Shown one piece after another: positions 1 through 52,713 of a stretch of DNA of 52,713 bases (the stretch's first letter is position 1; every line of letters starts with the position of its first letter). Origin of the DNA: Propionibacteriales bacterium (lineage in GTDB: Bacteria; Actinomycetota; Actinomycetes; Propionibacteriales; Nocardioidaceae); the NCBI GenBank assembly GCA_009377795.1, contig WHTJ01000021.1:1-52713 (forward strand), read 5' to 3'. The notes beneath the pieces were generated by a model. It ran no database searches and was not told where the DNA came from. It saw only the letters and a list, made by a program, of their open reading frames with translations. Both the position numbers and the translations under genes were made by a program.

Positions 1-1202
1 CCGTCCGAGCGGAATCTGCGCGGTCACGGTCGTACCTTCGCCGGCGGCGCTCTCGACCATGAGCTCCCCGCCGAGCTCCTCGACGCGCTCGCGCATCGCA
101 CGCAGCCCTAGCCCGCCAGCGAGCCCGCGCGGGACCACACCCTCGGGATGGAAGCCGACGCCGTCGTCCTGCACGTCGATCATGGCGACGTCGTCCATGT
201 ACGAGATCGTCACGGTCACACTCGACGCGGAGGCGTGCTTGCGGACGTTCGCCAGCGCCTCCTGGGCGATCCGCAACAGCGCGGTCCTCCACCCGCGGGT
301 CCAGCAGATGTGGCTCGCCGGTCACCACCAGCCGCGCTCTCAGCCCGGTCTCGCGTTTCCAGTTGGGAGGCCACCAGGCCGACGGCATCGGGCAGTCGTC
401 CGGCTGCCGGGCTGTCCGGGCGGAGCGCCCACACCACGCGCCTGCTCTCCGCCAGGTTCTCGCGAGCCGAGCGAAGGGCGGCGGCGACCTGCCGCCGCGC
501 GCTGTGGCCGGCATCGAGGGACGCCTCCGCGGCCTCGAGCAGCATCACGATGCTGGCGAATCCCTGCGACAGCGTGTCGTGGATGTCGCGTGCGAGCCGC
601 TGCCGCTCGGCCAGCACCCCGGCCTCGCGTTCGGCGGCCGCCAGCTCGGTCTGTGCCGCCTGCAGCTCGTCGATCAGCCGCTGCCGCTCGGCGTTCTCCC
701 TGGCCAGCGTGCCCACGTAACCCGTGACCACAGCACCGCTGGCGATCACCAGCAGGCACACCGCGACGTCGATCCAGGTGAGCCCGTTCCCGGCCTGGTA
801 CCGCTGACACAACCAGAGCCCCGCGAACGGCGTGAGCACCGCCAGGGCCCATCGAATGCTGTCGAAGCAGTACGGCGCCAGGATGCTCACCCCCACGAGC
901 AAGAACGACGGGTTGAGCGCGACGAGGACCGCCCAGATCACCAGCCCGCCGATCAGGTACGCGTGATCGGGCAGGCGCCGCGTCCGCGGGGGAGCGGCGA
1001 TGTGCCACCACCAGTACCACCCGCCCAGGACGGCGGTCAGCGCGACCGAAGTCACGTGCACCACGGCCGTCTCCTGGTCGCCCACCAGCGCCGACACCGC
1101 TGAGAATGTCAGCCACAGATAGACGAACGCGTGCCTCCAGACGCGGCTGCGCCCATCCAGCGAGTGGAGGGCCGTCGACTCCGAAGCGCTGCGTGTCGTC
1201 AT
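1..1202 (-). pseudogene. NarL-type sensor histidine kinase, interrupted by two 1-nt frameshifts, 3' end outside window
   Basis: Two-component sensor kinase of the HisKA_3 class. The N-terminal ~150 residues hold about five hydrophobic segments, followed by a coiled coil and the dimerisation/phosphoacceptor motif RLARDIHDTLSQG (His in DIHD). The reading frame is then lost twice: near 360-364, where the sequence switches to a frame reading WKRETGLRARL, and near 283-286, where a third frame reads the ATPase part (ALLRIAQEALANVRKHA, then DDGVGF and GLGLRAMRERV). All HATPase motifs are present, only in different frames, so this is either a recent pseudogene or two sequencing errors. Start ATG at 1202 has GGTGAG just upstream; GTG at 1211 is an alternative. 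The C-terminus continues beyond base 1. A response regulator would be expected outside the window. It is divergent from the ABC exporter genes, a common pairing for a kinase controlling an exporter. Confidence 0.8.
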
Positions 1203-1346
1203 CACACTCACCAGCTTCGACGATAAGCCACACCGGCGGCGGTGGCATCCGACTTCCGGTGGACGCAGGCATCGGCCGGTAGGTTGATCTGGATTTCAGC
1301 CATCCGCCCGATGGTCCGCCGCCCCTGGCGGGCGACGCTTGGTGTC

Positions 1347-2063
1347 GTGATCGAGATACAGAATCTTTCCAAGCGGTATGGCGAAACGGTCGCGGTCGAC
1401 GGCCTCTCGTTCGACGTGAAGCCGGGCCAGGTCACCGGATTCCTCGGGCCCAACGGCGCCGGCAAGTCCACGACCATGCGCGTCGTACTCGGCCTGGACC
1501 GGCCCGACAGCGGCAGCGTGCAAGTGAACGGCCGGGCATACGCCGAGCACCACCGCCCGCTGCGTCAAGCCGGAGCGCTGCTGGAGGCGTCCAGCCTGCA
1601 CCCGGGACGATCCGCGCGTCACCATCTGCTGTGGCTGGCGCAGAGCAACGGCATCGCGAGGCGCCGGATCGACGAGGTCCTGGACCTGGTCGGCCTGACC
1701 GGTGCCGCGCACCGGCCAGCCGGTACCTTCTCGCTCGGCATGAGCCAGCGCCTCGGTCTCGCGGCGGCGCTGCTCGGCGATCCGCCGACCGTGCTGCTCG
1801 ACGAGCCGATGAACGGGCTCGATCCGGAAGGCATCGCCTGGACCCGCCGGATGCTGCGTGAGCTCGCCGCCGAGGGCCGTGCGGTGCTCGTGTCGAGCCA
1901 CGTGATGAGCGAGATGTCGCAGCTCGCGGATCACCTGATCGTGGTCAGCCGCGGACGGCTGGTCGATGACACCCCTGTGAAGGCCTTCGTCGGCGACCAC
2001 GACTCGCTGGAGGCCGCGTTCCTCGCCCGTACCAACGCCGAGTTCCACGGGAGCCTGCAATGA
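1347..2063 (+). CDS. ABC-2 type exporter, ATP-binding protein
   Basis: ATPase subunit of an ABC-2 exporter, acting at the inner face of the membrane with the permease that follows. The Walker A motif GPNGAGKST lies ~40 residues from the start, the ABC signature is degenerate (FSLGMSQRLGLA), Walker B is VLLDEPMNGLDPEG and the switch His is in SSHVMSE. The frame is open upstream to 1242, but the conserved domain begins at IEIQNLSKRYG, so GTG at 1347 is the likely start (238 aa, usual for short ABC-2 ATPases ~230-310). A possible -10, TAGGTT, lies at 1280-1285. The stop overlaps the permease start (ATGA), indicating one operon. Substrate unknown; family members export antibiotics, lipids or peptides. 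Confidence 0.9.
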   Translation: MIEIQNLSKRYGETVAVDGLSFDVKPGQVTGFLGPNGAGKSTTMRVVLGLDRPDSGSVQVNGRAYAEHHRPLRQAGALLEASSLHPGRSARHHLLWLAQSNGIARRRIDEVLDLVGLTGAAHRPAGTFSLGMSQRLGLAAALLGDPPTVLLDEPMNGLDPEGIAWTRRMLRELAAEGRAVLVSSHVMSEMSQLADHLIVVSRGRLVDDTPVKAFVGDHDSLEAAFLARTNAEFHGSLQ

Positions 2064-2887
2064 CCGTCAGCACACCGACCGCCTCAGCCGCGGCCGTTTC
2101 CCCTCGGAGCGAGTTCCGGCTCGCGCTGCTCGCGGAGTGGACGAAGTTCCGCACTCTGCGATCCACGTACATCACGCTGGGCCTCGCCGTGCTGACCACG
2201 ATCGTGTTCGGTGCGCTCATCCTGACCGGTGCGGTGCTTGTGGAGTACGACGACATGAGCCCGGCGGAGCGAGCGAATTTCCAGCTCGACGAGGGAATCT
2301 GGTTCCACGGTCTGCATCTCGGCCAGGTGTTGTTCGCCGTACTCGGCTCGATGTCCGTGACCGGCGAGTACGTCACGGGCACCATCCGGGCGGCCCTTGC
2401 CGCGGTTCCCTCCCGGAGGGCCCTGTTCGCGGCGAAGGCAGTCGGGCTCTCCCTGGTCACCGCGGTCGTGGGACTGGTGTCGGCGGCGGCGATGTTCGCG
2501 ATCGCACAGCCGATCCTCGGGCAGCGCGACCTCGACGTACCGCTGACCGACGCGTCCGCCCTGCAGGGGGTCGGGTTGGCGGCGCTGGCCACGGTCGGGT
2601 TCGGGCTGCTGGGCCTCGGGGCGGGGTTCCTGATCCGGCACGCGTCCGGTGCGACCGCCACCGTGCTCCTCGGGTTCCTCGGCATCCCGATCATCGCGCA
2701 GCTGCTTCCGCAGAGCTGGTGGTCGGTGATCAGGTACTTCCCGGCGGACGCGGGCTGGGCGATGTTCACCCCCACCGCCGACACGCTGAGCCAGGGCCCG
2801 GCCACCGCGGTGTTCTTCGGCTACGTGGCCGTCGTGCTCGCGGCCGCCGCCGTGTTGTTCGTCAGGAGGGACGCGGGCGCCTCATGA
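2060..2887 (+). CDS. ABC-2 type exporter, permease
   Basis: 275-residue membrane subunit of the exporter. A short cytoplasmic N-terminus containing RLALLAEWTKFRTLRST, typical of actinobacterial ABC-2 permeases (EWTKxxTxRS), is followed by about six hydrophobic segments and ends near the last one with VLFVRRDAG. It overlaps the ATPase gene by 4 nt and the DUF1707 gene by 4 nt (ATGA at both), so the three are translationally coupled. The acidic loop after the first segment (YDDMSPAERANFQLDEG) is usual for the family. The fold is clear; the substrate is not. Confidence 0.88.
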   Translation: MTVSTPTASAAAVSPRSEFRLALLAEWTKFRTLRSTYITLGLAVLTTIVFGALILTGAVLVEYDDMSPAERANFQLDEGIWFHGLHLGQVLFAVLGSMSVTGEYVTGTIRAALAAVPSRRALFAAKAVGLSLVTAVVGLVSAAAMFAIAQPILGQRDLDVPLTDASALQGVGLAALATVGFGLLGLGAGFLIRHASGATATVLLGFLGIPIIAQLLPQSWWSVIRYFPADAGWAMFTPTADTLSQGPATAVFFGYVAVVLAAAAVLFVRRDAGAS

Positions 2888-3174
2888 CACGCGACCAGAA
2901 CCCAGTGCTCGCCTCTGAAGCAGAATGCGAGCAGACGGTCCAACGGCTCAACACCGCATTCGCCGAGGGGCGGCTGGACGTGCAGGAGCTCGACGACCGC
3001 ATCGGCCGGGCCCTCTCCGCCCACAGCCGCGCCGATCTGCGTGCCCTCGTCGCGGACCTCCCCATGCCGGAGACGGCCGGGGCTCCGCACCGCCCGACGC
3101 CCAGGCCACTGGGTGTTCGGCTCGCGGACGTCATCGCCTGCTGGTTCTGCTGCCGCCCCGCACACGGCGAGTAG
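2884..3174 (+). CDS. DUF1707 domain protein
   Basis: 96-residue protein whose first ~60 residues form a DUF1707 (SHOCT-like) domain: ASEAECEQTVQRLNTAFAEG, then RLDVQELDDRIGRALSAHSR. In typical actinobacterial DUF1707 proteins this domain is followed by membrane segments; here only a short Pro/Arg-rich tail with Cys-Trp-Phe-Cys-Cys near the C-terminus follows. The start ATG overlaps the permease stop, and an upstream in-frame open stretch antisense to nothing useful is ignored. Its place as third gene of the exporter operon suggests an accessory or regulatory role, but no function is established. Confidence 0.75.
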   Translation: MTRDQNPVLASEAECEQTVQRLNTAFAEGRLDVQELDDRIGRALSAHSRADLRALVADLPMPETAGAPHRPTPRPLGVRLADVIACWFCCRPAHGE

Positions 3175-3200
3175 TCCATGACCGGGGCCGCGACGGCTGT

Positions 3201-3245
3201 CTGTGTGCGCGGTCACCGACGCGCCCGTCGGCCACGGTCTAGCGT
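3201..3245 (+). promoter_or_regulatory. Crp-like operator and -10 element upstream of the Crp/Fnr gene
   Basis: GTGT-GCGCGG-TCAC at 3203-3216 matches the Crp consensus GTGA-N6-TCAC in seven of eight arm positions. The flanking 18-mer (3201-3218) is identical at 15 of 18 positions to the site at 8302-8319. TAGCGT at 3240-3245 is a good actinobacterial -10 placed 30.5 bp after the centre of the site, the class II Crp activation geometry. The implied transcript would have a leader of ~220 nt before the ATG at 3476. Confidence 0.5.
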
Positions 3246-3475
3246 CGGGTCGGCCCGAAATCTGGGGACGGCCTGGCCGCGGACTCGTGTTCGGCGTCCC
3301 GGCGTACTCGAAAGGACCGGCGATGGTGAAACCCGAGCCTCCGGAGCAGCTCCCGGCTGAGTCCGAGGAGAATGCGGCGTACTGTCTGGTAGAGGGAGTC
3401 GAAGCCCTGGACCGGCTCCCGTGGGGTGCGAACCCCCCACCGTGGGCGCCGGGCCGACGCGAGGAGGGAACGGCT

Positions 3476-4174
3476 ATGGGGCAGGCAGCGTCAGGTGACA
3501 GAACCTGGTGCATGTCGGAGGTGGACATCTTCTGCGACCTGACCTCCGAGGAGATGGGGGTGATCGCCCAGGGCGCACCGATGAAGACCTACTCCTCGGG
3601 GGAGCTGCTGTTCACTCCGCACTCTCCGGTCGAGGCGCTGTTCATCCTGAAGGAGGGGCGGGTGCGCGTCTTCCGCATCTCGCAGGACGGGCGTGCGTTG
3701 ACTACCGCGATTGTCAACCCCGGGACGATTTTCGGGGAGATGGCGCTGCTCGGTCATCGGATGTACGACAACTACGCCGAGGCGCTCGAGCAGACCGTGG
3801 TGTGCGTGATGAACCAGGACGCGGTCCGCAAGTTCCTTCTCGGCGATCCGCGGATCGCCGCCCGGATCACCGAGATCCTCGGCAAGAGGCTGGCCGATAT
3901 GGAGCAACGACTCTGCGACACGATCTTCAAGAGCGTGCCGCAGCGAGTCGCCAGCACGCTGAAGACCCTGGCGGTCAGCGAGCACCGCACCTTCGGACCC
4001 GACCTTGCGGTCGTGAGCCTGACCCACGAGCAGATCGCGACGCTCGCCGGTACGGCGCGAGAGACCACCACGAAGGTGCTCGGCGACTTCGCCGACCGGG
4101 ATCTCATCAAGCTCCACCGCGGGCGGATAACCGTCCTCGACATGGACCAGCTGGAGGCCGAGATCGGGGGCTGA
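3476..4174 (+). CDS. Crp/Fnr family transcriptional regulator
   Basis: 232-residue regulator of normal Crp length. The N-terminal half is a cyclic-nucleotide-binding-type beta-barrel (SGELLFTPHSPVEALFILKEG is spread over residues ~42-62; GTIFGEMALLGH around residue 83). A long dimerisation helix follows and a winged-helix HTH with LTHEQIATLAGTARETTTKV, where the recognition helix carries Arg-Glu-Thr-Thr. The GEMALLG turn resembles the phosphate-binding cassette, but the Arg-Ser/Thr pair of true cAMP receptors is absent, so the ligand may differ. No Cys cluster for a [4Fe-4S] is seen. ATG at 3476 is preceded by GAGGAGGGA; the frame is open further upstream (to 3203) but without family similarity. 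It probably controls the neighbouring genes through Crp-like sites at 3203, 4874 and 8304. Confidence 0.85.
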   Translation: MGQAASGDRTWCMSEVDIFCDLTSEEMGVIAQGAPMKTYSSGELLFTPHSPVEALFILKEGRVRVFRISQDGRALTTAIVNPGTIFGEMALLGHRMYDNYAEALEQTVVCVMNQDAVRKFLLGDPRIAARITEILGKRLADMEQRLCDTIFKSVPQRVASTLKTLAVSEHRTFGPDLAVVSLTHEQIATLAGTARETTTKVLGDFADRDLIKLHRGRITVLDMDQLEAEIGG

Positions 4175-4225
4175 GTCCGCCCGCGCTGTGGAAGGACGCC
4201 GTACCTGCGAGCGTCGTACCTGCGA

Positions 4226-4807
4226 TCACCGGCTCACGCGCCGCCCCAGCAGGAGCAGGCCCAGCACCACGCCGAAGATCAGGTGTTCGGTCAGGAACGT
4301 GCCCCATCCGGCCATGGAGGCCATGTTGGAGATCGGGTCGCCGCTGCCGAAGATCGCCGCCGCGACCGGCAGTCCGATCCAGGCGCTGAAGGCGAATACC
4401 ACCGCGCCCCACACCAGACCGCCCAGCACCAGCACGGCCCCACGGACATGCGTGAGAGCGGCGATGACACCGAAGAGCGCGCCGTACATCGCGCCGGTCA
4501 TCATGTGGATCACCGCGCCCAGGACGGCGGGGCCGAACGTGAAGGTGAACATGTCGCCGGCCATCCCGGCCTCCATCGACGTCATCATCGAGTCCGGCGC
4601 CGCCCAGAGGGACGCGATGTGGTACAGCGGCGTGAAGAAACCCGTGTCCTGATACGTGACTCCGGCGATCATGGCGTACATCGCCATCACCAGCGATGCG
4701 CCGATCCCAGCGCCCACACCCCACACTGCCGCATTGCCTGCATCACGCGCGGTGGACTCCGCCAATCCACCCGCCGATCGGGCTCCACTCGAGCTTGCAG
4801 CTGACAT
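4226..4807 (-). CDS. conserved membrane protein of unknown function
   Basis: ~193 residues with four to five hydrophobic segments: one near residue 30, a Gly-rich region AVLGAVIHMMTGAMYGALFG, then GAVLVLGGLVWGAVVFAF and a final LIFGVVLGLLLLGRR. A central His-Met-Met within the membrane and an amphipathic MAGDMFTFTFGP loop are notable. No enzyme motif recognised. ATG at 4807 has GGGAG eight nt upstream; ATG at 4813 is an alternative with poor spacing. It is convergent with the Crp/Fnr gene and has its own Crp-like site at 4874-4887, so it is probably a regulon member. Confidence 0.6.
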   Translation of the reverse strand: MSAASSSGARSAGGLAESTARDAGNAAVWGVGAGIGASLVMAMYAMIAGVTYQDTGFFTPLYHIASLWAAPDSMMTSMEAGMAGDMFTFTFGPAVLGAVIHMMTGAMYGALFGVIAALTHVRGAVLVLGGLVWGAVVFAFSAWIGLPVAAAIFGSGDPISNMASMAGWGTFLTEHLIFGVVLGLLLLGRRVSR

Positions 4808-4845
4808 CGTCATCTTCTCCCAACGCGAGATTGTCGTCGGAATTC

Positions 4846-4889
4846 ACCTTGACGCGCGCCAGACCTCGGTTCGGTTACCGCGGTCACAT
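4846..4889 (-). promoter_or_regulatory. Crp-like operator and -10 upstream of the membrane protein gene
   Basis: Read on the minus strand the site is TGTGA-CCGCGG-TAACC, one mismatch from GTGA-N6-TCAC in the arms. The 18-mer 4872-4889 matches the 8302-8319 site at 13 of 18 positions. On the minus strand CAAGGT (4851-4846) fits the NANNNT -10 pattern and lies 29.5 bp from the site centre, the same geometry as at the other two sites. Assignment of the -10 is inference. Confidence 0.4.
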
Positions 4890-4941
4890 AACGGGTGCGC
4901 TCGAACACTCCGCGGGTGCGGGCGGTCAGACCAATGGGTGC

Positions 4942-6054
4942 TTATACGCGTTCGGCGGCGGTGGCCGTGGTCGCGGTCTCGACGCGCCGGCCGGTGATTC
5001 GGCGTACGACATACTCCGCATCCCGACCGGCCCCGAGCAGCAGATTCGAGCTGAAGGCGGACTGGAATGACAGGCCGCAGAAGAACAGGCCGGGTGCCAG
5101 GTCGACCACGCCGCGGTGCTCGGGCGGCCATCCGGCGTCCTCGATGCCGGGTACGTCGATCCAGTCGAAGACCTGCCGGAATCCGGTGCACCACACCACG
5201 CTCGCGACGCGCATGACCCGACCGTCGTCGAGCAGCGGATGGCCGTCCCGGACGCCCACCACCCGGCTCTCGGTCCGCCGCACCCCCCGGGCCTCGAGAT
5301 CCTCCCGCTGCACCCGCAGCATGGGGCCGCCGTGAGCCCGGACCTCGCCCATCATCTTGCGGCCGATCGGCGTCCGTCTGCTGAGCACGTGCCGGGCCAC
5401 GAAGACCAGTACCGGCGCCGCGAGCCGCGTCCTCCGGCTCTCCAGACGCAGCGGAAACTGACCGCAGTCTCGGCCGCAGAGGGTGGTCGGACGGGTCTCC
5501 GCCAGCTCGTAGGCGACGTCGGTGCCCGAATGCGAGGCGCCGACCACGAGGACGGGTCCGTCCGGCAACTGGGCGGGCCGCCGGTACTGGCTGGAGTGCA
5601 GCTGGTGGATGGCCGGGTCGAGGTCGACTGCGAACTCGGGGATGTCGGGCGTACGGCCGAACGTACCGGTGGCCACGACGACGTTGTCACACCTGATCTG
5701 TCGGTCCGCTGTGGTCACGAGATAGCCCGCGCCGTCCGGAGCGACCCGTTGCGCCCGCGTGTGCGTGCGCACGGGTAGCTCGAAGTGGGCGGCATAGGAC
5801 TCCAGGTAGTCGGCCACGTCCTCCTTGCCGGGAAATTCCCAACGCCTGCCGGGAAATCGCATCCCCGGCAGGCCGTCGTACCGGACCGGGGTATAGAGCC
5901 GCAGGCTGTCCCATTGCTCCCGCCAGTTGTCTCCGATGCGGTCGTTCGCGTCGAGGATCACGAACGGCCGTCCCCTCCGTCGTAGGTGGTAGCCGGTCGA
6001 CAGGCCCGCCTGCCCGGCCCCGATGATCACGGTTTCGACGTACTCGGTGTCCAT
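4942..6054 (-). CDS. flavin-containing monooxygenase-like NAD(P)/FAD oxidoreductase
   Basis: 370-residue cytoplasmic flavoprotein. The N-terminal FAD Rossmann motif is VIIGAGQAGLSTGYHL, followed by the RIGDNWREQWDSLRLYTP segment typical of YUCCA/FMO-like monooxygenases. A second, NADPH-binding Rossmann motif is VLVVGASHSGTDVAYEL, and a late VVWCTGF matches the FMO 'ATG'-type strand. These enzymes use NADPH and O2 to hydroxylate soft nucleophiles or ketones; the substrate here is unknown. ATG at 6054 has GGGAGG five nt upstream; a GTG at 6087 overlapping the stop of the preceding gene is the longer alternative. It is the second gene of a two-gene operon with the SemiSWEET-like protein. Confidence 0.85.
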   Translation of the reverse strand: MDTEYVETVIIGAGQAGLSTGYHLRRRGRPFVILDANDRIGDNWREQWDSLRLYTPVRYDGLPGMRFPGRRWEFPGKEDVADYLESYAAHFELPVRTHTRAQRVAPDGAGYLVTTADRQIRCDNVVVATGTFGRTPDIPEFAVDLDPAIHQLHSSQYRRPAQLPDGPVLVVGASHSGTDVAYELAETRPTTLCGRDCGQFPLRLESRRTRLAAPVLVFVARHVLSRRTPIGRKMMGEVRAHGGPMLRVQREDLEARGVRRTESRVVGVRDGHPLLDDGRVMRVASVVWCTGFRQVFDWIDVPGIEDAGWPPEHRGVVDLAPGLFFCGLSFQSAFSSNLLLGAGRDAEYVVRRITGRRVETATTATAAERV

Positions 6055-6083
6055 CTCTGCCTCCCATGAGTCGCTGGACACCG

Positions 6084-6446
6084 TCACGCTAGGAGTCCCA
6101 CCCTTTCGTCCGCGTCGGGCAGATCATCCATCCTTCCGGGCGGGACATGGGTAATTTCACGCACTCCGCGATCCGGCGAACGGCCGGCGTACCGGAGGTA
6201 CCAGAACAGCATCACCGCGGTGCTCAGGAGGTAGAACGAGTGCAACACCCAGATCGGGCCGGGCGGCAGGTGGAACACGTAGACCGAATGCACGGCGTTC
6301 CCCACGTTGGCGAGCAGGATGTTGCCGAGGCTGTACGACGTCAGATCCTTCGTCCGGCCGGCCTTGACGAGCATGGGCAGCGTGCTTGCCGCGAAGATCA
6401 ATGTCGAGATGCTCCCGGCGAGTACGGGCAGGCTGGCTGCGTTCAC
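6084..6446 (-). CDS. SemiSWEET/PQ-loop-like small membrane protein
   Basis: 120 residues with three hydrophobic helices in the first ~85 residues, the size of a single PQ-loop (SemiSWEET) triple-helix bundle. SISTLIFAASTLPMLVKAGR matches the first helix of that family, with the signature Pro-Gln replaced by Pro-Met; RTKDLTSYSLG and an Asn in helix 2 (LLANVGNAVHS) also fit. SemiSWEETs dimerise to move small sugars. The C-terminal ~35 residues are polar. GTG start at 6446. It lies upstream of, and nearly overlaps, the monooxygenase gene. Family assignment is by pattern only. Confidence 0.6.
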   Translation of the reverse strand: MNAASLPVLAGSISTLIFAASTLPMLVKAGRTKDLTSYSLGNILLANVGNAVHSVYVFHLPPGPIWVLHSFYLLSTAVMLFWYLRYAGRSPDRGVREITHVPPGRMDDLPDADERVGLLA

Positions 6447-6519
6447 CCGGCCAAGCTAGAGATCCGGCGGGCCGGGCCGCATCGGCAGAACCACGCATTC
6501 GCCTCGTGCACGGGCATGG

Positions 6520-7224
6520 TTAGTTCGACCTATGGCGCGGACCGCCGTCCGCCGCGGGCCAATCGGCCGGTGCGGGCTGATCGGCCGGTGCGAGCGACTC
6601 GAGCCGGTGGGTGCTCCAGACCAGCGCGCCCAGCAGAAGCAGCAGGGCGAGGGGGTAGAACACCGGCCGCAAGGGCAGCAGGACCGGGAGTACGGCCGCG
6701 GCGCCGCCCGCCCCGAGCGCCAGCACGAACGTCGGTGCACAGCAGGCGAAGCCGAGAAGGAACGCCGGCAGCACCCCGAGGACCCGGGTGTATCCCGGCC
6801 GGGCACATGCCGTGTGGCTGGCGTGCACGGCCATCGCGATGTTCGCGGCAACGAGTACGGCGATCACGAGGCCCAGCAACAGGTTGACCGGGCTGAAGAA
6901 GACGGCCAGATGAGCGCCGAGGTATACGGCGGCGACCGGTTCGAACAGGTACGGCGCGCGCGACCGGAACAATCCGTCGACGGCGAGCTGCACCGCTCCC
7001 GCATCCGCCCACCGGCCGGACAAGGACACCGCGACATCGCCGATGGAGACCAGGTAGAGCAGCAGCATGACGGCCCCGGCGACCACTCCGATCCGCCGGG
7101 GGAGGCGCCCGGCCACCGCCTCCCGGACCCGGATGGGCGTACGGCGCACGGCGTGGACCATCCCGTCCCAGGCGTCGCCGATCCCGGCCAGAGCACGTAC
7201 CGCGGGATGCGTACCGCGGTTCAC
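6520..7224 (-). CDS. membrane protein with a vicinal Cys-Cys motif, unknown function
   Basis: ~234 residues with about six hydrophobic segments. The fourth contains GFACCAPTFVLALG, a Cys-Cys pair at a membrane helix followed by a Pro, reminiscent of metal- or thiol-handling membrane proteins but not enough to name a family. The C-terminus is rich in Pro, Ala and Asp. GTG at 7224 overlaps the TGA of the DUF3179 gene (GTGA), so the two are coupled. The longer reading back to 7269 is unlikely because it overlaps DUF3179 coding sequence. Confidence 0.6.
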   Translation of the reverse strand: MNRGTHPAVRALAGIGDAWDGMVHAVRRTPIRVREAVAGRLPRRIGVVAGAVMLLLYLVSIGDVAVSLSGRWADAGAVQLAVDGLFRSRAPYLFEPVAAVYLGAHLAVFFSPVNLLLGLVIAVLVAANIAMAVHASHTACARPGYTRVLGVLPAFLLGFACCAPTFVLALGAGGAAAVLPVLLPLRPVFYPLALLLLLGALVWSTHRLESLAPADQPAPADWPAADGGPRHRSN

Positions 7225-8252
7225 GCCAGCACCTTCGTGTCGGGGTAGAAGGCGTACCAGGCGAACCACATCGCATCCAGGAAATCCGCCGGATCGCCGT
7301 CGTCGCGCCGTACCACCTGCGCGGTGTCCAGCGCGTCATGCCACGTGGCGCGCAGCCGGGTGCCGCCGAGCTCGGTGTCCACCCGACCACGCTCGCGGAT
7401 CAGCTCCTTGGGGATCGCCAGCTGCGCGTTCCCGCTACGTACGCCGACCACGACCTCCTTCGGGTCGAACCTGTCGTCGGAGTTCAGCACCGGGAACCAT
7501 GGATCCCCCTCGGCGTAGTAGCCGTTGTCATCGGTGTAGGACCCGTACGGATCGCCGCCGTAGTCCCGCACGAACCCCGTGTCCGTGGTCAGCACCTGCG
7601 TGTCGGGGTGGGCTGCCCGCCAGGCCGCCCAGGTAGACCACAGCAGCGGAAACGCGTCTAGACGCGTGCCCCTGAGCTCGCCCCTGATCGCCGTCCCCAG
7701 CACCTGCGGCCAATGGGACCCGGTCGCGCGGTCGTACATCAGCAGGTTGGAGTTCACCAGGCTGCCGGTGGTGCCGAACGTGATGTCCGGGAACTCTCGC
7801 AGCGGTTCGAAGCCGATCACCGTCCCGGTAAGCGGACAGTAGGTCACCACCCGCCGGACTCCGTGCACGACGTCGTTGACGATCTCGTGCCACACCAGGA
7901 CCAGTTGCGGGTAGGCGCGGACCTCGCCGCCGCGCACCAGCCCGAAGACCGGCTCGTCGTCGGCGAGGAAGTCGGCCTCACTCGCCGGCACGAACGTCGG
8001 CTCGTCGATCGCCGGGATGCCGTCCTGGCCGAGTACCCCCACCACCGCCCCGGCCAGCGTGTCGAGGTCCGAGCCGCCGGCGCCGTCGTCCTGCGTGCCG
8101 GACGATCCCGAGTCGCTCGCGGACGGGCTTGCGGAATCGTCATCCGTCGCGGTCTGCCATAGCAGTCCGGCGAGTGCCGCTGAGCCGCCGAGGACCGCCG
8201 CCCCCTTCAGCATCTGCCGGCGGCTCGGCCCACGGTCTGGTGTCGGGATCAT
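7221..8252 (-). CDS. Tat-exported DUF3179 domain protein
   Basis: 343 residues. The N-terminus carries a twin-arginine signal, SRRQMLKG, followed by a hydrophobic stretch and AGLLWQT; no lipobox Cys is present, so the mature protein should be released or stay anchored by the signal. After an Asp/Ser-rich linker (residues ~35-60), residues ~70-340 form a DUF3179 domain: PAIDEPTFVPASEAD, VFGLVRGGEVRAYP, VVTYCPLTGTVIGF and later LTTDTGFVRDYGGDPYG. The conserved Cys in TYCPLTGT is intact. Function of DUF3179 is not established. ATG at 8252 has a GAGG-type site upstream. It is divergent from the radical SAM gene, with a shared Crp-like site between them, and coupled to the downstream membrane protein. 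Confidence 0.85.
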   Translation of the reverse strand: MIPTPDRGPSRRQMLKGAAVLGGSAALAGLLWQTATDDDSASPSASDSGSSGTQDDGAGGSDLDTLAGAVVGVLGQDGIPAIDEPTFVPASEADFLADDEPVFGLVRGGEVRAYPQLVLVWHEIVNDVVHGVRRVVTYCPLTGTVIGFEPLREFPDITFGTTGSLVNSNLLMYDRATGSHWPQVLGTAIRGELRGTRLDAFPLLWSTWAAWRAAHPDTQVLTTDTGFVRDYGGDPYGSYTDDNGYYAEGDPWFPVLNSDDRFDPKEVVVGVRSGNAQLAIPKELIRERGRVDTELGGTRLRATWHDALDTAQVVRRDDGDPADFLDAMWFAWYAFYPDTKVLA

Positions 8253-8301
8253 CGCTGGCCATCTCCTCGACAGGATTGTCGGCTCGGAGGCAGCAAGATT
8301 T

Positions 8302-8346
8302 CGGTGAGCGTGGTCACCGTACGGCACGCAATCTGATCGGTAGCGT
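8302..8346 (+). promoter_or_regulatory. Crp-like operator and -10 in the DUF3179 / radical SAM divergent region
   Basis: CGGTGA-GCGTGG-TCACCG at 8302-8319 is a perfect 6-bp inverted repeat containing the exact Crp core GTGA-N6-TCAC. TAGCGT at 8341-8346 is a -10 for the radical SAM gene, exactly 30.5 bp from the site centre, the same spacing as at the Crp/Fnr gene itself. AGGAGG and ATG (8370) follow. The site could also serve the divergent DUF3179 gene. Confidence 0.6.
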
Positions 8347-8369
8347 GTCGGGAACGACAGGAGGTGCCG

Positions 8370-9980
8370 ATGACGGCAGAGGCGATCCGGCAGAAGCGTG
8401 ATCGAGACGAGGTCTTCATCGAGTACACCAAGTCGGTGTGCCCGGTCTGCAAGGTGGTGACGGACGCGCAGGTCAACATCCGGGACGACAAGGTGTATCT
8501 GCGCAAGAGATGCCGTGAGCACGGGGAGTTCGAGGCTCTGGTGTACGGCGACGCGCAGATGTATCTCGACTCGGCACGGTTCAACAAGCCCGGCACCATC
8601 CCGTTGGAGTTCCAGACCGAGGTCAAGGACGGCTGCCCGAGCGACTGCGGCCTCTGTCCCGAGCACAAACAGCACGCATGTCTCGGGATCATCGAGGTCA
8701 ACACGCATTGCAACCTGGACTGCCCGATCTGCTTCGCCGACTCCGGACATCAGCCCGACGGGTATTCGATCACCCTCGAGCAGTGCGCGCGGATGCTCGA
8801 CGTGTTCGTGGCCAGTGAGGGCGAGGCCGAGGTGGTGATGTTCTCCGGCGGAGAACCCACCATTCACAAGCACATCCTGGACTTCATCGATCTCGCGCAG
8901 GCCCGGCCGATCCGCTCGGTCAACCTGAACACCAACGGGATCCGGCTGGCGTCGGACCGACGGTTCGTCGAGGCGCTGGGCGAGCGGAGCCGGCCCGGTA
9001 ACCGGGTCAACATCTACCTGCAGTTCGATGGGTTCGAGGAGCGCACGAGTCGCGAGATCCGCGGCAAGGACCTGCGGGAGATCAAACGGCGGGCCCTGGA
9101 CAACTGCGCCGAGGCCGGGCTCACCGTCACGCTGGTGGCGGCGATCGAGCGTGACCTGAACGACCACGAGCTGGGCGCGATCGTCGAGTACGGCGTCTCC
9201 CACCCCGCGGTCCGGTCGGTTTCCTTCCAGCCGGTCACGCACTCGGGAAGGCATGTGGAGTTCGACCCCATGACCAGGCTCACGAACTCCGACGTGATCC
9301 ACGGACTCGTCGAGCAGCTCCCGGATTGGTTCCAGGCAAGGGATTTCTTCCCCGTACCGTGTTGCTTCCCCACCTGCCGGTCCATCACGTACCTGCTCAC
9401 CGAGGGCACGCCGGGGTCGCCGGACTTCGGCGTGGTCCCGATCCCGCGGCTGCTCGACATCGAGGACTACCTCGACTACGTGAGCAACCGGGTGGTGCCG
9501 GACCTGGCCGTACGGGAGGCGCTCGAGAAGCTGTGGAGCGCGTCGGCGTTCATGGGCGCGGATACCACACGGGAGCAGCTCGCCGCGACGGCCGAGGCCT
9601 TGGACTGCGCCGAGGCGTGTGGGATCGACCTGCCCGAGGCCGTGGCGAACCTCGGCGACCGGGCGTTCATGATCGTGATCCAGGACTTCCAGGATCCGTA
9701 CACCCTCAACGTGAAGCAGTTGATGAAGTGCTGTGTCGAGGAGATCACGCCGGACGGGAGGTTGATTCCGTTCTGTGCTTACAACTCGGTGGGATACCGC
9801 GAGCAGGTGCGTGAGCGGATGTCGGGAGTCGCGATCGCGGACGTCGTACCGAATGCGCGACCGTTGCAGCCGATCCTGCAGCCCTCGCCGTACGGATCGA
9901 AGATCGCCGCCTCCGAGAACGGCGACGGACCGCGCGCCGGTGCGCCGGACGCCACCAACGTAGGGAAGCGCATCCGATGA
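8370..9980 (+). CDS. radical SAM protein of the tetraether lipid synthase (Tes) / MJ0619-like family
   Basis: 536 residues. The N-terminus has a zinc-ribbon-like pair, SVCPVCK and KRCREHGEFE, then a Cys-rich segment GCPSDCGLCPEHKQH, and the radical SAM cluster motif HCNLDCPICFADSG (CxxxCxxC). MFSGGEPTIHKH is the GGE SAM-binding motif and NLNTNGIRLA follows. This arrangement (CPxC, GCPxDCGLC, CNxxCPxCFA) matches the archaeal Tes/MJ0619 group, which alkylates or methylates inert carbons, and its bacterial homologues. The C-terminal half adds PVPCCFPTCRS and KCCVEEITPDG, so more than one Fe-S cluster is likely. Substrate here is unknown; lipid chains are possible. ATG at 8370 has an AGGAGG site; GTG at 8364 is rejected. 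It overlaps the methyltransferase gene by 4 nt. Confidence 0.82.
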   Translation: MTAEAIRQKRDRDEVFIEYTKSVCPVCKVVTDAQVNIRDDKVYLRKRCREHGEFEALVYGDAQMYLDSARFNKPGTIPLEFQTEVKDGCPSDCGLCPEHKQHACLGIIEVNTHCNLDCPICFADSGHQPDGYSITLEQCARMLDVFVASEGEAEVVMFSGGEPTIHKHILDFIDLAQARPIRSVNLNTNGIRLASDRRFVEALGERSRPGNRVNIYLQFDGFEERTSREIRGKDLREIKRRALDNCAEAGLTVTLVAAIERDLNDHELGAIVEYGVSHPAVRSVSFQPVTHSGRHVEFDPMTRLTNSDVIHGLVEQLPDWFQARDFFPVPCCFPTCRSITYLLTEGTPGSPDFGVVPIPRLLDIEDYLDYVSNRVVPDLAVREALEKLWSASAFMGADTTREQLAATAEALDCAEACGIDLPEAVANLGDRAFMIVIQDFQDPYTLNVKQLMKCCVEEITPDGRLIPFCAYNSVGYREQVRERMSGVAIADVVPNARPLQPILQPSPYGSKIAASENGDGPRAGAPDATNVGKRIR

Positions 9981-10834
9981 CGGAGTCGGCCGCTTCTCCA
10001 CCTGTTCAAGGAAATGCGGAGCAGATCAAGGCCTGCTGTGCGGCGGCGTACGGCTCGGATGTCGTCGCGCTGCTCCTCGGCGACTCGTACCACCCGGGCG
10101 GGATGCGGCTCACCCGGCGGCTCGTCGACCGGCTTGGACTCGTGGCCGGAGGGCGGGTGCTCGACGTCGCGTCCGGGCGCGGTGCGTCCGCGCTGATGCT
10201 CGCCCGCGAGTACGCCGTGACCGTCGACGGCACCGACCTGTCCGACGCCAACGTCACCCTCGCCGGCGGTGCCGCGCAGTCGGCGGGGCTCGCCGACCGC
10301 GTCACCTTCAGCACGGGCGACGCGGAGCGGCTCACGACGAAGGACGACACGTACGACGCGGTGTTGTGCGAGTGCGCGTTCTGCACGTTCCCCGACAAGT
10401 CGCGGGCGGTCGCCGAGTTCGTACGCGTGCTGCGACCCGGCGGCCGCCTCGGCCTCACCGACGTGACCGCACAGACCGACCGGCTGCCTCCTGAGTTGAC
10501 GTCGTTGGCGGCCTGGATCGCCTGTGTCGCGGACGCCCGGCCGGTCGAGGGCTATCGCGACCTGGTCACGGCCGGTGGTCTGCGTGTCGTGCACGTGGAA
10601 CGGCACGATGCGGCACTGCTCGCCATGCTCGACCAGATCGAGGCGCGGCTGACCCTCGTACGCATGACCGCGCGCGCTCGTGCTCAAGCCCTCGGGCTGG
10701 ACTTCGACCGGGCCGGACCCGTCCTGGAGGCGGCGAGGCGGGCCGTCGCGGAGGGCCTGTTGGGCTACGCGTTGCTGGTGGCGGAGAAGCCGACCTCGCC
10801 TGGTCCGAGTGTCGCCGCGCGGGACTCCAGGTAG
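9977..10834 (+). CDS. class I SAM-dependent methyltransferase coupled to the radical SAM gene
   Basis: 285 residues. A Rossmann methyltransferase with motif I VLDVASGRGASALML, an acidic motif II (VDGTDLSDANV), and post-I GDAERLTTKDDTYDAVLCE. The N-terminus contains KACCAAAYGSD and LLLGDSYHPGGM, and the motif IV region has CECAFCTFPDK, so five conserved-looking Cys surround the active site. That pattern suggests a thiol, metalloid or Fe-S linked substrate, but it is not a clear ArsM. ATG overlaps the radical SAM stop (ATGA), so the two products probably act in one pathway. The 3' end overlaps the convergent sigma factor gene by 70 bp. Confidence 0.78.
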   Translation: MTESAASPPVQGNAEQIKACCAAAYGSDVVALLLGDSYHPGGMRLTRRLVDRLGLVAGGRVLDVASGRGASALMLAREYAVTVDGTDLSDANVTLAGGAAQSAGLADRVTFSTGDAERLTTKDDTYDAVLCECAFCTFPDKSRAVAEFVRVLRPGGRLGLTDVTAQTDRLPPELTSLAAWIACVADARPVEGYRDLVTAGGLRVVHVERHDAALLAMLDQIEARLTLVRMTARARAQALGLDFDRAGPVLEAARRAVAEGLLGYALLVAEKPTSPGPSVAARDSR

Positions 10835-12018
10835 CGCTGCTCCGGGACGCTCAGTGTGCGACGGGCGGCGAGGACGTAAGCGTCCCGAGCGGCTTCGCGG
10901 TCTCCGGTCATCTCCAGCAGGTGGGCGCGAACCGCGTGCACGCGGTGATGCCCACTGAGCGCGTCATCCGTTTCGGCCGCGGCCAGCTCACGGAGACCTC
11001 GCTCCGGACCGTGGGTCATCGCCACGGCGACGATGCGGTTCAGGGTGACCATCGGCCCGGGCGCGAGGGTGTCCAGCAGGTCGTACAGGCCGAGGATCTG
11101 CGGCCAGTCGGTGTCCTCGGCGTTCGGAGCCTCGGCGTGCACCGCGGCGATCGCGGCCTGCAGCTGGTAGGGGCCGACCGGCCCCTCCGCGAGCGTCCGC
11201 GTCATGAGTGCGATCCCCTCGTCGATGGCCTGCCTGTCCCACCGGCCGCGGTCCTGTTCGGCGAGCGGGACGAGCGCGCCGTCGGGGCGGGTCCGGGCCG
11301 GCCTTCTCGCGTCCGTGAGCAGCATGAGGGCCAGCAGGCCGGCCGCCTCACCGTCGTCGGGCAGCACCGCATGGAGCTGCCGGGTGAGCCGGATCGCCTC
11401 CGCGGTGAGCTCGGCCCGCAGCAGCGCTGCGCCGGAACTCGCGGTGTATCCCTCGTTGAAAATCAGGTACAGCACCTGCAGCACCGCGGCGATCCGCTCC
11501 GACCGTTCCTCCGGCGGAGGCAGCCGGAACTCGGCTCCGCCGGCCTTGATCCGTTGCTTCGCCCGGCTGATCCGCTGGCCGATGGTCGACTCCGGGACCA
11601 GGAACGCGCGGGCGATCTCCGCGGTGGTGAGTCCGCCGACGGCCCGGAGTGTCAGGGCCACCTGCGAGGGCAGCGTGAGCGAGGGATGGCAGCAGAGCAA
11701 CAGCAGCGTCAGTGAGTCGTCCTCGGCAGCTGCCTCCGCTCCGTCCGGCGGTTCCAGCAACCCCGCGGTCTCCTCGCGCCGTCGGCGCGCGACATCGCTG
11801 CGTACCATCTCGATCAGCCTGCGGGACGCGACGGTGATCAGCCAGCCCTTCGGATTGTCCGGCCGGCCCTCGACCGGCCATTGCTGCGCGGCCGACAGCA
11901 GCGCCTCCTGTACGGCGTCTTCGCAGCTGTCGAAGTCGCCGTACCGCCGGACGAGTCGTACGACGACCTGCGGCGCCAGCTCGCGCAGCAGGCCCTCGAT
12001 CTCGGTCCCCGCCGTCAC
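10765..12018 (-). CDS. ECF sigma factor with C-terminal TPR-like extension (ECF42 type)
   Basis: 417 residues, about twice a minimal ECF sigma. Sigma-2 region: RRYGDFDSCEDAVQEALLSA and RPDNPKGWLITVASRRL; sigma-4 HTH: GGLTTAEIARAFLVPESTIG, followed by QRISRAKQRI. Residues ~180-410 form the large alpha-helical extension (LPPPEERSERI, LYLIFNEGYTASSG, RLTRQL, GLYDLLDTLAPGPMVTLNR) known from ECF42 proteins, where it replaces the anti-sigma factor as the control element. GTG at 12018 overlaps the DGPF gene stop (GTGA); DGPF/YCII partners are the genetic hallmark of this group. It probably directs transcription of the neighbouring DGPF, SRPBCC and VOC genes, but no convincing promoter could be placed by eye. 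Confidence 0.9.
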   Translation of the reverse strand: MTAGTEIEGLLRELAPQVVVRLVRRYGDFDSCEDAVQEALLSAAQQWPVEGRPDNPKGWLITVASRRLIEMVRSDVARRRREETAGLLEPPDGAEAAAEDDSLTLLLLCCHPSLTLPSQVALTLRAVGGLTTAEIARAFLVPESTIGQRISRAKQRIKAGGAEFRLPPPEERSERIAAVLQVLYLIFNEGYTASSGAALLRAELTAEAIRLTRQLHAVLPDDGEAAGLLALMLLTDARRPARTRPDGALVPLAEQDRGRWDRQAIDEGIALMTRTLAEGPVGPYQLQAAIAAVHAEAPNAEDTDWPQILGLYDLLDTLAPGPMVTLNRIVAVAMTHGPERGLRELAAAETDDALSGHHRVHAVRAHLLEMTGDREAARDAYVLAARRTLSVPEQRYLESRAATLGPGEVGFSATSNA

Positions 12019-12386
12019 ATCTCCAGCCCGTTGTAGGTGCGGACCGGCCGGACCTCGACCACACCGGCCTCCGCTTCCGGAATGCGTGCGGCGATCTCGG
12101 TCGCGCGTTCGATGCTGTCGCACTCGACGAGGTAGAAGCCGGCCAACTGCTCCTTCGCCTCGGCGAACGGTCCGTCGGTCGTCATCGCCTGCCCGTCGCG
12201 CACGGTCACGTGCCTGGCCAGTGACGGATCGGCGAGGGACTCGGACACGATCATCTCCCCAGATGACGCGAGGTCCTCGTTGAGCGCGGTGTAGGCCTGC
12301 AGGCCCGCGGCCTGCTCGGCCTCGGGCAACTGCTCCCAGAGCCGCCTGGCCTCCAGATTGGTGTAGATCAGGACCAGATACTTCAC
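12015..12386 (-). CDS. YCII-related DGPF domain protein
   Basis: 123 residues of the YCII/DGPF family: KYLVLIYTN at the start, then the signature TTDGPFAEAKEQLAGFYLVE and a C-terminal ARIPEAEAGVVEVRPVR. Such small dimeric alpha/beta-barrel proteins accompany ECF42-type sigma factors; their own chemistry is not settled. ATG at 12386 follows GGGAGG. The stop overlaps the sigma factor start, so sigma synthesis depends on translation of this gene. Divergent from the SRPBCC gene at 12501. Confidence 0.9.
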   Translation of the reverse strand: MKYLVLIYTNLEARRLWEQLPEAEQAAGLQAYTALNEDLASSGEMIVSESLADPSLARHVTVRDGQAMTTDGPFAEAKEQLAGFYLVECDSIERATEIAARIPEAEAGVVEVRPVRTYNGLEM

Positions 12387-12500
12387 CGGTGCCTCCCGAA
12401 TCTCGACGATTCTTTCACCAGCATGTCGAAACCGGCACCGCAGCTTCTACCTCCTCGTAGAAAATCCCCCGCAGGGGGAGCATCCGGAGAGGAGAACGAG

Positions 12501-13073
12501 ATGATTGCGGCTGAGCGTGACCGCACGCATGAGCAATCGGGAACGGGAATACGACGGGCGACCGGCCGGGACTACGACGAGTGGTTCGCCCTGCTCGACC
12601 GGTGGGGTGTGCCCGGCCGGCCGTACCGGGCGATCGCCGACTGGCTGGAGGGCGAGTACGACCTCAGCAGCTGGTGGGCACAGAAGCTGATCGTCGAGTA
12701 CGAGCAGGCGCGTGGGCTGCGCCCACCGGGCGTGCGGCCCGGCGGCACCTTCACCGTCGGCACCAGCAAGACGGTGAAGGTGTCCGTCGAGCGCCTGTAC
12801 GACGCGGTCGTGGATCCGGAGGAGCGCGAACGCTGGCTGCCCGGCATTGTGATGCGCGACCGCACGTCGCGGCCACTTCGGTCGGCCCGCTTCGACTGGT
12901 CGGACGACGGCACCCGGGTCAGCGTCACCTTCGAGGCTAAGGGGGATGCCAAAAGCCAGCTCGCTCTGGAGCACGAGCGACTGCCCGATCTCGAGACAGC
13001 GCAGCAGACCAAGGCGTTCTGGCGCGAACGCCTGACCGCACTCAAGGCCGAGCTCGAGAAACACCGCGAGTGA
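12501..13073 (+). CDS. DUF4287-like / SRPBCC (AHSA1-like) protein
   Basis: 190 residues in two parts. Residues ~15-70 resemble the DUF4287-type helical domain (YDEWFALLDRWGVPGRPYR, then LSSWWAQKLIVEYEQARG). Residues ~80-190 resemble an SRPBCC hydrophobic-ligand domain (TVGTSKTVKVSVERLYDAVV, ERERWLPG, RVSVTFEAKGDAKSQLALEH). ATG at 12501 has a GGAGAGGAG site; the frame is open to 12423 but without similarity. Such proteins often sit with ECF42/DGPF genes and VOC proteins, as here, and are probably part of that stress regulon. Ligand unknown. Confidence 0.75.
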   Translation: MIAAERDRTHEQSGTGIRRATGRDYDEWFALLDRWGVPGRPYRAIADWLEGEYDLSSWWAQKLIVEYEQARGLRPPGVRPGGTFTVGTSKTVKVSVERLYDAVVDPEERERWLPGIVMRDRTSRPLRSARFDWSDDGTRVSVTFEAKGDAKSQLALEHERLPDLETAQQTKAFWRERLTALKAELEKHRE

Positions 13074-13100
13074 CCCAACCACGGAACAGGAGACTTGATC

Positions 13101-13499
13101 ATGACCGACCAGACGAAGGCACCCATCGACGGGATACGGACCGTGGGCATCCCGGTCAGCGACCAGGACCGGGCGCTGGAGTTCTACGCCAAGACCTTGG
13201 GCTTCGAGAAGCTCGTGGACGCGCCGGTCGAGCAGCTCGGCGGGCGCTGGATCGAACTGCGCCCACCTCGGTCGACCGTCACCATCGCGCTGACACCCGC
13301 CGCCGAGAAGGTACCCGCCGGGGTCGACACCGGGATCCGTTTCACGACCGAGGACGCGGTGGCGCTGCACGCCGAGCTGTCAGACCGTGGCGTGGACGTC
13401 GACGAACTGCTGCATTGGGAAGGCGTGCCGCCCATGTTCGACTTCCGCGACCCGGACGGCAACGTCCTGTACGTGAGCGAAAGCCCGCCACAGAACTAG
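13101..13499 (+). CDS. VOC family (glyoxalase/bleomycin resistance-like) protein
   Basis: 132 residues with two beta-alpha-beta-beta-beta modules of the vicinal oxygen chelate fold: VGIPVSDQDRALEFYAKTLG at the start and FDFRDPDGNVLYVSE at the end. The metal-site Glu near the C-terminus is present in YVSE; the His near the N-terminus expected in dioxygenases is replaced by Gly-Ile, so enzyme activity is uncertain. GGAG lies eight nt before ATG. It follows the SRPBCC gene after 27 nt and is probably co-transcribed with it. Confidence 0.85.
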   Translation: MTDQTKAPIDGIRTVGIPVSDQDRALEFYAKTLGFEKLVDAPVEQLGGRWIELRPPRSTVTIALTPAAEKVPAGVDTGIRFTTEDAVALHAELSDRGVDVDELLHWEGVPPMFDFRDPDGNVLYVSESPPQN

Positions 13500-13511
13500 G
13501 ACGTGTCCTAG
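13496..13511. terminator. palindrome shared by the stop codons of two convergent genes
   Basis: CTAGGAC-GT-GTCCTAG is a perfect 7-bp inverted repeat. It contains the TAG stop of the VOC gene (plus strand, 13497-13499) and the TAG stop of the PrmC-like gene (minus strand, 13510-13508). A very short bidirectional terminator or a codon-ending palindrome; there is no T-tract. Confidence 0.4.
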
Positions 13512-14311
13512 TGGTGTCGGCCGGGGAGTGGCGAACCGATGACCACAGTGGCGTTCAGGTCGTCGTATCTGACCATGCGCGCGGCCAGCCCGCGGTCACT
13601 CATGTCCTCGATGACCCGCGGCGCCTGCTGCTCGCTCGTCTCGACCAGCAGGGAGCCACCGGGTGCCAGCCATCGCCGCGCCTCGGTGGTCACCCGCCGC
13701 AGGACATCCAACCCGTCCGCGCCGCCGTCGAGCGCCACCCTCGGCTCGTGCCGGCGCGCCTCGGGTGGCATCAGGCCCACAGCCTCGGTCGGCACGTACG
13801 GCGCATTGGCGATCAGCACGTCGATCCGGCCCCGCACGCTGGCGGGCAGCGGCTCGTACAGATCACCTTCGTACACCTGGCCACCCGCGGCGGCGAGGTT
13901 TCCCCGGGCACACCGCACGGCGGCGGGGTCGATGTCGACCGCGTACAGCTCGATCCGGTCCAGAGCCGCGGCCACCGCGGCGCCGACGGCCCCGGATCCG
14001 CAGCACAGGTCGACGACGACGGCGTCTGTATGCGCCAGGGCGACGGCTTGGCGGACGAGGAACTCGGTACGGCGACGGGGCACGAAGACGCCCGGGTCCA
14101 CCGTGATCCGAATACCGCAGAAGTCCGCCCAGCCGAGCACATGTTCAAGCGGCAGCCCGGAGGCTCGGCGGTCCACCATGGAGGCGAGCTCGTCCGGCGT
14201 ACGCGCGGCGGAGATGAGCAGTCGCGCCTCGTCCTCGGCGAAGACGCAGCCCGCGGCCCTGAGCCGGGTGACGACACCGGAATGGCTGTGTGCTGCGGGG
14301 GAGACGGGCAT
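13508..14311 (-). CDS. PrmC-related (HemK-like) protein N5-glutamine methyltransferase homologue
   Basis: About 267 residues from ATG at 14311. The helical N-domain has LRAAGCVFAEDEARLLISAA and SGLPLEHVLGWADFCG, followed by the Rossmann domain with VVDLCCGSGAVGAAVA. In true PrmC the catalytic motif is NPPY; here it is NAPYVP, which together with FVPRRRTEFLV places it in the PrmC-related actinobacterial group of unknown substrate, rather than the release-factor methyltransferase itself. The frame is open to 14377. Convergent with the VOC gene. Confidence 0.8.
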   Translation of the reverse strand: MPVSPAAHSHSGVVTRLRAAGCVFAEDEARLLISAARTPDELASMVDRRASGLPLEHVLGWADFCGIRITVDPGVFVPRRRTEFLVRQAVALAHTDAVVVDLCCGSGAVGAAVAAALDRIELYAVDIDPAAVRCARGNLAAAGGQVYEGDLYEPLPASVRGRIDVLIANAPYVPTEAVGLMPPEARRHEPRVALDGGADGLDVLRRVTTEARRWLAPGGSLLVETSEQQAPRVIEDMSDRGLAARMVRYDDLNATVVIGSPLPGRHH

Positions 14312-14423
14312 GGAAACGTCTTTCGGGAGGCTGGCTGCCGGAGATCGCCACAGTACCCCCGGGCCGCGTCCGACCACCGCTCCCGCTCTGTGAAGAGCAC
14401 TGAGCTGTGTATCGACGATCCGC

Positions 14424-14438
14424 TATGCTGGACCTGTG
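14424..14438 (+). promoter_or_regulatory. -10 element and leaderless GTG start of the XRE-nucleotidyltransferase gene
   Basis: TATGCT at 14424-14429 fits the -10 consensus and ends six nt before GTG at 14436. No Shine-Dalgarno sequence separates them, so transcription probably starts at or next to the start codon, a common leaderless arrangement in actinobacteria. Confidence 0.45.
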
Positions 14439-14954
14439 GTTGACGGGCTCGCTGGATCGCTGCTGCGCGAGGCGCGGCGGCGCGCTCGCTTGTCTCAGGT
14501 CGAGCTGGCTCGCCGTGCGCGTGTCACGCAGAGTGTGGTGAGTGCCTATGAGTCCGGTACGCGTCAGCCGTCGTTGCCGACGCTGATGCGCCTGGTGAGG
14601 GCGACTGGTCTTGAACTCGACATAGGTGTCCGGCGTCCTCGGTCCGGCCTGCATCGCCTCAGTGGTCCTCTGGGACGACGCTTGCGCAAGCATCGCAAGC
14701 AGGTTCGACAAATTGCCGCCGCTCACGGGCTGTCCAACGTCCGGGTCTTCGGCAGCGCAGCTCGTGGGGAGGACAAGGCTGATAGCGACATCGATCTTCT
14801 TGTGGATGTGCCTCCGGGCGTCGGTCTCGTCGGCCTCGCACGGTGTCAGCACGACCTCCAGGCCCTACTCGACGCACCGGTAGACCTCGTCCCCGCTGAG
14901 GACGTTAAGCCCGGTGTCGCCCGCTCGGTCCTGGCAGAGGTAGTCGCCCTGTGA
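14436..14954 (+). CDS. XRE-family HTH fused to MNT-type nucleotidyltransferase
   Basis: 172 residues. Residues ~8-65 are an XRE/Cro HTH (RRRARLSQVELARRARVTQS, then VSAYESGTRQPSLPTL). Residues ~85-170 are a minimal nucleotidyltransferase with VFGSAARGEDKADSDIDLLV: the GSxxRG and SDIDL motifs and both catalytic Asp are intact. MNT proteins of this type are antitoxins that AMPylate or adenylylate a HEPN RNase toxin encoded immediately downstream. No complete HEPN gene follows here, only a 20-codon ORF resembling its first residues (15028-15090). The fusion could autoregulate its own promoter. It may now be an orphan antitoxin. Confidence 0.85.
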   Translation: MVDGLAGSLLREARRRARLSQVELARRARVTQSVVSAYESGTRQPSLPTLMRLVRATGLELDIGVRRPRSGLHRLSGPLGRRLRKHRKQVRQIAAAHGLSNVRVFGSAARGEDKADSDIDLLVDVPPGVGLVGLARCQHDLQALLDAPVDLVPAEDVKPGVARSVLAEVVAL

Positions 14955-15031
14955 GCGAGCTTGCGAGCGAACCAGACAACACAGCGAGCCAGGCTCACGG
15001 ACCGACGAGCGTATGCGAGGAGGGCCTGTGA
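14951..15031 (+). other. short overlapping ORF with GAGCGAGC-type repeat, between NTase and HEPN-like remnant
   Basis: A 26-codon frame starting GTG at 14951, overlapping the nucleotidyltransferase stop and itself ending in a TGA (15029-15031) overlapping the next GTG. Its first ~24 bases form an imperfect palindrome around GAGCGAGCTTGCGAGCG, a motif frequent in actinobacterial intergenic DNA. No family recognised; probably not a real protein. Confidence 0.25.
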
Positions 15032-15090
15032 GCCGCCACGATCGCCAGCGATGGAGCGCCATCGGGACGCCTGGAGTCCGTCTCGATTGA
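15028..15090 (+). pseudogene. possible truncated HEPN toxin remnant
   Basis: GTG at 15028 is preceded by GAGGAGG at good spacing. The 20-residue product begins VSRHDRQRW and then diverges to a stop. HEPN toxins paired with MNT proteins commonly begin SRHDRxR followed by Leu and a helix of the type DILxAI. The match is only ~8 residues, so this is an inference from position (right after an MNT gene), start signal and sequence. If correct, nearly all of the toxin, including the Rx4-6H motif, is missing. Confidence 0.35.
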
Positions 15091-15194
15091 TGAGCGCCCG
15101 CCGTTGCACCAGGGGCGGCGCGATGTGACCGTGACCTCGGTGCGGGGTATCGCCCGGCGCCCGGCGCCCGACGCACGGATGAGGAGAATGACAA

Positions 15195-16115
15195 ATGACC
15201 CAGCAGACGTCCCAGACCGTACATCTGGCGATCATGAACGCAGTGCACGACCTTGCCGTGCTGGTGGCGCGCGACGAAGGCTACTTCAGAGACGAGGGCT
15301 TGGACATCGAGTTCGTCACCGCACCCGGCATGGCGCAGGTGGGCACGGACTCCGAGATCCTGAAGCGGCAGGTGATGTTCGACCGCCCGCTGGACACCAT
15401 GTTCAACGATGGGGGTGTGGACCAGTACCGGATGTGCGAGTGGGGGATCCTGAAGCGCGCGGTCGACGCCGAGGACTGCGGCCTGCGCTCACGCAAGATC
15501 GTGGCTCTCGGCTCGGCGATGTCGAAGTTCGCGATCGTGGTGGCGCCCGACTCCGAGTTCTACGAGCCGGAGCAGCTGAAGGACAAGCCGATCGCTCTCA
15601 CGCCGTACAACGGCTCGAACTTCACCACCCTGAAGATGATGGAGGGGTTCCTGTCGCGCGAGCACCTGAAGACGACCCAGGTCGGTACGATGCGTGACCG
15701 TGTGGAGGCCGTGAAGGAGGGCGAGGTGGCCGCGGCCTGCGTGATGGAGCCGTGGATCAGCGTGGCGCAGAAGCAGGGTCTCCGCGTCCTCATCGAGTCG
15801 CACTCCAGCCGGAGCGAGGCGGCCAGCGAGGAGCTGGACGGGCCGACCCTGGCGGCGATGTTCCGGGCCCAGACGCGAGCGGTGAAGAAGTTCCACGAGG
15901 ACCCGACGCCGTACCTCAACTACCTGACCCAGGAGACCGAGGGGCTCCTGGAACCGCACGAGCTCCAGACCTGGCGGCTCGTCTACGCACCGCCGCAGCC
16001 GTACACCCGCGAGCGGTTCGAGGACACCTACAACTGGATGGTGTCGTGGGAGATGGTGATGAGCGGTGCGACGTACGAGAACACGGTCGACAACCGGGCC
16101 TGGGAGTCGGCGTAG
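15195..16115 (+). CDS. THI5/NMT1-like (SsuA/TauA-type) substrate-binding domain protein without signal peptide
   Basis: 306 residues with the periplasmic-binding-protein-like fold of the NMT1/THI5 group: MNAVHDLAVLVARDEGYFRD, EGLDIEFVTAPG, ACVMEPWISVAQKQGLRVLI. The N-terminus (MTQQTSQTVHLAIMNAVHD) lacks a signal peptide or lipobox, so the protein should be cytoplasmic, unlike transporter subunits; no permease or ATPase is adjacent. THI5 itself makes the thiamine pyrimidine but uses a specific His and Cys-rich C-terminus not evident here. AGGAG precedes ATG. It lies beside a purine-base deaminase, so a nucleobase-like ligand is conceivable, but nothing proves this. Confidence 0.65.
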   Translation: MTQQTSQTVHLAIMNAVHDLAVLVARDEGYFRDEGLDIEFVTAPGMAQVGTDSEILKRQVMFDRPLDTMFNDGGVDQYRMCEWGILKRAVDAEDCGLRSRKIVALGSAMSKFAIVVAPDSEFYEPEQLKDKPIALTPYNGSNFTTLKMMEGFLSREHLKTTQVGTMRDRVEAVKEGEVAAACVMEPWISVAQKQGLRVLIESHSSRSEAASEELDGPTLAAMFRAQTRAVKKFHEDPTPYLNYLTQETEGLLEPHELQTWRLVYAPPQPYTRERFEDTYNWMVSWEMVMSGATYENTVDNRAWESA

Positions 16116-16172
16116 GTTCTCTAGTTCACCGAACGCCGCACGCCGGCTGGGCTTCCCGGGCACCATGGGGAC

Positions 16173-17216
16173 ATGCCGCAGTACGGAAGCCTTGCCGGGC
16201 GGCGTACGATAACCGAACGCGTTGCGACTCTGCCCAAGGCGGAGCTGCATCTTCACCTCGAGGGAACCCTGGAGCCGGAGCTGATCTTCGAGCTCGCGGC
16301 CCGGAACCGGGTGCGGTTGCCGTACGCCTCCGTTGACGATCTCCGCCGCCGTTACGCGTTCACTGATCTGCAGTCCTTCCTCGACCTCTACTACGCGAAC
16401 ATGCGGGTTCTGCGGACCGCGCAGGACTTCCGCGATCTCACCACGGCATACCTCGCACGGGCTCGACAGGCCGGAGTCCGGCACGCCGAGGTCTTCTTCG
16501 ACCCGCAGGCCCATACCAGCCGGGGTGTCCCGCTTGCCGAGGCACTTGCCGGGGTCACGGAGGCGTTGTCGGACAGTGAGCGCGAGTACGGCGTCTCGAC
16601 CGGCCTCGTCGTCACCTTTCTCCGCGACCTCAGCGCGGACAGCGCCATGAGCACGCTGGAGTCGGTGCTCGATCTCGGGTCACCGGTGCTGGGTGTCGGG
16701 CTGGACTCCGCCGAGATGGGCCATCCCCCGGCCAAGTTCGCCGAGGTGTTCGCGCGCGCCCGTGCCGAGGGCCTGCGGTGTGTCGCGCATGCGGGGGAGG
16801 AGGGGCCGCCGGAGTACATCACGGACGCGCTCGACGTGTTGCGGGTCGAGCGGATCGACCACGGGGTCCGTTGTCTGGAGGACGACGGCCTGGTGGAGCG
16901 GCTGGTACGCGACCGGATCCCGCTGACCGTGTGCCCGTTGTCGAACGTGCGGCTGCGCGTGGTGGACGATCTGGCCGCCCACCCGATCGTGCGGATGCGG
17001 GACCGCGGCCTGCTGGTCAGCGTCAACTCCGACGATCCGTCCTACTTCGGGGGTTACGTGGACGAGAACTACGGCCAGCTCGCCCGGGAGTTCGGGCTCG
17101 ATGCCTCGACTCTCGCCGAGTTAGCCCGCAACTCGTTCGAGTCGGCCTTTCTGGAGCCGCCGCGCCGCGATGCGCTGCTGGCCGAAGTGGCGGCGTGGCG
17201 GCAGGCGGTTACCTGA
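16173..17216 (+). CDS. adenine deaminase / adenosine deaminase family protein (Aah1-like)
   Basis: 347-residue TIM-barrel deaminase. Zinc ligands are in KAELHLHLEGTL, CVAHAGEE (HAGE), and SVNSDDPSYF (Asp-Asp near the C-terminus); RIDHGVRCLED supplies another active-site His. The segment VFFDPQAHTSRGV is characteristic of adenine deaminases of the yeast Aah1 type rather than adenosine deaminases, so adenine to hypoxanthine is the more likely reaction. Hypoxanthine would feed the adjacent purine operon through xanthine dehydrogenase. It is convergent with allantoicase and overlaps it by 8 bp. Start ATG at 16173 lacks a strong ribosome site. Confidence 0.85.
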   Translation: MPQYGSLAGRRTITERVATLPKAELHLHLEGTLEPELIFELAARNRVRLPYASVDDLRRRYAFTDLQSFLDLYYANMRVLRTAQDFRDLTTAYLARARQAGVRHAEVFFDPQAHTSRGVPLAEALAGVTEALSDSEREYGVSTGLVVTFLRDLSADSAMSTLESVLDLGSPVLGVGLDSAEMGHPPAKFAEVFARARAEGLRCVAHAGEEGPPEYITDALDVLRVERIDHGVRCLEDDGLVERLVRDRIPLTVCPLSNVRLRVVDDLAAHPIVRMRDRGLLVSVNSDDPSYFGGYVDENYGQLAREFGLDASTLAELARNSFESAFLEPPRRDALLAEVAAWRQAVT

Positions 17217-18372
17217 GCAGAGCGCGGACCACGCCCTCGGGAAGGGCCGCCATCCCGGAGAACGGGCGCCGCGCGAGGAGCCGCGGCACCGCGTCGTCGT
17301 CCATGCCGGCGATCCCCGCGAGCACGGAGCGCGCGGGCTCGTCCGGCAGCAGGTTCAGCCAGCGCAGCGTGGCCGCCTCCCGGGCCGCAGGCGTCAGCTC
17401 GCCGTGCACCCGGAGCCGGGCCAGGCCGCCGTCGGGGAACACGTCGAGCCGCACGTGAGTCGCCGGCGCGTCCGAACCCGACCGGAGAAGGTGCCTCGTG
17501 TCGGGCTGCAGGCGGGTCTTGGGTACGACGTCGAACCACGCCTCCGGATCGTCCAGGTCATCGACGCCGGCGTCGGCGTCGACCCCACGCAGGCTCGCCC
17601 ACCCGGCCGCGTTGCCGATGAAGTACGACGTGTCGATCTCGACCCGCCGGATGACGCCTCGACCGCACAGCCGCGTGGTCACGTGGTCGTTTCCGCCGTC
17701 TCGGCGCCGGGCGTTTTCCCAGCCGTCGCTCATGATTCGGGCACGCCCGAGCGCGAGGATGTTGCACGCCGGCGAGTAGTACATGTCGGAGCAGTCGACG
17801 ACGTCTCCGCCGTTCTCCAGTGCCGCGAGGTCGATCGTGCCGTCGAGGAACCGCGGGTCGGGCACCGGCTCCCCATGGACGCGGAACCGCGCGACACCGC
17901 CGTCCGGGTAGATGGACAGCCGTACATGCGTGAACCGGCGCCCGTCGGAGACCGGGAAGGCGTTCTCGGCGTCGCCCTTGACCGGAGACTTCTCCACGAG
18001 GGTGACCCAGTCGGCCCGGGCGAGCTCGTCCGGGCCGGGATGGCCCTCGACACCGGTGGCCTCGACCGAGGCGTACGGCGGATGGTTCCCTGTGAACCAC
18101 GCCGTGTCGATCACGACGCCCCGCACCACACCGGGGACACCGAGCCGGACGATCGCATGGTCGTGACCCGGTTCGCGTCGCCGACGAGTCTCCCATCCGT
18201 CGTACACCTTGCCCTTGTGCCCGAAGTCGGCCGACGAGACCGGAGCCTCGGGCTCGATCAGGTTCTCCCGCTCGGCGAACAACTCGTCGTTGGCGTACAC
18301 CACGCTGCCGGCCAGCACCCGCGAGGCGAGGTCCGGCAGCTGCCTGAAGTCCGCGGTCTCCGGCACGGTCAT
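17209..18372 (-). CDS. alc: allantoicase
   Basis: Hydrolyses allantoate to ureidoglycolate and urea. 387 residues, with the two repeated allantoicase jelly-roll domains: DFGHKGKVYDGWETRRRR in the first half and IMSDGWENARRRDGGNDH in the second; each is followed by HVRLxxxPDGGxxRxRVHGE. The family is usually ~330-350 residues; here ~45 extra residues follow the second repeat (LRWLNLLPDEPARSVLAGIA, then LLARRPFSG), which resemble the first helices of OHCU decarboxylase. ATG at 18372 follows GGGGAGG. Last gene of the minus-strand purine operon, 8 nt after allantoinase. Confidence 0.93.
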   Translation of the reverse strand: MTVPETADFRQLPDLASRVLAGSVVYANDELFAERENLIEPEAPVSSADFGHKGKVYDGWETRRRREPGHDHAIVRLGVPGVVRGVVIDTAWFTGNHPPYASVEATGVEGHPGPDELARADWVTLVEKSPVKGDAENAFPVSDGRRFTHVRLSIYPDGGVARFRVHGEPVPDPRFLDGTIDLAALENGGDVVDCSDMYYSPACNILALGRARIMSDGWENARRRDGGNDHVTTRLCGRGVIRRVEIDTSYFIGNAAGWASLRGVDADAGVDDLDDPEAWFDVVPKTRLQPDTRHLLRSGSDAPATHVRLDVFPDGGLARLRVHGELTPAAREAATLRWLNLLPDEPARSVLAGIAGMDDDAVPRLLARRPFSGMAALPEGVVRALLR

Positions 18373-18380
18373 GCCTCCCC

Positions 18381-19712
18381 TCAGACCAGAAGCCGGCCGC
18401 GCGGGTCGGCTCCGAGGTCGATCTCGCGGCCGCCGAGCCAGGTGCTCCGGACCCGTCCGGTGAGCGTGCGCCCGGCGTACGGCGTGACGGGGTGCCGGTG
18501 GTGCAGCGACTCCGGGTCGACGACGAACGTCTCCTCCGGTGCGAACACACAGAAGTCCGCGGCGAATCCGGTCGCGACCCGGCCCTTGCGCAGCAGCCCC
18601 GCGGTCTCGGCCGGACGCCGCGCAGTCCACAGCGCCACGTCGGCGAGACCGAAACCGCGCCGACGGGCCTCGGTCCAGACCGCGGGGAGACCGAGCTGCA
18701 GTGAGGCGACACCACCCCACGCCGCGCCGAAGTCGCCGGTGTCGGGCCGCTTCAGCTCAGCAGGGCACGGCGAGTGATCGGACACGACGAGGTCGAGCAC
18801 ACCGTCGGCGAGGCCCGCCCACAGCCGCTCGCGGTTGGCCGCCTCACGAATCGGCGGGCAGCACTTGAACTGGGTGGCGCCGTCGGGAATCTCCTCCGCG
18901 GTGAACGTCAGGTAATGCGGGCAGGTCTCTGCCGTGAGGCGTACGCCGTCCCGTCGAGCGGTAGCGATCATCGGCAGCGCGTCGGAGCTCGACAGGTGCA
19001 GGATGTGCGCTCGGCATCCGGTGCGGCGGGCCAGCTCGATGACGTTCGAGATCGCGAGATTCTCGGCCGTCCGCGGCCGCGAGTCGAGGAAGTCGCGGTA
19101 CCTCCGGCCGTGCGCATCGGGTGCACGCTCGATCGCGTCGGACGCCTCGGCGTGCACGATCATCAGTGCGTCGAGCGACGCCGCTTCCCGCATGGCGGCG
19201 TCGAGCTCGTCCGGCCGCAACGGCGGGAACTCGTCCACGCCCGAGTCCACCAGAAAGCACTTGAAGCCGAAGACTCGGGCGCCGTGCAGCCCGCGCAGGT
19301 CACCGAGGTTGCCCGGGATCGCGCCGCCCCAGAATCCGACGTCCACGAAGCACTGGCTCTGCGCGGACTTGCGCTTCAGCTCCAGTGCGTCGAGGTCGGT
19401 CGTCGGCGGGACGCTGTTCAGCGGCATGTCGAGGACGGTGGTGACACCCCCGGCCGCCGCGGCCCGCGTGGCGCTCGCGAAGCCCTCCCATTCGGTGCGG
19501 CCGGGCTCGTTGACGTGTACGTGGCTGTCGACCAGGCCGGGCAGGAGCACGACGTCGTCGTCCAGGTCCACTGTGCGCCGCGCGTCCGGTGGGGAGTCGA
19601 ACGGCTCGATCGCGGTGATCGTGCCGTCGCGTACTCCGATGCAGCGGGCGGCCTCGCCGTCGTCCGTGACGACCCGCTGCGCACGAATCACGACGTCCTG
19701 CATTTCCTGCAT
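18381..19712 (-). CDS. allB: allantoinase
   Basis: Zinc amidohydrolase opening allantoin to allantoate, a homotetrameric cyclic amidohydrolase. About 443 residues. Metal ligands: HVHVNEPGRTEWEGF (HxH), the carboxylated Lys in GFKCFLVDSG, MIVHAEA, HILHLSSSDA and DLVVSDHSPC. TTVLDMPLNSVPPTT is family-specific. ATG at 19712 directly follows the uricase stop (TGA-g-ATG); ATG at 19703 is an alternative. Position between uricase and allantoicase agrees with the pathway order. Confidence 0.95.
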   Translation of the reverse strand: MQEMQDVVIRAQRVVTDDGEAARCIGVRDGTITAIEPFDSPPDARRTVDLDDDVVLLPGLVDSHVHVNEPGRTEWEGFASATRAAAAGGVTTVLDMPLNSVPPTTDLDALELKRKSAQSQCFVDVGFWGGAIPGNLGDLRGLHGARVFGFKCFLVDSGVDEFPPLRPDELDAAMREAASLDALMIVHAEASDAIERAPDAHGRRYRDFLDSRPRTAENLAISNVIELARRTGCRAHILHLSSSDALPMIATARRDGVRLTAETCPHYLTFTAEEIPDGATQFKCCPPIREAANRERLWAGLADGVLDLVVSDHSPCPAELKRPDTGDFGAAWGGVASLQLGLPAVWTEARRRGFGLADVALWTARRPAETAGLLRKGRVATGFAADFCVFAPEETFVVDPESLHHRHPVTPYAGRTLTGRVRSTWLGGREIDLGADPRGRLLV

Positions 19713-19713
19713 C

Positions 19714-20619
19714 TCAGCAGAATCCCGGTACGGCGAGCCAGGCGTTGCCCGCATCCGGAGCGTCGTCGCGCACGACGGCCGCCTCGATCAGGCCGTACGG
19801 ACGGTCCGCGGCGTGGAAGACTTCACCGGGGTTGTCCAGCCCGAACGGCGAGAGGTCGACGGCGAAGTGATGCTTGTTCGGCGCGGAGAACCGGATCTCC
19901 GCGATCTCCGGATGCGCTTCGAGTACGGACTCTCCCATGGCGTATAATGTCTGCTGCAGCGCCTGGCTGTGCACCTCGGCGAATCGCTTCAGGAGAAGGG
20001 CGCGCACCGAGTCGTACGTCTTGTCCCAGGCGACGTCGACTCCGGAGTAGCGCCATCGGGCGATCAGCGAGGTCGCGAGCACCCGTTCGCGGGTCTCCGC
20101 CAGAGTCGTGTACTCGTCCTTGAGGAACCCGTGGAACTCCGATCCGGTGGTCTTGGCGACGACGAGGTCCTTGAAACCGGAGACCACCCAGGTCTTCTGT
20201 CCGTCGCCGTCGGTTTCGACCGTGACTACGGTCGTACGGGTCTCCTGGCCGCGGCGTACGAACGAGTGCGCGTGGCCCGTGCCGTCGACCTGTATGCGGT
20301 CCCACGCGTACTCCTCGATCTCGACCCGCGCACCCCTGACCGCCGTCGAGTGCCGGACGAAGTGGTCGCCCAGGGTCCGGGCGAAGTCCTCGATCGGGCC
20401 TACACGGTTTTCCTTGGCGAACGCGAAAACGGTGTTCTTCTGGGTGTCGGTCGGGAGCACGTTCGCCTGGTCGCCGGTGACGTGCGCGTCGGTGAAGTCA
20501 CCGCGGAGAGCAGTCGAGACCGAGAGGTCGCGGATCTCGTGCCGCGGCGTGTCGCGGAGGACGCGCACGACCCGGGTCTCCGCCTTGCCGTACTGGTTGG
20601 GACCGAGGACGATTCCCAT
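19714..20619 (-). CDS. uao: urate oxidase (uricase)
   Basis: Cofactor-free enzyme converting urate and O2 to 5-hydroxyisourate and H2O2. 301 residues with both T-fold repeats. Catalytic Lys is in NQYGKAETRV, Thr in VLPTDTQKNTVFAFAKE, His in SAPNKHHFAVDL; HSFVRRG is also conserved. Starts at ATG 20619 five nt after the HIU hydrolase stop. H2O2 produced here has no catalase in the operon. Assignment is secure. Confidence 0.96.
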   Translation of the reverse strand: MGIVLGPNQYGKAETRVVRVLRDTPRHEIRDLSVSTALRGDFTDAHVTGDQANVLPTDTQKNTVFAFAKENRVGPIEDFARTLGDHFVRHSTAVRGARVEIEEYAWDRIQVDGTGHAHSFVRRGQETRTTVVTVETDGDGQKTWVVSGFKDLVVAKTTGSEFHGFLKDEYTTLAETRERVLATSLIARWRYSGVDVAWDKTYDSVRALLLKRFAEVHSQALQQTLYAMGESVLEAHPEIAEIRFSAPNKHHFAVDLSPFGLDNPGEVFHAADRPYGLIEAAVVRDDAPDAGNAWLAVPGFC

Positions 20620-20623
20620 GCGG

Positions 20624-20959
20624 TCAGCTCCCTCGGTAGGTCGAGTAGGCGAACGGGCTCAGCAGCACCGGCACATGGTGGTGCTGCGCGGGATCGGCCA
20701 GGGTGAAGGTGACGCTGATCTCGGGGAAGAAGCCGGCCTGGCCGGTGGCGGCGAAGTAGGCGGCGGTGTCGAAGCGGAGCCGGTAGGTGCCCGGCTCCGC
20801 GTGGTCGGGTCCCCAGTCGCTGACCCGCCCGTCGGCGTCGGTGGTCGCGGTGGTCAGCTCGGTGTACTGCTCGCCGTCCAGCCGTTCGAGCCGTACGGGT
20901 ACGCCGGCGGCCGGACGACCCCGGCCGGTGTCGAGCACGTGCGTGGTGACGGCGCTCAT
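20624..20959 (-). CDS. 5-hydroxyisourate hydrolase (transthyretin-like)
   Basis: 111 residues, a normal length for the enzyme, which hydrolyses 5-hydroxyisourate to OHCU. The signature His is in TTHVLDTGRGRPAAGVPV, the Arg is in TYRLRF, and the C-terminal tetrapeptide is YRGS, the invariant end of HIU hydrolases. ATG at 20959 overlaps the stop of the upstream fusion gene (ATGA), so hydrolase and OHCU decarboxylase, consecutive enzymes, are coupled. Confidence 0.95.
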   Translation of the reverse strand: MSAVTTHVLDTGRGRPAAGVPVRLERLDGEQYTELTTATTDADGRVSDWGPDHAEPGTYRLRFDTAAYFAATGQAGFFPEISVTFTLADPAQHHHVPVLLSPFAYSTYRGS

Positions 20960-22652
20960 GGGTCCAGCACCTTCTTCAAGCGGAGTAAGGCGATCTTGCG
21001 GAGCTCGTCCGCGACGACCCGGGCCTCGGTCTCCGGGCCGTGGGTCAACCGGAGACGCAGTGATTCCAGGATCTCCCCGGCGCCGAGGCCCGAGGCGCAG
21101 ATCAGGAAGACGTGGCCGAAGCGCGCTTCGTACTCGCGGTTGGCGGTCGCGAGTGCCTCCGCCGTACTCATGTCCCGCGAGACACCGGACTGCTCGGCAC
21201 GGGACCAACGCGCCGTCCGGCCGTCGCCACCGGCGCGTTCGCCGATCCTCGGGTGTGCGGCCAGCGCGCGCTCGACCTCGTCCGCGGTCCAGCTCCGGGC
21301 CGCCTCGTCCGCCCGTTCGACGGGGTCGTCTCGGGTGGCGTACGGCCGGCCCATCAGCAGGGCGTCGGCCCACGACTCCACGTCGCAGCAGGCCAGCAAC
21401 CGTGACCGGAGATCGGCCTCCGGGAGGGAGTTGAACTCGGCGAGTCCGGGATCGACCTCGTCCGGATCTAGTGCACCGCAGGCGATTCCGCGAGCAAGGA
21501 AGCCGCGCAACGCCGCCACGGTTGCCGGTTCGTCGAGCAGTCCCGGAGGTTCGTCCGCACTCGGCTGGTCGGAGTACGCCCGCAGGCGTTGCGCGGCCGC
21601 GGGCAGCCTCTCCCGGTAGAAGGCGTACGTCGCGAGGAACCGGCTCGGCAGCTGCCCTGGGTGCAGGTCCCAGCCCTGGTAGAACCCGCGCTCGAGTGAA
21701 CGCCGGACCAGCCTGCCGTGCAGTCTCCATGCGGATCGCACGTCGTTCCGATCCCCGACCGGAAGCACGTTCGTCGATCCGTCGGAGAGGCGTACGCCGG
21801 TGCCCGCGGCGGCGACCTGCATCACCGCCTTCGCGTGGTCGGCGGCCGGATGCTCCATGCTCTGGTACGGACCCGCGACCCCGCACGCCTCGGTGTAGTC
21901 GTACGTGCCGAAATGCAGGCCGTCGCACCGGCCCTGCGCGGCGTGGATCATCCGGGCCACGAGCGCGGTGCCGTCGGCGCCGACGACGGCCTGCGGCGTC
22001 TCCACCTGGATCTCGAACCGCAGCCGGCCGTCCGCGAGGCCGTGCGCCCGCTCCAGCCGCTCGCACACGTGCACCATCGCCTCGACCTGCTCCACCGAGC
22101 TCACCTTCGGCAGCGTGACGGTGAACCCGCCGGGCAGGCCGCCGTGTGCCGCCAGCTCGCCGGTGAACCGGTCGAGCGTGCGCAGGCCGCGTGCCCGAGT
22201 CGGGGCCTCGAGGCCCTTGATCCGGATGCCGCAGAACGGCGGCGCCTCACCGGAGGCCGCCGCGGTCGCCAGCGCCCGGGCGGCGTCCGTGGCGGCGTGG
22301 TCCTCCTCTGCGTCCGGCCGTACGCCGTAGCCGTCCTCGAAGTCGATGCGCAGGTCCTCGATCGGCTCGTGCTCCAGCTTGCGGCGTACCCGTTCGTGAA
22401 CCTCGGACACCAGCCGTTCGTCGAGACCGAACACCTCGGCGAGCTCGGCCGCCGTACCGCCGTGCAGGTCGAGCGCCTCCCGCGCCCGCCGGCCCCATTC
22501 CGCCACCACGTCGGCATGGAATCGGTCGGCGGGGACGTAGACCGTGTGCACCGGCCGGCGTCCGACCGGATCGCCGGGATAGCGCGCGGCGAGCGCGGCG
22601 TCGGCGTCCGCGAGCCGGGCGTCCAGCTCGGCCGCGAGTTCGGTGAGGTGGC

Positions 22653-22656
<4 letters not shown>
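20956..22656 (-). CDS. fusion of DUF6986 HpcH/HpaI aldolase-like domain with OHCU decarboxylase
   Basis: 566 residues. Residues 1-390 match the DUF6986 branch of the HpcH/HpaI/CitE TIM barrels: [42 protein letters not shown] (metal Glu219) and [16 protein letters not shown] (metal Asp253), then [17 protein letters not shown]. Residues ~405-566 are a complete OHCU decarboxylase: [27 protein letters not shown] (catalytic His468), WSRAEQSGV (Glu488), [10 protein letters not shown] and [14 protein letters not shown]. That domain releases CO2 from OHCU to give S-allantoin. The aldolase-like half has no known reaction; it may handle ureidoglycolate or glyoxylate, since ureidoglycolate lyase is missing and malate synthase is next door. 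ATG at 22656 overlaps the malate synthase stop. No stop or frame break separates the halves. Confidence 0.88.
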
Positions 22657-24249
<1,593 letters not shown>

Positions 24250-24257
<8 letters not shown>

Positions 24258-26625
24258 GCTCAACACGACCTTCCTGACCGCGATGGGATGCAGTACCGAA
24301 GCCAGTCTCAATGATGTGCTCAGGTCGCACCGGAACGCGAGTCAGCCACCGGCCGGTGGCGGCTCGAATCGCCTGCAACACCGCGGGACCGGACGAGATG
24401 GTCGGCGGCTCGCCGACACCACGCAGGCCGTACGGCGCGTGCGGATCGGGATATTCCAGCACCTCGATGCGCATCGGCGGCATGTCGAGAATGGTCGGAA
24501 TCAGGTAGTCGGTGAACGACGGGTTCATGATCTTGCCGTTCTCGACGACGATCTCCTCCATCACCGCGAGCCCCAGACCCTGCGCCGTACCGCCCTCGAT
24601 CTGCCCCGTGACGGCCTGCGGGTTGATTGCCTTGCCGACGTCCTGCACGCACGCCAGCTCCACGACCTTGATCAACCCCAGATCGACGTCGACGTCGACG
24701 ACGGCACGGTGTGCGGAGTAGGCGTACTGCACGTGTGCGAAGCCCTGCCCGGTCTCGGGGTCGACCGGCTGGGTGGGACGGTGCCGCCACTCCACGGTCT
24801 CCTCGAACGCCTCGCCGCGGAGCACGTCGGCCAGATCCGCGAGCACGCCGTACGCATCCGACACGACCTTGCCGCCGTCCAGCCGCAGGTCTGCATGGGT
24901 TCGCCCCAGCCGTTGCTGGACGACGCCGAGGACCCGATCGCGGACCTTCCGGCACGCGGCCCGGACGGCCCCTCCGGTCACGTAGGTCTGCCGGGACGCC
25001 GAGGTGGACCCACCGCTGCCGACCCGGGTGTCCTTCGGATGTACGACGACCCGCTCGACCCCCAGCTCGGTGCGGCAGATCTGCTGCTCCACGGTGATCA
25101 GGCCTTGGCCGACCTCCGCGGCCGCCGTGTGCACGGTCGCGGTGGGCTCGCCGCCGACGACCTCCAGCCGCACCCGCGCCGTGGAGTAGTCGTCGAAGCC
25201 CTCGGAGAATCCGACGTTCTTGTATCCCACGGCGTAGCCGATGCCGCGAACCACACCCTCCCCGTGCGTGGTGTTCGAGACGCCGCCGGGCAGGTCGCGG
25301 AGGTCCACCGGCCCCGGTGTCGCGGGTTCCGGCGGCAGGGGCATCGCCTGCAACCGCCGGAGCAGCTCGGCGACCGGCGCCGGACTGTCGACGGTCTGCC
25401 CGGTCGGCGCCTCCGAGCCCTGCTCCATCGCGTTGCGACACCGCACCTCCACCGGGTCCAGGCCGAGCTCGTCGGCGATCTTGTCCAGCTGCGACTCGTA
25501 GGCGAACGCCGCCTGTACTGCGCCGAACCCGCGCATCGCACCGCAGGGAGGGTTGTTGGTGTAGACGCCGTAGCAGTCGAGATGGACATTCGGTACGACG
25601 TACGGTCCGATGCCCATCGTGCCGGCGTTCCCGGTCACCGCATTGGTCGTGGAGGCGTACGCGCCGCCGTCCAGCCACAGCTCGGCCCGGACGTAGACGA
25701 TCGTCCCGTCCCGCTTGACGCCGTGCTCGTACCGCATCGTCGCGGGATGCCGGTGCACATGGCCGAAGAACGACTCCTCGCGGTTGTAGACCATCTTCAC
25801 CGGGTTGCCGGTGTGCCGGGCGAGCAGGCACGCGTGGATGTGCATCGACAGGTCCTCGCGCCCGCCGAACGCGCCGCCGACCCCACTCAGCGTGAGTCGC
25901 ACCATCTCCGGCGGCAGGCCGAGCGCCGTACAGATCTGCTTCTGGTCGGCGTGCAGCCACTGGGTCGCGACGTGCAGCTCGACGCCGCCGTCGCCGGACG
26001 GCACGGCCAGGCCGGACTCGGGTCCGAGGAACGCCTGATCCTGCATGCCGACCGAGTACTCGCCGACCACGACAGCGTCCGCCTCCGGCTGGGGGTCGTG
26101 GTCGCCCTTGCGAATTTTCAGGTGACGCACCAGATTTCCGCCGTCATGCAGTCTGGGCGCGCTCGGTTCGAGGGCCGCGCGGGCGTCCGTGAGCGGATGC
26201 AGTACCTCGTAGTCCACGGTGATCTTCCCGGCGGCCCGGCGGGCGATCTCTGGATGGTCGGCCGCGACCACGGCGACCGGCTCGCCCTGGTAACGCACGA
26301 CGTCCTCGGCCAGCACCGGCTGGTCGGCGTGCTCGAGCCCGTAGCGGTTCTGCCCGGGCACGTCCTCGTGGGTGAGTACGGCGTACACACCGGGCGTCGC
26401 GAGCGCCTCGCCGATGTCGATGGAGCGGATCCGGGCGTACGGATGCGGGCTGCGCAGCGTGACCCCACACAGCATGTCCTCCATCCACAGGTCGCTGGCG
26501 TACGCGAACTCTCCCCGGACCTTGAGCGTGCCGTCCGGTCGGACCGGACTGCTTCCGATGCCCTGGTGCTTGATCGCGACTCGCGTTCCCTCGTCGACCG
26601 TCACACTCAACGGGGTCGGGGTCAT
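24250..26625 (-). CDS. xanthine dehydrogenase, molybdenum-binding subunit
   Basis: 791-residue large subunit of a three-part xanthine dehydrogenase (PucD/XdhA-like), cytoplasmic. Features in order: [19 protein letters not shown] near residue 40, [12 protein letters not shown], the molybdopterin loop [64 protein letters not shown], and the catalytic Glu in [17 protein letters not shown]. Converts hypoxanthine to xanthine and xanthine to urate with the Fe-S and FAD subunits encoded upstream. ATG at 26625 overlaps the deaminase stop (ATGA). A XdhC-type insertase is not encoded nearby. Confidence 0.93.
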
Positions 26626-28013
26626 GAGATCACCCCCGCCCGTCGAAGCAACGTGGCGCTGGCGGATGCGGCCGCCCGGGCCACGTCCTGCTCGTCCAGA
26701 CGCACGACGGTGTCGTGCTCGACGAGCGGCCGGCCGTTCACCAGAAGCAGTTCCAGCGGTGGCGGCGAACCCAGCACGAGCGCGGCGACCGGGTCGTCGA
26801 TGTCGATGTGCGGCAGCGTGTCGAGCCGCCACAGGGCGACGTCGGCGAGTTTTCCCTTCTCCAGTGAGCCGATCTCGTCCTCGCGGCCGAGCACGCGCGC
26901 GCCGCCGAGGGTGGCCATCTCCAGCGCGTCGCGGACGGCGAGCGCCCTCGGACCGCCGCGCGCTCGCGCGAAGAGCAGAGCGTGCCGCACCTCCTCCAGC
27001 AGCGAGCCGGCCTCGTTGGACGCGGCACCGTCGACGCCGAGTCCCACCGGCACCCCGGCCTCGCGCAGCTCGCCGGTCCGGCAGATGCCGGCGCCCAGGC
27101 GGGCGTTGGACGAGGGACAGTGCGCGACTCCGGTGCCGGTGTCCGCGAGCTTGCCGATGGCCTCGTCGTCGAGGTGTACGGCGTGCGCCAGCCAGACGTC
27201 CTCACCGAGCCAGCCCAGTTTCTCGACGTACTCCACCGGAGAGCAGCCGAACCGCTCGCGGCAGAAGTCCTCCTCGTCGGTCGTCTCCGCGAGGTGTGTG
27301 TGCAACCGGACGCCCTCCCGGCGAGCCAGGGTCGCGGCCTCCGCGAGCAGGTGACCGGTGACGGAGAACGGCGAGCACGGCGCGACCGCGATCCGGACCA
27401 TCGCATCGCGGCCCGGATCGTGGTGCCGCCGGATCGCCTCCTCGGTGGCGGACAGCACGGTGTCGGCGTCCTCGACCACGTGGTCGGGCGGGAGCCCACC
27501 CTGCGACCGGCCGAGGTCCATCGACCCGCGGCACGGATGGAACCGCAGGCCGACGTCGGCGGCGGCCGCGATCTCGGCGGAGAGCAGGTCTCCGCTGCCC
27601 TGCGGGAAGACGTAGTGGTGGTCGGTGGTCGTCGTGCATCCGGTTCGGGCCAGCCAGGTGAGCGATCCGCGGGCCGCGGCGTGGACGATCTCGGCGTCGA
27701 TCCCGGCCCACACCGGGTAGAGCGTGGTGAGCCAGTCGAACAGCGTGTCGTCGACGGCCAGCCCGCGGGTGGCCCATTGGTAGAGGTGGTGGTGGGTGTT
27801 GACCAGGCCCGGTGTGGCGAGACAGCCACGGGCGTCGACCCGGCGTACCCGATCCTCCTTGCCGTGCAGGAAATCGTCCGGTACGGGTCCGGAGCCGACC
27901 GCCACGATCTCGTTGCCGTCGGCCACGATGTGCCCGGTCGTGTGCTCCGTGCGGTCGGCGTCCATGGTCACGAGCGCGCAGCCGTCGATGATCACCCGGG
28001 ACACGGTGTTCAT
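26622..28013 (-). CDS. 8-oxoguanine deaminase-like amidohydrolase
   Basis: 463-residue amidohydrolase of the TrzA/AtzB/guanine deaminase group. LVNTHHHLYQWATRGLA carries the metal HxH and the HHHxYQ pattern seen in 8-oxoguanine deaminases. Further: RFHPCRGSMDLGRSQGG, LHTHLAETTDEEDF, LAHAVHLDDE and GLGVDGAASNEAGSL (metal Asp). 8-oxoguanine deamination gives urate directly, so this enzyme would feed uricase without xanthine dehydrogenase; guanine or a related base is the alternative substrate. ATG at 28013 overlaps the [2Fe-2S] subunit stop. The gene lies inside the xanthine dehydrogenase genes, so expression is tied to them. Confidence 0.85.
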   Translation of the reverse strand: MNTVSRVIIDGCALVTMDADRTEHTTGHIVADGNEIVAVGSGPVPDDFLHGKEDRVRRVDARGCLATPGLVNTHHHLYQWATRGLAVDDTLFDWLTTLYPVWAGIDAEIVHAAARGSLTWLARTGCTTTTDHHYVFPQGSGDLLSAEIAAAADVGLRFHPCRGSMDLGRSQGGLPPDHVVEDADTVLSATEEAIRRHHDPGRDAMVRIAVAPCSPFSVTGHLLAEAATLARREGVRLHTHLAETTDEEDFCRERFGCSPVEYVEKLGWLGEDVWLAHAVHLDDEAIGKLADTGTGVAHCPSSNARLGAGICRTGELREAGVPVGLGVDGAASNEAGSLLEEVRHALLFARARGGPRALAVRDALEMATLGGARVLGREDEIGSLEKGKLADVALWRLDTLPHIDIDDPVAALVLGSPPPLELLLVNGRPLVEHDTVVRLDEQDVARAAASASATLLRRAGVIS

Positions 28014-28489
28014 CCCGCGACCCGGTCGGCGGCCCGGTCGGCGGCCAGGCGTACGGCGTCGAGGATCTTCTCGTATCCGGTGCATCGGCACAGATTCCCG
28101 GCGAGCGCCTCCCGGACCTCGGTGTCGTCGGGACGCCGGCGGCGCCGCAGCAGGTCGTGCGTGGCCACGACCAGCCCAGGCGTACAGAAACCGCATTGGA
28201 CGGCGCCGGCCTCGACGAACGCCTCCTGCACGGGATCGAGATCCTCGCCCTCGGTGAGCCCCTCGACGGTGACGACGTCTCGGCCTTGCGCCTGCCCGGC
28301 CGCGACCAGACAGGCGCACACCGGAGCGCCGTCCAGGTAGACCGTGCAGGAGCCGCATTCGCCTTGCTCGCAGGCGTTCTTCGAGCCGGGTAGACCCATC
28401 CGCTCACGCAGGACGTACAGCAGGCTCTCACCCTCCCGGACGTCGTCTGCTTGCTGCCGTTCGCCGTTGACGGTGCAGGTGACACGCAT
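28010..28489 (-). CDS. xanthine dehydrogenase, [2Fe-2S] subunit
   Basis: 159 residues. The plant-type [2Fe-2S] cluster ligands lie in NACEQGECGSCTVYLDG with a fourth Cys in VCACLVAAG, and the second, helical cluster in VQCGFCTPGLVVATHDLL and GNLCRCTGYEKILDAV. This is the electron-transfer subunit between molybdenum centre and FAD. Start ATG at 28489 lies 6 nt after the FAD subunit stop; the end overlaps the deaminase start (ATGA). Confidence 0.95.
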   Translation of the reverse strand: MRVTCTVNGERQQADDVREGESLLYVLRERMGLPGSKNACEQGECGSCTVYLDGAPVCACLVAAGQAQGRDVVTVEGLTEGEDLDPVQEAFVEAGAVQCGFCTPGLVVATHDLLRRRRRPDDTEVREALAGNLCRCTGYEKILDAVRLAADRAADRVAG

Positions 28490-28495
28490 GGTCGC

Positions 28496-29362
28496 TCATG
28501 CCTTCCGGTAGTCGTTCCAGGCCCAGGTGAACGCGCGGCGGGCCATGACCTGCAGTCCGTGCCGGCGGTATCCGGCCGTGCCGCGTACGTCGTCGATCGG
28601 GGACGCCGCATCGGCCACCAGCTCACCGAACCGGCGCACGACGCTGTCCCGCGGAGCGGCTCGGGACTCCCACAGGCCCTCCTCGGCCAACGCCTGGGAG
28701 AGGAACTCCTCGGCCTCGGGAGCCGGCCTCGGGGTCGCCGCCGCGGAGCCGAAGCCGGTGCCGACCCGGCGCCGTTCGGGGTGCAGGGCGATCGCGAACG
28801 CCGTGACCGCGATGACCATGGCGTTTCTGGTGCCGATCTTGCAGAACTGCTGTGGCCCGGTGGCCGCCGGAACCCATACCGCGGCGATCAGCTCGTCCGG
28901 CCGGAGAGCGTGCCGCTTCACGCCGGTGAAGAACTCGGCCACCGGGATCCGCCGGGTTCCGGTCACCGATGCGGCCTCGACCTCGGCGTCGACGGCCAGC
29001 AGGATCGGGTGCGAGTCGCCGGCCGGTGACGCGGCGCCCAGGTTGCCGCCGACCGTCCCGCGGTTGCGGATCTGCGGGGAGCCGACGGTACGGGAGGCGA
29101 TCGCGAGTCCGGGCAGCCGGTCGGTCAGCTCCGCGATCACCTGGGTGTAGGTGACCGCCGCACCGAGCCGGACCCGGCCGTCGTACACCGCCCATTCGGC
29201 GAGCTCGGGCACCCGGGTCAGGTCGAGCAGGGCGGCGGGACGGCGTACGTCGAAGTTGAGCTCGACCATCACGTCGGTGCCGCCCGCGATCGGCATCGCT
29301 TCGGGGCGCTCGGACTTGACCGCGAGAGCGTCCAGCCAGCTCGTGGGCTGGAGAAAGTCCAT
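28496..29362 (-). CDS. xanthine dehydrogenase, FAD-binding subunit
   Basis: 288 residues of the molybdopterin dehydrogenase FAD-binding family: MPIAGGTDVMVELNFDVRRP (FAD loop 1), GSPQIRNRGTVGGNLGAASP (FAD loop 2), FFTGVKRHALRPDELIAAV. Passes electrons from the Fe-S subunit to NAD+. ATG at 29362 is preceded by GGAG at five nt; the longer reading to 29428 is unlikely. First gene of the ten-gene purine operon, divergent from the PucR regulator with a 176-bp shared promoter region. Confidence 0.93.
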   Translation of the reverse strand: MDFLQPTSWLDALAVKSERPEAMPIAGGTDVMVELNFDVRRPAALLDLTRVPELAEWAVYDGRVRLGAAVTYTQVIAELTDRLPGLAIASRTVGSPQIRNRGTVGGNLGAASPAGDSHPILLAVDAEVEAASVTGTRRIPVAEFFTGVKRHALRPDELIAAVWVPAATGPQQFCKIGTRNAMVIAVTAFAIALHPERRRVGTGFGSAAATPRPAPEAEEFLSQALAEEGLWESRAAPRDSVVRRFGELVADAASPIDDVRGTAGYRRHGLQVMARRAFTWAWNDYRKA

Positions 29363-29481
29363 CACTGCTCCGGGTGCATCGGGATCTCCACTCGTCGTGG
29401 AGATCTCCCGAGTCAACTCCCGCGCCACCCCGTCGGGATAGCCGCAGCCGGCACAATTCGGTGCCCGGTGACGGGTGCACC

Positions 29482-29499
29482 TTTGTAGGATCGAACAAT
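29482..29499 (+). promoter_or_regulatory. candidate pucR -10 overlapped by TTGT-N8-ACAA operator
   Basis: TAGGAT at 29486-29491 is a possible -10 for pucR. It is embedded in TTGT (29483-29486) - N8 - ACAA (29495-29498), a small symmetric site in the only intergenic stretch between the regulator and the operon it should control. Binding by PucR is inference. Confidence 0.35.
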
Positions 29500-29538
29500 G
29501 CCCGGACGACCCGGGCGAGCGCCGGAAGGAGGGCGCCG

Positions 29539-31074
29539 ATGCGGCTGCGCGACCTGGTCGGTCCGTCCGGCATGCGGCTCGTCCCGCGATGCGACGACGG
29601 CCTGCTGGACCGGCCGGTCAAGGGGGTCTTCACCACCGACCTGCTCGATCCCCGGCGCTATCTCGATGGCGGCGAGCTGGTGCTCACGGGCCTGGTGTGG
29701 CGGCGAGTGGCCGGCGACTCGGAGACCTTCGTTTCCGCGCTGGCGGAGGCGAACGTCGCGGGTCTCGGCGCGGGCATGGCGCAGTACGGTGCGCTGCCCG
29801 ACGATCTCGTCGCCGCCTGCCGGGCGCACGGCGTCCCGCTTCTCGAGGTGCCCGAGGAGGTCTCGTTCGCCACCATCACCCGCCGCGTGATGACCGCCGA
29901 GCGGGCCGGCCGGTTGTGGCCCCGGCTGGTGGAGGCGATCGCCGAGGGGACCGGGCTCGACGAGGCGGTCTCGCTCGTCGGCGTGGAGCTCGGGCTGGAC
30001 TGCCGGGCCCTGAGCCCGGGCGGACGCCAGGTGGCGTCCGCGCACGAGCCCTGGCCGCCCGACCGGCTGGACCGGATCACCCGGGCCTTCCTCACCGCAT
30101 CGCGATTCCCGCTGGTCGTGCGGCTGGCCGACGGCTCGGACTGGTCGGTGTTCTCCACCGGGCCCATGTCCCGGCATCGGACCATGCGGTGGTTCGTCGC
30201 CGCGGGCGGCGATCACCGGACATGGAGCGACGAGGCGTCCGACGCCGTTGCGGAGCTGTGCGCGCTGGTGGCGCTGGAGCAGTCGCACCATGAGGCGGAG
30301 ACGAGGCTGGAACACAGCCTGGCCGACGAGATCATGCGGTCACTGGCGTCCGGTGAGCGGGGTCGCGCGCAGGCGCTCGACCGGCTCAGGGACCTGGAGG
30401 TACCGGCGGACGCCGGGCTCGCGGTGCTGGTGGCCGGCGTACCGTCGCGGCCGGAGCTGGCCGAGTCCCTGCGGATGCTGCTCGACGATGCCGCCCGGTC
30501 GACCGGACTGCACGCCGTGCTCGGCGTCCACGAGGGCCGGGCGGTGGCGCTGGTGTCGGGTGCGGCCGGGAAGCAGGCGGCGATGCTGGAGGAGGTGCGG
30601 GCGTGCGGGTCGCGGCTGGCGGCCGGACTCGACCGGGCGCGGCTGACCGTCGGCGTGGGTACCCGGTCGTCCTTGGCGGCGGTCTCGGGTGCGCTGGACG
30701 AGGCGCGGCATGCTCAGCAGGTCGCCGAGCTGCGGCCGGGCGCGTTCGCGATGGCCACCGGCGAGGAGGTGGGCTCGTACCGCGTGCTGCTCGCGGCCGT
30801 TCCCGACGACATCCGGCGCGACTTCGCCGGACGTGTGCTGCAGAGGGTCATCGAGTACGACGAGCGCAATGCCGCCGGCCTCATTCTCACGCTGGCCAGC
30901 TGGCTCGGGCACGGCGGCTCGTGGAGCCGGTGCGCCGCGGAGATGCATCTGCATGTGAACACGGTCCGCTATCGCATCGGCCGGGTGGAGACCCTCACGG
31001 AGCGCGACCTGCAACGCATCGAGGACCGGGTCGACGTGTTCCTCGCCCTCCGGTCCCTGGGGATCGACGTCTAG
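29539..31074 (+). CDS. pucR: PucR family transcriptional regulator
   Basis: 511-residue regulator. The N-terminal PucR domain is recognisable (MRLRDLVGPSGMRLVP, VKGVFTTDLLDPRRYLDGGE, LVLTGLVWRR, LPDDLVAACRAHGVPLLEVP), a central GGDEF-like/CdaR domain follows, and the C-terminal PucR-type HTH reads WLGHGGSWSRCAAEMHLHVN with TVRYRIGRVETLT. The family senses purine breakdown products or nucleobases. ATG at 29539 follows GGAAGGAGGG at good spacing. Divergent from the xanthine dehydrogenase operon, which it most likely controls; effector and sign of control unknown. Confidence 0.92.
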   Translation: MRLRDLVGPSGMRLVPRCDDGLLDRPVKGVFTTDLLDPRRYLDGGELVLTGLVWRRVAGDSETFVSALAEANVAGLGAGMAQYGALPDDLVAACRAHGVPLLEVPEEVSFATITRRVMTAERAGRLWPRLVEAIAEGTGLDEAVSLVGVELGLDCRALSPGGRQVASAHEPWPPDRLDRITRAFLTASRFPLVVRLADGSDWSVFSTGPMSRHRTMRWFVAAGGDHRTWSDEASDAVAELCALVALEQSHHEAETRLEHSLADEIMRSLASGERGRAQALDRLRDLEVPADAGLAVLVAGVPSRPELAESLRMLLDDAARSTGLHAVLGVHEGRAVALVSGAAGKQAAMLEEVRACGSRLAAGLDRARLTVGVGTRSSLAAVSGALDEARHAQQVAELRPGAFAMATGEEVGSYRVLLAAVPDDIRRDFAGRVLQRVIEYDERNAAGLILTLASWLGHGGSWSRCAAEMHLHVNTVRYRIGRVETLTERDLQRIEDRVDVFLALRSLGIDV

Positions 31075-31119
31075 TCGGGTCCTGGCCGGGCTCGCCGAAT
31101 GGGCGGTGTACGGCGGCCG

Positions 31120-31141
31120 GATGTGCAAGGTGGGCGCCTCG
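31120..31141 (+). promoter_or_regulatory. 22-nt element shared with the ehuB upstream region
   Basis: This 22-mer matches 36060-36081 at 18 positions and contains CAAGGT, a plausible -10. Both copies lie ~45 nt after the stop of the preceding plus-strand gene and ~170-210 nt before the next plus-strand start. Function as a promoter is inference. Confidence 0.3.
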
Positions 31142-31167
31142 CAACCGGTATCCGTTGTCGCGGATGA

Positions 31168-31222
31168 TCTGTAGCCGTTACATCGCCTGTAAATCGAGCA
31201 CAGACGACGTGACGGCTACAGA
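31168..31222. repeat. long-armed inverted repeat after pucR
   Basis: TCTGTAGCCGT (31168-31178) and ACGGCTACAGA (31212-31222) are perfect 11-bp inverted arms 33 nt apart, with two further pairs inside. Could terminate pucR or serve as an operator for the peroxiredoxin-like gene; no T-tract follows. Confidence 0.4.
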
Positions 31223-31333
31223 GCTGCCCGATCCGCATCAAGATGGGGTCGGCTCGAGATCGTGTGTAGCGCTGCGTTGTCGGTGAGCGAGGCCGCGAGC
31301 GCGGCCGTGGCTCGCTGCGGCAGAATCGTGGTG

Positions 31334-32131
31334 ATGCCTGCCGTGGAGTCGTTCATGGTCCCGATCGGGACACCCGCCCCCGAGTTCGCGCTGCCCGCGG
31401 TCGACGGGCGCCACGTCGCATTGGCGGACCTGGCCGGGCACCCGGCGCTGCTGGTGATGTTCCTCTGCAACCACTGCCCGTACGTCCGGCACGTCGAAAC
31501 CGGCATCGGTGCTCTGGTGCGGGAGTACGCATCGCGCGGCGTCGCCGCGGCCGGGGTGTGCAGCAACGACACCGCCGCCTACCCGGACGACGGCCCGGCC
31601 GGCCTCGAGGCCCAGATGAGCCGCGCGGGCTTCACGTTCCCGTATCTGCTCGACGAGTCGCAGGAGGTCGCGAAAGCGTACCGCGCGGCCTGCACTCCGG
31701 ACTTCTTCGTGTACGACGCCGAGCGGCGGCTGGCGTACCGGGGCGAGTTCGACGGCGCCCGGCCGGGAAACGGCGTACCGGTGACCGGCGACTCACTCCG
31801 CGCCGCTCTGGATCTGGTACTGGAGGGCGGGCCGGTGCCCGATCCACGCCCGACCCACGCCCGACCCCGCGTACGACTCGCGCGCTACACGCGGGTGGGT
31901 ACGGTGATCGCGTCGTCGACGTGGTCCGGCACCGCCACGGCCGGTCGGGCGGCACGGCGTTCGTGCAAGGCGAGCAGTACGACGGATGCCAGCACTACCG
32001 CGAAACCGAGCCACTGGCTGGTGTCGAGCCGCCCGTCGAGGAAGGCGACGCCGACGGCCGCCGCGGTCACCGGGAACGCGAGCTCGGCCAGCGTCGCCCT
32101 GGAGGCCGGAGTCTGCCGCAGGGCGATGTAG
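31334..32131 (+). CDS. PRX_like1 thioredoxin-fold protein with aberrant C-terminus
   Basis: Residues 1-170 match the PRX_like1 (AhpC/TSA) family: VPIGTPAPEFALPAVDG, MFLCNHCPYVRHVE (redox CxxC), CSNDTAAYPDDG, ACTPDFFVYDAE and YRGEFDGARPGNGVPVTG. The family normally ends with PSIGCNIKW soon after this point. Here that ending is missing and the frame continues ~95 residues of Arg/Ser/Ala/Thr-rich sequence, antisense to the EamA gene (31885-32131), to a chance stop. A tandem 11-bp duplication (CACGCCCGACC) lies at the transition, ~31850-31875. The 3' end is therefore probably damaged or overwritten. ATG at 31334 follows CAGAAT, a possible -10 for a leaderless message. Confidence 0.7.
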   Translation: MPAVESFMVPIGTPAPEFALPAVDGRHVALADLAGHPALLVMFLCNHCPYVRHVETGIGALVREYASRGVAAAGVCSNDTAAYPDDGPAGLEAQMSRAGFTFPYLLDESQEVAKAYRAACTPDFFVYDAERRLAYRGEFDGARPGNGVPVTGDSLRAALDLVLEGGPVPDPRPTHARPRVRLARYTRVGTVIASSTWSGTATAGRAARRSCKASSTTDASTTAKPSHWLVSSRPSRKATPTAAAVTGNASSASVALEAGVCRRAM

Positions 32132-32841
32132 TACAACACGAGCGCGAGCAGGCCGGGAACGGCGGCGAGCGCGATCAGCCTCGGCACCAGGGCCAGCGGA
32201 ACCGCCGGAGAGGTCTGTGTCACGGTGGCCAGCACCGCGAGGGTGACGAGCCCGACGGTGAACCGCAGCGTGGTCAGGTGCAGGAACGACAGCTCGGCGC
32301 TGACCAGCCGGCCGAGTACCGTCCCGGCGGCCCACAGCGCGGCGGCACCGACCGCGAGGGCCGCGGCGCCCAGGCTGCTCAGGCCCACGCCGAAAGGATC
32401 GGGGAAGGCGAGCAGCCACGCACCGACGATCGCCGGCACCGCGAACACCGAGAAGCGAGATGTCACCCGCTCGTGGAGCAGGACGGCCGCGAGGACGATC
32501 GCGAGCACCGGCTGCAGCTTCTGCAGCACCTGCGGCGTGATCGGGTCACCGATCCGGAACGCCGCGGTGAACATCACCGTGGCCAGCGCCGAGGAGCCGC
32601 CGCCGATGACGAGCACGCCCAGCCTGGCCCGGATGCTGGATCGGCTCAGCGCCCGCACGGCGGGGACCACCCACGGCAATACCAGCAGCACGAGCACGAC
32701 GTGTTCGGCGAGGACGACGGTCAACGCGGGCAGCTCCTGGGACAGCGGCTCGCGCAGCAGGCTGGAGAGGCCCCACAGGCTGGCGGCGACGGCGATCAGC
32801 CAGGTACGGTCACCGGCACGCCCAACGCTGGTATCGGACAA
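31885..32841 (-). CDS. EamA/DMT family transporter
   Basis: ~318 residues with ten hydrophobic segments in two EamA repeats: TWLIAVAASLWGLSSLLREP begins the first, and LAVGAAALWAAGTVLGRLVS the second; FRIGDPITPQVLQKLQPVLA and QTPASRATLAELAFPVTAA are the typical loop/helix elements. Drug/metabolite efflux permease, substrate unknown. TTG at 32841 has GGAGAG at good spacing; TTG at 32868 is the upstream alternative. Its 3' end overlaps the run-on end of the peroxiredoxin-like gene by 247 bp on the opposite strand. Confidence 0.85.
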   Translation of the reverse strand: MSDTSVGRAGDRTWLIAVAASLWGLSSLLREPLSQELPALTVVLAEHVVLVLLVLPWVVPAVRALSRSSIRARLGVLVIGGGSSALATVMFTAAFRIGDPITPQVLQKLQPVLAIVLAAVLLHERVTSRFSVFAVPAIVGAWLLAFPDPFGVGLSSLGAAALAVGAAALWAAGTVLGRLVSAELSFLHLTTLRFTVGLVTLAVLATVTQTSPAVPLALVPRLIALAAVPGLLALVLYYIALRQTPASRATLAELAFPVTAAAVGVAFLDGRLDTSQWLGFAVVLASVVLLALHERRAARPAVAVPDHVDDAITVPTRV

Positions 32842-32972
32842 TGTCGGCTCTCCTTCGGCCTCCGGCAAGCGGGGTTGGCAAGCGTCAGCGTAACGGGGCG
32901 GCGCGGTTGCACATCAGGCCGCTCTCCTGGGGCGCGAACTGAGGGGCCAATAGGACAGGCCCGGCCGGGAGG

Positions 32973-34391
32973 TCAGCCCTTGACCACGCCGAGCGGGACG
33001 AGTCGCGCGACCTTCCGGGCGAGGCCCGCGCGTTCGCTGGTCTCGACCACGGAGGTGACGTCCTTGTACGCCGTCGGCGCCTCCTCGGCGAGGCCGCGCC
33101 ACGAGGTGCCGCGCACGACGATGCCGTGGTCCTCCAGCTCGTCGCGAAGCCGGCGACCGCGCACCGAGCGGGCCGCCTGGTGCCGGCTCTGCACCCGGCC
33201 GGCCCCGTGGGCGGTGGAGTGGAAGGCCTCACCGCCGGGCACGCCGACCAGAAGGTACGACGCGGTTCCCATCGTTCCGGGGATGAGTACCGGCTGTCCG
33301 AACGGTCTGAGATCGGCCGGGAGGTCCGCATGGCCGGGCGGCAATGCCCTGGTGGCTCCCTTTCGATGCACACAAAGGGAAATCTCCCTGCCGTCGACCT
33401 CGTGCTCCTCGATCTTGGCCAGGTTGTGCGACACGTCGTACACGAGGTCGAGGTCCCCGCCCCCCACGGACTCGAACACCCGCCGCGCGGCCTCGCCGAG
33501 CAGCTGGCGGTTCGCGCGTCCGTAGTTCGCCGCGGCCGCCATCGCCCCGAGGTAGCCGCGGCCCTCCGGGCGCTGCACCGGGGCGCAGGCCAGCTGCCGG
33601 TCGGGGACGGAGATGCCGTACGACGACATCGCCTTCTCCATCGTCTGTACGTGATCGGTGCAGATCTGGTGGCCGAGCCCGCGCGAACCGGTGTGGATCA
33701 TCACGCACACCTGGCTCGGGCGCAGCCCCATCGCCTCCGCGACCGCGTCGTAGATCTCGTCGACCACTTGGACCTCGAGGAAGTGATTCCCCGAGCCCAG
33801 ACTGCCGACCTGACCCGTTCCGCGCTCGAGTGCGCGAGAGCTCACCTGGGACGGATCGGCGTCCGCGACCGCACCGCCGTCCTCGCAGCGATCGAGGTCG
33901 CGCTGTACCCCATGACCGCACTCCACGGCGTACCGTGACCCATCGAGCAGAATCCGCTGCAGTTCGTTCCGGCCGCGGAGACTCCACACGCGGCCGCGTC
34001 CGGCCCCGCGCGGGACCGCGCGGTCGAGTCCGTCCATCACGGCCCGCAGGCGGTCCGCGATCCGGTCGCGGTCGAGGTCCCTGGCCGCGAGCAGGCGTAC
34101 GCCACAGGAGATGTCGAAGCCGACACCTCCGGGCGACACGACGCCGTCCGCATCGACCTCCGTTGCCGCGACGCCGCCGATCGGGAACCCGTATCCCCAG
34201 TGCACATCCGGCATCGCGTACGACGCATGCACCACGCCCGGCAGCGTGGCGACGTTCGCGACCTGTTCCAGCGACTTGTCGGAGCGCACGTCGGGCAGCA
34301 GGTCCCGAGAGACGAAGGCGATCCCGGGCACCCGCATGTCCCCTTCACGCTCGATGCGGAGGCGCCACGGACTTTCCTCGGTGATTCTCAT
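32973..34391 (-). CDS. rtcB: RtcB RNA ligase
   Basis: Joins RNA 2',3'-cyclic phosphate or 3'-phosphate ends to 5'-OH ends using GTP and Mn2+. 472 residues. Mn ligands are in [18 protein letters not shown] (Asp, Cys), [11 protein letters not shown] (His), [12 protein letters not shown] (His) and [13 protein letters not shown] (His); the guanylylated His is in [19 protein letters not shown]. All are intact, so the enzyme should be active. ATG at 34391. Divergent from a CapA-like phosphoesterase coupled to archease, the RtcB cofactor that speeds guanylylation; the three probably form an RNA-repair group. Confidence 0.95.
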
Positions 34392-34463
34392 GACACACGA
34401 CCAAAGCTGAGGCTGCTCAGCGTTCCACCGCCCACGGTACGCCGCCACGTGCCAGTCACGGCC

Positions 34464-34479
34464 TAGCGTGGGGGCTGTG
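34464..34479 (+). promoter_or_regulatory. -10 element for capA-like/archease operon, leaderless GTG
   Basis: TAGCGT at 34464-34469 matches the -10 used elsewhere in the window; GTG at 34477 begins eight bases after its end, compatible with a leaderless message. The 85-bp region is shared with divergent rtcB. Confidence 0.4.
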
Positions 34480-35598
34480 CCCGAAGGCGTGGTGACGATG
34501 TTCCTCTGCGGCGACGTGATGCTGGGTCGCGGCGTGGACCAGATCCTGCCGCATGCGGGTGATCCGGCCCTGCGGGAGGCGTACGTCGGCGACGCCGGGG
34601 GCTACGTCGCGCTGGCGGAGCGGCGGGGCGGTCCGATCCCGCGTCCGGTCGACTTCTCGTGGCCGTGGGGGGATTCGCTCGATGTGCTCGATGAGGTCGC
34701 ACCCGATCTCCGGATCGTGAACCTCGAGACCAGCGTCACCCGAAGCGACGACTTCGTTCCCGGGAAGGCCGTGCACTACCGGATGCACCCCGAGAACCTT
34801 CCATGCCTGTCCGCCGTCCGGCCCGATGCGTGCGCGCTGGCGAACAACCACGTGCTCGACTTCGGCCGCCGAGGTTTGCAGGAGACGCTCGATGCGCTGA
34901 CCGACGCCGGTCTTCAGGCGGCCGGGGCGGGGCGCGATCTGGCCTCGGCGCAGCGACCGGCCGTCGTGACCATGGGCGAGGGCCGGCGGGTGCTGGTGTT
35001 CTCCGTCGGGACGGAGTCCGGCGGTATCCCGTCCGGTTGGGCCGCGACCGAGGGCCGTCACGGGGTCGCTCTGGTTCCCGGCCTCTCCGCGTCGTCGGCG
35101 GCGGAGATCACCGATCGGGTACGCCGGCTGAGGCGACCGGGCGATCTCGTCGTGGTCTCGATCCACTGGGGGTCGAACTGGGGGTACGACGTCCCGCGAC
35201 ACCAGATCCGCTTCGCGCACCGGCTGATCGACGGGGGCGTCGACGCCGTACACGGGCACTCGTCCCACCACCCTCGGCCGATCGAGGTCTACAAGGACAG
35301 GCCAATCCTCTACGGCTGTGGCGACTTCATCGACGACTACGAGGGCATCACCGGGTACGAGGAGTACCGCGTCGACCTTCGGCTGCTGTATTTCGTCCAG
35401 ATGGAAGCAGAAACCGGCAAACTGGCAGGTCTGCGGATGGTCCCCATGCAGACTCGGCAGATGCGGCTTCGGCACGCCGTACCCGAGGACACCCAATGGT
35501 TGCGGGACGTCCTCAGCCGAGAGAGCCGTCGGTTCGGGTCGCGAGTCGATCTCGACCGGGACGGTGTACTCACGCTCGCCCGGAGGGAGGAGCGGTGA
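34477..35598 (+). CDS. CapA family metallophosphoesterase-like protein
   Basis: ~373 residues of the CapA/PGA_cap metallophosphoesterase fold: [72 protein letters not shown] and [18 protein letters not shown], which supply the Asp, Glu, Asn-His and His metal ligands. No signal peptide or membrane anchor is present, so unlike polyglutamate-capsule CapA it should be cytoplasmic. The stop overlaps the archease start (GTGA), and rtcB is divergent 85 bp upstream. A role in trimming RNA ends before RtcB ligation is an attractive inference. The GTG at 34468 is an alternative start. Confidence 0.85.
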
Positions 35599-36017
35599 AC
35601 GCGAAGAGCCCGGGCCACCGGGCGATGCCGCACACCGCGGACGTTCGGATCGAGGCATGGGCGCCGACCCGCGAGCGGTGCGTCGCCGAGGCGGTGCGCG
35701 GGGCCGTCGAGACGTTCCTGGACCTCTCGTCCGCCCGCGCCACGCGCGGTCATCGGCGCCGGGTCGCGGCCGCGAGCGACGCGGACCTGCTGGCCGCCGT
35801 GCTCGACGAGGTCATCTACCTGCTGGACACGTCCGGCGAGGTTCCGGTCGACGTGGAGGTGGCGCCCGCGGACGGCGATCTCGACGTCCGGTTCGCCACC
35901 GTCGATGTGGAAACGCTGGCGCAGATCGGCGCGGTGCCGAAGGCGGTCTCGCTGCACGAGCTGACTCTGGAGTCCGGTCCGGACGGTTGGTCGTGCTCGG
36001 TGACGCTCGACGTATGA
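35595..36017 (+). CDS. archease
   Basis: 140-residue protein of the archease family, which activates RtcB turnover. MPHTADVRIEAWAPTRERC contains the HTADVxI signature with the metal-binding Asp; the C-terminal VKVDVELtype strand is replaced by GDLDVRFATVDVETLAQ and PKAVSLHELTLE, with the other Asp and His-containing elements of the family. GTG at 35595 overlaps the CapA-like stop and follows GGAGGGAGGAG. Coupling to the phosphoesterase and proximity to rtcB support its role. Confidence 0.9.
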   Translation: MNAKSPGHRAMPHTADVRIEAWAPTRERCVAEAVRGAVETFLDLSSARATRGHRRRVAAASDADLLAAVLDEVIYLLDTSGEVPVDVEVAPADGDLDVRFATVDVETLAQIGAVPKAVSLHELTLESGPDGWSCSVTLDV

Positions 36018-36059
36018 GGCCGGCGACACACGCGTGCCCCTGGTCTTCACGGCGATCCC

Positions 36060-36081
36060 GATATGTAAGGTGGTCGCTTCG
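36060..36081 (+). promoter_or_regulatory. candidate ehuB promoter element
   Basis: TAAGGT at 36066-36071 is a possible -10; the surrounding 22 nt match 31120-31141 at 18 positions. The transcript would have a ~155-nt leader before ehuB, including a small hairpin at ~36145-36162 (TCCCCG-TTTACT-CGGGA). Confidence 0.35.
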
Positions 36082-36234
36082 TCGTCGCGATCCTGGCCGA
36101 CAAGGAGGTCGTCGGGCATCGCTCGCGCGATGTGACCGAGACGTTCCCCGTTTACTCGGGATGAGCCCGCTGGCGGCGCCATGTGGACGCATGACAGTCC
36201 GGCGCCGCGGCGCAATAGGAAACGAGGTGGAGTG

Positions 36235-37116
36235 ATGGTCGCGTACGGATGGACCCGGCGAGACTTTCTCACAAGAGCGGCGGTCGCGGGTGCGGTTGCG
36301 ATCGGCGGTCCGCGGCTGCTGGCGGCCTGTGGTGGCGACGAGGTCGTCGCAGAGGGCAGCACGCTCGAACAGGGACGAGACCAGGGGTTCCTGAGGGTCG
36401 GAATCGCGAACGAGCCGCCGTACACCGAGGTCACCGCCGACGGCGCGGTCACCGGAGTCGAACCCGACCTGCTGCGCGCCGTACTGAAGAAGATCGGCAT
36501 CGACGAGATCGAAGGTGTCGTCACTCCTTATGACCAGATGATTCCGGGCCTGCAGGCCAGGCGCTGGGACGTGATCGCCGCCGGGCTGTTCATGAAGCAG
36601 TCCCGGTGCAAGGAGGTGCTTTACTCCGAGCCCACCATCGTGTCGACCGAGTCGTTCGCGGTGGAGCCCGGGAACCCGGAGGGCATCACGACCGTGGCGT
36701 CGGTCAAGGAGGGCGACGTGAAGGTCGCGGCTCTCGGTGGTGCGTTCGAGGAGGGCATTCTGAAGGACGCCGGCGTTGCTGGCGACCAGATCGTGCCGGT
36801 CCGCGACGGCCGCAGCGGGATCGAAGCGGTTCAGGCGGGCCGGGCCGACGCGTTCTTCCTGCCCACGCTCTCCCTGAACGACCTGCTGGAGGGCGACGAC
36901 TCGCTGGAGGTCACACCGCCGGTCGAGGACGCTCCGATCACCGGTGCAGGGCACGTTTTCCGCAAGGATGACACCGAGCTGCACGAGGCGTACAACAAGG
37001 CGCTCGCCGAGATGAAGGAGACCGACGAGTACGCCAAGATCCTCGAGAAGTGGGGCTTCGACCCGGAGTCCGTCAAGGGCGTGACCACCGAGGAGCTCTG
37101 CAAGACACCAGGCTGA
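36235..37116 (+). CDS. ehuB: ectoine/hydroxyectoine ABC transporter substrate-binding lipoprotein
   Basis: 293 residues, amino-acid-type solute-binding protein. The signal is a Tat-type lipoprotein signal: WTRRDFLTRAAVAGAVAIGG followed by the lipobox LLAAC. The mature part contains VGIANEPPYTEVTADG, VTPYDQMIPGLQARRWDVIA, AGLFMKQSRCKEVLYSEPTI and STESFAVEPGNPEG, all close to EhuB of ectoine importers. ATG at 36235 follows GAGGTGG. First of three genes; an ATPase (ehuA) is not present in the cluster. The cell would take up ectoines as osmoprotectant or nitrogen source. Confidence 0.88.
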   Translation: MVAYGWTRRDFLTRAAVAGAVAIGGPRLLAACGGDEVVAEGSTLEQGRDQGFLRVGIANEPPYTEVTADGAVTGVEPDLLRAVLKKIGIDEIEGVVTPYDQMIPGLQARRWDVIAAGLFMKQSRCKEVLYSEPTIVSTESFAVEPGNPEGITTVASVKEGDVKVAALGGAFEEGILKDAGVAGDQIVPVRDGRSGIEAVQAGRADAFFLPTLSLNDLLEGDDSLEVTPPVEDAPITGAGHVFRKDDTELHEAYNKALAEMKETDEYAKILEKWGFDPESVKGVTTEELCKTPG

Positions 37117-37157
37117 TCGTCCCGGCTCGCACTCCCGTTTGCCGAGAGGGGTCCTAG

Positions 37158-37862
37158 GTGTCGACTCTCATCGAGTACCTGCCGCTGCTGCTGGACGGGT
37201 TGATCGTCACCCTCGAACTCCTCGTCGTCGGCGCTGCGCTGGCGCTGGTCGTCGCGTTCACGGCCGGGCTGGCGAGACTGTCCCGGCACGCGCTGATCCG
37301 TGGGCCTGCCTACGTGTTCATCGAGGTGTTCCGCGGGACCTCGATCATCGTGCAGCTGTTCTGGGTGTTCTTCGTGCTGCCGACGGCGCTCGGGATCGAG
37401 CTCCCGCCGTTCCTGGTCGGAGTGCTCATCTTGAGTTTGAACGAGGGCGCTTACGCTGCCGAGATCGTGCGTAGCGCGATCAAGTCCCGGCCGGTCACCC
37501 AGACCGAAGCCTGTATCGCCCTGGGGCTGCGGCCGTTCACCCGGATGCGCCGGGTGCTGATCCCGCAGTCCATCCCCGCGATGCTGCCGGGCTTCGGCAA
37601 CGTGCTGATCGACCTGCTGAAGAACTCCGCGCTGTGTTCGACGGTGACCGTTATCGAACTCACGCGGGTGGCGACAATTATCCGGGACAACACCGGTGAG
37701 ACGACGACGGTCTTTCTTATGCTGCTGGTCGTCTACTTCGTGCTGTCGGTGCTGCTCTCGATGGGGATGGGTGTACTGGAGCGCCGGTTCGCGATCTCTC
37801 CGACGGCCAGGCCCCAGAAACGCCAGCTGTTCACGCTCTTCCGGGGAGGGGTGCGGGTATGA
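37158..37862 (+). CDS. ehuC: ectoine ABC transporter permease
   Basis: 234-residue HisM/GlnP-type permease with five membrane segments. FIEVFRGTSIIVQLFWVFF and the EAA loop EACIALGLRPFTRMRRVLIP (contacting the ATPase) are typical; LLKNSALCSTVTVIELTRVA follows. GTG at 37158, 41 nt after ehuB. Overlaps ehuD by 4 nt (ATGA). The EAA loop shows that an ATPase partner is required although none is encoded here. Confidence 0.88.
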   Translation: MSTLIEYLPLLLDGLIVTLELLVVGAALALVVAFTAGLARLSRHALIRGPAYVFIEVFRGTSIIVQLFWVFFVLPTALGIELPPFLVGVLILSLNEGAYAAEIVRSAIKSRPVTQTEACIALGLRPFTRMRRVLIPQSIPAMLPGFGNVLIDLLKNSALCSTVTVIELTRVATIIRDNTGETTTVFLMLLVVYFVLSVLLSMGMGVLERRFAISPTARPQKRQLFTLFRGGVRV

Positions 37863-38515
37863 CCTGGGACAACAACTTCGCCCTGCAGATCCTCCCCGAC
37901 CTGCTGCGCGGCTTGTGGATCACGATCCAGGCCACGTTTGCGGGTACCGCCATCGCGCTGGTGCTGGGACTGGTAGTTGCGATCATCCGCTATGTGCACA
38001 TCCCTGTGGTGTCGCAGGTTTTCGGGTTCTACGTCCAGTTCATCCGGGGCACACCGTTGGTGGTGCAGGCTTACGCGGCATTCTTCATCCTGCCCGACTA
38101 CGGCGTCGTACTGAGCCCGCTCGTGACCGGCATCATCGTGCTGGGGGTGAACTACAGCGCCTACATGGCCGAGGTCTACCGGGCCGGGATCGAGGACGTC
38201 GACAAGGGCCAGTGGGAGGCGGCCACCGCCTTGAGCCTGCCGAAGGCGCCGACCTGGATCCGCGTGATCCTGCCGCAGGCGTTCAGGTTGGTCGTGCCGA
38301 TGCTCGGCAACTATTGGATCCAGATGTTCAAGGACTCGGCCATCCTTTCCCTGATCACCATGACGGAGCTGCTGTTCGTCGGCCAGACGATCGGCAGCAA
38401 TCAGTACCGGTACCTCGAGCCGCTGACCCTGGTCGGCGTACTGTTCCTCGCGATCAGCTACCCGGCCGCCGTACTCGTCCGGCGACTGGAGAAGGGGCTC
38501 GCCAGCTCCCAGTGA
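37859..38515 (+). CDS. ehuD: ectoine ABC transporter permease
   Basis: 218-residue second permease of the importer, five membrane segments: FYVQFIRGTPLVVQAYAAFF, YSAYMAEVYRAGIEDVDKGQ and the EAA loop EAATALSLPKAPTWIRVILP, then FKDSAILSLITMTELLFVGQ. Overlaps ehuC. Convergent with the Nramp-like gene, 3 nt between stops. The usual order ehuB-C-D-A breaks off here after D. Confidence 0.88.
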   Translation: MTWDNNFALQILPDLLRGLWITIQATFAGTAIALVLGLVVAIIRYVHIPVVSQVFGFYVQFIRGTPLVVQAYAAFFILPDYGVVLSPLVTGIIVLGVNYSAYMAEVYRAGIEDVDKGQWEAATALSLPKAPTWIRVILPQAFRLVVPMLGNYWIQMFKDSAILSLITMTELLFVGQTIGSNQYRYLEPLTLVGVLFLAISYPAAVLVRRLEKGLASSQ

Positions 38516-38518
38516 TGC

Positions 38519-40024
38519 TCAGAAGGTCACCAGCGGGTCACCGAAGAAGTCGACGATGAAGTTGAGGAAGAAGAACCCGAAGAACACGAAGTTCAGCAGC
38601 AGGATCACGTAATGCCACGGCCGCGGGCGGGCCGGCCTCGGGAGCTTGCTGTTGAGGTAGATCAGCATGAACGGGAAGATCAGCGCGCCCAGGTTGGACA
38701 TGTTGGCCGACCACTCGATCAAACCGACCGGCAACGCGAGATGGATCACGATACTGATGACGATCAGCAGCAGGATCATGAACGGGTAGTAGAACCTTCG
38801 CGGATCGCCCTCGATGAACGAGCGCAGCCTGGCGCTCGTGCCATGCGAGGCGTCCGTCGTCACCCGCACCATCGCCTCGAAAATTCCCAGCTGGGTGGTG
38901 AAAAGGATGGCCACGCCCAGAATCAGGGCGATATAGAAGACGAAGCTGCCGTACTCGCCGCGAAGAACCTCGGCGACGAACGTGGGGACGTTCTCCTGGG
39001 TCGGACCCTCGCCGGCGATCTCCACCGCGCGCGCCATCAGGATCGTCGGGAGCAGCATGCCGAGCATCGCGCCGACGAAGAACACACCCCACATGTCGGT
39101 GAGCAGCAGGCGGTACCACCGGCGCCACAACTGCTGGTTCTTCTCGTTGTCGGGGAACGTCACGCCGCTGGGGAGAATCTCTTGCTTTTCTCCACGAAGG
39201 CCCGAGATGAAGCCCGCGCGGTAGCCCATTCCGTAGCCCTTGTCGCGGTAGTGGCCCATGACGTACCAGTTGAGGCCGGAGGCCAGCGCGGTGAACCCGG
39301 CCAACCCGCCGAGCTGGGTCGCGCTGATGCCCTCGGGCGGTGCCGCGGGCGTGAAGAAGCCGCGAATGCCCTCCCACCAGATGTCCCACGGCACGAGGAA
39401 CAGGTCGAGCACAAGCAGCACGGTGAGCATGCCAGCCACGAGGGCCCAGTTGGCGAGCTCCAGGGTACGGGTGACCTTGCGTGCCGCGGCGGTCAGCAGG
39501 ACCACCACCACGAGCAGCAGGATCGCGTAGATGCGCGGCTCTTCCGCGCCGGACGGCGCGATCTCGCCGTGCACCACGGCGTACACGCCTTGTCCGGCGG
39601 AGGCCGCCCAGCCACCCGCGATGAACGCGAAGATGACCAGGAAAACCGAGAGCGGAACCCAGAGGAACCACCCGGGTGGCACGCGTCCCCAGCCGACGAC
39701 GGGGACCTCGCCGGTCGCGACGACGTACCGCGAGCACTCCACGTTGTAGAACGTCTGCAGCAGCGCGGAGATCAGAATGACCCAACCCACGCCGACGAAG
39801 CCGAACTGGCCGACGGCCTGCGGGCCGAGCAGCCATTCGCCGCTGCCGATGGAGATTCCGAGCGCGATCAGGCTCGGGCCGATGGCGAACTTGATCAGCT
39901 GCGAGGGGCCGATGCGACGTACGCCGAAGACTTCCTCGGGAGTGGGAAGGTCCTCCACTACGAGGTCGGGGCGACTGACGCCTAACGGGACGGTTTCGCG
40001 GCGGGACTCGACGGTGTCGGCCAT
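38519..40024 (-). CDS. divergent Nramp-like transporter
   Basis: 501 residues with about eleven to twelve membrane segments in the LeuT-fold order of Nramp proteins. Where Nramp metal transporters have DPGN in segment 1, this protein has IGSGEWLLGPQA; where they have MPH in segment 6, it has WYVMGHYRDK. The metal-binding Asp-Asn pair is therefore absent and the substrate is probably not Mn2+/Fe2+. A long loop after segment 6 contains GEKQEILPSGVTFPDNEK. ATG at 40024 follows GGGAGG. Convergent with the ectoine importer. Confidence 0.75.
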   Translation of the reverse strand: MADTVESRRETVPLGVSRPDLVVEDLPTPEEVFGVRRIGPSQLIKFAIGPSLIALGISIGSGEWLLGPQAVGQFGFVGVGWVILISALLQTFYNVECSRYVVATGEVPVVGWGRVPPGWFLWVPLSVFLVIFAFIAGGWAASAGQGVYAVVHGEIAPSGAEEPRIYAILLLVVVVLLTAAARKVTRTLELANWALVAGMLTVLLVLDLFLVPWDIWWEGIRGFFTPAAPPEGISATQLGGLAGFTALASGLNWYVMGHYRDKGYGMGYRAGFISGLRGEKQEILPSGVTFPDNEKNQQLWRRWYRLLLTDMWGVFFVGAMLGMLLPTILMARAVEIAGEGPTQENVPTFVAEVLRGEYGSFVFYIALILGVAILFTTQLGIFEAMVRVTTDASHGTSARLRSFIEGDPRRFYYPFMILLLIVISIVIHLALPVGLIEWSANMSNLGALIFPFMLIYLNSKLPRPARPRPWHYVILLLNFVFFGFFFLNFIVDFFGDPLVTF

Positions 40025-40327
40025 GGCGGCCCTCCCAGGTCCGATGTAAGGAGTATTTAGGCCCCGGTTGATCACATCGTGGCGGAGCCGACGCTCACTG
40101 GCAAGACCCAGCTACCCATTGGATGGAAATATTCGAACGACTTCCAGATGCATATTTATCGTGATGTGACAGGAAATTTGTGCCTCCGGGTCGTCCGGAC
40201 CCACATCGAGGGCTCCATCGTACCGACCATGAGCTGACTCTCTCCTGCCTCACCGTTGCGAGCCGACACTGACCATCGGTCGGCTCATCGAGGAGGGCGA
40301 CGTCGCGGTGGCCGTCGGTCGCGGAGG
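40025..40327. other. intergenic region with AT-rich patch and hairpin
   Basis: 303 bp between two minus-strand genes. Positions ~40120-40180 are markedly AT-richer than the rest of the window (several ATATT/TTTAT runs), typical of a promoter region for the Nramp-like gene or a small acquired segment. No coding sequence or RNA gene recognised. Confidence 0.5.
40260..40286 (-). terminator. hairpin downstream of the ASCH/winged-helix gene
   Basis: GAGCCGAC (40260-40267) and GTCGGCTC (40279-40286) form a perfect 8-bp stem with an 11-nt loop, ~40 nt after the stop of the minus-strand gene at 40328. No U-tract, as is common for actinobacterial terminators. Confidence 0.45.
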
Positions 40328-40924
40328 TCAGTCTTCGAGGGCGGAGAGCAGCGCCTCGCCCCTGGGGGAGATGCGGTAGCCCACGGGGAGGCTTTCGGTG
40401 AGACCGAGGTTCTTCAGCTTGCGTACGTCGGTCTTGAACGGCTGCCGCTCCCTGCCGAGCACGGCGGCCAGCTCGGTGGACACGACGCCCGGCTGGCTCG
40501 CGATCAGGCGCAGGGTGTCGAGTGTCCACGGCCCGGTCTCCGAGGCCTTGTCGAGCCGCTCCAGCCGGGCTCGGAGGCGGTCGAGGTCGTCGGCCCGCAG
40601 ATCGGCATCGGCGCGCAGCGCGATCCGGTCGTCCGGGCCCACGCAATGCAGGTCGATCCGCCATACCGTCGCCGTCGGGGACAGCGGCCCGCCGCGTCCT
40701 CGGAGCCGGCGTAGCAGGGCGGCCAGGTCGGGTTCGCCGGCCGCCCGAGCGTCCGCGTCGCTGAGCTCGCCGACCGCGACCTGGCCGGCGGCGTCGACCT
40801 CCAGCAGCATGCCGCCGACCCGGTAACGCCCGCCGGCGCGGACCTGCGCCCGCTTCCAGGTCCGGTACGTACGGGTGATCGAGCCGTCGGCGAGTCCCGC
40901 GTGCGCGTCGATGGAGAAGAGCAC
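40328..40924 (-). CDS. ASCH-like N-terminal domain plus winged-helix C-terminal domain protein
   Basis: 198 residues. The N-terminal ~55 residues (MLFSIDAHAGLADGSITRTY, then RTWKRAQVRAGGRYRVGG) resemble an ASCH/PUA-like fold used for RNA or modified-base binding. Residues ~125-195 form a winged-helix-like region (TLDTLRLIASQPGVVSTELA, AVLGRERQPFKTDVRKLKNL, GLTESLPVGYRISPRGE). The middle is Arg/Asp/Leu-rich. GTG start at 40924. Such proteins are widespread in actinobacteria without a known function; a sequence-specific nucleic-acid role is inferred only. Confidence 0.65.
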   Translation of the reverse strand: MLFSIDAHAGLADGSITRTYRTWKRAQVRAGGRYRVGGMLLEVDAAGQVAVGELSDADARAAGEPDLAALLRRLRGRGGPLSPTATVWRIDLHCVGPDDRIALRADADLRADDLDRLRARLERLDKASETGPWTLDTLRLIASQPGVVSTELAAVLGRERQPFKTDVRKLKNLGLTESLPVGYRISPRGEALLSALED

Positions 40925-41119
40925 GACGCGAGCGTACGACGCCCCGGCGTCTCACGCGCGCCGCGAAGGGGGTGGGGTGCTACGGGCCGATCCGCAGATC
41001 TCGCTCCGCCGTGGGCTCCGCCAGTCGCCGTAACCGACGTAGCTGCTGTGCCGGCCGACGTTCGGCGACCGCTTCGTCGGTTTCGATGACCCCGCCGGTC
41101 GAGGCGGGGACGACCCGAA

Positions 41120-41149
41120 GTCGACCAGATGTGCAATGTCGGCGGGAGG
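41120..41149 (+). repeat. dispersed 30-bp repeat, copy D (degenerate)
   Basis: Contains CGACCAGATGTGCAATGTCGGC, i.e. the shared core with one change (CTCGG to GTCGG) and a GGGAGG end. The other copies are at 46996-47043, 50626-50654 and 51961-52037. Confidence 0.5.
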
Positions 41150-41337
41150 AAACGGTGTGGTCGGGCTGCGCGCCGGCAGCGGTCGGCGTACAGCCACCGA
41201 TCCTCGCCCCGGAGAGCGCCCTGCTTCTGCACCTCGCCGCGCCGCGCTGACCGTGACGTTTTTTCTCGACCGAAACGCCGGCGTGTCCCGTCGAGAGCGT
41301 CACACTCATCGGAGCTACAGGCGGTTCGCCGGTGCAG

Positions 41338-41343
41338 TATGAT
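41338..41343 (+). promoter_or_regulatory. candidate -10 of asnB
   Basis: TATGAT differs from TATAAT at one base. The -35 region at 17-18 bp (around 41314-41320) is weak. Confidence 0.4.
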
Positions 41344-41534
41344 CCGTTTTGACCGGCTCATCGCTGCGATGGCCCGAACCCGGGTTCCGCCGGTCCGTTG
41401 CCGCTCCGTCCTCGCGGACGCGGGAGCGCGGACATCCGCCGATGAGGTGCCGACCTGAGAGAGTCCACCGCCGGTGTGTCCTGCGTGAGCGGGCGACGTG
41501 TGAGTGTCAGCAATCGAACAGAGGTGAATTTTCT

Positions 41535-43085
41535 GTGTGCGGCATCGTGGTGATCCACGACCTATCCGACACGAATCCGAACGACGGGGGAGCTCCGAAC
41601 TCCGAAGCGGGCGACGGCGAAGAGGGGGATACCGGGTCTCGGATGCTCGCGAGGCTGCGACACCGCGGTCCCGACGGCAGCAGCGACCAACGGGTCGGTC
41701 GTACCTGGCTCGGACACACCCGGCTCTCCATCGTGGATCTCGAGGGTGGCGACCAGCCGCTGCCCGACGAGTCCGAGGAACGCTGGGTGGTATGCAACGG
41801 GGAGATCTACAACCATCGGGCCTTGCGGGAGGTCCTGCCCGGCCCGTTCCGCACCGAATCCGACAGCGAGGTGACCCTGCACGTCGTCGACACGTGGGGT
41901 CCCGAGGGGATCGCCCGGCTGCGCGGGATGTTCGCGTTCTGCATCGCCGACTCCGGCGGCGGTCTCGTCGCGGCGCGGGACGCGCTCGGCGTGAAACCGC
42001 TGTACTGGGCGCGCGACGGAGAACGGATGGTGTTCGCATCCGAGCTTCGCTCGTTCGAGCCCGGGCTGCGGGAGCGCGTCGAGGAGTTCCCGCCCGGGCA
42101 CTACTGGACGCCGGAGCGCGGCCTCGTCCGGTATGTGGAGCTGGCTGGCGGCAACGTGAACGAGTTCGCTACCCGTGACCGGGCCAAGGAGGAGATCCGC
42201 GGGTCCCTGATCGCGGCCGTGCGTGCGCGGATGATGGCCGACGTGCCGGTCGGGGTCTTCCTGTCCGGCGGTCTCGACTCGAGTCTCGTCGCCGCGATCA
42301 TGGTGCAAGGGGCCGACGACGCCGGGCTCGCCGTGCACTCGTTCGCGGCCGGCGTCGAGGACAGCCCGGACCTTCGGGCGGCCCGCACGGTCGCCGACCA
42401 TCTCGGACTGAAGCACTTCGAACGGGTCTACACCGAGGACGAGGTGCTGGACGTGCTTCCGGACGTCGTCCGGTCGATGGAGGCGTACGAGCCGTCGCTG
42501 GTGCGCAGCGCCGTACCGAACTACCTGCTCGCGGAGCTGGCCGCCGACCACGTCAAGGTCGTGCTCACGGGCGAGGGCGCGGACGAGCTGTACGCCGGTT
42601 ACGACTACCTGCGCGACTACGACGACGCGGAGGACCTGCAAGACGAGCTCGTGCGCAGCGTCGAGGGGTTGCACAACCTCAATCTGCAGCGCTGTGACCG
42701 GGTGACGATGGCACACGGCCTCGAGGCCCGGGTGCCGTTCCTCGACCTGGACGTGATCGCGATCGCGCAACGGGTCCCGATCGGGTGGAGGCTTCCCGGT
42801 CCGGAGGGTCAGGAGAAGCGGATCCTGCGCGAGGCGTTCGCCGGCTGGCTGCCGGAGGAGATCCTGTGGCGGCGCAAGGAGCAGTTCGGCGACGGCAGTG
42901 GTACGGCGGCGTTGACCTCGCGGCTGGCCGAGCGGCTGGTGCCGGAGCCGGACTGGGAGTCCGCCCCGGTCACCGGCCTGCCGCGGCCACGCACCCGCGA
43001 GGAGCTCGCCTACCAGCGGATCTTCGCCGGTCACCTCGGCGGGTTCCGGGCGGATCGCCTGCTCGGGCGGTTCGCGACCGCCTGA
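41535..43085 (+). CDS. asnB: asparagine synthetase (glutamine-hydrolysing)
   Basis: 516 residues. The start GTG at 41535 is followed directly by Cys, the N-terminal nucleophile of the class II glutamine amidotransferase domain (CGIVVIHD), which is strong support for this start although the frame is open to 41349. RHRGPDGSSDQ, GHTRLSIVDLEGGDQPL, VVCNGEIYNH and the regulatory KPLYWARDG complete that domain. The synthetase domain has the PP-loop VFLSGGLDSSLVAAIM and LTGEGADELYAGYDYLRDYD. Makes asparagine from aspartate, ATP and glutamine; some members serve surface-glycan or peptide amidation instead. AGAGGTGA lies eight nt before the start. Confidence 0.93.
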   Translation: MCGIVVIHDLSDTNPNDGGAPNSEAGDGEEGDTGSRMLARLRHRGPDGSSDQRVGRTWLGHTRLSIVDLEGGDQPLPDESEERWVVCNGEIYNHRALREVLPGPFRTESDSEVTLHVVDTWGPEGIARLRGMFAFCIADSGGGLVAARDALGVKPLYWARDGERMVFASELRSFEPGLRERVEEFPPGHYWTPERGLVRYVELAGGNVNEFATRDRAKEEIRGSLIAAVRARMMADVPVGVFLSGGLDSSLVAAIMVQGADDAGLAVHSFAAGVEDSPDLRAARTVADHLGLKHFERVYTEDEVLDVLPDVVRSMEAYEPSLVRSAVPNYLLAELAADHVKVVLTGEGADELYAGYDYLRDYDDAEDLQDELVRSVEGLHNLNLQRCDRVTMAHGLEARVPFLDLDVIAIAQRVPIGWRLPGPEGQEKRILREAFAGWLPEEILWRRKEQFGDGSGTAALTSRLAERLVPEPDWESAPVTGLPRPRTREELAYQRIFAGHLGGFRADRLLGRFATA

Positions 43086-43150
43086 GCCGGCATTGTGTGG
43101 CGCGTTCTGGTTGCCGTTGTACGTTGCGTGGCGTGTTCTGGCTCCAGAAT

Positions 43151-43177
43151 TGGCGAAATCGCAGCCATTTCGCGCCA
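43151..43177. terminator. hairpin between convergent asnB and hemerythrin-like gene
   Basis: TGGCGAAAT (43151-43159) pairs with ATTTCGCGCCA (43167-43177) with a 2-nt bulge. It lies between two 3' ends and could terminate both transcripts. The preceding 60 bp contain two copies of a GTGGCGYGTTCTGG sequence. Confidence 0.4.
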
Positions 43178-43219
43178 CGCCAAGGCCGCGGACGTGGTGC
43201 CGCCGTGGAGAGGTCGCGA

Positions 43220-43969
43220 CTAGTGCGGCGAGTGCCGATCGCCGTCGTCCGGCGTGCCCGGGTTGGCGGGCTCGCCGTGTGACGGCGTACCCAGGATGTA
43301 CCGGGAGAGCAGGGAGTCGCGGTGCGGGTGGGAGCGCTGCCTCCGGCGGGGCACCACCCGGCCCTCCGCGTCGTCCCAGATATTGTCCGCGACTCGCCAG
43401 AACCGGTGCGCGAGGCGGCCGAGCACTCCGGTGTGCGGGGTGAACGGGTGCGGTCGGGTGGGTCCGCGTTCCTCGGCCTGGTGCAGCCGGGACGCGAGCT
43501 CCTCGCACTGGGCGGCGTCGAGGTGCTCGCACAGCGTGTGCATCAGCCGCTGCTCGTGCTCGTCGTGTTCGTCGAGCAACTCGCCGATGTCGCTCCAGAT
43601 CTCCTGCCGGGTCCAGTGCGAGGCGGTCGACTCGCCGTACAGCTGCGCCTTCAGCAGGTGGAGCGCCTGCTCCAGCCGGCGCACGTGGTGCACGTAGTCC
43701 GAGACCCGTGCGTGGCCGTGGTCGAGATGGCGCCGGGCCGACGGCAGCAGGACGTCCTCACCGGCGGCCAGGTGCCGGCTGAGAACAGCGCTGAAGGTGT
43801 CGGTGAGGCGGAACGTCTGCCGCGGTTCCGCCGGAGTCGGCTGGCTATGGCTGGCCTGCTCGGCGAGCCGGCGGATGGCGGCATGTTCTGCGGTGAGCGC
43901 GCGCTCCAATGCGGTGAGCGTGCTGTCCTCACCGCGTTCACCGGGCGGATCTGGCGTCGAACCGTTCAT
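43220..43969 (-). CDS. hemerythrin HHE domain protein
   Basis: ~249 residues. Residues ~15-150 form a hemerythrin-like four-helix bundle with His ligands in LTAEHAAIRRLAE, SRHLAAGEDVLLPSA and ELLDEHDEHEQRLMHTLCEH. The C-terminal ~100 residues are a His/Pro/Arg-rich tail with no known domain. Hemerythrin-like proteins bind O2, NO or iron. ATG at 43969 has GGGAG at nine nt; ATG at 43978 is the alternative. No partner gene apparent. Confidence 0.8.
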   Translation of the reverse strand: MNGSTPDPPGERGEDSTLTALERALTAEHAAIRRLAEQASHSQPTPAEPRQTFRLTDTFSAVLSRHLAAGEDVLLPSARRHLDHGHARVSDYVHHVRRLEQALHLLKAQLYGESTASHWTRQEIWSDIGELLDEHDEHEQRLMHTLCEHLDAAQCEELASRLHQAEERGPTRPHPFTPHTGVLGRLAHRFWRVADNIWDDAEGRVVPRRRQRSHPHRDSLLSRYILGTPSHGEPANPGTPDDGDRHSPH

Positions 43970-44155
43970 GCCCACCATCTCCCGTCGAACTCAACGGGCA
44001 CCCTGGCCGGGTGCTCTCAGGGTCTCGCGTAGGCCTCCGGAGCACAAGTGCCGACCGTGTGGGCGCCCGCTGGTTCTCACGGCCGGCGGGATCTGCAGTG
44101 TTAATACGAAGGGGTGCGCCGAACCGATTGCGCGGTCTCGGACTACCCGGTCGGT

Positions 44156-45508
44156 TCAGGCGGGTGCCCAGTCCGGACGGAGCGGGAAGTCCGCGCGCCC
44201 GTCCGGGTGCGGGCGTACGGCGAGCACCTGGTGCAGCTGGATGACGTTCTGCTCGAACCCCAGCCGGGAACCCGCGAGGTAGAGTCCCCAGATCTTCGCG
44301 GTGGCCTCGCCGACCTCGGCCACGCAGTCGTCCCAGTGCCGCACGATGTTGGCGCACCACGCCGCGGCCGTACGGGCGTAGTGCTCGCGGAGGTTCTCCT
44401 CGTGCTGCACCTCCCAGCCGACGTCCTGCATCACCGAGATGATCCGCCCCGAACCGGTGAGCTCGCCGTCCGGGAACACGTAGCGGTCGATGAAACCTCC
44501 GCGCACCCGGGCGGGGTGGCGGTTGTCCGGACGGGTGATGCAGTGGTTGAGCAGGCGCCCGCCGGGCCGCAGGCGGCTGTGCAGGAAGCGGAAGTACGAC
44601 GGGTAGCTGCGCACGCCGATGTGCTCGGTGAGACCGATCGAGCTGATCGCGTCGAAATCTCGCTCCGGCACGTCGCGGTAGTCCAGGTGCCGCACCTCGG
44701 CGAGGTCCTCCAGCCCGTCCCGCTTGATCGTCTCCTGTGCCCACGTCGCCTGCTCCCGCGACAGGGTCACGCCCAGCGCGCGCACCCCGTGGTGCCGCGC
44801 CGCGTGCCGGACCATGCCGCCCCACCCGCAGCCCACGTCGAGTAGCCGCATTCCGGGCCGGAGCGCCAGCTTGCTGGCCACCAGCTCGTGCTTGTGCTCC
44901 TGCGCCTCTTCGAGCGTGGCGCCCGCATGCGGATAGCAGGCACAGGTGTACGTCATCGACGGGCCGAGCGCCATTTCGTAGAACCGGTTCGAGACGTCGT
45001 AGTGATGGTGGATCGCGTCGGAGTCGCGTTTGTGGGTATGCCTCCAGCCGGCGAGCAGCCGGGACCAATCGGGCGCGGCCTCCTGCGGTGGAGGAGGCGG
45101 CGGTGGGAGCAGGTTCCGCACTCCGACCGCGGCCGCGAGACGGGCGATGTCCCGGGGCTCGATACGCCGTGTGGTCAGCGATGCGCCGAGGAGCTTGAGG
45201 GCGTCGTACGGATCACCGGGGTGCACGCCGGACACCTCGAGATCCCCGGAGACATAGGCCCGCGCGAGGCCGAGCGAGTTCGGGGCGGTGGCGAGGTAGG
45301 CGGCTCCGCGGGGTGACCGGAGATGGAAGCCGATCGCCGCGTCCTCGGGTCCGGTGTTGCTCGCGTCGTATGCCGTGAAACGGAACGGCACTTCGCCGCC
45401 GGTCAGCAGCTCCAGTGCCTCCGCCAGGGTCATCGGTCTGGTCCGCCTGCCGGGAGCGCTCTCCACGCCGGCGGACCTGGTGAAGGGTCCGTGCATGATC
45501 CGACTCAC
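44156..45508 (-). CDS. fatty-acyl phospholipid methyltransferase (TmsB/UfaA1-like, cyclopropane synthase family)
   Basis: 450 residues. The N-terminal ~130 residues are the lipid-positioning domain with a Pro-rich linker (eight Pro), followed by the cyclopropane-synthase-type methyltransferase: HHYDVSNRFYEMALGPSMTY, TCACYPHAGATLEEAQEHKH, LDVGCGWGGMVRHAARHHG (SAM motif I) and SSIGLTEHIGVRSYPSYF. The gene immediately upstream encodes the FAD oxidoreductase partner; the pair matches the actinobacterial system in which oleoyl chains are methylenated at C10 and then reduced to 10-methylstearate (tuberculostearate). Membrane lipid is the substrate. 26-nt gap from the partner gene. Confidence 0.82.
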   Translation of the reverse strand: MSRIMHGPFTRSAGVESAPGRRTRPMTLAEALELLTGGEVPFRFTAYDASNTGPEDAAIGFHLRSPRGAAYLATAPNSLGLARAYVSGDLEVSGVHPGDPYDALKLLGASLTTRRIEPRDIARLAAAVGVRNLLPPPPPPPQEAAPDWSRLLAGWRHTHKRDSDAIHHHYDVSNRFYEMALGPSMTYTCACYPHAGATLEEAQEHKHELVASKLALRPGMRLLDVGCGWGGMVRHAARHHGVRALGVTLSREQATWAQETIKRDGLEDLAEVRHLDYRDVPERDFDAISSIGLTEHIGVRSYPSYFRFLHSRLRPGGRLLNHCITRPDNRHPARVRGGFIDRYVFPDGELTGSGRIISVMQDVGWEVQHEENLREHYARTAAAWCANIVRHWDDCVAEVGEATAKIWGLYLAGSRLGFEQNVIQLHQVLAVRPHPDGRADFPLRPDWAPA

Positions 45509-45534
45509 GGCCCCACTCTAAGTGGAAACGGGGG

Positions 45535-46959
45535 CTACCGCCTTTGAATCACCTTCTGGTAGAGGTCGAGCAGCCGGCCGTCGGGGTCGTAGGTGCGCTT
45601 GAGCGCGTGGTACGTGTCGCCGCCGTACGCTGCCCAGAACTCCGCCTCGTCGTAGTAGGCGTCGGAGTAGAGCGACTTGTGGCCGTCGAGCTCGGCGACC
45701 TTCGCCTCGATCATCCGGTTCAGATCGCCGTCCACCCCGCCCTCGGCGATCGGCACGGTCCCCCAGAAGCCCACGTTGACGTACACCAGGCCGGGCTCCA
45801 GAGGGTACAGCGGCCACGCGCCGTCGGAGACCCGCAACGGGCACAACCAGACCGGCGACATCCCGACCTCTTTCGCGAACCAGCGCAGAAATTCCGCGGT
45901 GCGTTCGACTGGAATCTCGACGTCCTGTACGACGCGCTCGCGCGGCGGTTTCCCGCGCCAGGCGTCGACGCGGGCCGCCACGCCGTACCGGTTCTCCAGC
46001 CCGACCAGCCGGTGGTAGACGTCGCTGCGCCGCCAGCGGCGTGGCCAGATCCTGCGGACTCGCGGGTTTTGCACGCCGAACGCTCGCGAGCACCAGAACC
46101 AGTCGGTGTCCCATCGCCACAGGTAGTCGTGCACGGTCAGCACGTCGGTCGAGCGCTCCCGGATCGACCGGTAGTAGATCCGGTCTCCGGTGTAGTCGCT
46201 CGGACTCTCGGCCGAGTCCGCCCAGCGCCCCAGGGTCAGGTACGCCTCGCCGATCCCGAACATCGTGCCGTCGACGAAGTCGACCGGCTCGCCGTCCCAT
46301 GACCCGTCGGCCGCGATCCGGCTGACGGCATCGGCCAGCGCTTCCGGGTCGTCGAACCGGACATGGCGCAGGGCGACGTACGGATGCACCTTCTCCAGCG
46401 AGATGCGCAGCCGGGTGGCGTAGCCGAGCGTCCCGTACGAGTTCGGGAACCCGCGGTACAGGTCCGCGTGCTCGTCCGGTGACGCGGTCACGATCTCGCC
46501 GCCGCCGGTGAGTACGTCCAGCTCGAGCACCGACCCATGGGGCAGCCCGTGACGCAGCGAGGTGGACTCGATGCCGAGCCCGGTGACCGCGCCGCCGAGC
46601 GTGATGGTGCGGAGCTGCGGTACGACATACGGCATCAGGCCGTGACGCAGCGTCGCGGAGACCAGGTCCTCGTACCGGCACATGCCCTGCACGTCGGCCG
46701 TGCGCGCCTCCGGGTCGATCGCGATCACCCCGCCGAGCCCGCGGACGTCGAGCCCGGGCATCTGCACGCTCGCGCGCGGACGGAACAGGTTCGACGTGGG
46801 TTTGGCCAGCCGCACGGTCTCGCCTCGGGGAATCGCTCCGTAGCTGTCCAGGAGCGACTCGACCGCGTTCCGGTGTGCGTGCTGGCCGACGGGCAGTATG
46901 GGCGTGGGCGCGATCGCCGACGTGGTGCGGAGTGCAGGCGGCCGCGCGGCGGTGGTCAT
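45535..46959 (-). CDS. FAD-binding oxidoreductase (TmsA-like, 10-methylene fatty acid reductase)
   Basis: 474 residues of the PCMH-type FAD oxidase family: GGVIAIDPEARTADVQGMCR, YEDLVSATLRHGLMPYVVPQ, LRTITLGGAVTGLGIESTSL and RHGLPHGSVLELDVLTGGG form the FAD domain; the C-terminus has SLYSDAYYDEAEFWAAYGGD. Instead of oxidising a sugar alcohol it should reduce the methylene group made by the adjacent methyltransferase, using NADPH. First gene of the two-gene minus-strand operon. ATG at 46959. The third, tmsC-type gene is not evident. Confidence 0.82.
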   Translation of the reverse strand: MTTAARPPALRTTSAIAPTPILPVGQHAHRNAVESLLDSYGAIPRGETVRLAKPTSNLFRPRASVQMPGLDVRGLGGVIAIDPEARTADVQGMCRYEDLVSATLRHGLMPYVVPQLRTITLGGAVTGLGIESTSLRHGLPHGSVLELDVLTGGGEIVTASPDEHADLYRGFPNSYGTLGYATRLRISLEKVHPYVALRHVRFDDPEALADAVSRIAADGSWDGEPVDFVDGTMFGIGEAYLTLGRWADSAESPSDYTGDRIYYRSIRERSTDVLTVHDYLWRWDTDWFWCSRAFGVQNPRVRRIWPRRWRRSDVYHRLVGLENRYGVAARVDAWRGKPPRERVVQDVEIPVERTAEFLRWFAKEVGMSPVWLCPLRVSDGAWPLYPLEPGLVYVNVGFWGTVPIAEGGVDGDLNRMIEAKVAELDGHKSLYSDAYYDEAEFWAAYGGDTYHALKRTYDPDGRLLDLYQKVIQRR

Positions 46960-46995
46960 CCGCCCATCATTCCGCAGCCCCGGCTCGCCGTTCTC

Positions 46996-47043
46996 TCGCG
47001 CCGAGATTGCACTTGTGGTCGACCAGATGCAATCTCGGCGCGA
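46996..47043. repeat. inverted pair of dispersed repeat (copy A), possible terminator
   Basis: TCGCGCCGAGATTGCA (46996-47011) and TGCAATCTCGGCGCGA (47028-47043) are perfect 16-bp inverted arms with a 16-nt loop containing GGTCGACC. Each arm is one copy of the repeat found elsewhere. It lies after the 5'-nucleotidase gene and before the FAD oxidoreductase on the minus strand, so it may also terminate the former. Confidence 0.65.
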
Positions 47044-47065
47044 AAGGGGGCGCCGGCCGGGTGGC

Positions 47066-48811
47066 CTACAGGCCGTCGACGCGGTCCGGTGGAGGCGTGA
47101 TGCCCGGATGCGTCTCGAGGTAGTCGACCAGATTCTGCAGGTCCTCCGCTCCGCCGAGCACGTTCGTGCCCTGGTCGAACGCCGTGAACGAGTCGCCGCC
47201 CTCGTGCAGGAAGTTCAGCGTGGAGACCCGGTACGTCGCGTTCGGATCGATCGGGTCGCCGTTCAGATGCATCGAGCCGGGGACGACCCGCTCACCCTGC
47301 GGTTGCGTGTCGTCCCAGGCGTACGTGAAGCCCTCCGACACCCCGAGCGCCAGCATCGGCCGCGACCCGCGCAGCGGGATCGGCTGGAACTGCTGCTCCA
47401 GCACCTCCTCGATCTGCGCTCCGGTGAGGTCCATCGAGACCAGCAGGTTGCCGAACGGGGCGACGTTGAACGCCTCCTCGTACGTGATCTCGCCGGACTG
47501 CTCGTTGTTGCTGATCTGGTCGACCAGGAAGCTCGCGCGTACGCCGCCGATGTTCATGAACGAGATCTGCGCGCCGCCGTTCTCGCCCGCCGTACCCCAG
47601 AGGATCGCGTCCGCGATCAGATCGCCCATCGGGGTCTCGATCGCGCGGTTGCCGTTCGCGTCGCCGGTGACGTCCTGGGCGACCGTACCGACAACCTCGC
47701 CGGCGATCGGCCCGGAGATCTCGTTCCACTTCTCGATGATCGCCGTCTGCTCGGGATCCGGCGCGACGTCGCGGGTCACCAGGTGGTTGGTCGCGACGGT
47801 GCGCTCGCGCTGAACCTGCCCGCTCCGCCGGTTGACCGCCAGCTCGATCTCGGAGATGACGCTGCCGAACGACGCCGCACTGGTGACCAGCCGCGGCTCG
47901 CCGTCGGGGTCCGGGATGTCGCAGACGTACGGCTCATGGGTGTGGCCGGTGACCACCGCGTCGATCTCCGGGTGCAGCCGCTCGGCGATGTCGACCACCG
48001 CACCCGAGATGCCGTCGCACTGCTCGAACGTGCCGGCGTTGAGGCCGCCCTCGTGGAGCAGGACCACGATCGACTTCACGCCTTGCTCCTCGAGCTCGCG
48101 CGCGTACCGGTTCGCGGTCTCGACCTCGTCCAGGAAGTCCACGTCCTGGATCCCGCCCGGCGAGACCAGCGCGGGAGTGGTCTTCGTTGTCATGCCGATG
48201 AAACCGACCTTGACGCCGTCGACCTCGCGGACTTCGTACGGCGGCAGCAGCGGGTCGCCGCCGTCCTTGAGTTCGACGTTGGCCGCGAGGTACGGGAAGT
48301 CGGCGCCGTCGTACGGCTGCTCCGGGAAGTAGCACCCGTCGTCCGGATGACATCCGCCGTTCTGTATCCGAAGCAGCTCGGTGGTGCCTTCGTCGAACTC
48401 GTGGTTGCCCACGCTCGTCACGTCGAGGCCGAGTGCCTCCATCGACTCGATCGTGGGCTCGTCGTGGAACAACCCAGAAAGGAAGGTCGATCCGCCGATC
48501 AGGTCGCCCGCGGCCACGGTCAGCGAGTTGCCGCCGGGCGCCTGTGCCCGCAGCCGGTCGAGCTGCGAGGCGAGGAACTCCGAGCCCCCGACGATGCGTC
48601 GCTGCGGGTCGGACTCCTCGTCGAGGGTCTGGCCGTCATCGGCCTCCAGGTGGCCGTGGAAGTCGTTGAATGCCAGCAGCTGGATGGTGGTCCGGTTGGA
48701 CATCGGATTGGGCTTGGCCGGTTCTGCGGAGGCCGAGGCGGCGGCGCCGAAGGCGGCGACCACGGCGGACACGAGCAGGGCGGCGGCGACCCGGCGGGAC
48801 GACTTGGTCAC
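47066..48811 (-). CDS. secreted 5'-nucleotidase / bifunctional metallophosphatase
   Basis: 581 residues. An N-terminal signal peptide (SSRRVAAALLVSAVVAAFGA, likely cleaved after SASA) leads to a metallophosphatase domain with LAFNDFHGHLEADDGQ, VAAGDLIGGSTFLSG, TSVGNHEFDEG, VVLLHEGGLN and VVTGHTHEPYVCD, and a C-terminal 5'-nucleotidase domain with IETPMGDLIADAILWG and NIGGVRASF and AFNVAPFGNLLVS. It hydrolyses extracellular nucleotides to nucleosides and phosphate, possibly a source of purines for the operon in this window. GTG at 48811 follows GGGGAGA. No sortase signal; released or loosely bound. Confidence 0.92.
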   Translation of the reverse strand: MTKSSRRVAAALLVSAVVAAFGAAASASAEPAKPNPMSNRTTIQLLAFNDFHGHLEADDGQTLDEESDPQRRIVGGSEFLASQLDRLRAQAPGGNSLTVAAGDLIGGSTFLSGLFHDEPTIESMEALGLDVTSVGNHEFDEGTTELLRIQNGGCHPDDGCYFPEQPYDGADFPYLAANVELKDGGDPLLPPYEVREVDGVKVGFIGMTTKTTPALVSPGGIQDVDFLDEVETANRYARELEEQGVKSIVVLLHEGGLNAGTFEQCDGISGAVVDIAERLHPEIDAVVTGHTHEPYVCDIPDPDGEPRLVTSAASFGSVISEIELAVNRRSGQVQRERTVATNHLVTRDVAPDPEQTAIIEKWNEISGPIAGEVVGTVAQDVTGDANGNRAIETPMGDLIADAILWGTAGENGGAQISFMNIGGVRASFLVDQISNNEQSGEITYEEAFNVAPFGNLLVSMDLTGAQIEEVLEQQFQPIPLRGSRPMLALGVSEGFTYAWDDTQPQGERVVPGSMHLNGDPIDPNATYRVSTLNFLHEGGDSFTAFDQGTNVLGGAEDLQNLVDYLETHPGITPPPDRVDGL

Positions 48812-48953
48812 GGTATCTCCCCGGATTTGTACGAGTGCGTACGTCGGGCACTGTAATCCGGTTGTGAGCCGGATGGGAGGGTTTCCGGATTTCCTTCACC
48901 GACAGCCGTCGGTCGGTCGCTGTTCGTACCGGCGGCGTGCGCGGGCCGGGCCC

Positions 48954-50582
48954 TCAGCGAGGGGTCTTGGCCGCCCCGATCCGCCCGATCAGGTCCGCCA
49001 GCCCGGCGGCTCCGGGTTGGCCGGCACGGGCCAGAGCGGACGCGTCCTCGGCCAGCATGTCGAGGGTGGCCCCGCGCGCGCTCACCGGCGCGTCGCCGCG
49101 CAGCAGTTCGGCGGTCGAGGCGACGGTCGACGCCATCCGGAAGCCGTTCGACGACTCGGCATCCGCCCCGCTCAGCGGGATCGGCCGGACCAGTTCCTCG
49201 ACCTCGCCGGAGGCCGCCGACTCCCAGCGCAGCCGCAGCTCGCCGATGGTCTGCGCGTCGACCGGCTCGGCGCCTTCGGACGGCCGCACCTCGTACAGCG
49301 CGGTCACGGTGTGTCCGGCTCCCAGCTCCCCGGCGTCCACGGCGTCGTCCCGGAACGCGTCGTCGGCGAGTGCGCGGTTCTGGTATCCGAGCAGGCGATA
49401 GTCCCGGACCACACTGGGGTCGAACTCGACCTGCGTCCTCGCGTCGCCGGCGACCACCGTGAGCGTCGAGGTCAGATCCTCGACGAAGAGCCTGCGGGCC
49501 TCCTTGAAGGTGTCGACGTACGAGTAGAACCCGTTGCCCTGGTCGGCCAGCTGTTCCATCAGGTCGTCGTTGTAGTTGCCCATCCCGAATCCGACAGTGA
49601 CCAGATGGATGCCGTCGTCGCCTTCGCGCCGGATCCTCGCGGCCAACCTGTCCGGGTTCGTCGTGCCGACGTTCGCGACTCCGTCGGAGGCCAGTACGAC
49701 GACGTTCACCGCGTCCTCGCGGAAGCCCGCCCGGGCCTCGCGATAGCCGAGTCGCAGGCCGGAGTCCAGATTGGTACTGCCGCCGGGTCGCAGGCCCGAG
49801 ATCGCGCCCTCGATCGCGCCGATCTCGCGCACCGGAGTGGGCGGCAGGAGCGCGTGCGACGAGTCGCCGTACGTCACGATCGCGATGGTGTCGTCGTCTC
49901 GCAGGGTGTTGGTGAGCAGCGCGAGCGAGGACTTGACCAGCCCCAGGCGCTCGCGGATGTCCATCGAACCCGAGGTGTCGACGACGAACGTGATCGCGGC
50001 GGGCGGGCGCTTGTCGTCCGGGATCTCGCGGGCCTGGATCCCGAGCCGCACCAGCCGGGTTCCGTCCTCGGCGTACGGCGCCGGTGCGGTCTCGACGTCC
50101 ACCGTGAAGTCGCCCTCGTCCGGCGGTGCGTAGCCGTAGTCGAACGCGTTGACCCACTCCTCGACCCGGATCGACGCGGGCGGCGGCGGGTGTCCCTGTT
50201 CGACCAACTCCCGAGCCACGGAGTACGAGCCGGTGTCGACGTCCAGCCCGAACGTGGAGGTCGGGTCGTCGGCGGCGCCGATGAACTCGCTGTCCCCGGC
50301 GTCCACGAACGTGTTGTCCTGCAGTACGCCGGGCGGCCAGTCCCTGGCCGGTGGCATCGCTGCGCTCGTCCGGTCCGGGGCCGCCTCCCGCACCGCGCTC
50401 GTCGTGCCGTGGGTGGTGGCCCGACCACCGACGCCGTCGCCCTGCCCTTCCTCGTACTCGACGTAATAGGACCTCGCGTCGAGGAGCTCGCGCTCCTCCG
50501 GGTCACCGCCGGTGCAGCCTCCGGCGAGGTACGCCGCGGCGATCGTCGCGCTCGTCGCCATCGAGGTCGCGCGCAGGTTCAT
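48954..50582 (-). CDS. von Willebrand factor A domain lipoprotein (YfbK-like)
   Basis: 542 residues. The N-terminal signal ends in a lipobox, YLAGGC, so the protein is membrane-anchored outside. A low-complexity linker precedes a YfbK-type N-domain (STFGLDVDTGSYSVAREL, VEEWVNAFDYGYAPPDEGDF). The von Willebrand A domain has the MIDAS motif FVVDTSGSM, the Thr in GGSTNLDSGLRLGY and VVVLASDGVANVGT. A DUF3520-like C-terminal domain follows (VEFDPSVVRDYRLLGYQNR). Probably binds a partner protein in a metal-dependent way; role unknown. ATG at 50582. Confidence 0.88.
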   Translation of the reverse strand: MNLRATSMATSATIAAAYLAGGCTGGDPEERELLDARSYYVEYEEGQGDGVGGRATTHGTTSAVREAAPDRTSAAMPPARDWPPGVLQDNTFVDAGDSEFIGAADDPTSTFGLDVDTGSYSVARELVEQGHPPPPASIRVEEWVNAFDYGYAPPDEGDFTVDVETAPAPYAEDGTRLVRLGIQAREIPDDKRPPAAITFVVDTSGSMDIRERLGLVKSSLALLTNTLRDDDTIAIVTYGDSSHALLPPTPVREIGAIEGAISGLRPGGSTNLDSGLRLGYREARAGFREDAVNVVVLASDGVANVGTTNPDRLAARIRREGDDGIHLVTVGFGMGNYNDDLMEQLADQGNGFYSYVDTFKEARRLFVEDLTSTLTVVAGDARTQVEFDPSVVRDYRLLGYQNRALADDAFRDDAVDAGELGAGHTVTALYEVRPSEGAEPVDAQTIGELRLRWESAASGEVEELVRPIPLSGADAESSNGFRMASTVASTAELLRGDAPVSARGATLDMLAEDASALARAGQPGAAGLADLIGRIGAAKTPR

Positions 50583-50625
50583 GCACCTCGGACGCGCACA
50601 ACCCGGTTCCGGTTCCGCCCTCAGT

Positions 50626-50654
50626 TCGCGCCGAGATTGCAGTTCTGGCCGACC
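50626..50654 (-). repeat. dispersed 30-bp repeat, copy B
   Basis: Minus-strand reading gives GGTCGGCCAGAACTGCAATC followed by TCGGCGCGA, matching the consensus GGYCRRCCAGAWSTGCAATC / TCGGCGCGA. It lies just upstream of the VWA gene and downstream of the VOC gene on the minus strand. Confidence 0.55.
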
Positions 50655-50660
50655 GCGGGC

Positions 50661-51062
50661 TCAGGCTCCGGCGTACGTGCCGAACGTCCAGAGGTTGCCC
50701 TCCGGGTCGCGCACGGTGAAACCGCGCGAGCCGTAGTCCTCGTCGCGCAGCCCGATCACCTCCTCGGCGCCGCCGGACATGGCGCGGGCATGGGCGGCAT
50801 CCGGGTCGTCGGTCACGATGTACACCGACGAGACTCCGTTCTTGATCGCGTCCTCGAACTCGCCGCCGGTGCCGGTCGAGCCGAACATCACGCCGCCGCC
50901 GGCGGGCCAGCGCAACTCTGCGTGCGCGATCTTGTCGGACGTCTCGCCGGGTACGACGAGTCGCTCCTCGAATCCGAATACGTCCACCAGGAAGCGCAGC
51001 GCCGCGTGCGCGTCGTCGTACTTGAGTGTCGGCCACACGGATGGGCCCTTGTCGTCGGTCAT
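50661..51062 (-). CDS. VOC family protein (PhnB-like)
   Basis: 133 residues with the glyoxalase fold: WPTLKYDDAHAALRFLVDVF, AHAELRWPAGGGVMFGSTG, YIVTDDPDAAHARAMSGGAE and FTVRDPEGNLWTFGTYAGA. ATG at 51062 overlaps the AraC gene stop (ATGA). AraC-VOC pairs of this kind are common in actinobacteria; the regulator likely controls this gene and the VOC protein may bind or modify the inducer. Confidence 0.9.
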   Translation of the reverse strand: MTDDKGPSVWPTLKYDDAHAALRFLVDVFGFEERLVVPGETSDKIAHAELRWPAGGGVMFGSTGTGGEFEDAIKNGVSSVYIVTDDPDAAHARAMSGGAEEVIGLRDEDYGSRGFTVRDPEGNLWTFGTYAGA

Positions 51063-51913
51063 GCCGACGACTCTGGCTCCTCGACGTCCGTCCAGTCTTG
51101 AAAGTATGGGAACTCCTCGCGCAGCCAGCGTGCGGGAGAGCAGCCGGCCAGCGCCTGCCACTCCCGAGTGAGGTGGGCCTGGTCGCTGTAGCCGGACGAG
51201 ACCGCGACCCGGGCCAGCGAGGCGCGCGGATCCTCCTCGAACATGCGCCGGGCGCGCTCGAAGCGCACGACCCTGGCTGCGACCTTCGGCGGAAGGCCGA
51301 ACTCGTCGCGGAACCGCTGGTTGAGGTGCCGCCGGCTCCACCCCACGTCGTCGGCCAGATCCTGGACCCGCGGCGCACCCCCGTCGGCGACCAGCCGGTC
51401 CCACGCCCACACCACTTCGGGCCGGGCCTGCTTCGGCCGATCCCGCAGCCAGGAGAGCAGTACGCCGTCCAGTGCCTCGAACCGCCGGGGCCACGTGGAC
51501 TCGGCGTGGACCCGTTCCAGCAGCTCCCCGCCGCTCCGGCCCACCACCTCGTCGAGATGTACGACCCGCGAGCCGAGCTCCCCCGCGGTCACGCCGAACA
51601 GGGTGCGTGCGCCTCGCGGGGTCAGGGCCAGGTGGATCCCGGTGTGATGGGTGTCCATCCGGATCCGCGCGGGCGAGGAGTGCAGCCCCCCGAACGCCGC
51701 CTGGAACACTCCCGGCGGTTGCCGGGGGTCCGGCATCGCGGCGAGCTCCAGGGGCTCGTCGATCGCGAGTACGACGGTGAGCCACCGCGACGGCAGTCCC
51801 CGGTGCATGGTCAGGGGCAGACCGTGCAACGCGTACCCGCTGTAGTCGTCCACGAGACCGCGCAGCGGCGCGGCGGGTCGCCTGCGCAGCATCCGCGATG
51901 TCGACTCGGCCAC
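51059..51913 (-). CDS. AraC family transcriptional regulator
   Basis: 284 residues. The N-terminal half is an AraC-type cupin-like domain (PLRGLVDDYSGYALHGLPLT, GIHLALTPRGARTLFGVTAG); the C-terminal ~100 residues carry the double HTH: VQDLADDVGWSRRHLNQRFR and DEFGLPPKVAARVVRFERAR, then LARVAVSSGYSDQAHLTREW and AGCSPARWLREE. GTG start at 51913. Translationally coupled to the VOC gene. Confidence 0.9.
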   Translation of the reverse strand: MAESTSRMLRRRPAAPLRGLVDDYSGYALHGLPLTMHRGLPSRWLTVVLAIDEPLELAAMPDPRQPPGVFQAAFGGLHSSPARIRMDTHHTGIHLALTPRGARTLFGVTAGELGSRVVHLDEVVGRSGGELLERVHAESTWPRRFEALDGVLLSWLRDRPKQARPEVVWAWDRLVADGGAPRVQDLADDVGWSRRHLNQRFRDEFGLPPKVAARVVRFERARRMFEEDPRASLARVAVSSGYSDQAHLTREWQALAGCSPARWLREEFPYFQDWTDVEEPESSA

Positions 51914-51960
51914 ACGTCCAGGCTAGGCCAAGCCATCAGGGCGCGAGGGATACACAGGCG

Positions 51961-52037
51961 AACGGCCAGATCTGCAATCTCGGCGCGAGGGATGCGAGGG
52001 GAACGGCCAGATGTGCAATCTCGGCGCGAGGGATGCG
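51961..52037 (+). repeat. tandem dispersed repeat, copies C1 and C2
   Basis: AACGGCCAGATCTGCAATCT, continuing CGGCGCGAGGGATGCG, at 51961-51996, and the same with ATGTGCAAT at 52002-52037; period 41 bp. A decayed third unit precedes at ~51920-51959 (GGCGCGAGGGATACACAGG). Located between an AraC gene (5' end) and fetB-like gene (3' end). Confidence 0.65.
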
Positions 52038-52056
52038 GAAGCCGGAAGTCGGGCGA

Positions 52057-52713
52057 TCAGGTGGGGAGACGGGCCCGCAGTCCGGGCGGCAGCACGCGCG
52101 CCAGCGCGACCAGCCGGACGAGCACGACGACCGCGATCGTCTCCGCCGCGAGCAGCCCGATCAGCACCATGAGCTGGGCGGCGCCCGCCTCCAAGGCCGA
52201 GCCGCCTCCGAGCAGCACCCCGACGTACGCGCCCGGCAGCGTCACCAGGCCCACGGTCCGGGTCTGGTCCAGTACCGGCAGCAGCGCCTCGGAGGACGTG
52301 GGCGCCACGATCTCCAGCACCGCGTCCCGGCTCGGCAGGCCGAGTGCGAGCGCGGCCTCGAACGCGCCGAATTGTTTCTGCAGCTCGTCGAACGCGCGCC
52401 GGGTCGCGAGCGTACAGGCGGTCATTGTGCCGCCGATGACGATCCCGGCCGTCGGCACGAGGTTGGCGCCGTGCCAGGGGATCACCCCGCTGAGGAGCAG
52501 CAGGCCCAGTACGGGCGTGACGCCTATGCCGAGCGCCATGGCGACCCAGGGCGCGTTCCGCATGGTTCCGGTACGGCGGGCGGACGTCCCGGTCGCGACT
52601 CGGAACATCAGCAGCGCGAAGGCGAGCGACCACCAGACGGAGCCCAGGACCGCGGCGATCGCCAGTGAGGCGACCGCGAGCTGGGCCGTCGCACGCAGGG
52701 CGGCTGTGACGAG
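52057..52713 (-). CDS. FetB/YbbM family (UPF0014) ABC transporter permease, 5' end outside window
   Basis: The frame is open to the window edge, giving 218 residues; the real N-terminus is outside. About six hydrophobic segments with the UPF0014 core: VPTAGIVIGGTMTACTLATR, RRAFDELQKQFGAFEAALAL, GLPSRDAVLEIVAPTSSEAL and LVTLPGAYVGVLLGGGSALE. FetB pairs with the ATPase FetA to export iron; actinobacterial members are annotated as such without test. The internal ATG at 52608 is not the start. FetA would be expected upstream, beyond the window. Confidence 0.85.
   Translation of the reverse strand, partial: LVTAALRATAQLAVASLAIAAVLGSVWWSLAFALLMFRVATGTSARRTGTMRNAPWVAMALGIGVTPVLGLLLLSGVIPWHGANLVPTAGIVIGGTMTACTLATRRAFDELQKQFGAFEAALALGLPSRDAVLEIVAPTSSEALLPVLDQTRTVGLVTLPGAYVGVLLGGGSALEAGAAQLMVLIGLLAAETIAVVVLVRLVALARVLPPGLRARLPT

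Follow-up and report, generated by a model that had tools for sequence, protein, structure and literature searches.

The window, i.e. the whole stretch of 52,713 nucleotides that was analysed, carries on its minus strand a purine-breakdown operon that extends from a xanthine dehydrogenase-type FAD subunit (29428) to an allantoicase (17209). The order of the operon is xanthine dehydrogenase-type subunits and 8-oxoguanine deaminase, malate synthase A, a DUF6986-OHCU decarboxylase fusion, 5-hydroxyisourate (HIU) hydrolase, uricase, allantoinase and allantoicase. The features are:

29539-31074, plus strand: PucR-type purine catabolism regulator, divergent from the operon (profile match)
28496-29428, minus strand: xanthine dehydrogenase-type FAD subunit (PF00941)
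28010-28489, minus strand: xanthine dehydrogenase-type 2Fe-2S subunit (profile match)
26622-28013, minus strand: 8-oxoguanine deaminase-type amidohydrolase (668.9 bits)
24250-26625, minus strand: xanthine dehydrogenase-type molybdopterin subunit (PF02738, PF20256, PF01315)
22653-24257, minus strand: malate synthase A (TIGR01344, 799.5 bits)
20956-22656, minus strand: DUF6986-OHCU decarboxylase fusion, 566 aa, ATG overlapping the malate synthase stop (open frame and profile matches)
21451-22614, minus strand: DUF6986 barrel of the fusion, residues 15-402, putative ureidoglycolate lyase, with D105, E107, D108, R145, E219, D253 and probably D375 (profile match, alignments, model pLDDT 89.7)
20974-21432, minus strand: OHCU decarboxylase domain of the fusion, residues 409-561, with H468 and E488 (profile match)
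20624-20959, minus strand: 5-hydroxyisourate hydrolase (profile match)
19714-20619, minus strand: urate oxidase (profile match)
18381-19712, minus strand: allantoinase AllB (profile match)
17209-18372, minus strand: allantoicase, start codon picked by eye (profile match)

The products of allantoicase are ureidoglycolate and urea, and malate synthase is a user of glyoxylate. For the step that lies between these two enzymes, from ureidoglycolate to glyoxylate, no other enzyme is annotated. Elsewhere in the window, a nucleotidyltransferase domain (PF01909) is fused to HTH_3 at 14436-14954 on the plus strand, a build resembling that of MNT-type antitoxins.

The anatomy of the fusion gene agrees with an earlier note that had been made from the sequence of this DNA. 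The frame is open over 566 codons from the ATG at 22656 to the TGA at 20956, joins a DUF6986 barrel (residues 15-402, E 8.5e-175) to a full OHCU decarboxylase (residues 409-561, E 1.8e-41), and is coupled by ATGA overlaps to malate synthase (22653-22656) and to HIU hydrolase (20956-20959). An in-frame upstream GTG is an alternative start that would yield 642 aa; the ATG at 22656, which overlaps the stop codon of malate synthase, is the more probable of the two. The match to DUF6986 (PF22484) scores 581.9 bits against a curated cut-off of 27 and covers profile positions 1-390 of 408, and the second half is a complete member of NCBIfam UraD_2 (TIGR03180; 166.7 bits, curated cut-off 139.4). Glu219, Asp253, His468 and Glu488 were all found where the note had placed them, H468 within HPRIG and E488 within AEQ, the catalytic His and Glu of OHCU decarboxylase. 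Neither PF04115 (AllA) nor PF01274 (malate synthase; Pfam MS_TIM-barrel) is among the families found in the fusion protein at E 0.001.

The fusion is known from one assembly. In the 110 other DUF6986 loci, no OHCU decarboxylase match was found within 250 bp on the same strand (0/110), and the nearest downstream OHCU decarboxylase is 761 bp away. Whereas UraD_2 (TIGR03180) is fused to DUF6986 here, it is separate elsewhere among the loci examined or, at several of them, in one frame with allantoicase. A Nocardioides locus (L107) has the order malate synthase, DUF6986, a 155-aa thiamine-binding/HTH protein, OHCU decarboxylase, HIU hydrolase and uricase, from which the arrangement in the window would follow by the loss of one small gene. 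The fusion is rare. It signals that both halves belong to the same pathway, and the function does not depend on it. Small proteins of the thiamine-binding-like plus HTH_22 kind lie near DUF6986 in urate clusters (L107:11353-11820, L077:12150-12722) and are perhaps metabolite-sensing regulators.

A search of the PDB with the single sequence gave nothing useful, and a profile search was required. An AlphaFold model of the DUF6986 domain of the window, made with 39 related sequences, reached a pLDDT of 89.7 and a pTM of 0.87. In Foldseek and VIA-align comparisons the model groups with malyl-CoA lyases, CLYBL and malate synthases; the values were Z 25.4 and 3.3 Å over 292 residues for malate synthase A 3cv2, and Z 24.8, 2.6 Å over 276 residues and 19% identity for malyl-CoA lyase 4l9y, VIA-align being compatible with other folds as well. 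The modelled fold is common to DUF6986 and malate synthase A, which is encoded next to it here, although the MS_TIM-barrel profile is unmatched in the DUF6986 protein.

By profile alignment D105, E107, D108, R145, E219 and D253 correspond to D42, E44, D45, R76, E141 and D168 of 4L9Y (chain positions less 21). Extracts of the malyl-CoA lyase study describe D42/R76 as an Asp-Arg pair, E44/D45 as water holders and E141/D168 as Mg ligands (PMC3832036). The Mg-ligand Glu and Asp, the Glu-Asp water holders and the Asp-Arg pair of the CitE-like/malyl-CoA lyase superfamily are accordingly all present in DUF6986, and the six residues are invariant in two alignments of 23 and 40 sequences. The first of these holds the window and 22 of 27 loci, L068, L069, L074, L089 and L090 having been dropped as redundant or as carrying an insert; the second holds 39 of 46 diverse rows drawn from the best 80 of 575 loci. 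D375 is likewise invariant in both (23 and 40 sequences) and stands immediately ahead of the final long helix in the model, a part spanned by no residue-level alignment; by inference it is probably the counterpart of the malyl-CoA lyase lid aspartate, Asp299. Three positions that are invariant or nearly so in DUF6986 differ from 4L9Y: K147 is Asn there, H248 is Ser and, by a weak alignment, D330 is Ala. H248, K147 and D330 are candidates for holding urea. R156 and K184 occur in malyl-CoA lyase too and are not peculiar to DUF6986.

The earlier note had also stated that the pathway lacks a ureidoglycolate lyase, and this holds for the known one: no AllA (PF04115) match is present in the host assembly (4.58 Mb, 96.8% complete). 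AllD gave nothing over the cut-off there; the five AllD-family relatives present score lower, at most 212 of the 496 bits required. The only urease match of the host is one of 24 bits with a stop inside. A second malate synthase of the host genome lies outside the purine operon (G000:C156:8011-8751).

AllA is cupin-like, and UGL of Burkholderia, a member of the FAH family, was once assigned EC 4.3.2.3. Percudani and co-workers, in the extracts consulted, give AllA/DAL3 as the urea-releasing enzyme, describe AllA as Ni-dependent and dispute the assignment of the Burkholderia UGL (PMC3793230). AllA/DAL3 (EC 4.3.2.3, PF04115) catalyses the reaction that is proposed here for DUF6986, the last step after allantoicase or AllE; it differs from DUF6986 in family, with no PF04115 match here, and in fold, the DUF6986 model being a malyl-CoA lyase/malate synthase barrel. 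A Mycobacterium smegmatis study traces the pathway as far as 'ureidoglycolate and urea', and the extracts consulted name no lyase (PMC4617892). Within the openly licensed PubMed Central literature, no paper was found that names DUF6986, and none that proposes by its title or the start of its abstract a role of the family as ureidoglycolate lyase.

The distribution of DUF6986 was determined in one fixed set of 296 genomes (Actinomycetota, as inferred from named relatives). Strong, full-length DUF6986 (E < 1e-100) is present in 33 genomes, allantoicase in 35 and AllE over the cut-off in three. G402, with two abutting DUF6986 pieces (best 5e-100), was counted as positive, and weaker matches in 77 further genomes, a fragment in G295 among them, were read as other barrel proteins. 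A maker of ureidoglycolate occurs in all 33 DUF6986 genomes, namely allantoicase in 30 and AllE in three; those without allantoicase (G008, G082, G249) are exactly the three AllE genomes of the sample. None of the 258 genomes of the sample that lack both makers has strong DUF6986. Fisher's test for DUF6986 against the makers gave p 8e-39 over 12 families, uncorrected for kinship; such values are overstated because the sampled genomes share ancestry. A tree of 43 rows with a known maker, built by a quick method and with forks left open, gave at least three switches between allantoicase and AllE.

Equal co-occurrence with AllA had been named beforehand as an observation that would speak against a role of DUF6986 on ureidoglycolate, and the distribution is otherwise: PF04115 was found in five genomes out of 296, one of which belongs to the 33 with DUF6986. 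This one (G249) has a distant match of 27.6 bits about 1.7 Mb from its ureide cluster. The protein concerned, at L065:1456-1965 (minus), lies beside a gene that reads like a flavin monooxygenase. AllD over the cut-off was absent from all 41 genomes searched; AllD-family proteins below it occur in 13 of the 41, with five such proteins in the host genome.

A second set comprised 150 genomes of the family of G023, which by inference from sequence would be Streptomycetaceae; DUF6986 of G023 and of G275 shares 90-93% identity with the protein from named Streptomyces. DUF6986 and allantoicase are both present in 134 of these genomes, both absent from six, and present singly in eight (allantoicase) and two (DUF6986), with a Fisher p of 5e-6 that is again uncorrected for kinship. 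The two genes lie megabases apart in complete chromosomes of the family (e.g. G023), so gene linkage is not the cause of their co-occurrence. G295, a Streptomyces-like genome among the six with neither gene, has no allantoicase and retains at L208 a DUF6986 fragment covering profile positions 16-112 with an in-frame stop.

The association has exceptions. Five of the 35 allantoicase genomes of the phylum sample lack strong DUF6986 (G038, G071 and G290, of one genus, and G259 and G083), as do eight of 142 in the G023 family. The allantoicase contig of G083 (4485 bp) ends just after OHCU decarboxylase and is thus cut at that place. AllA and AllE were found in none of these 13 genomes (12 without G083), nor in any of the 21 genomes searched in all, and AllD over the cut-off in none of the eight of the 13 that were searched for it. 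Conversely, G340 and G342 have DUF6986 and lack allantoicase, AllE and AllA. Since the 13 genomes lack DUF6986, AllA and AllE, either another lyase exists in them or none is needed. Their allantoicase clusters (L199, L202, L204 and L205 in the G023 family, L094-L098 in G038, G071 and G290) may accordingly hold a further missing ureidoglycolate enzyme or rely on spontaneous decay. Genes read by eye as a carboligase and companions are present in L199, L202 and L204, and a frame of at most 260 aa that follows allantoicase in L095 and L098 (two genomes of one genus; L098:10485-11264, plus strand) had no Pfam or NCBIfam match.

Spontaneous decay of ureidoglycolate is stated in an extract of PMC3793230 and would suit the 13 genomes, yet the reading that no enzyme is needed and that DUF6986 has an unrelated role in purine use leaves unexplained both the 33/33 association with two unrelated makers and the adjacency to AllE and urease, and is the most improbable of those considered.

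Neighbours of DUF6986 on its own strand, up to 250 bp away, were counted in the 110 loci other than the window, and comprise malate synthase (13), AllE (11), uricase (10), AllB (4), HIU hydrolase (4) and ureA (3). Among the 80 named loci that represent the best 80 of 575 matches, all of them Actinomycetota, AllE occurs in 14, allantoicase in six and both in none. Ureide genes are present in 30 of the 33 of these 80 loci that lie outside Streptomycetaceae, one of the 30 (L163) resting on an AllB-like match at 28% identity, and in none of the 47 from Streptomycetaceae. Thermoleophilia-like loci (the class name is a guess) recurrently have the order allantoinase, allantoicase, OHCU decarboxylase, HIU hydrolase, uricase and DUF6986; uricase was undetected in L083, L087, L090 and L093, and malate synthase was unmatched in the stretches examined. 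The common order in Arthrobacter is malate synthase, DUF6986 and AllE, and the Tsukamurella DUF6986 gene has a 4-bp overlap with one annotated as 'bifunctional allantoicase/(S)-ureidoglycine aminohydrolase'. In contrast to malyl-CoA lyase (R. sphaeroides, 4L9Y), DUF6986 stands in most loci among ureide genes and not in an acyl-CoA context. Of five plasmid matches to the family, three are annotated, each as 'aldolase/citrate lyase family protein', and two carry no annotation.

Urease genes directly follow DUF6986 in five loci from two lineages, namely G281, G231 and G223 (one family), and G255 and the Gordonia plasmid p174. The genes behind DUF6986 in L082 and L091 had first been guessed to encode glyoxylate carboligase, and a family search identified them as urease. 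Allantoicase lies in the same locus in G281 and G223, where it could itself explain the urease, and on a separate contig in G231. No allantoicase is near DUF6986 in G255 and p174, and the urease there is therefore not explained by the urea from that enzyme. The DUF6986 proteins of the latter two belong to a single divergent branch, with 71% identity between the two and about 50% to others. Urease alpha matches strongly (E 1.5e-20 or better) in 20 of the 33 DUF6986 genomes; all three that have AllE in place of allantoicase are among these 20.

With two alternative makers of ureidoglycolate, a user of glyoxylate and a user of urea as its neighbours, DUF6986 is best read as a ureidoglycolate lyase. 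We consider it likely, with good but incomplete confidence, that the domain catalyses the EC 4.3.2.3 reaction, is unrelated in sequence to AllA/DAL3 and closes purine breakdown in many Actinomycetota. Held with very slightly less confidence, though still as the probable case, is the fuller statement that DUF6986 is a second, non-homologous ureidoglycolate lyase which releases urea by C-N cleavage within its superfamily and is here part of a bifunctional protein with OHCU decarboxylase. To our knowledge the superfamily is known only for C-C and thioester chemistry. The earlier note had left open whether DUF6986 releases or consumes glyoxylate. Release, by cleavage of ureidoglycolate, is favoured by the sequence comparisons, as the family tracks the makers and adjoins urease genes, and consumption appears less favoured.

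If DUF6986 consumed glyoxylate, it would condense it with acyl-CoA or a different partner, much as malyl-CoA lyase or malate synthase does, either alongside malate synthase or as a substitute for it; in some branches a thioesterase would act afterwards. Among solved structures, malyl-CoA lyases and malate synthases have the nearest folds and are the only relatives found by sequence. The fold is shared with glyoxylate-condensing CoA enzymes, and the catalytic residues are conserved; malate synthase adjoins DUF6986 in 13 of the 110 loci, and in six of the 33 DUF6986 genomes no malate synthase encoded by the genome itself exceeds the cut-off. The other 27 do have one, and the host has two, so that a further consumer would be redundant in them while the cleavage of ureidoglycolate would be left empty. 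The divergent branch adds a point in favour of acyl-CoA chemistry, such as the formation of malyl-CoA: in the urease loci of both G255 and p174, a gene for a 4HBT/PaaI thioesterase overlaps the start of DUF6986, with the urease operon after it. These genes are:

L213:7471-7905: 4HBT/PaaI thioesterase gene overlapping divergent DUF6986
L082:10836-11336 (minus): 4HBT/PaaI thioesterase gene overlapping divergent DUF6986

The other loci searched yielded no thioesterase relative in the vicinity of DUF6986. Overall, the neighbours of DUF6986 are mainly ureide genes. A pure consumer of glyoxylate that tracks either maker (allantoicase 30, AllE 3) would also not explain the urease genes that follow DUF6986 in two lineages. 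The acyl-CoA alternative is lowered by these observations, the two thioesterase overlaps notwithstanding, and consumption of glyoxylate is regarded as unlikely.

Considerably less probable still is an action on ureidoglycolate other than urea release, e.g. as an epimerase serving another enzyme or as an amidohydrolase that releases ammonia. The co-occurrence data fit any enzyme acting on ureidoglycolate, and the stereochemistry allows an inversion step: by our own reasoning from CIP priorities, (S)-ureidoglycolate is arranged like (R)-malyl-CoA and not like (S)-malyl-CoA, so that in a lyase the binding pose must differ from that of malyl-CoA lyase or the other enantiomer must be used. The neighbouring urease genes, and the strong urease alpha in 20 of 33 genomes, three of which have no urea from allantoicase, suggest instead that urea is the product. 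Members of the malyl-CoA lyase fold family, as far as we know, break bonds beside a 2-hydroxy acid and hydrolyse no amides, which counts against an amidohydrolase.

For the ureidoglycolate lyase reading, we infer substrate, products, mechanism and the role of the fusion from gene anatomy, co-occurrence, neighbours, predicted fold and conserved residues. Malyl-CoA lyase deprotonates an Mg-bound hydroxyl and breaks the adjacent bond, the leaving enolate being protonated by an aspartate. Ureidoglycolate is a comparable 2-hydroxy acid with a ureido leaving group, and this mechanism serves as the analogy. Mg2+ on E219 and D253, with water ligands held via E107 and D108, would chelate the carboxylate and the 2-hydroxyl of ureidoglycolate, and R145, set in place by D105, would help the hydroxyl to lose its proton. 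Glyoxylate would then form as the bond between carbon and the ureido nitrogen (C-N) breaks. The urea that leaves would receive a proton from an aspartate in the C-terminal lid (probably D375), whereas in malyl-CoA lyase it is an enolate that is protonated at this point. Glyoxylate could pass to the translationally coupled malate synthase and urea, where the enzyme is present, to urease. Fusion to OHCU decarboxylase, which acts at an earlier step, would cause both activities to be made in a fixed ratio.

If true, the assignment would provide a function for a Pfam family of unknown function and would complete the pathway from urate to glyoxylate in many soil actinobacteria. It would decide whether urea is the form in which these organisms release their last ureide nitrogen. 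It would, moreover, offer a clear example of two unrelated proteins serving one reaction, in which a known reaction is carried out by a new, non-homologous enzyme.
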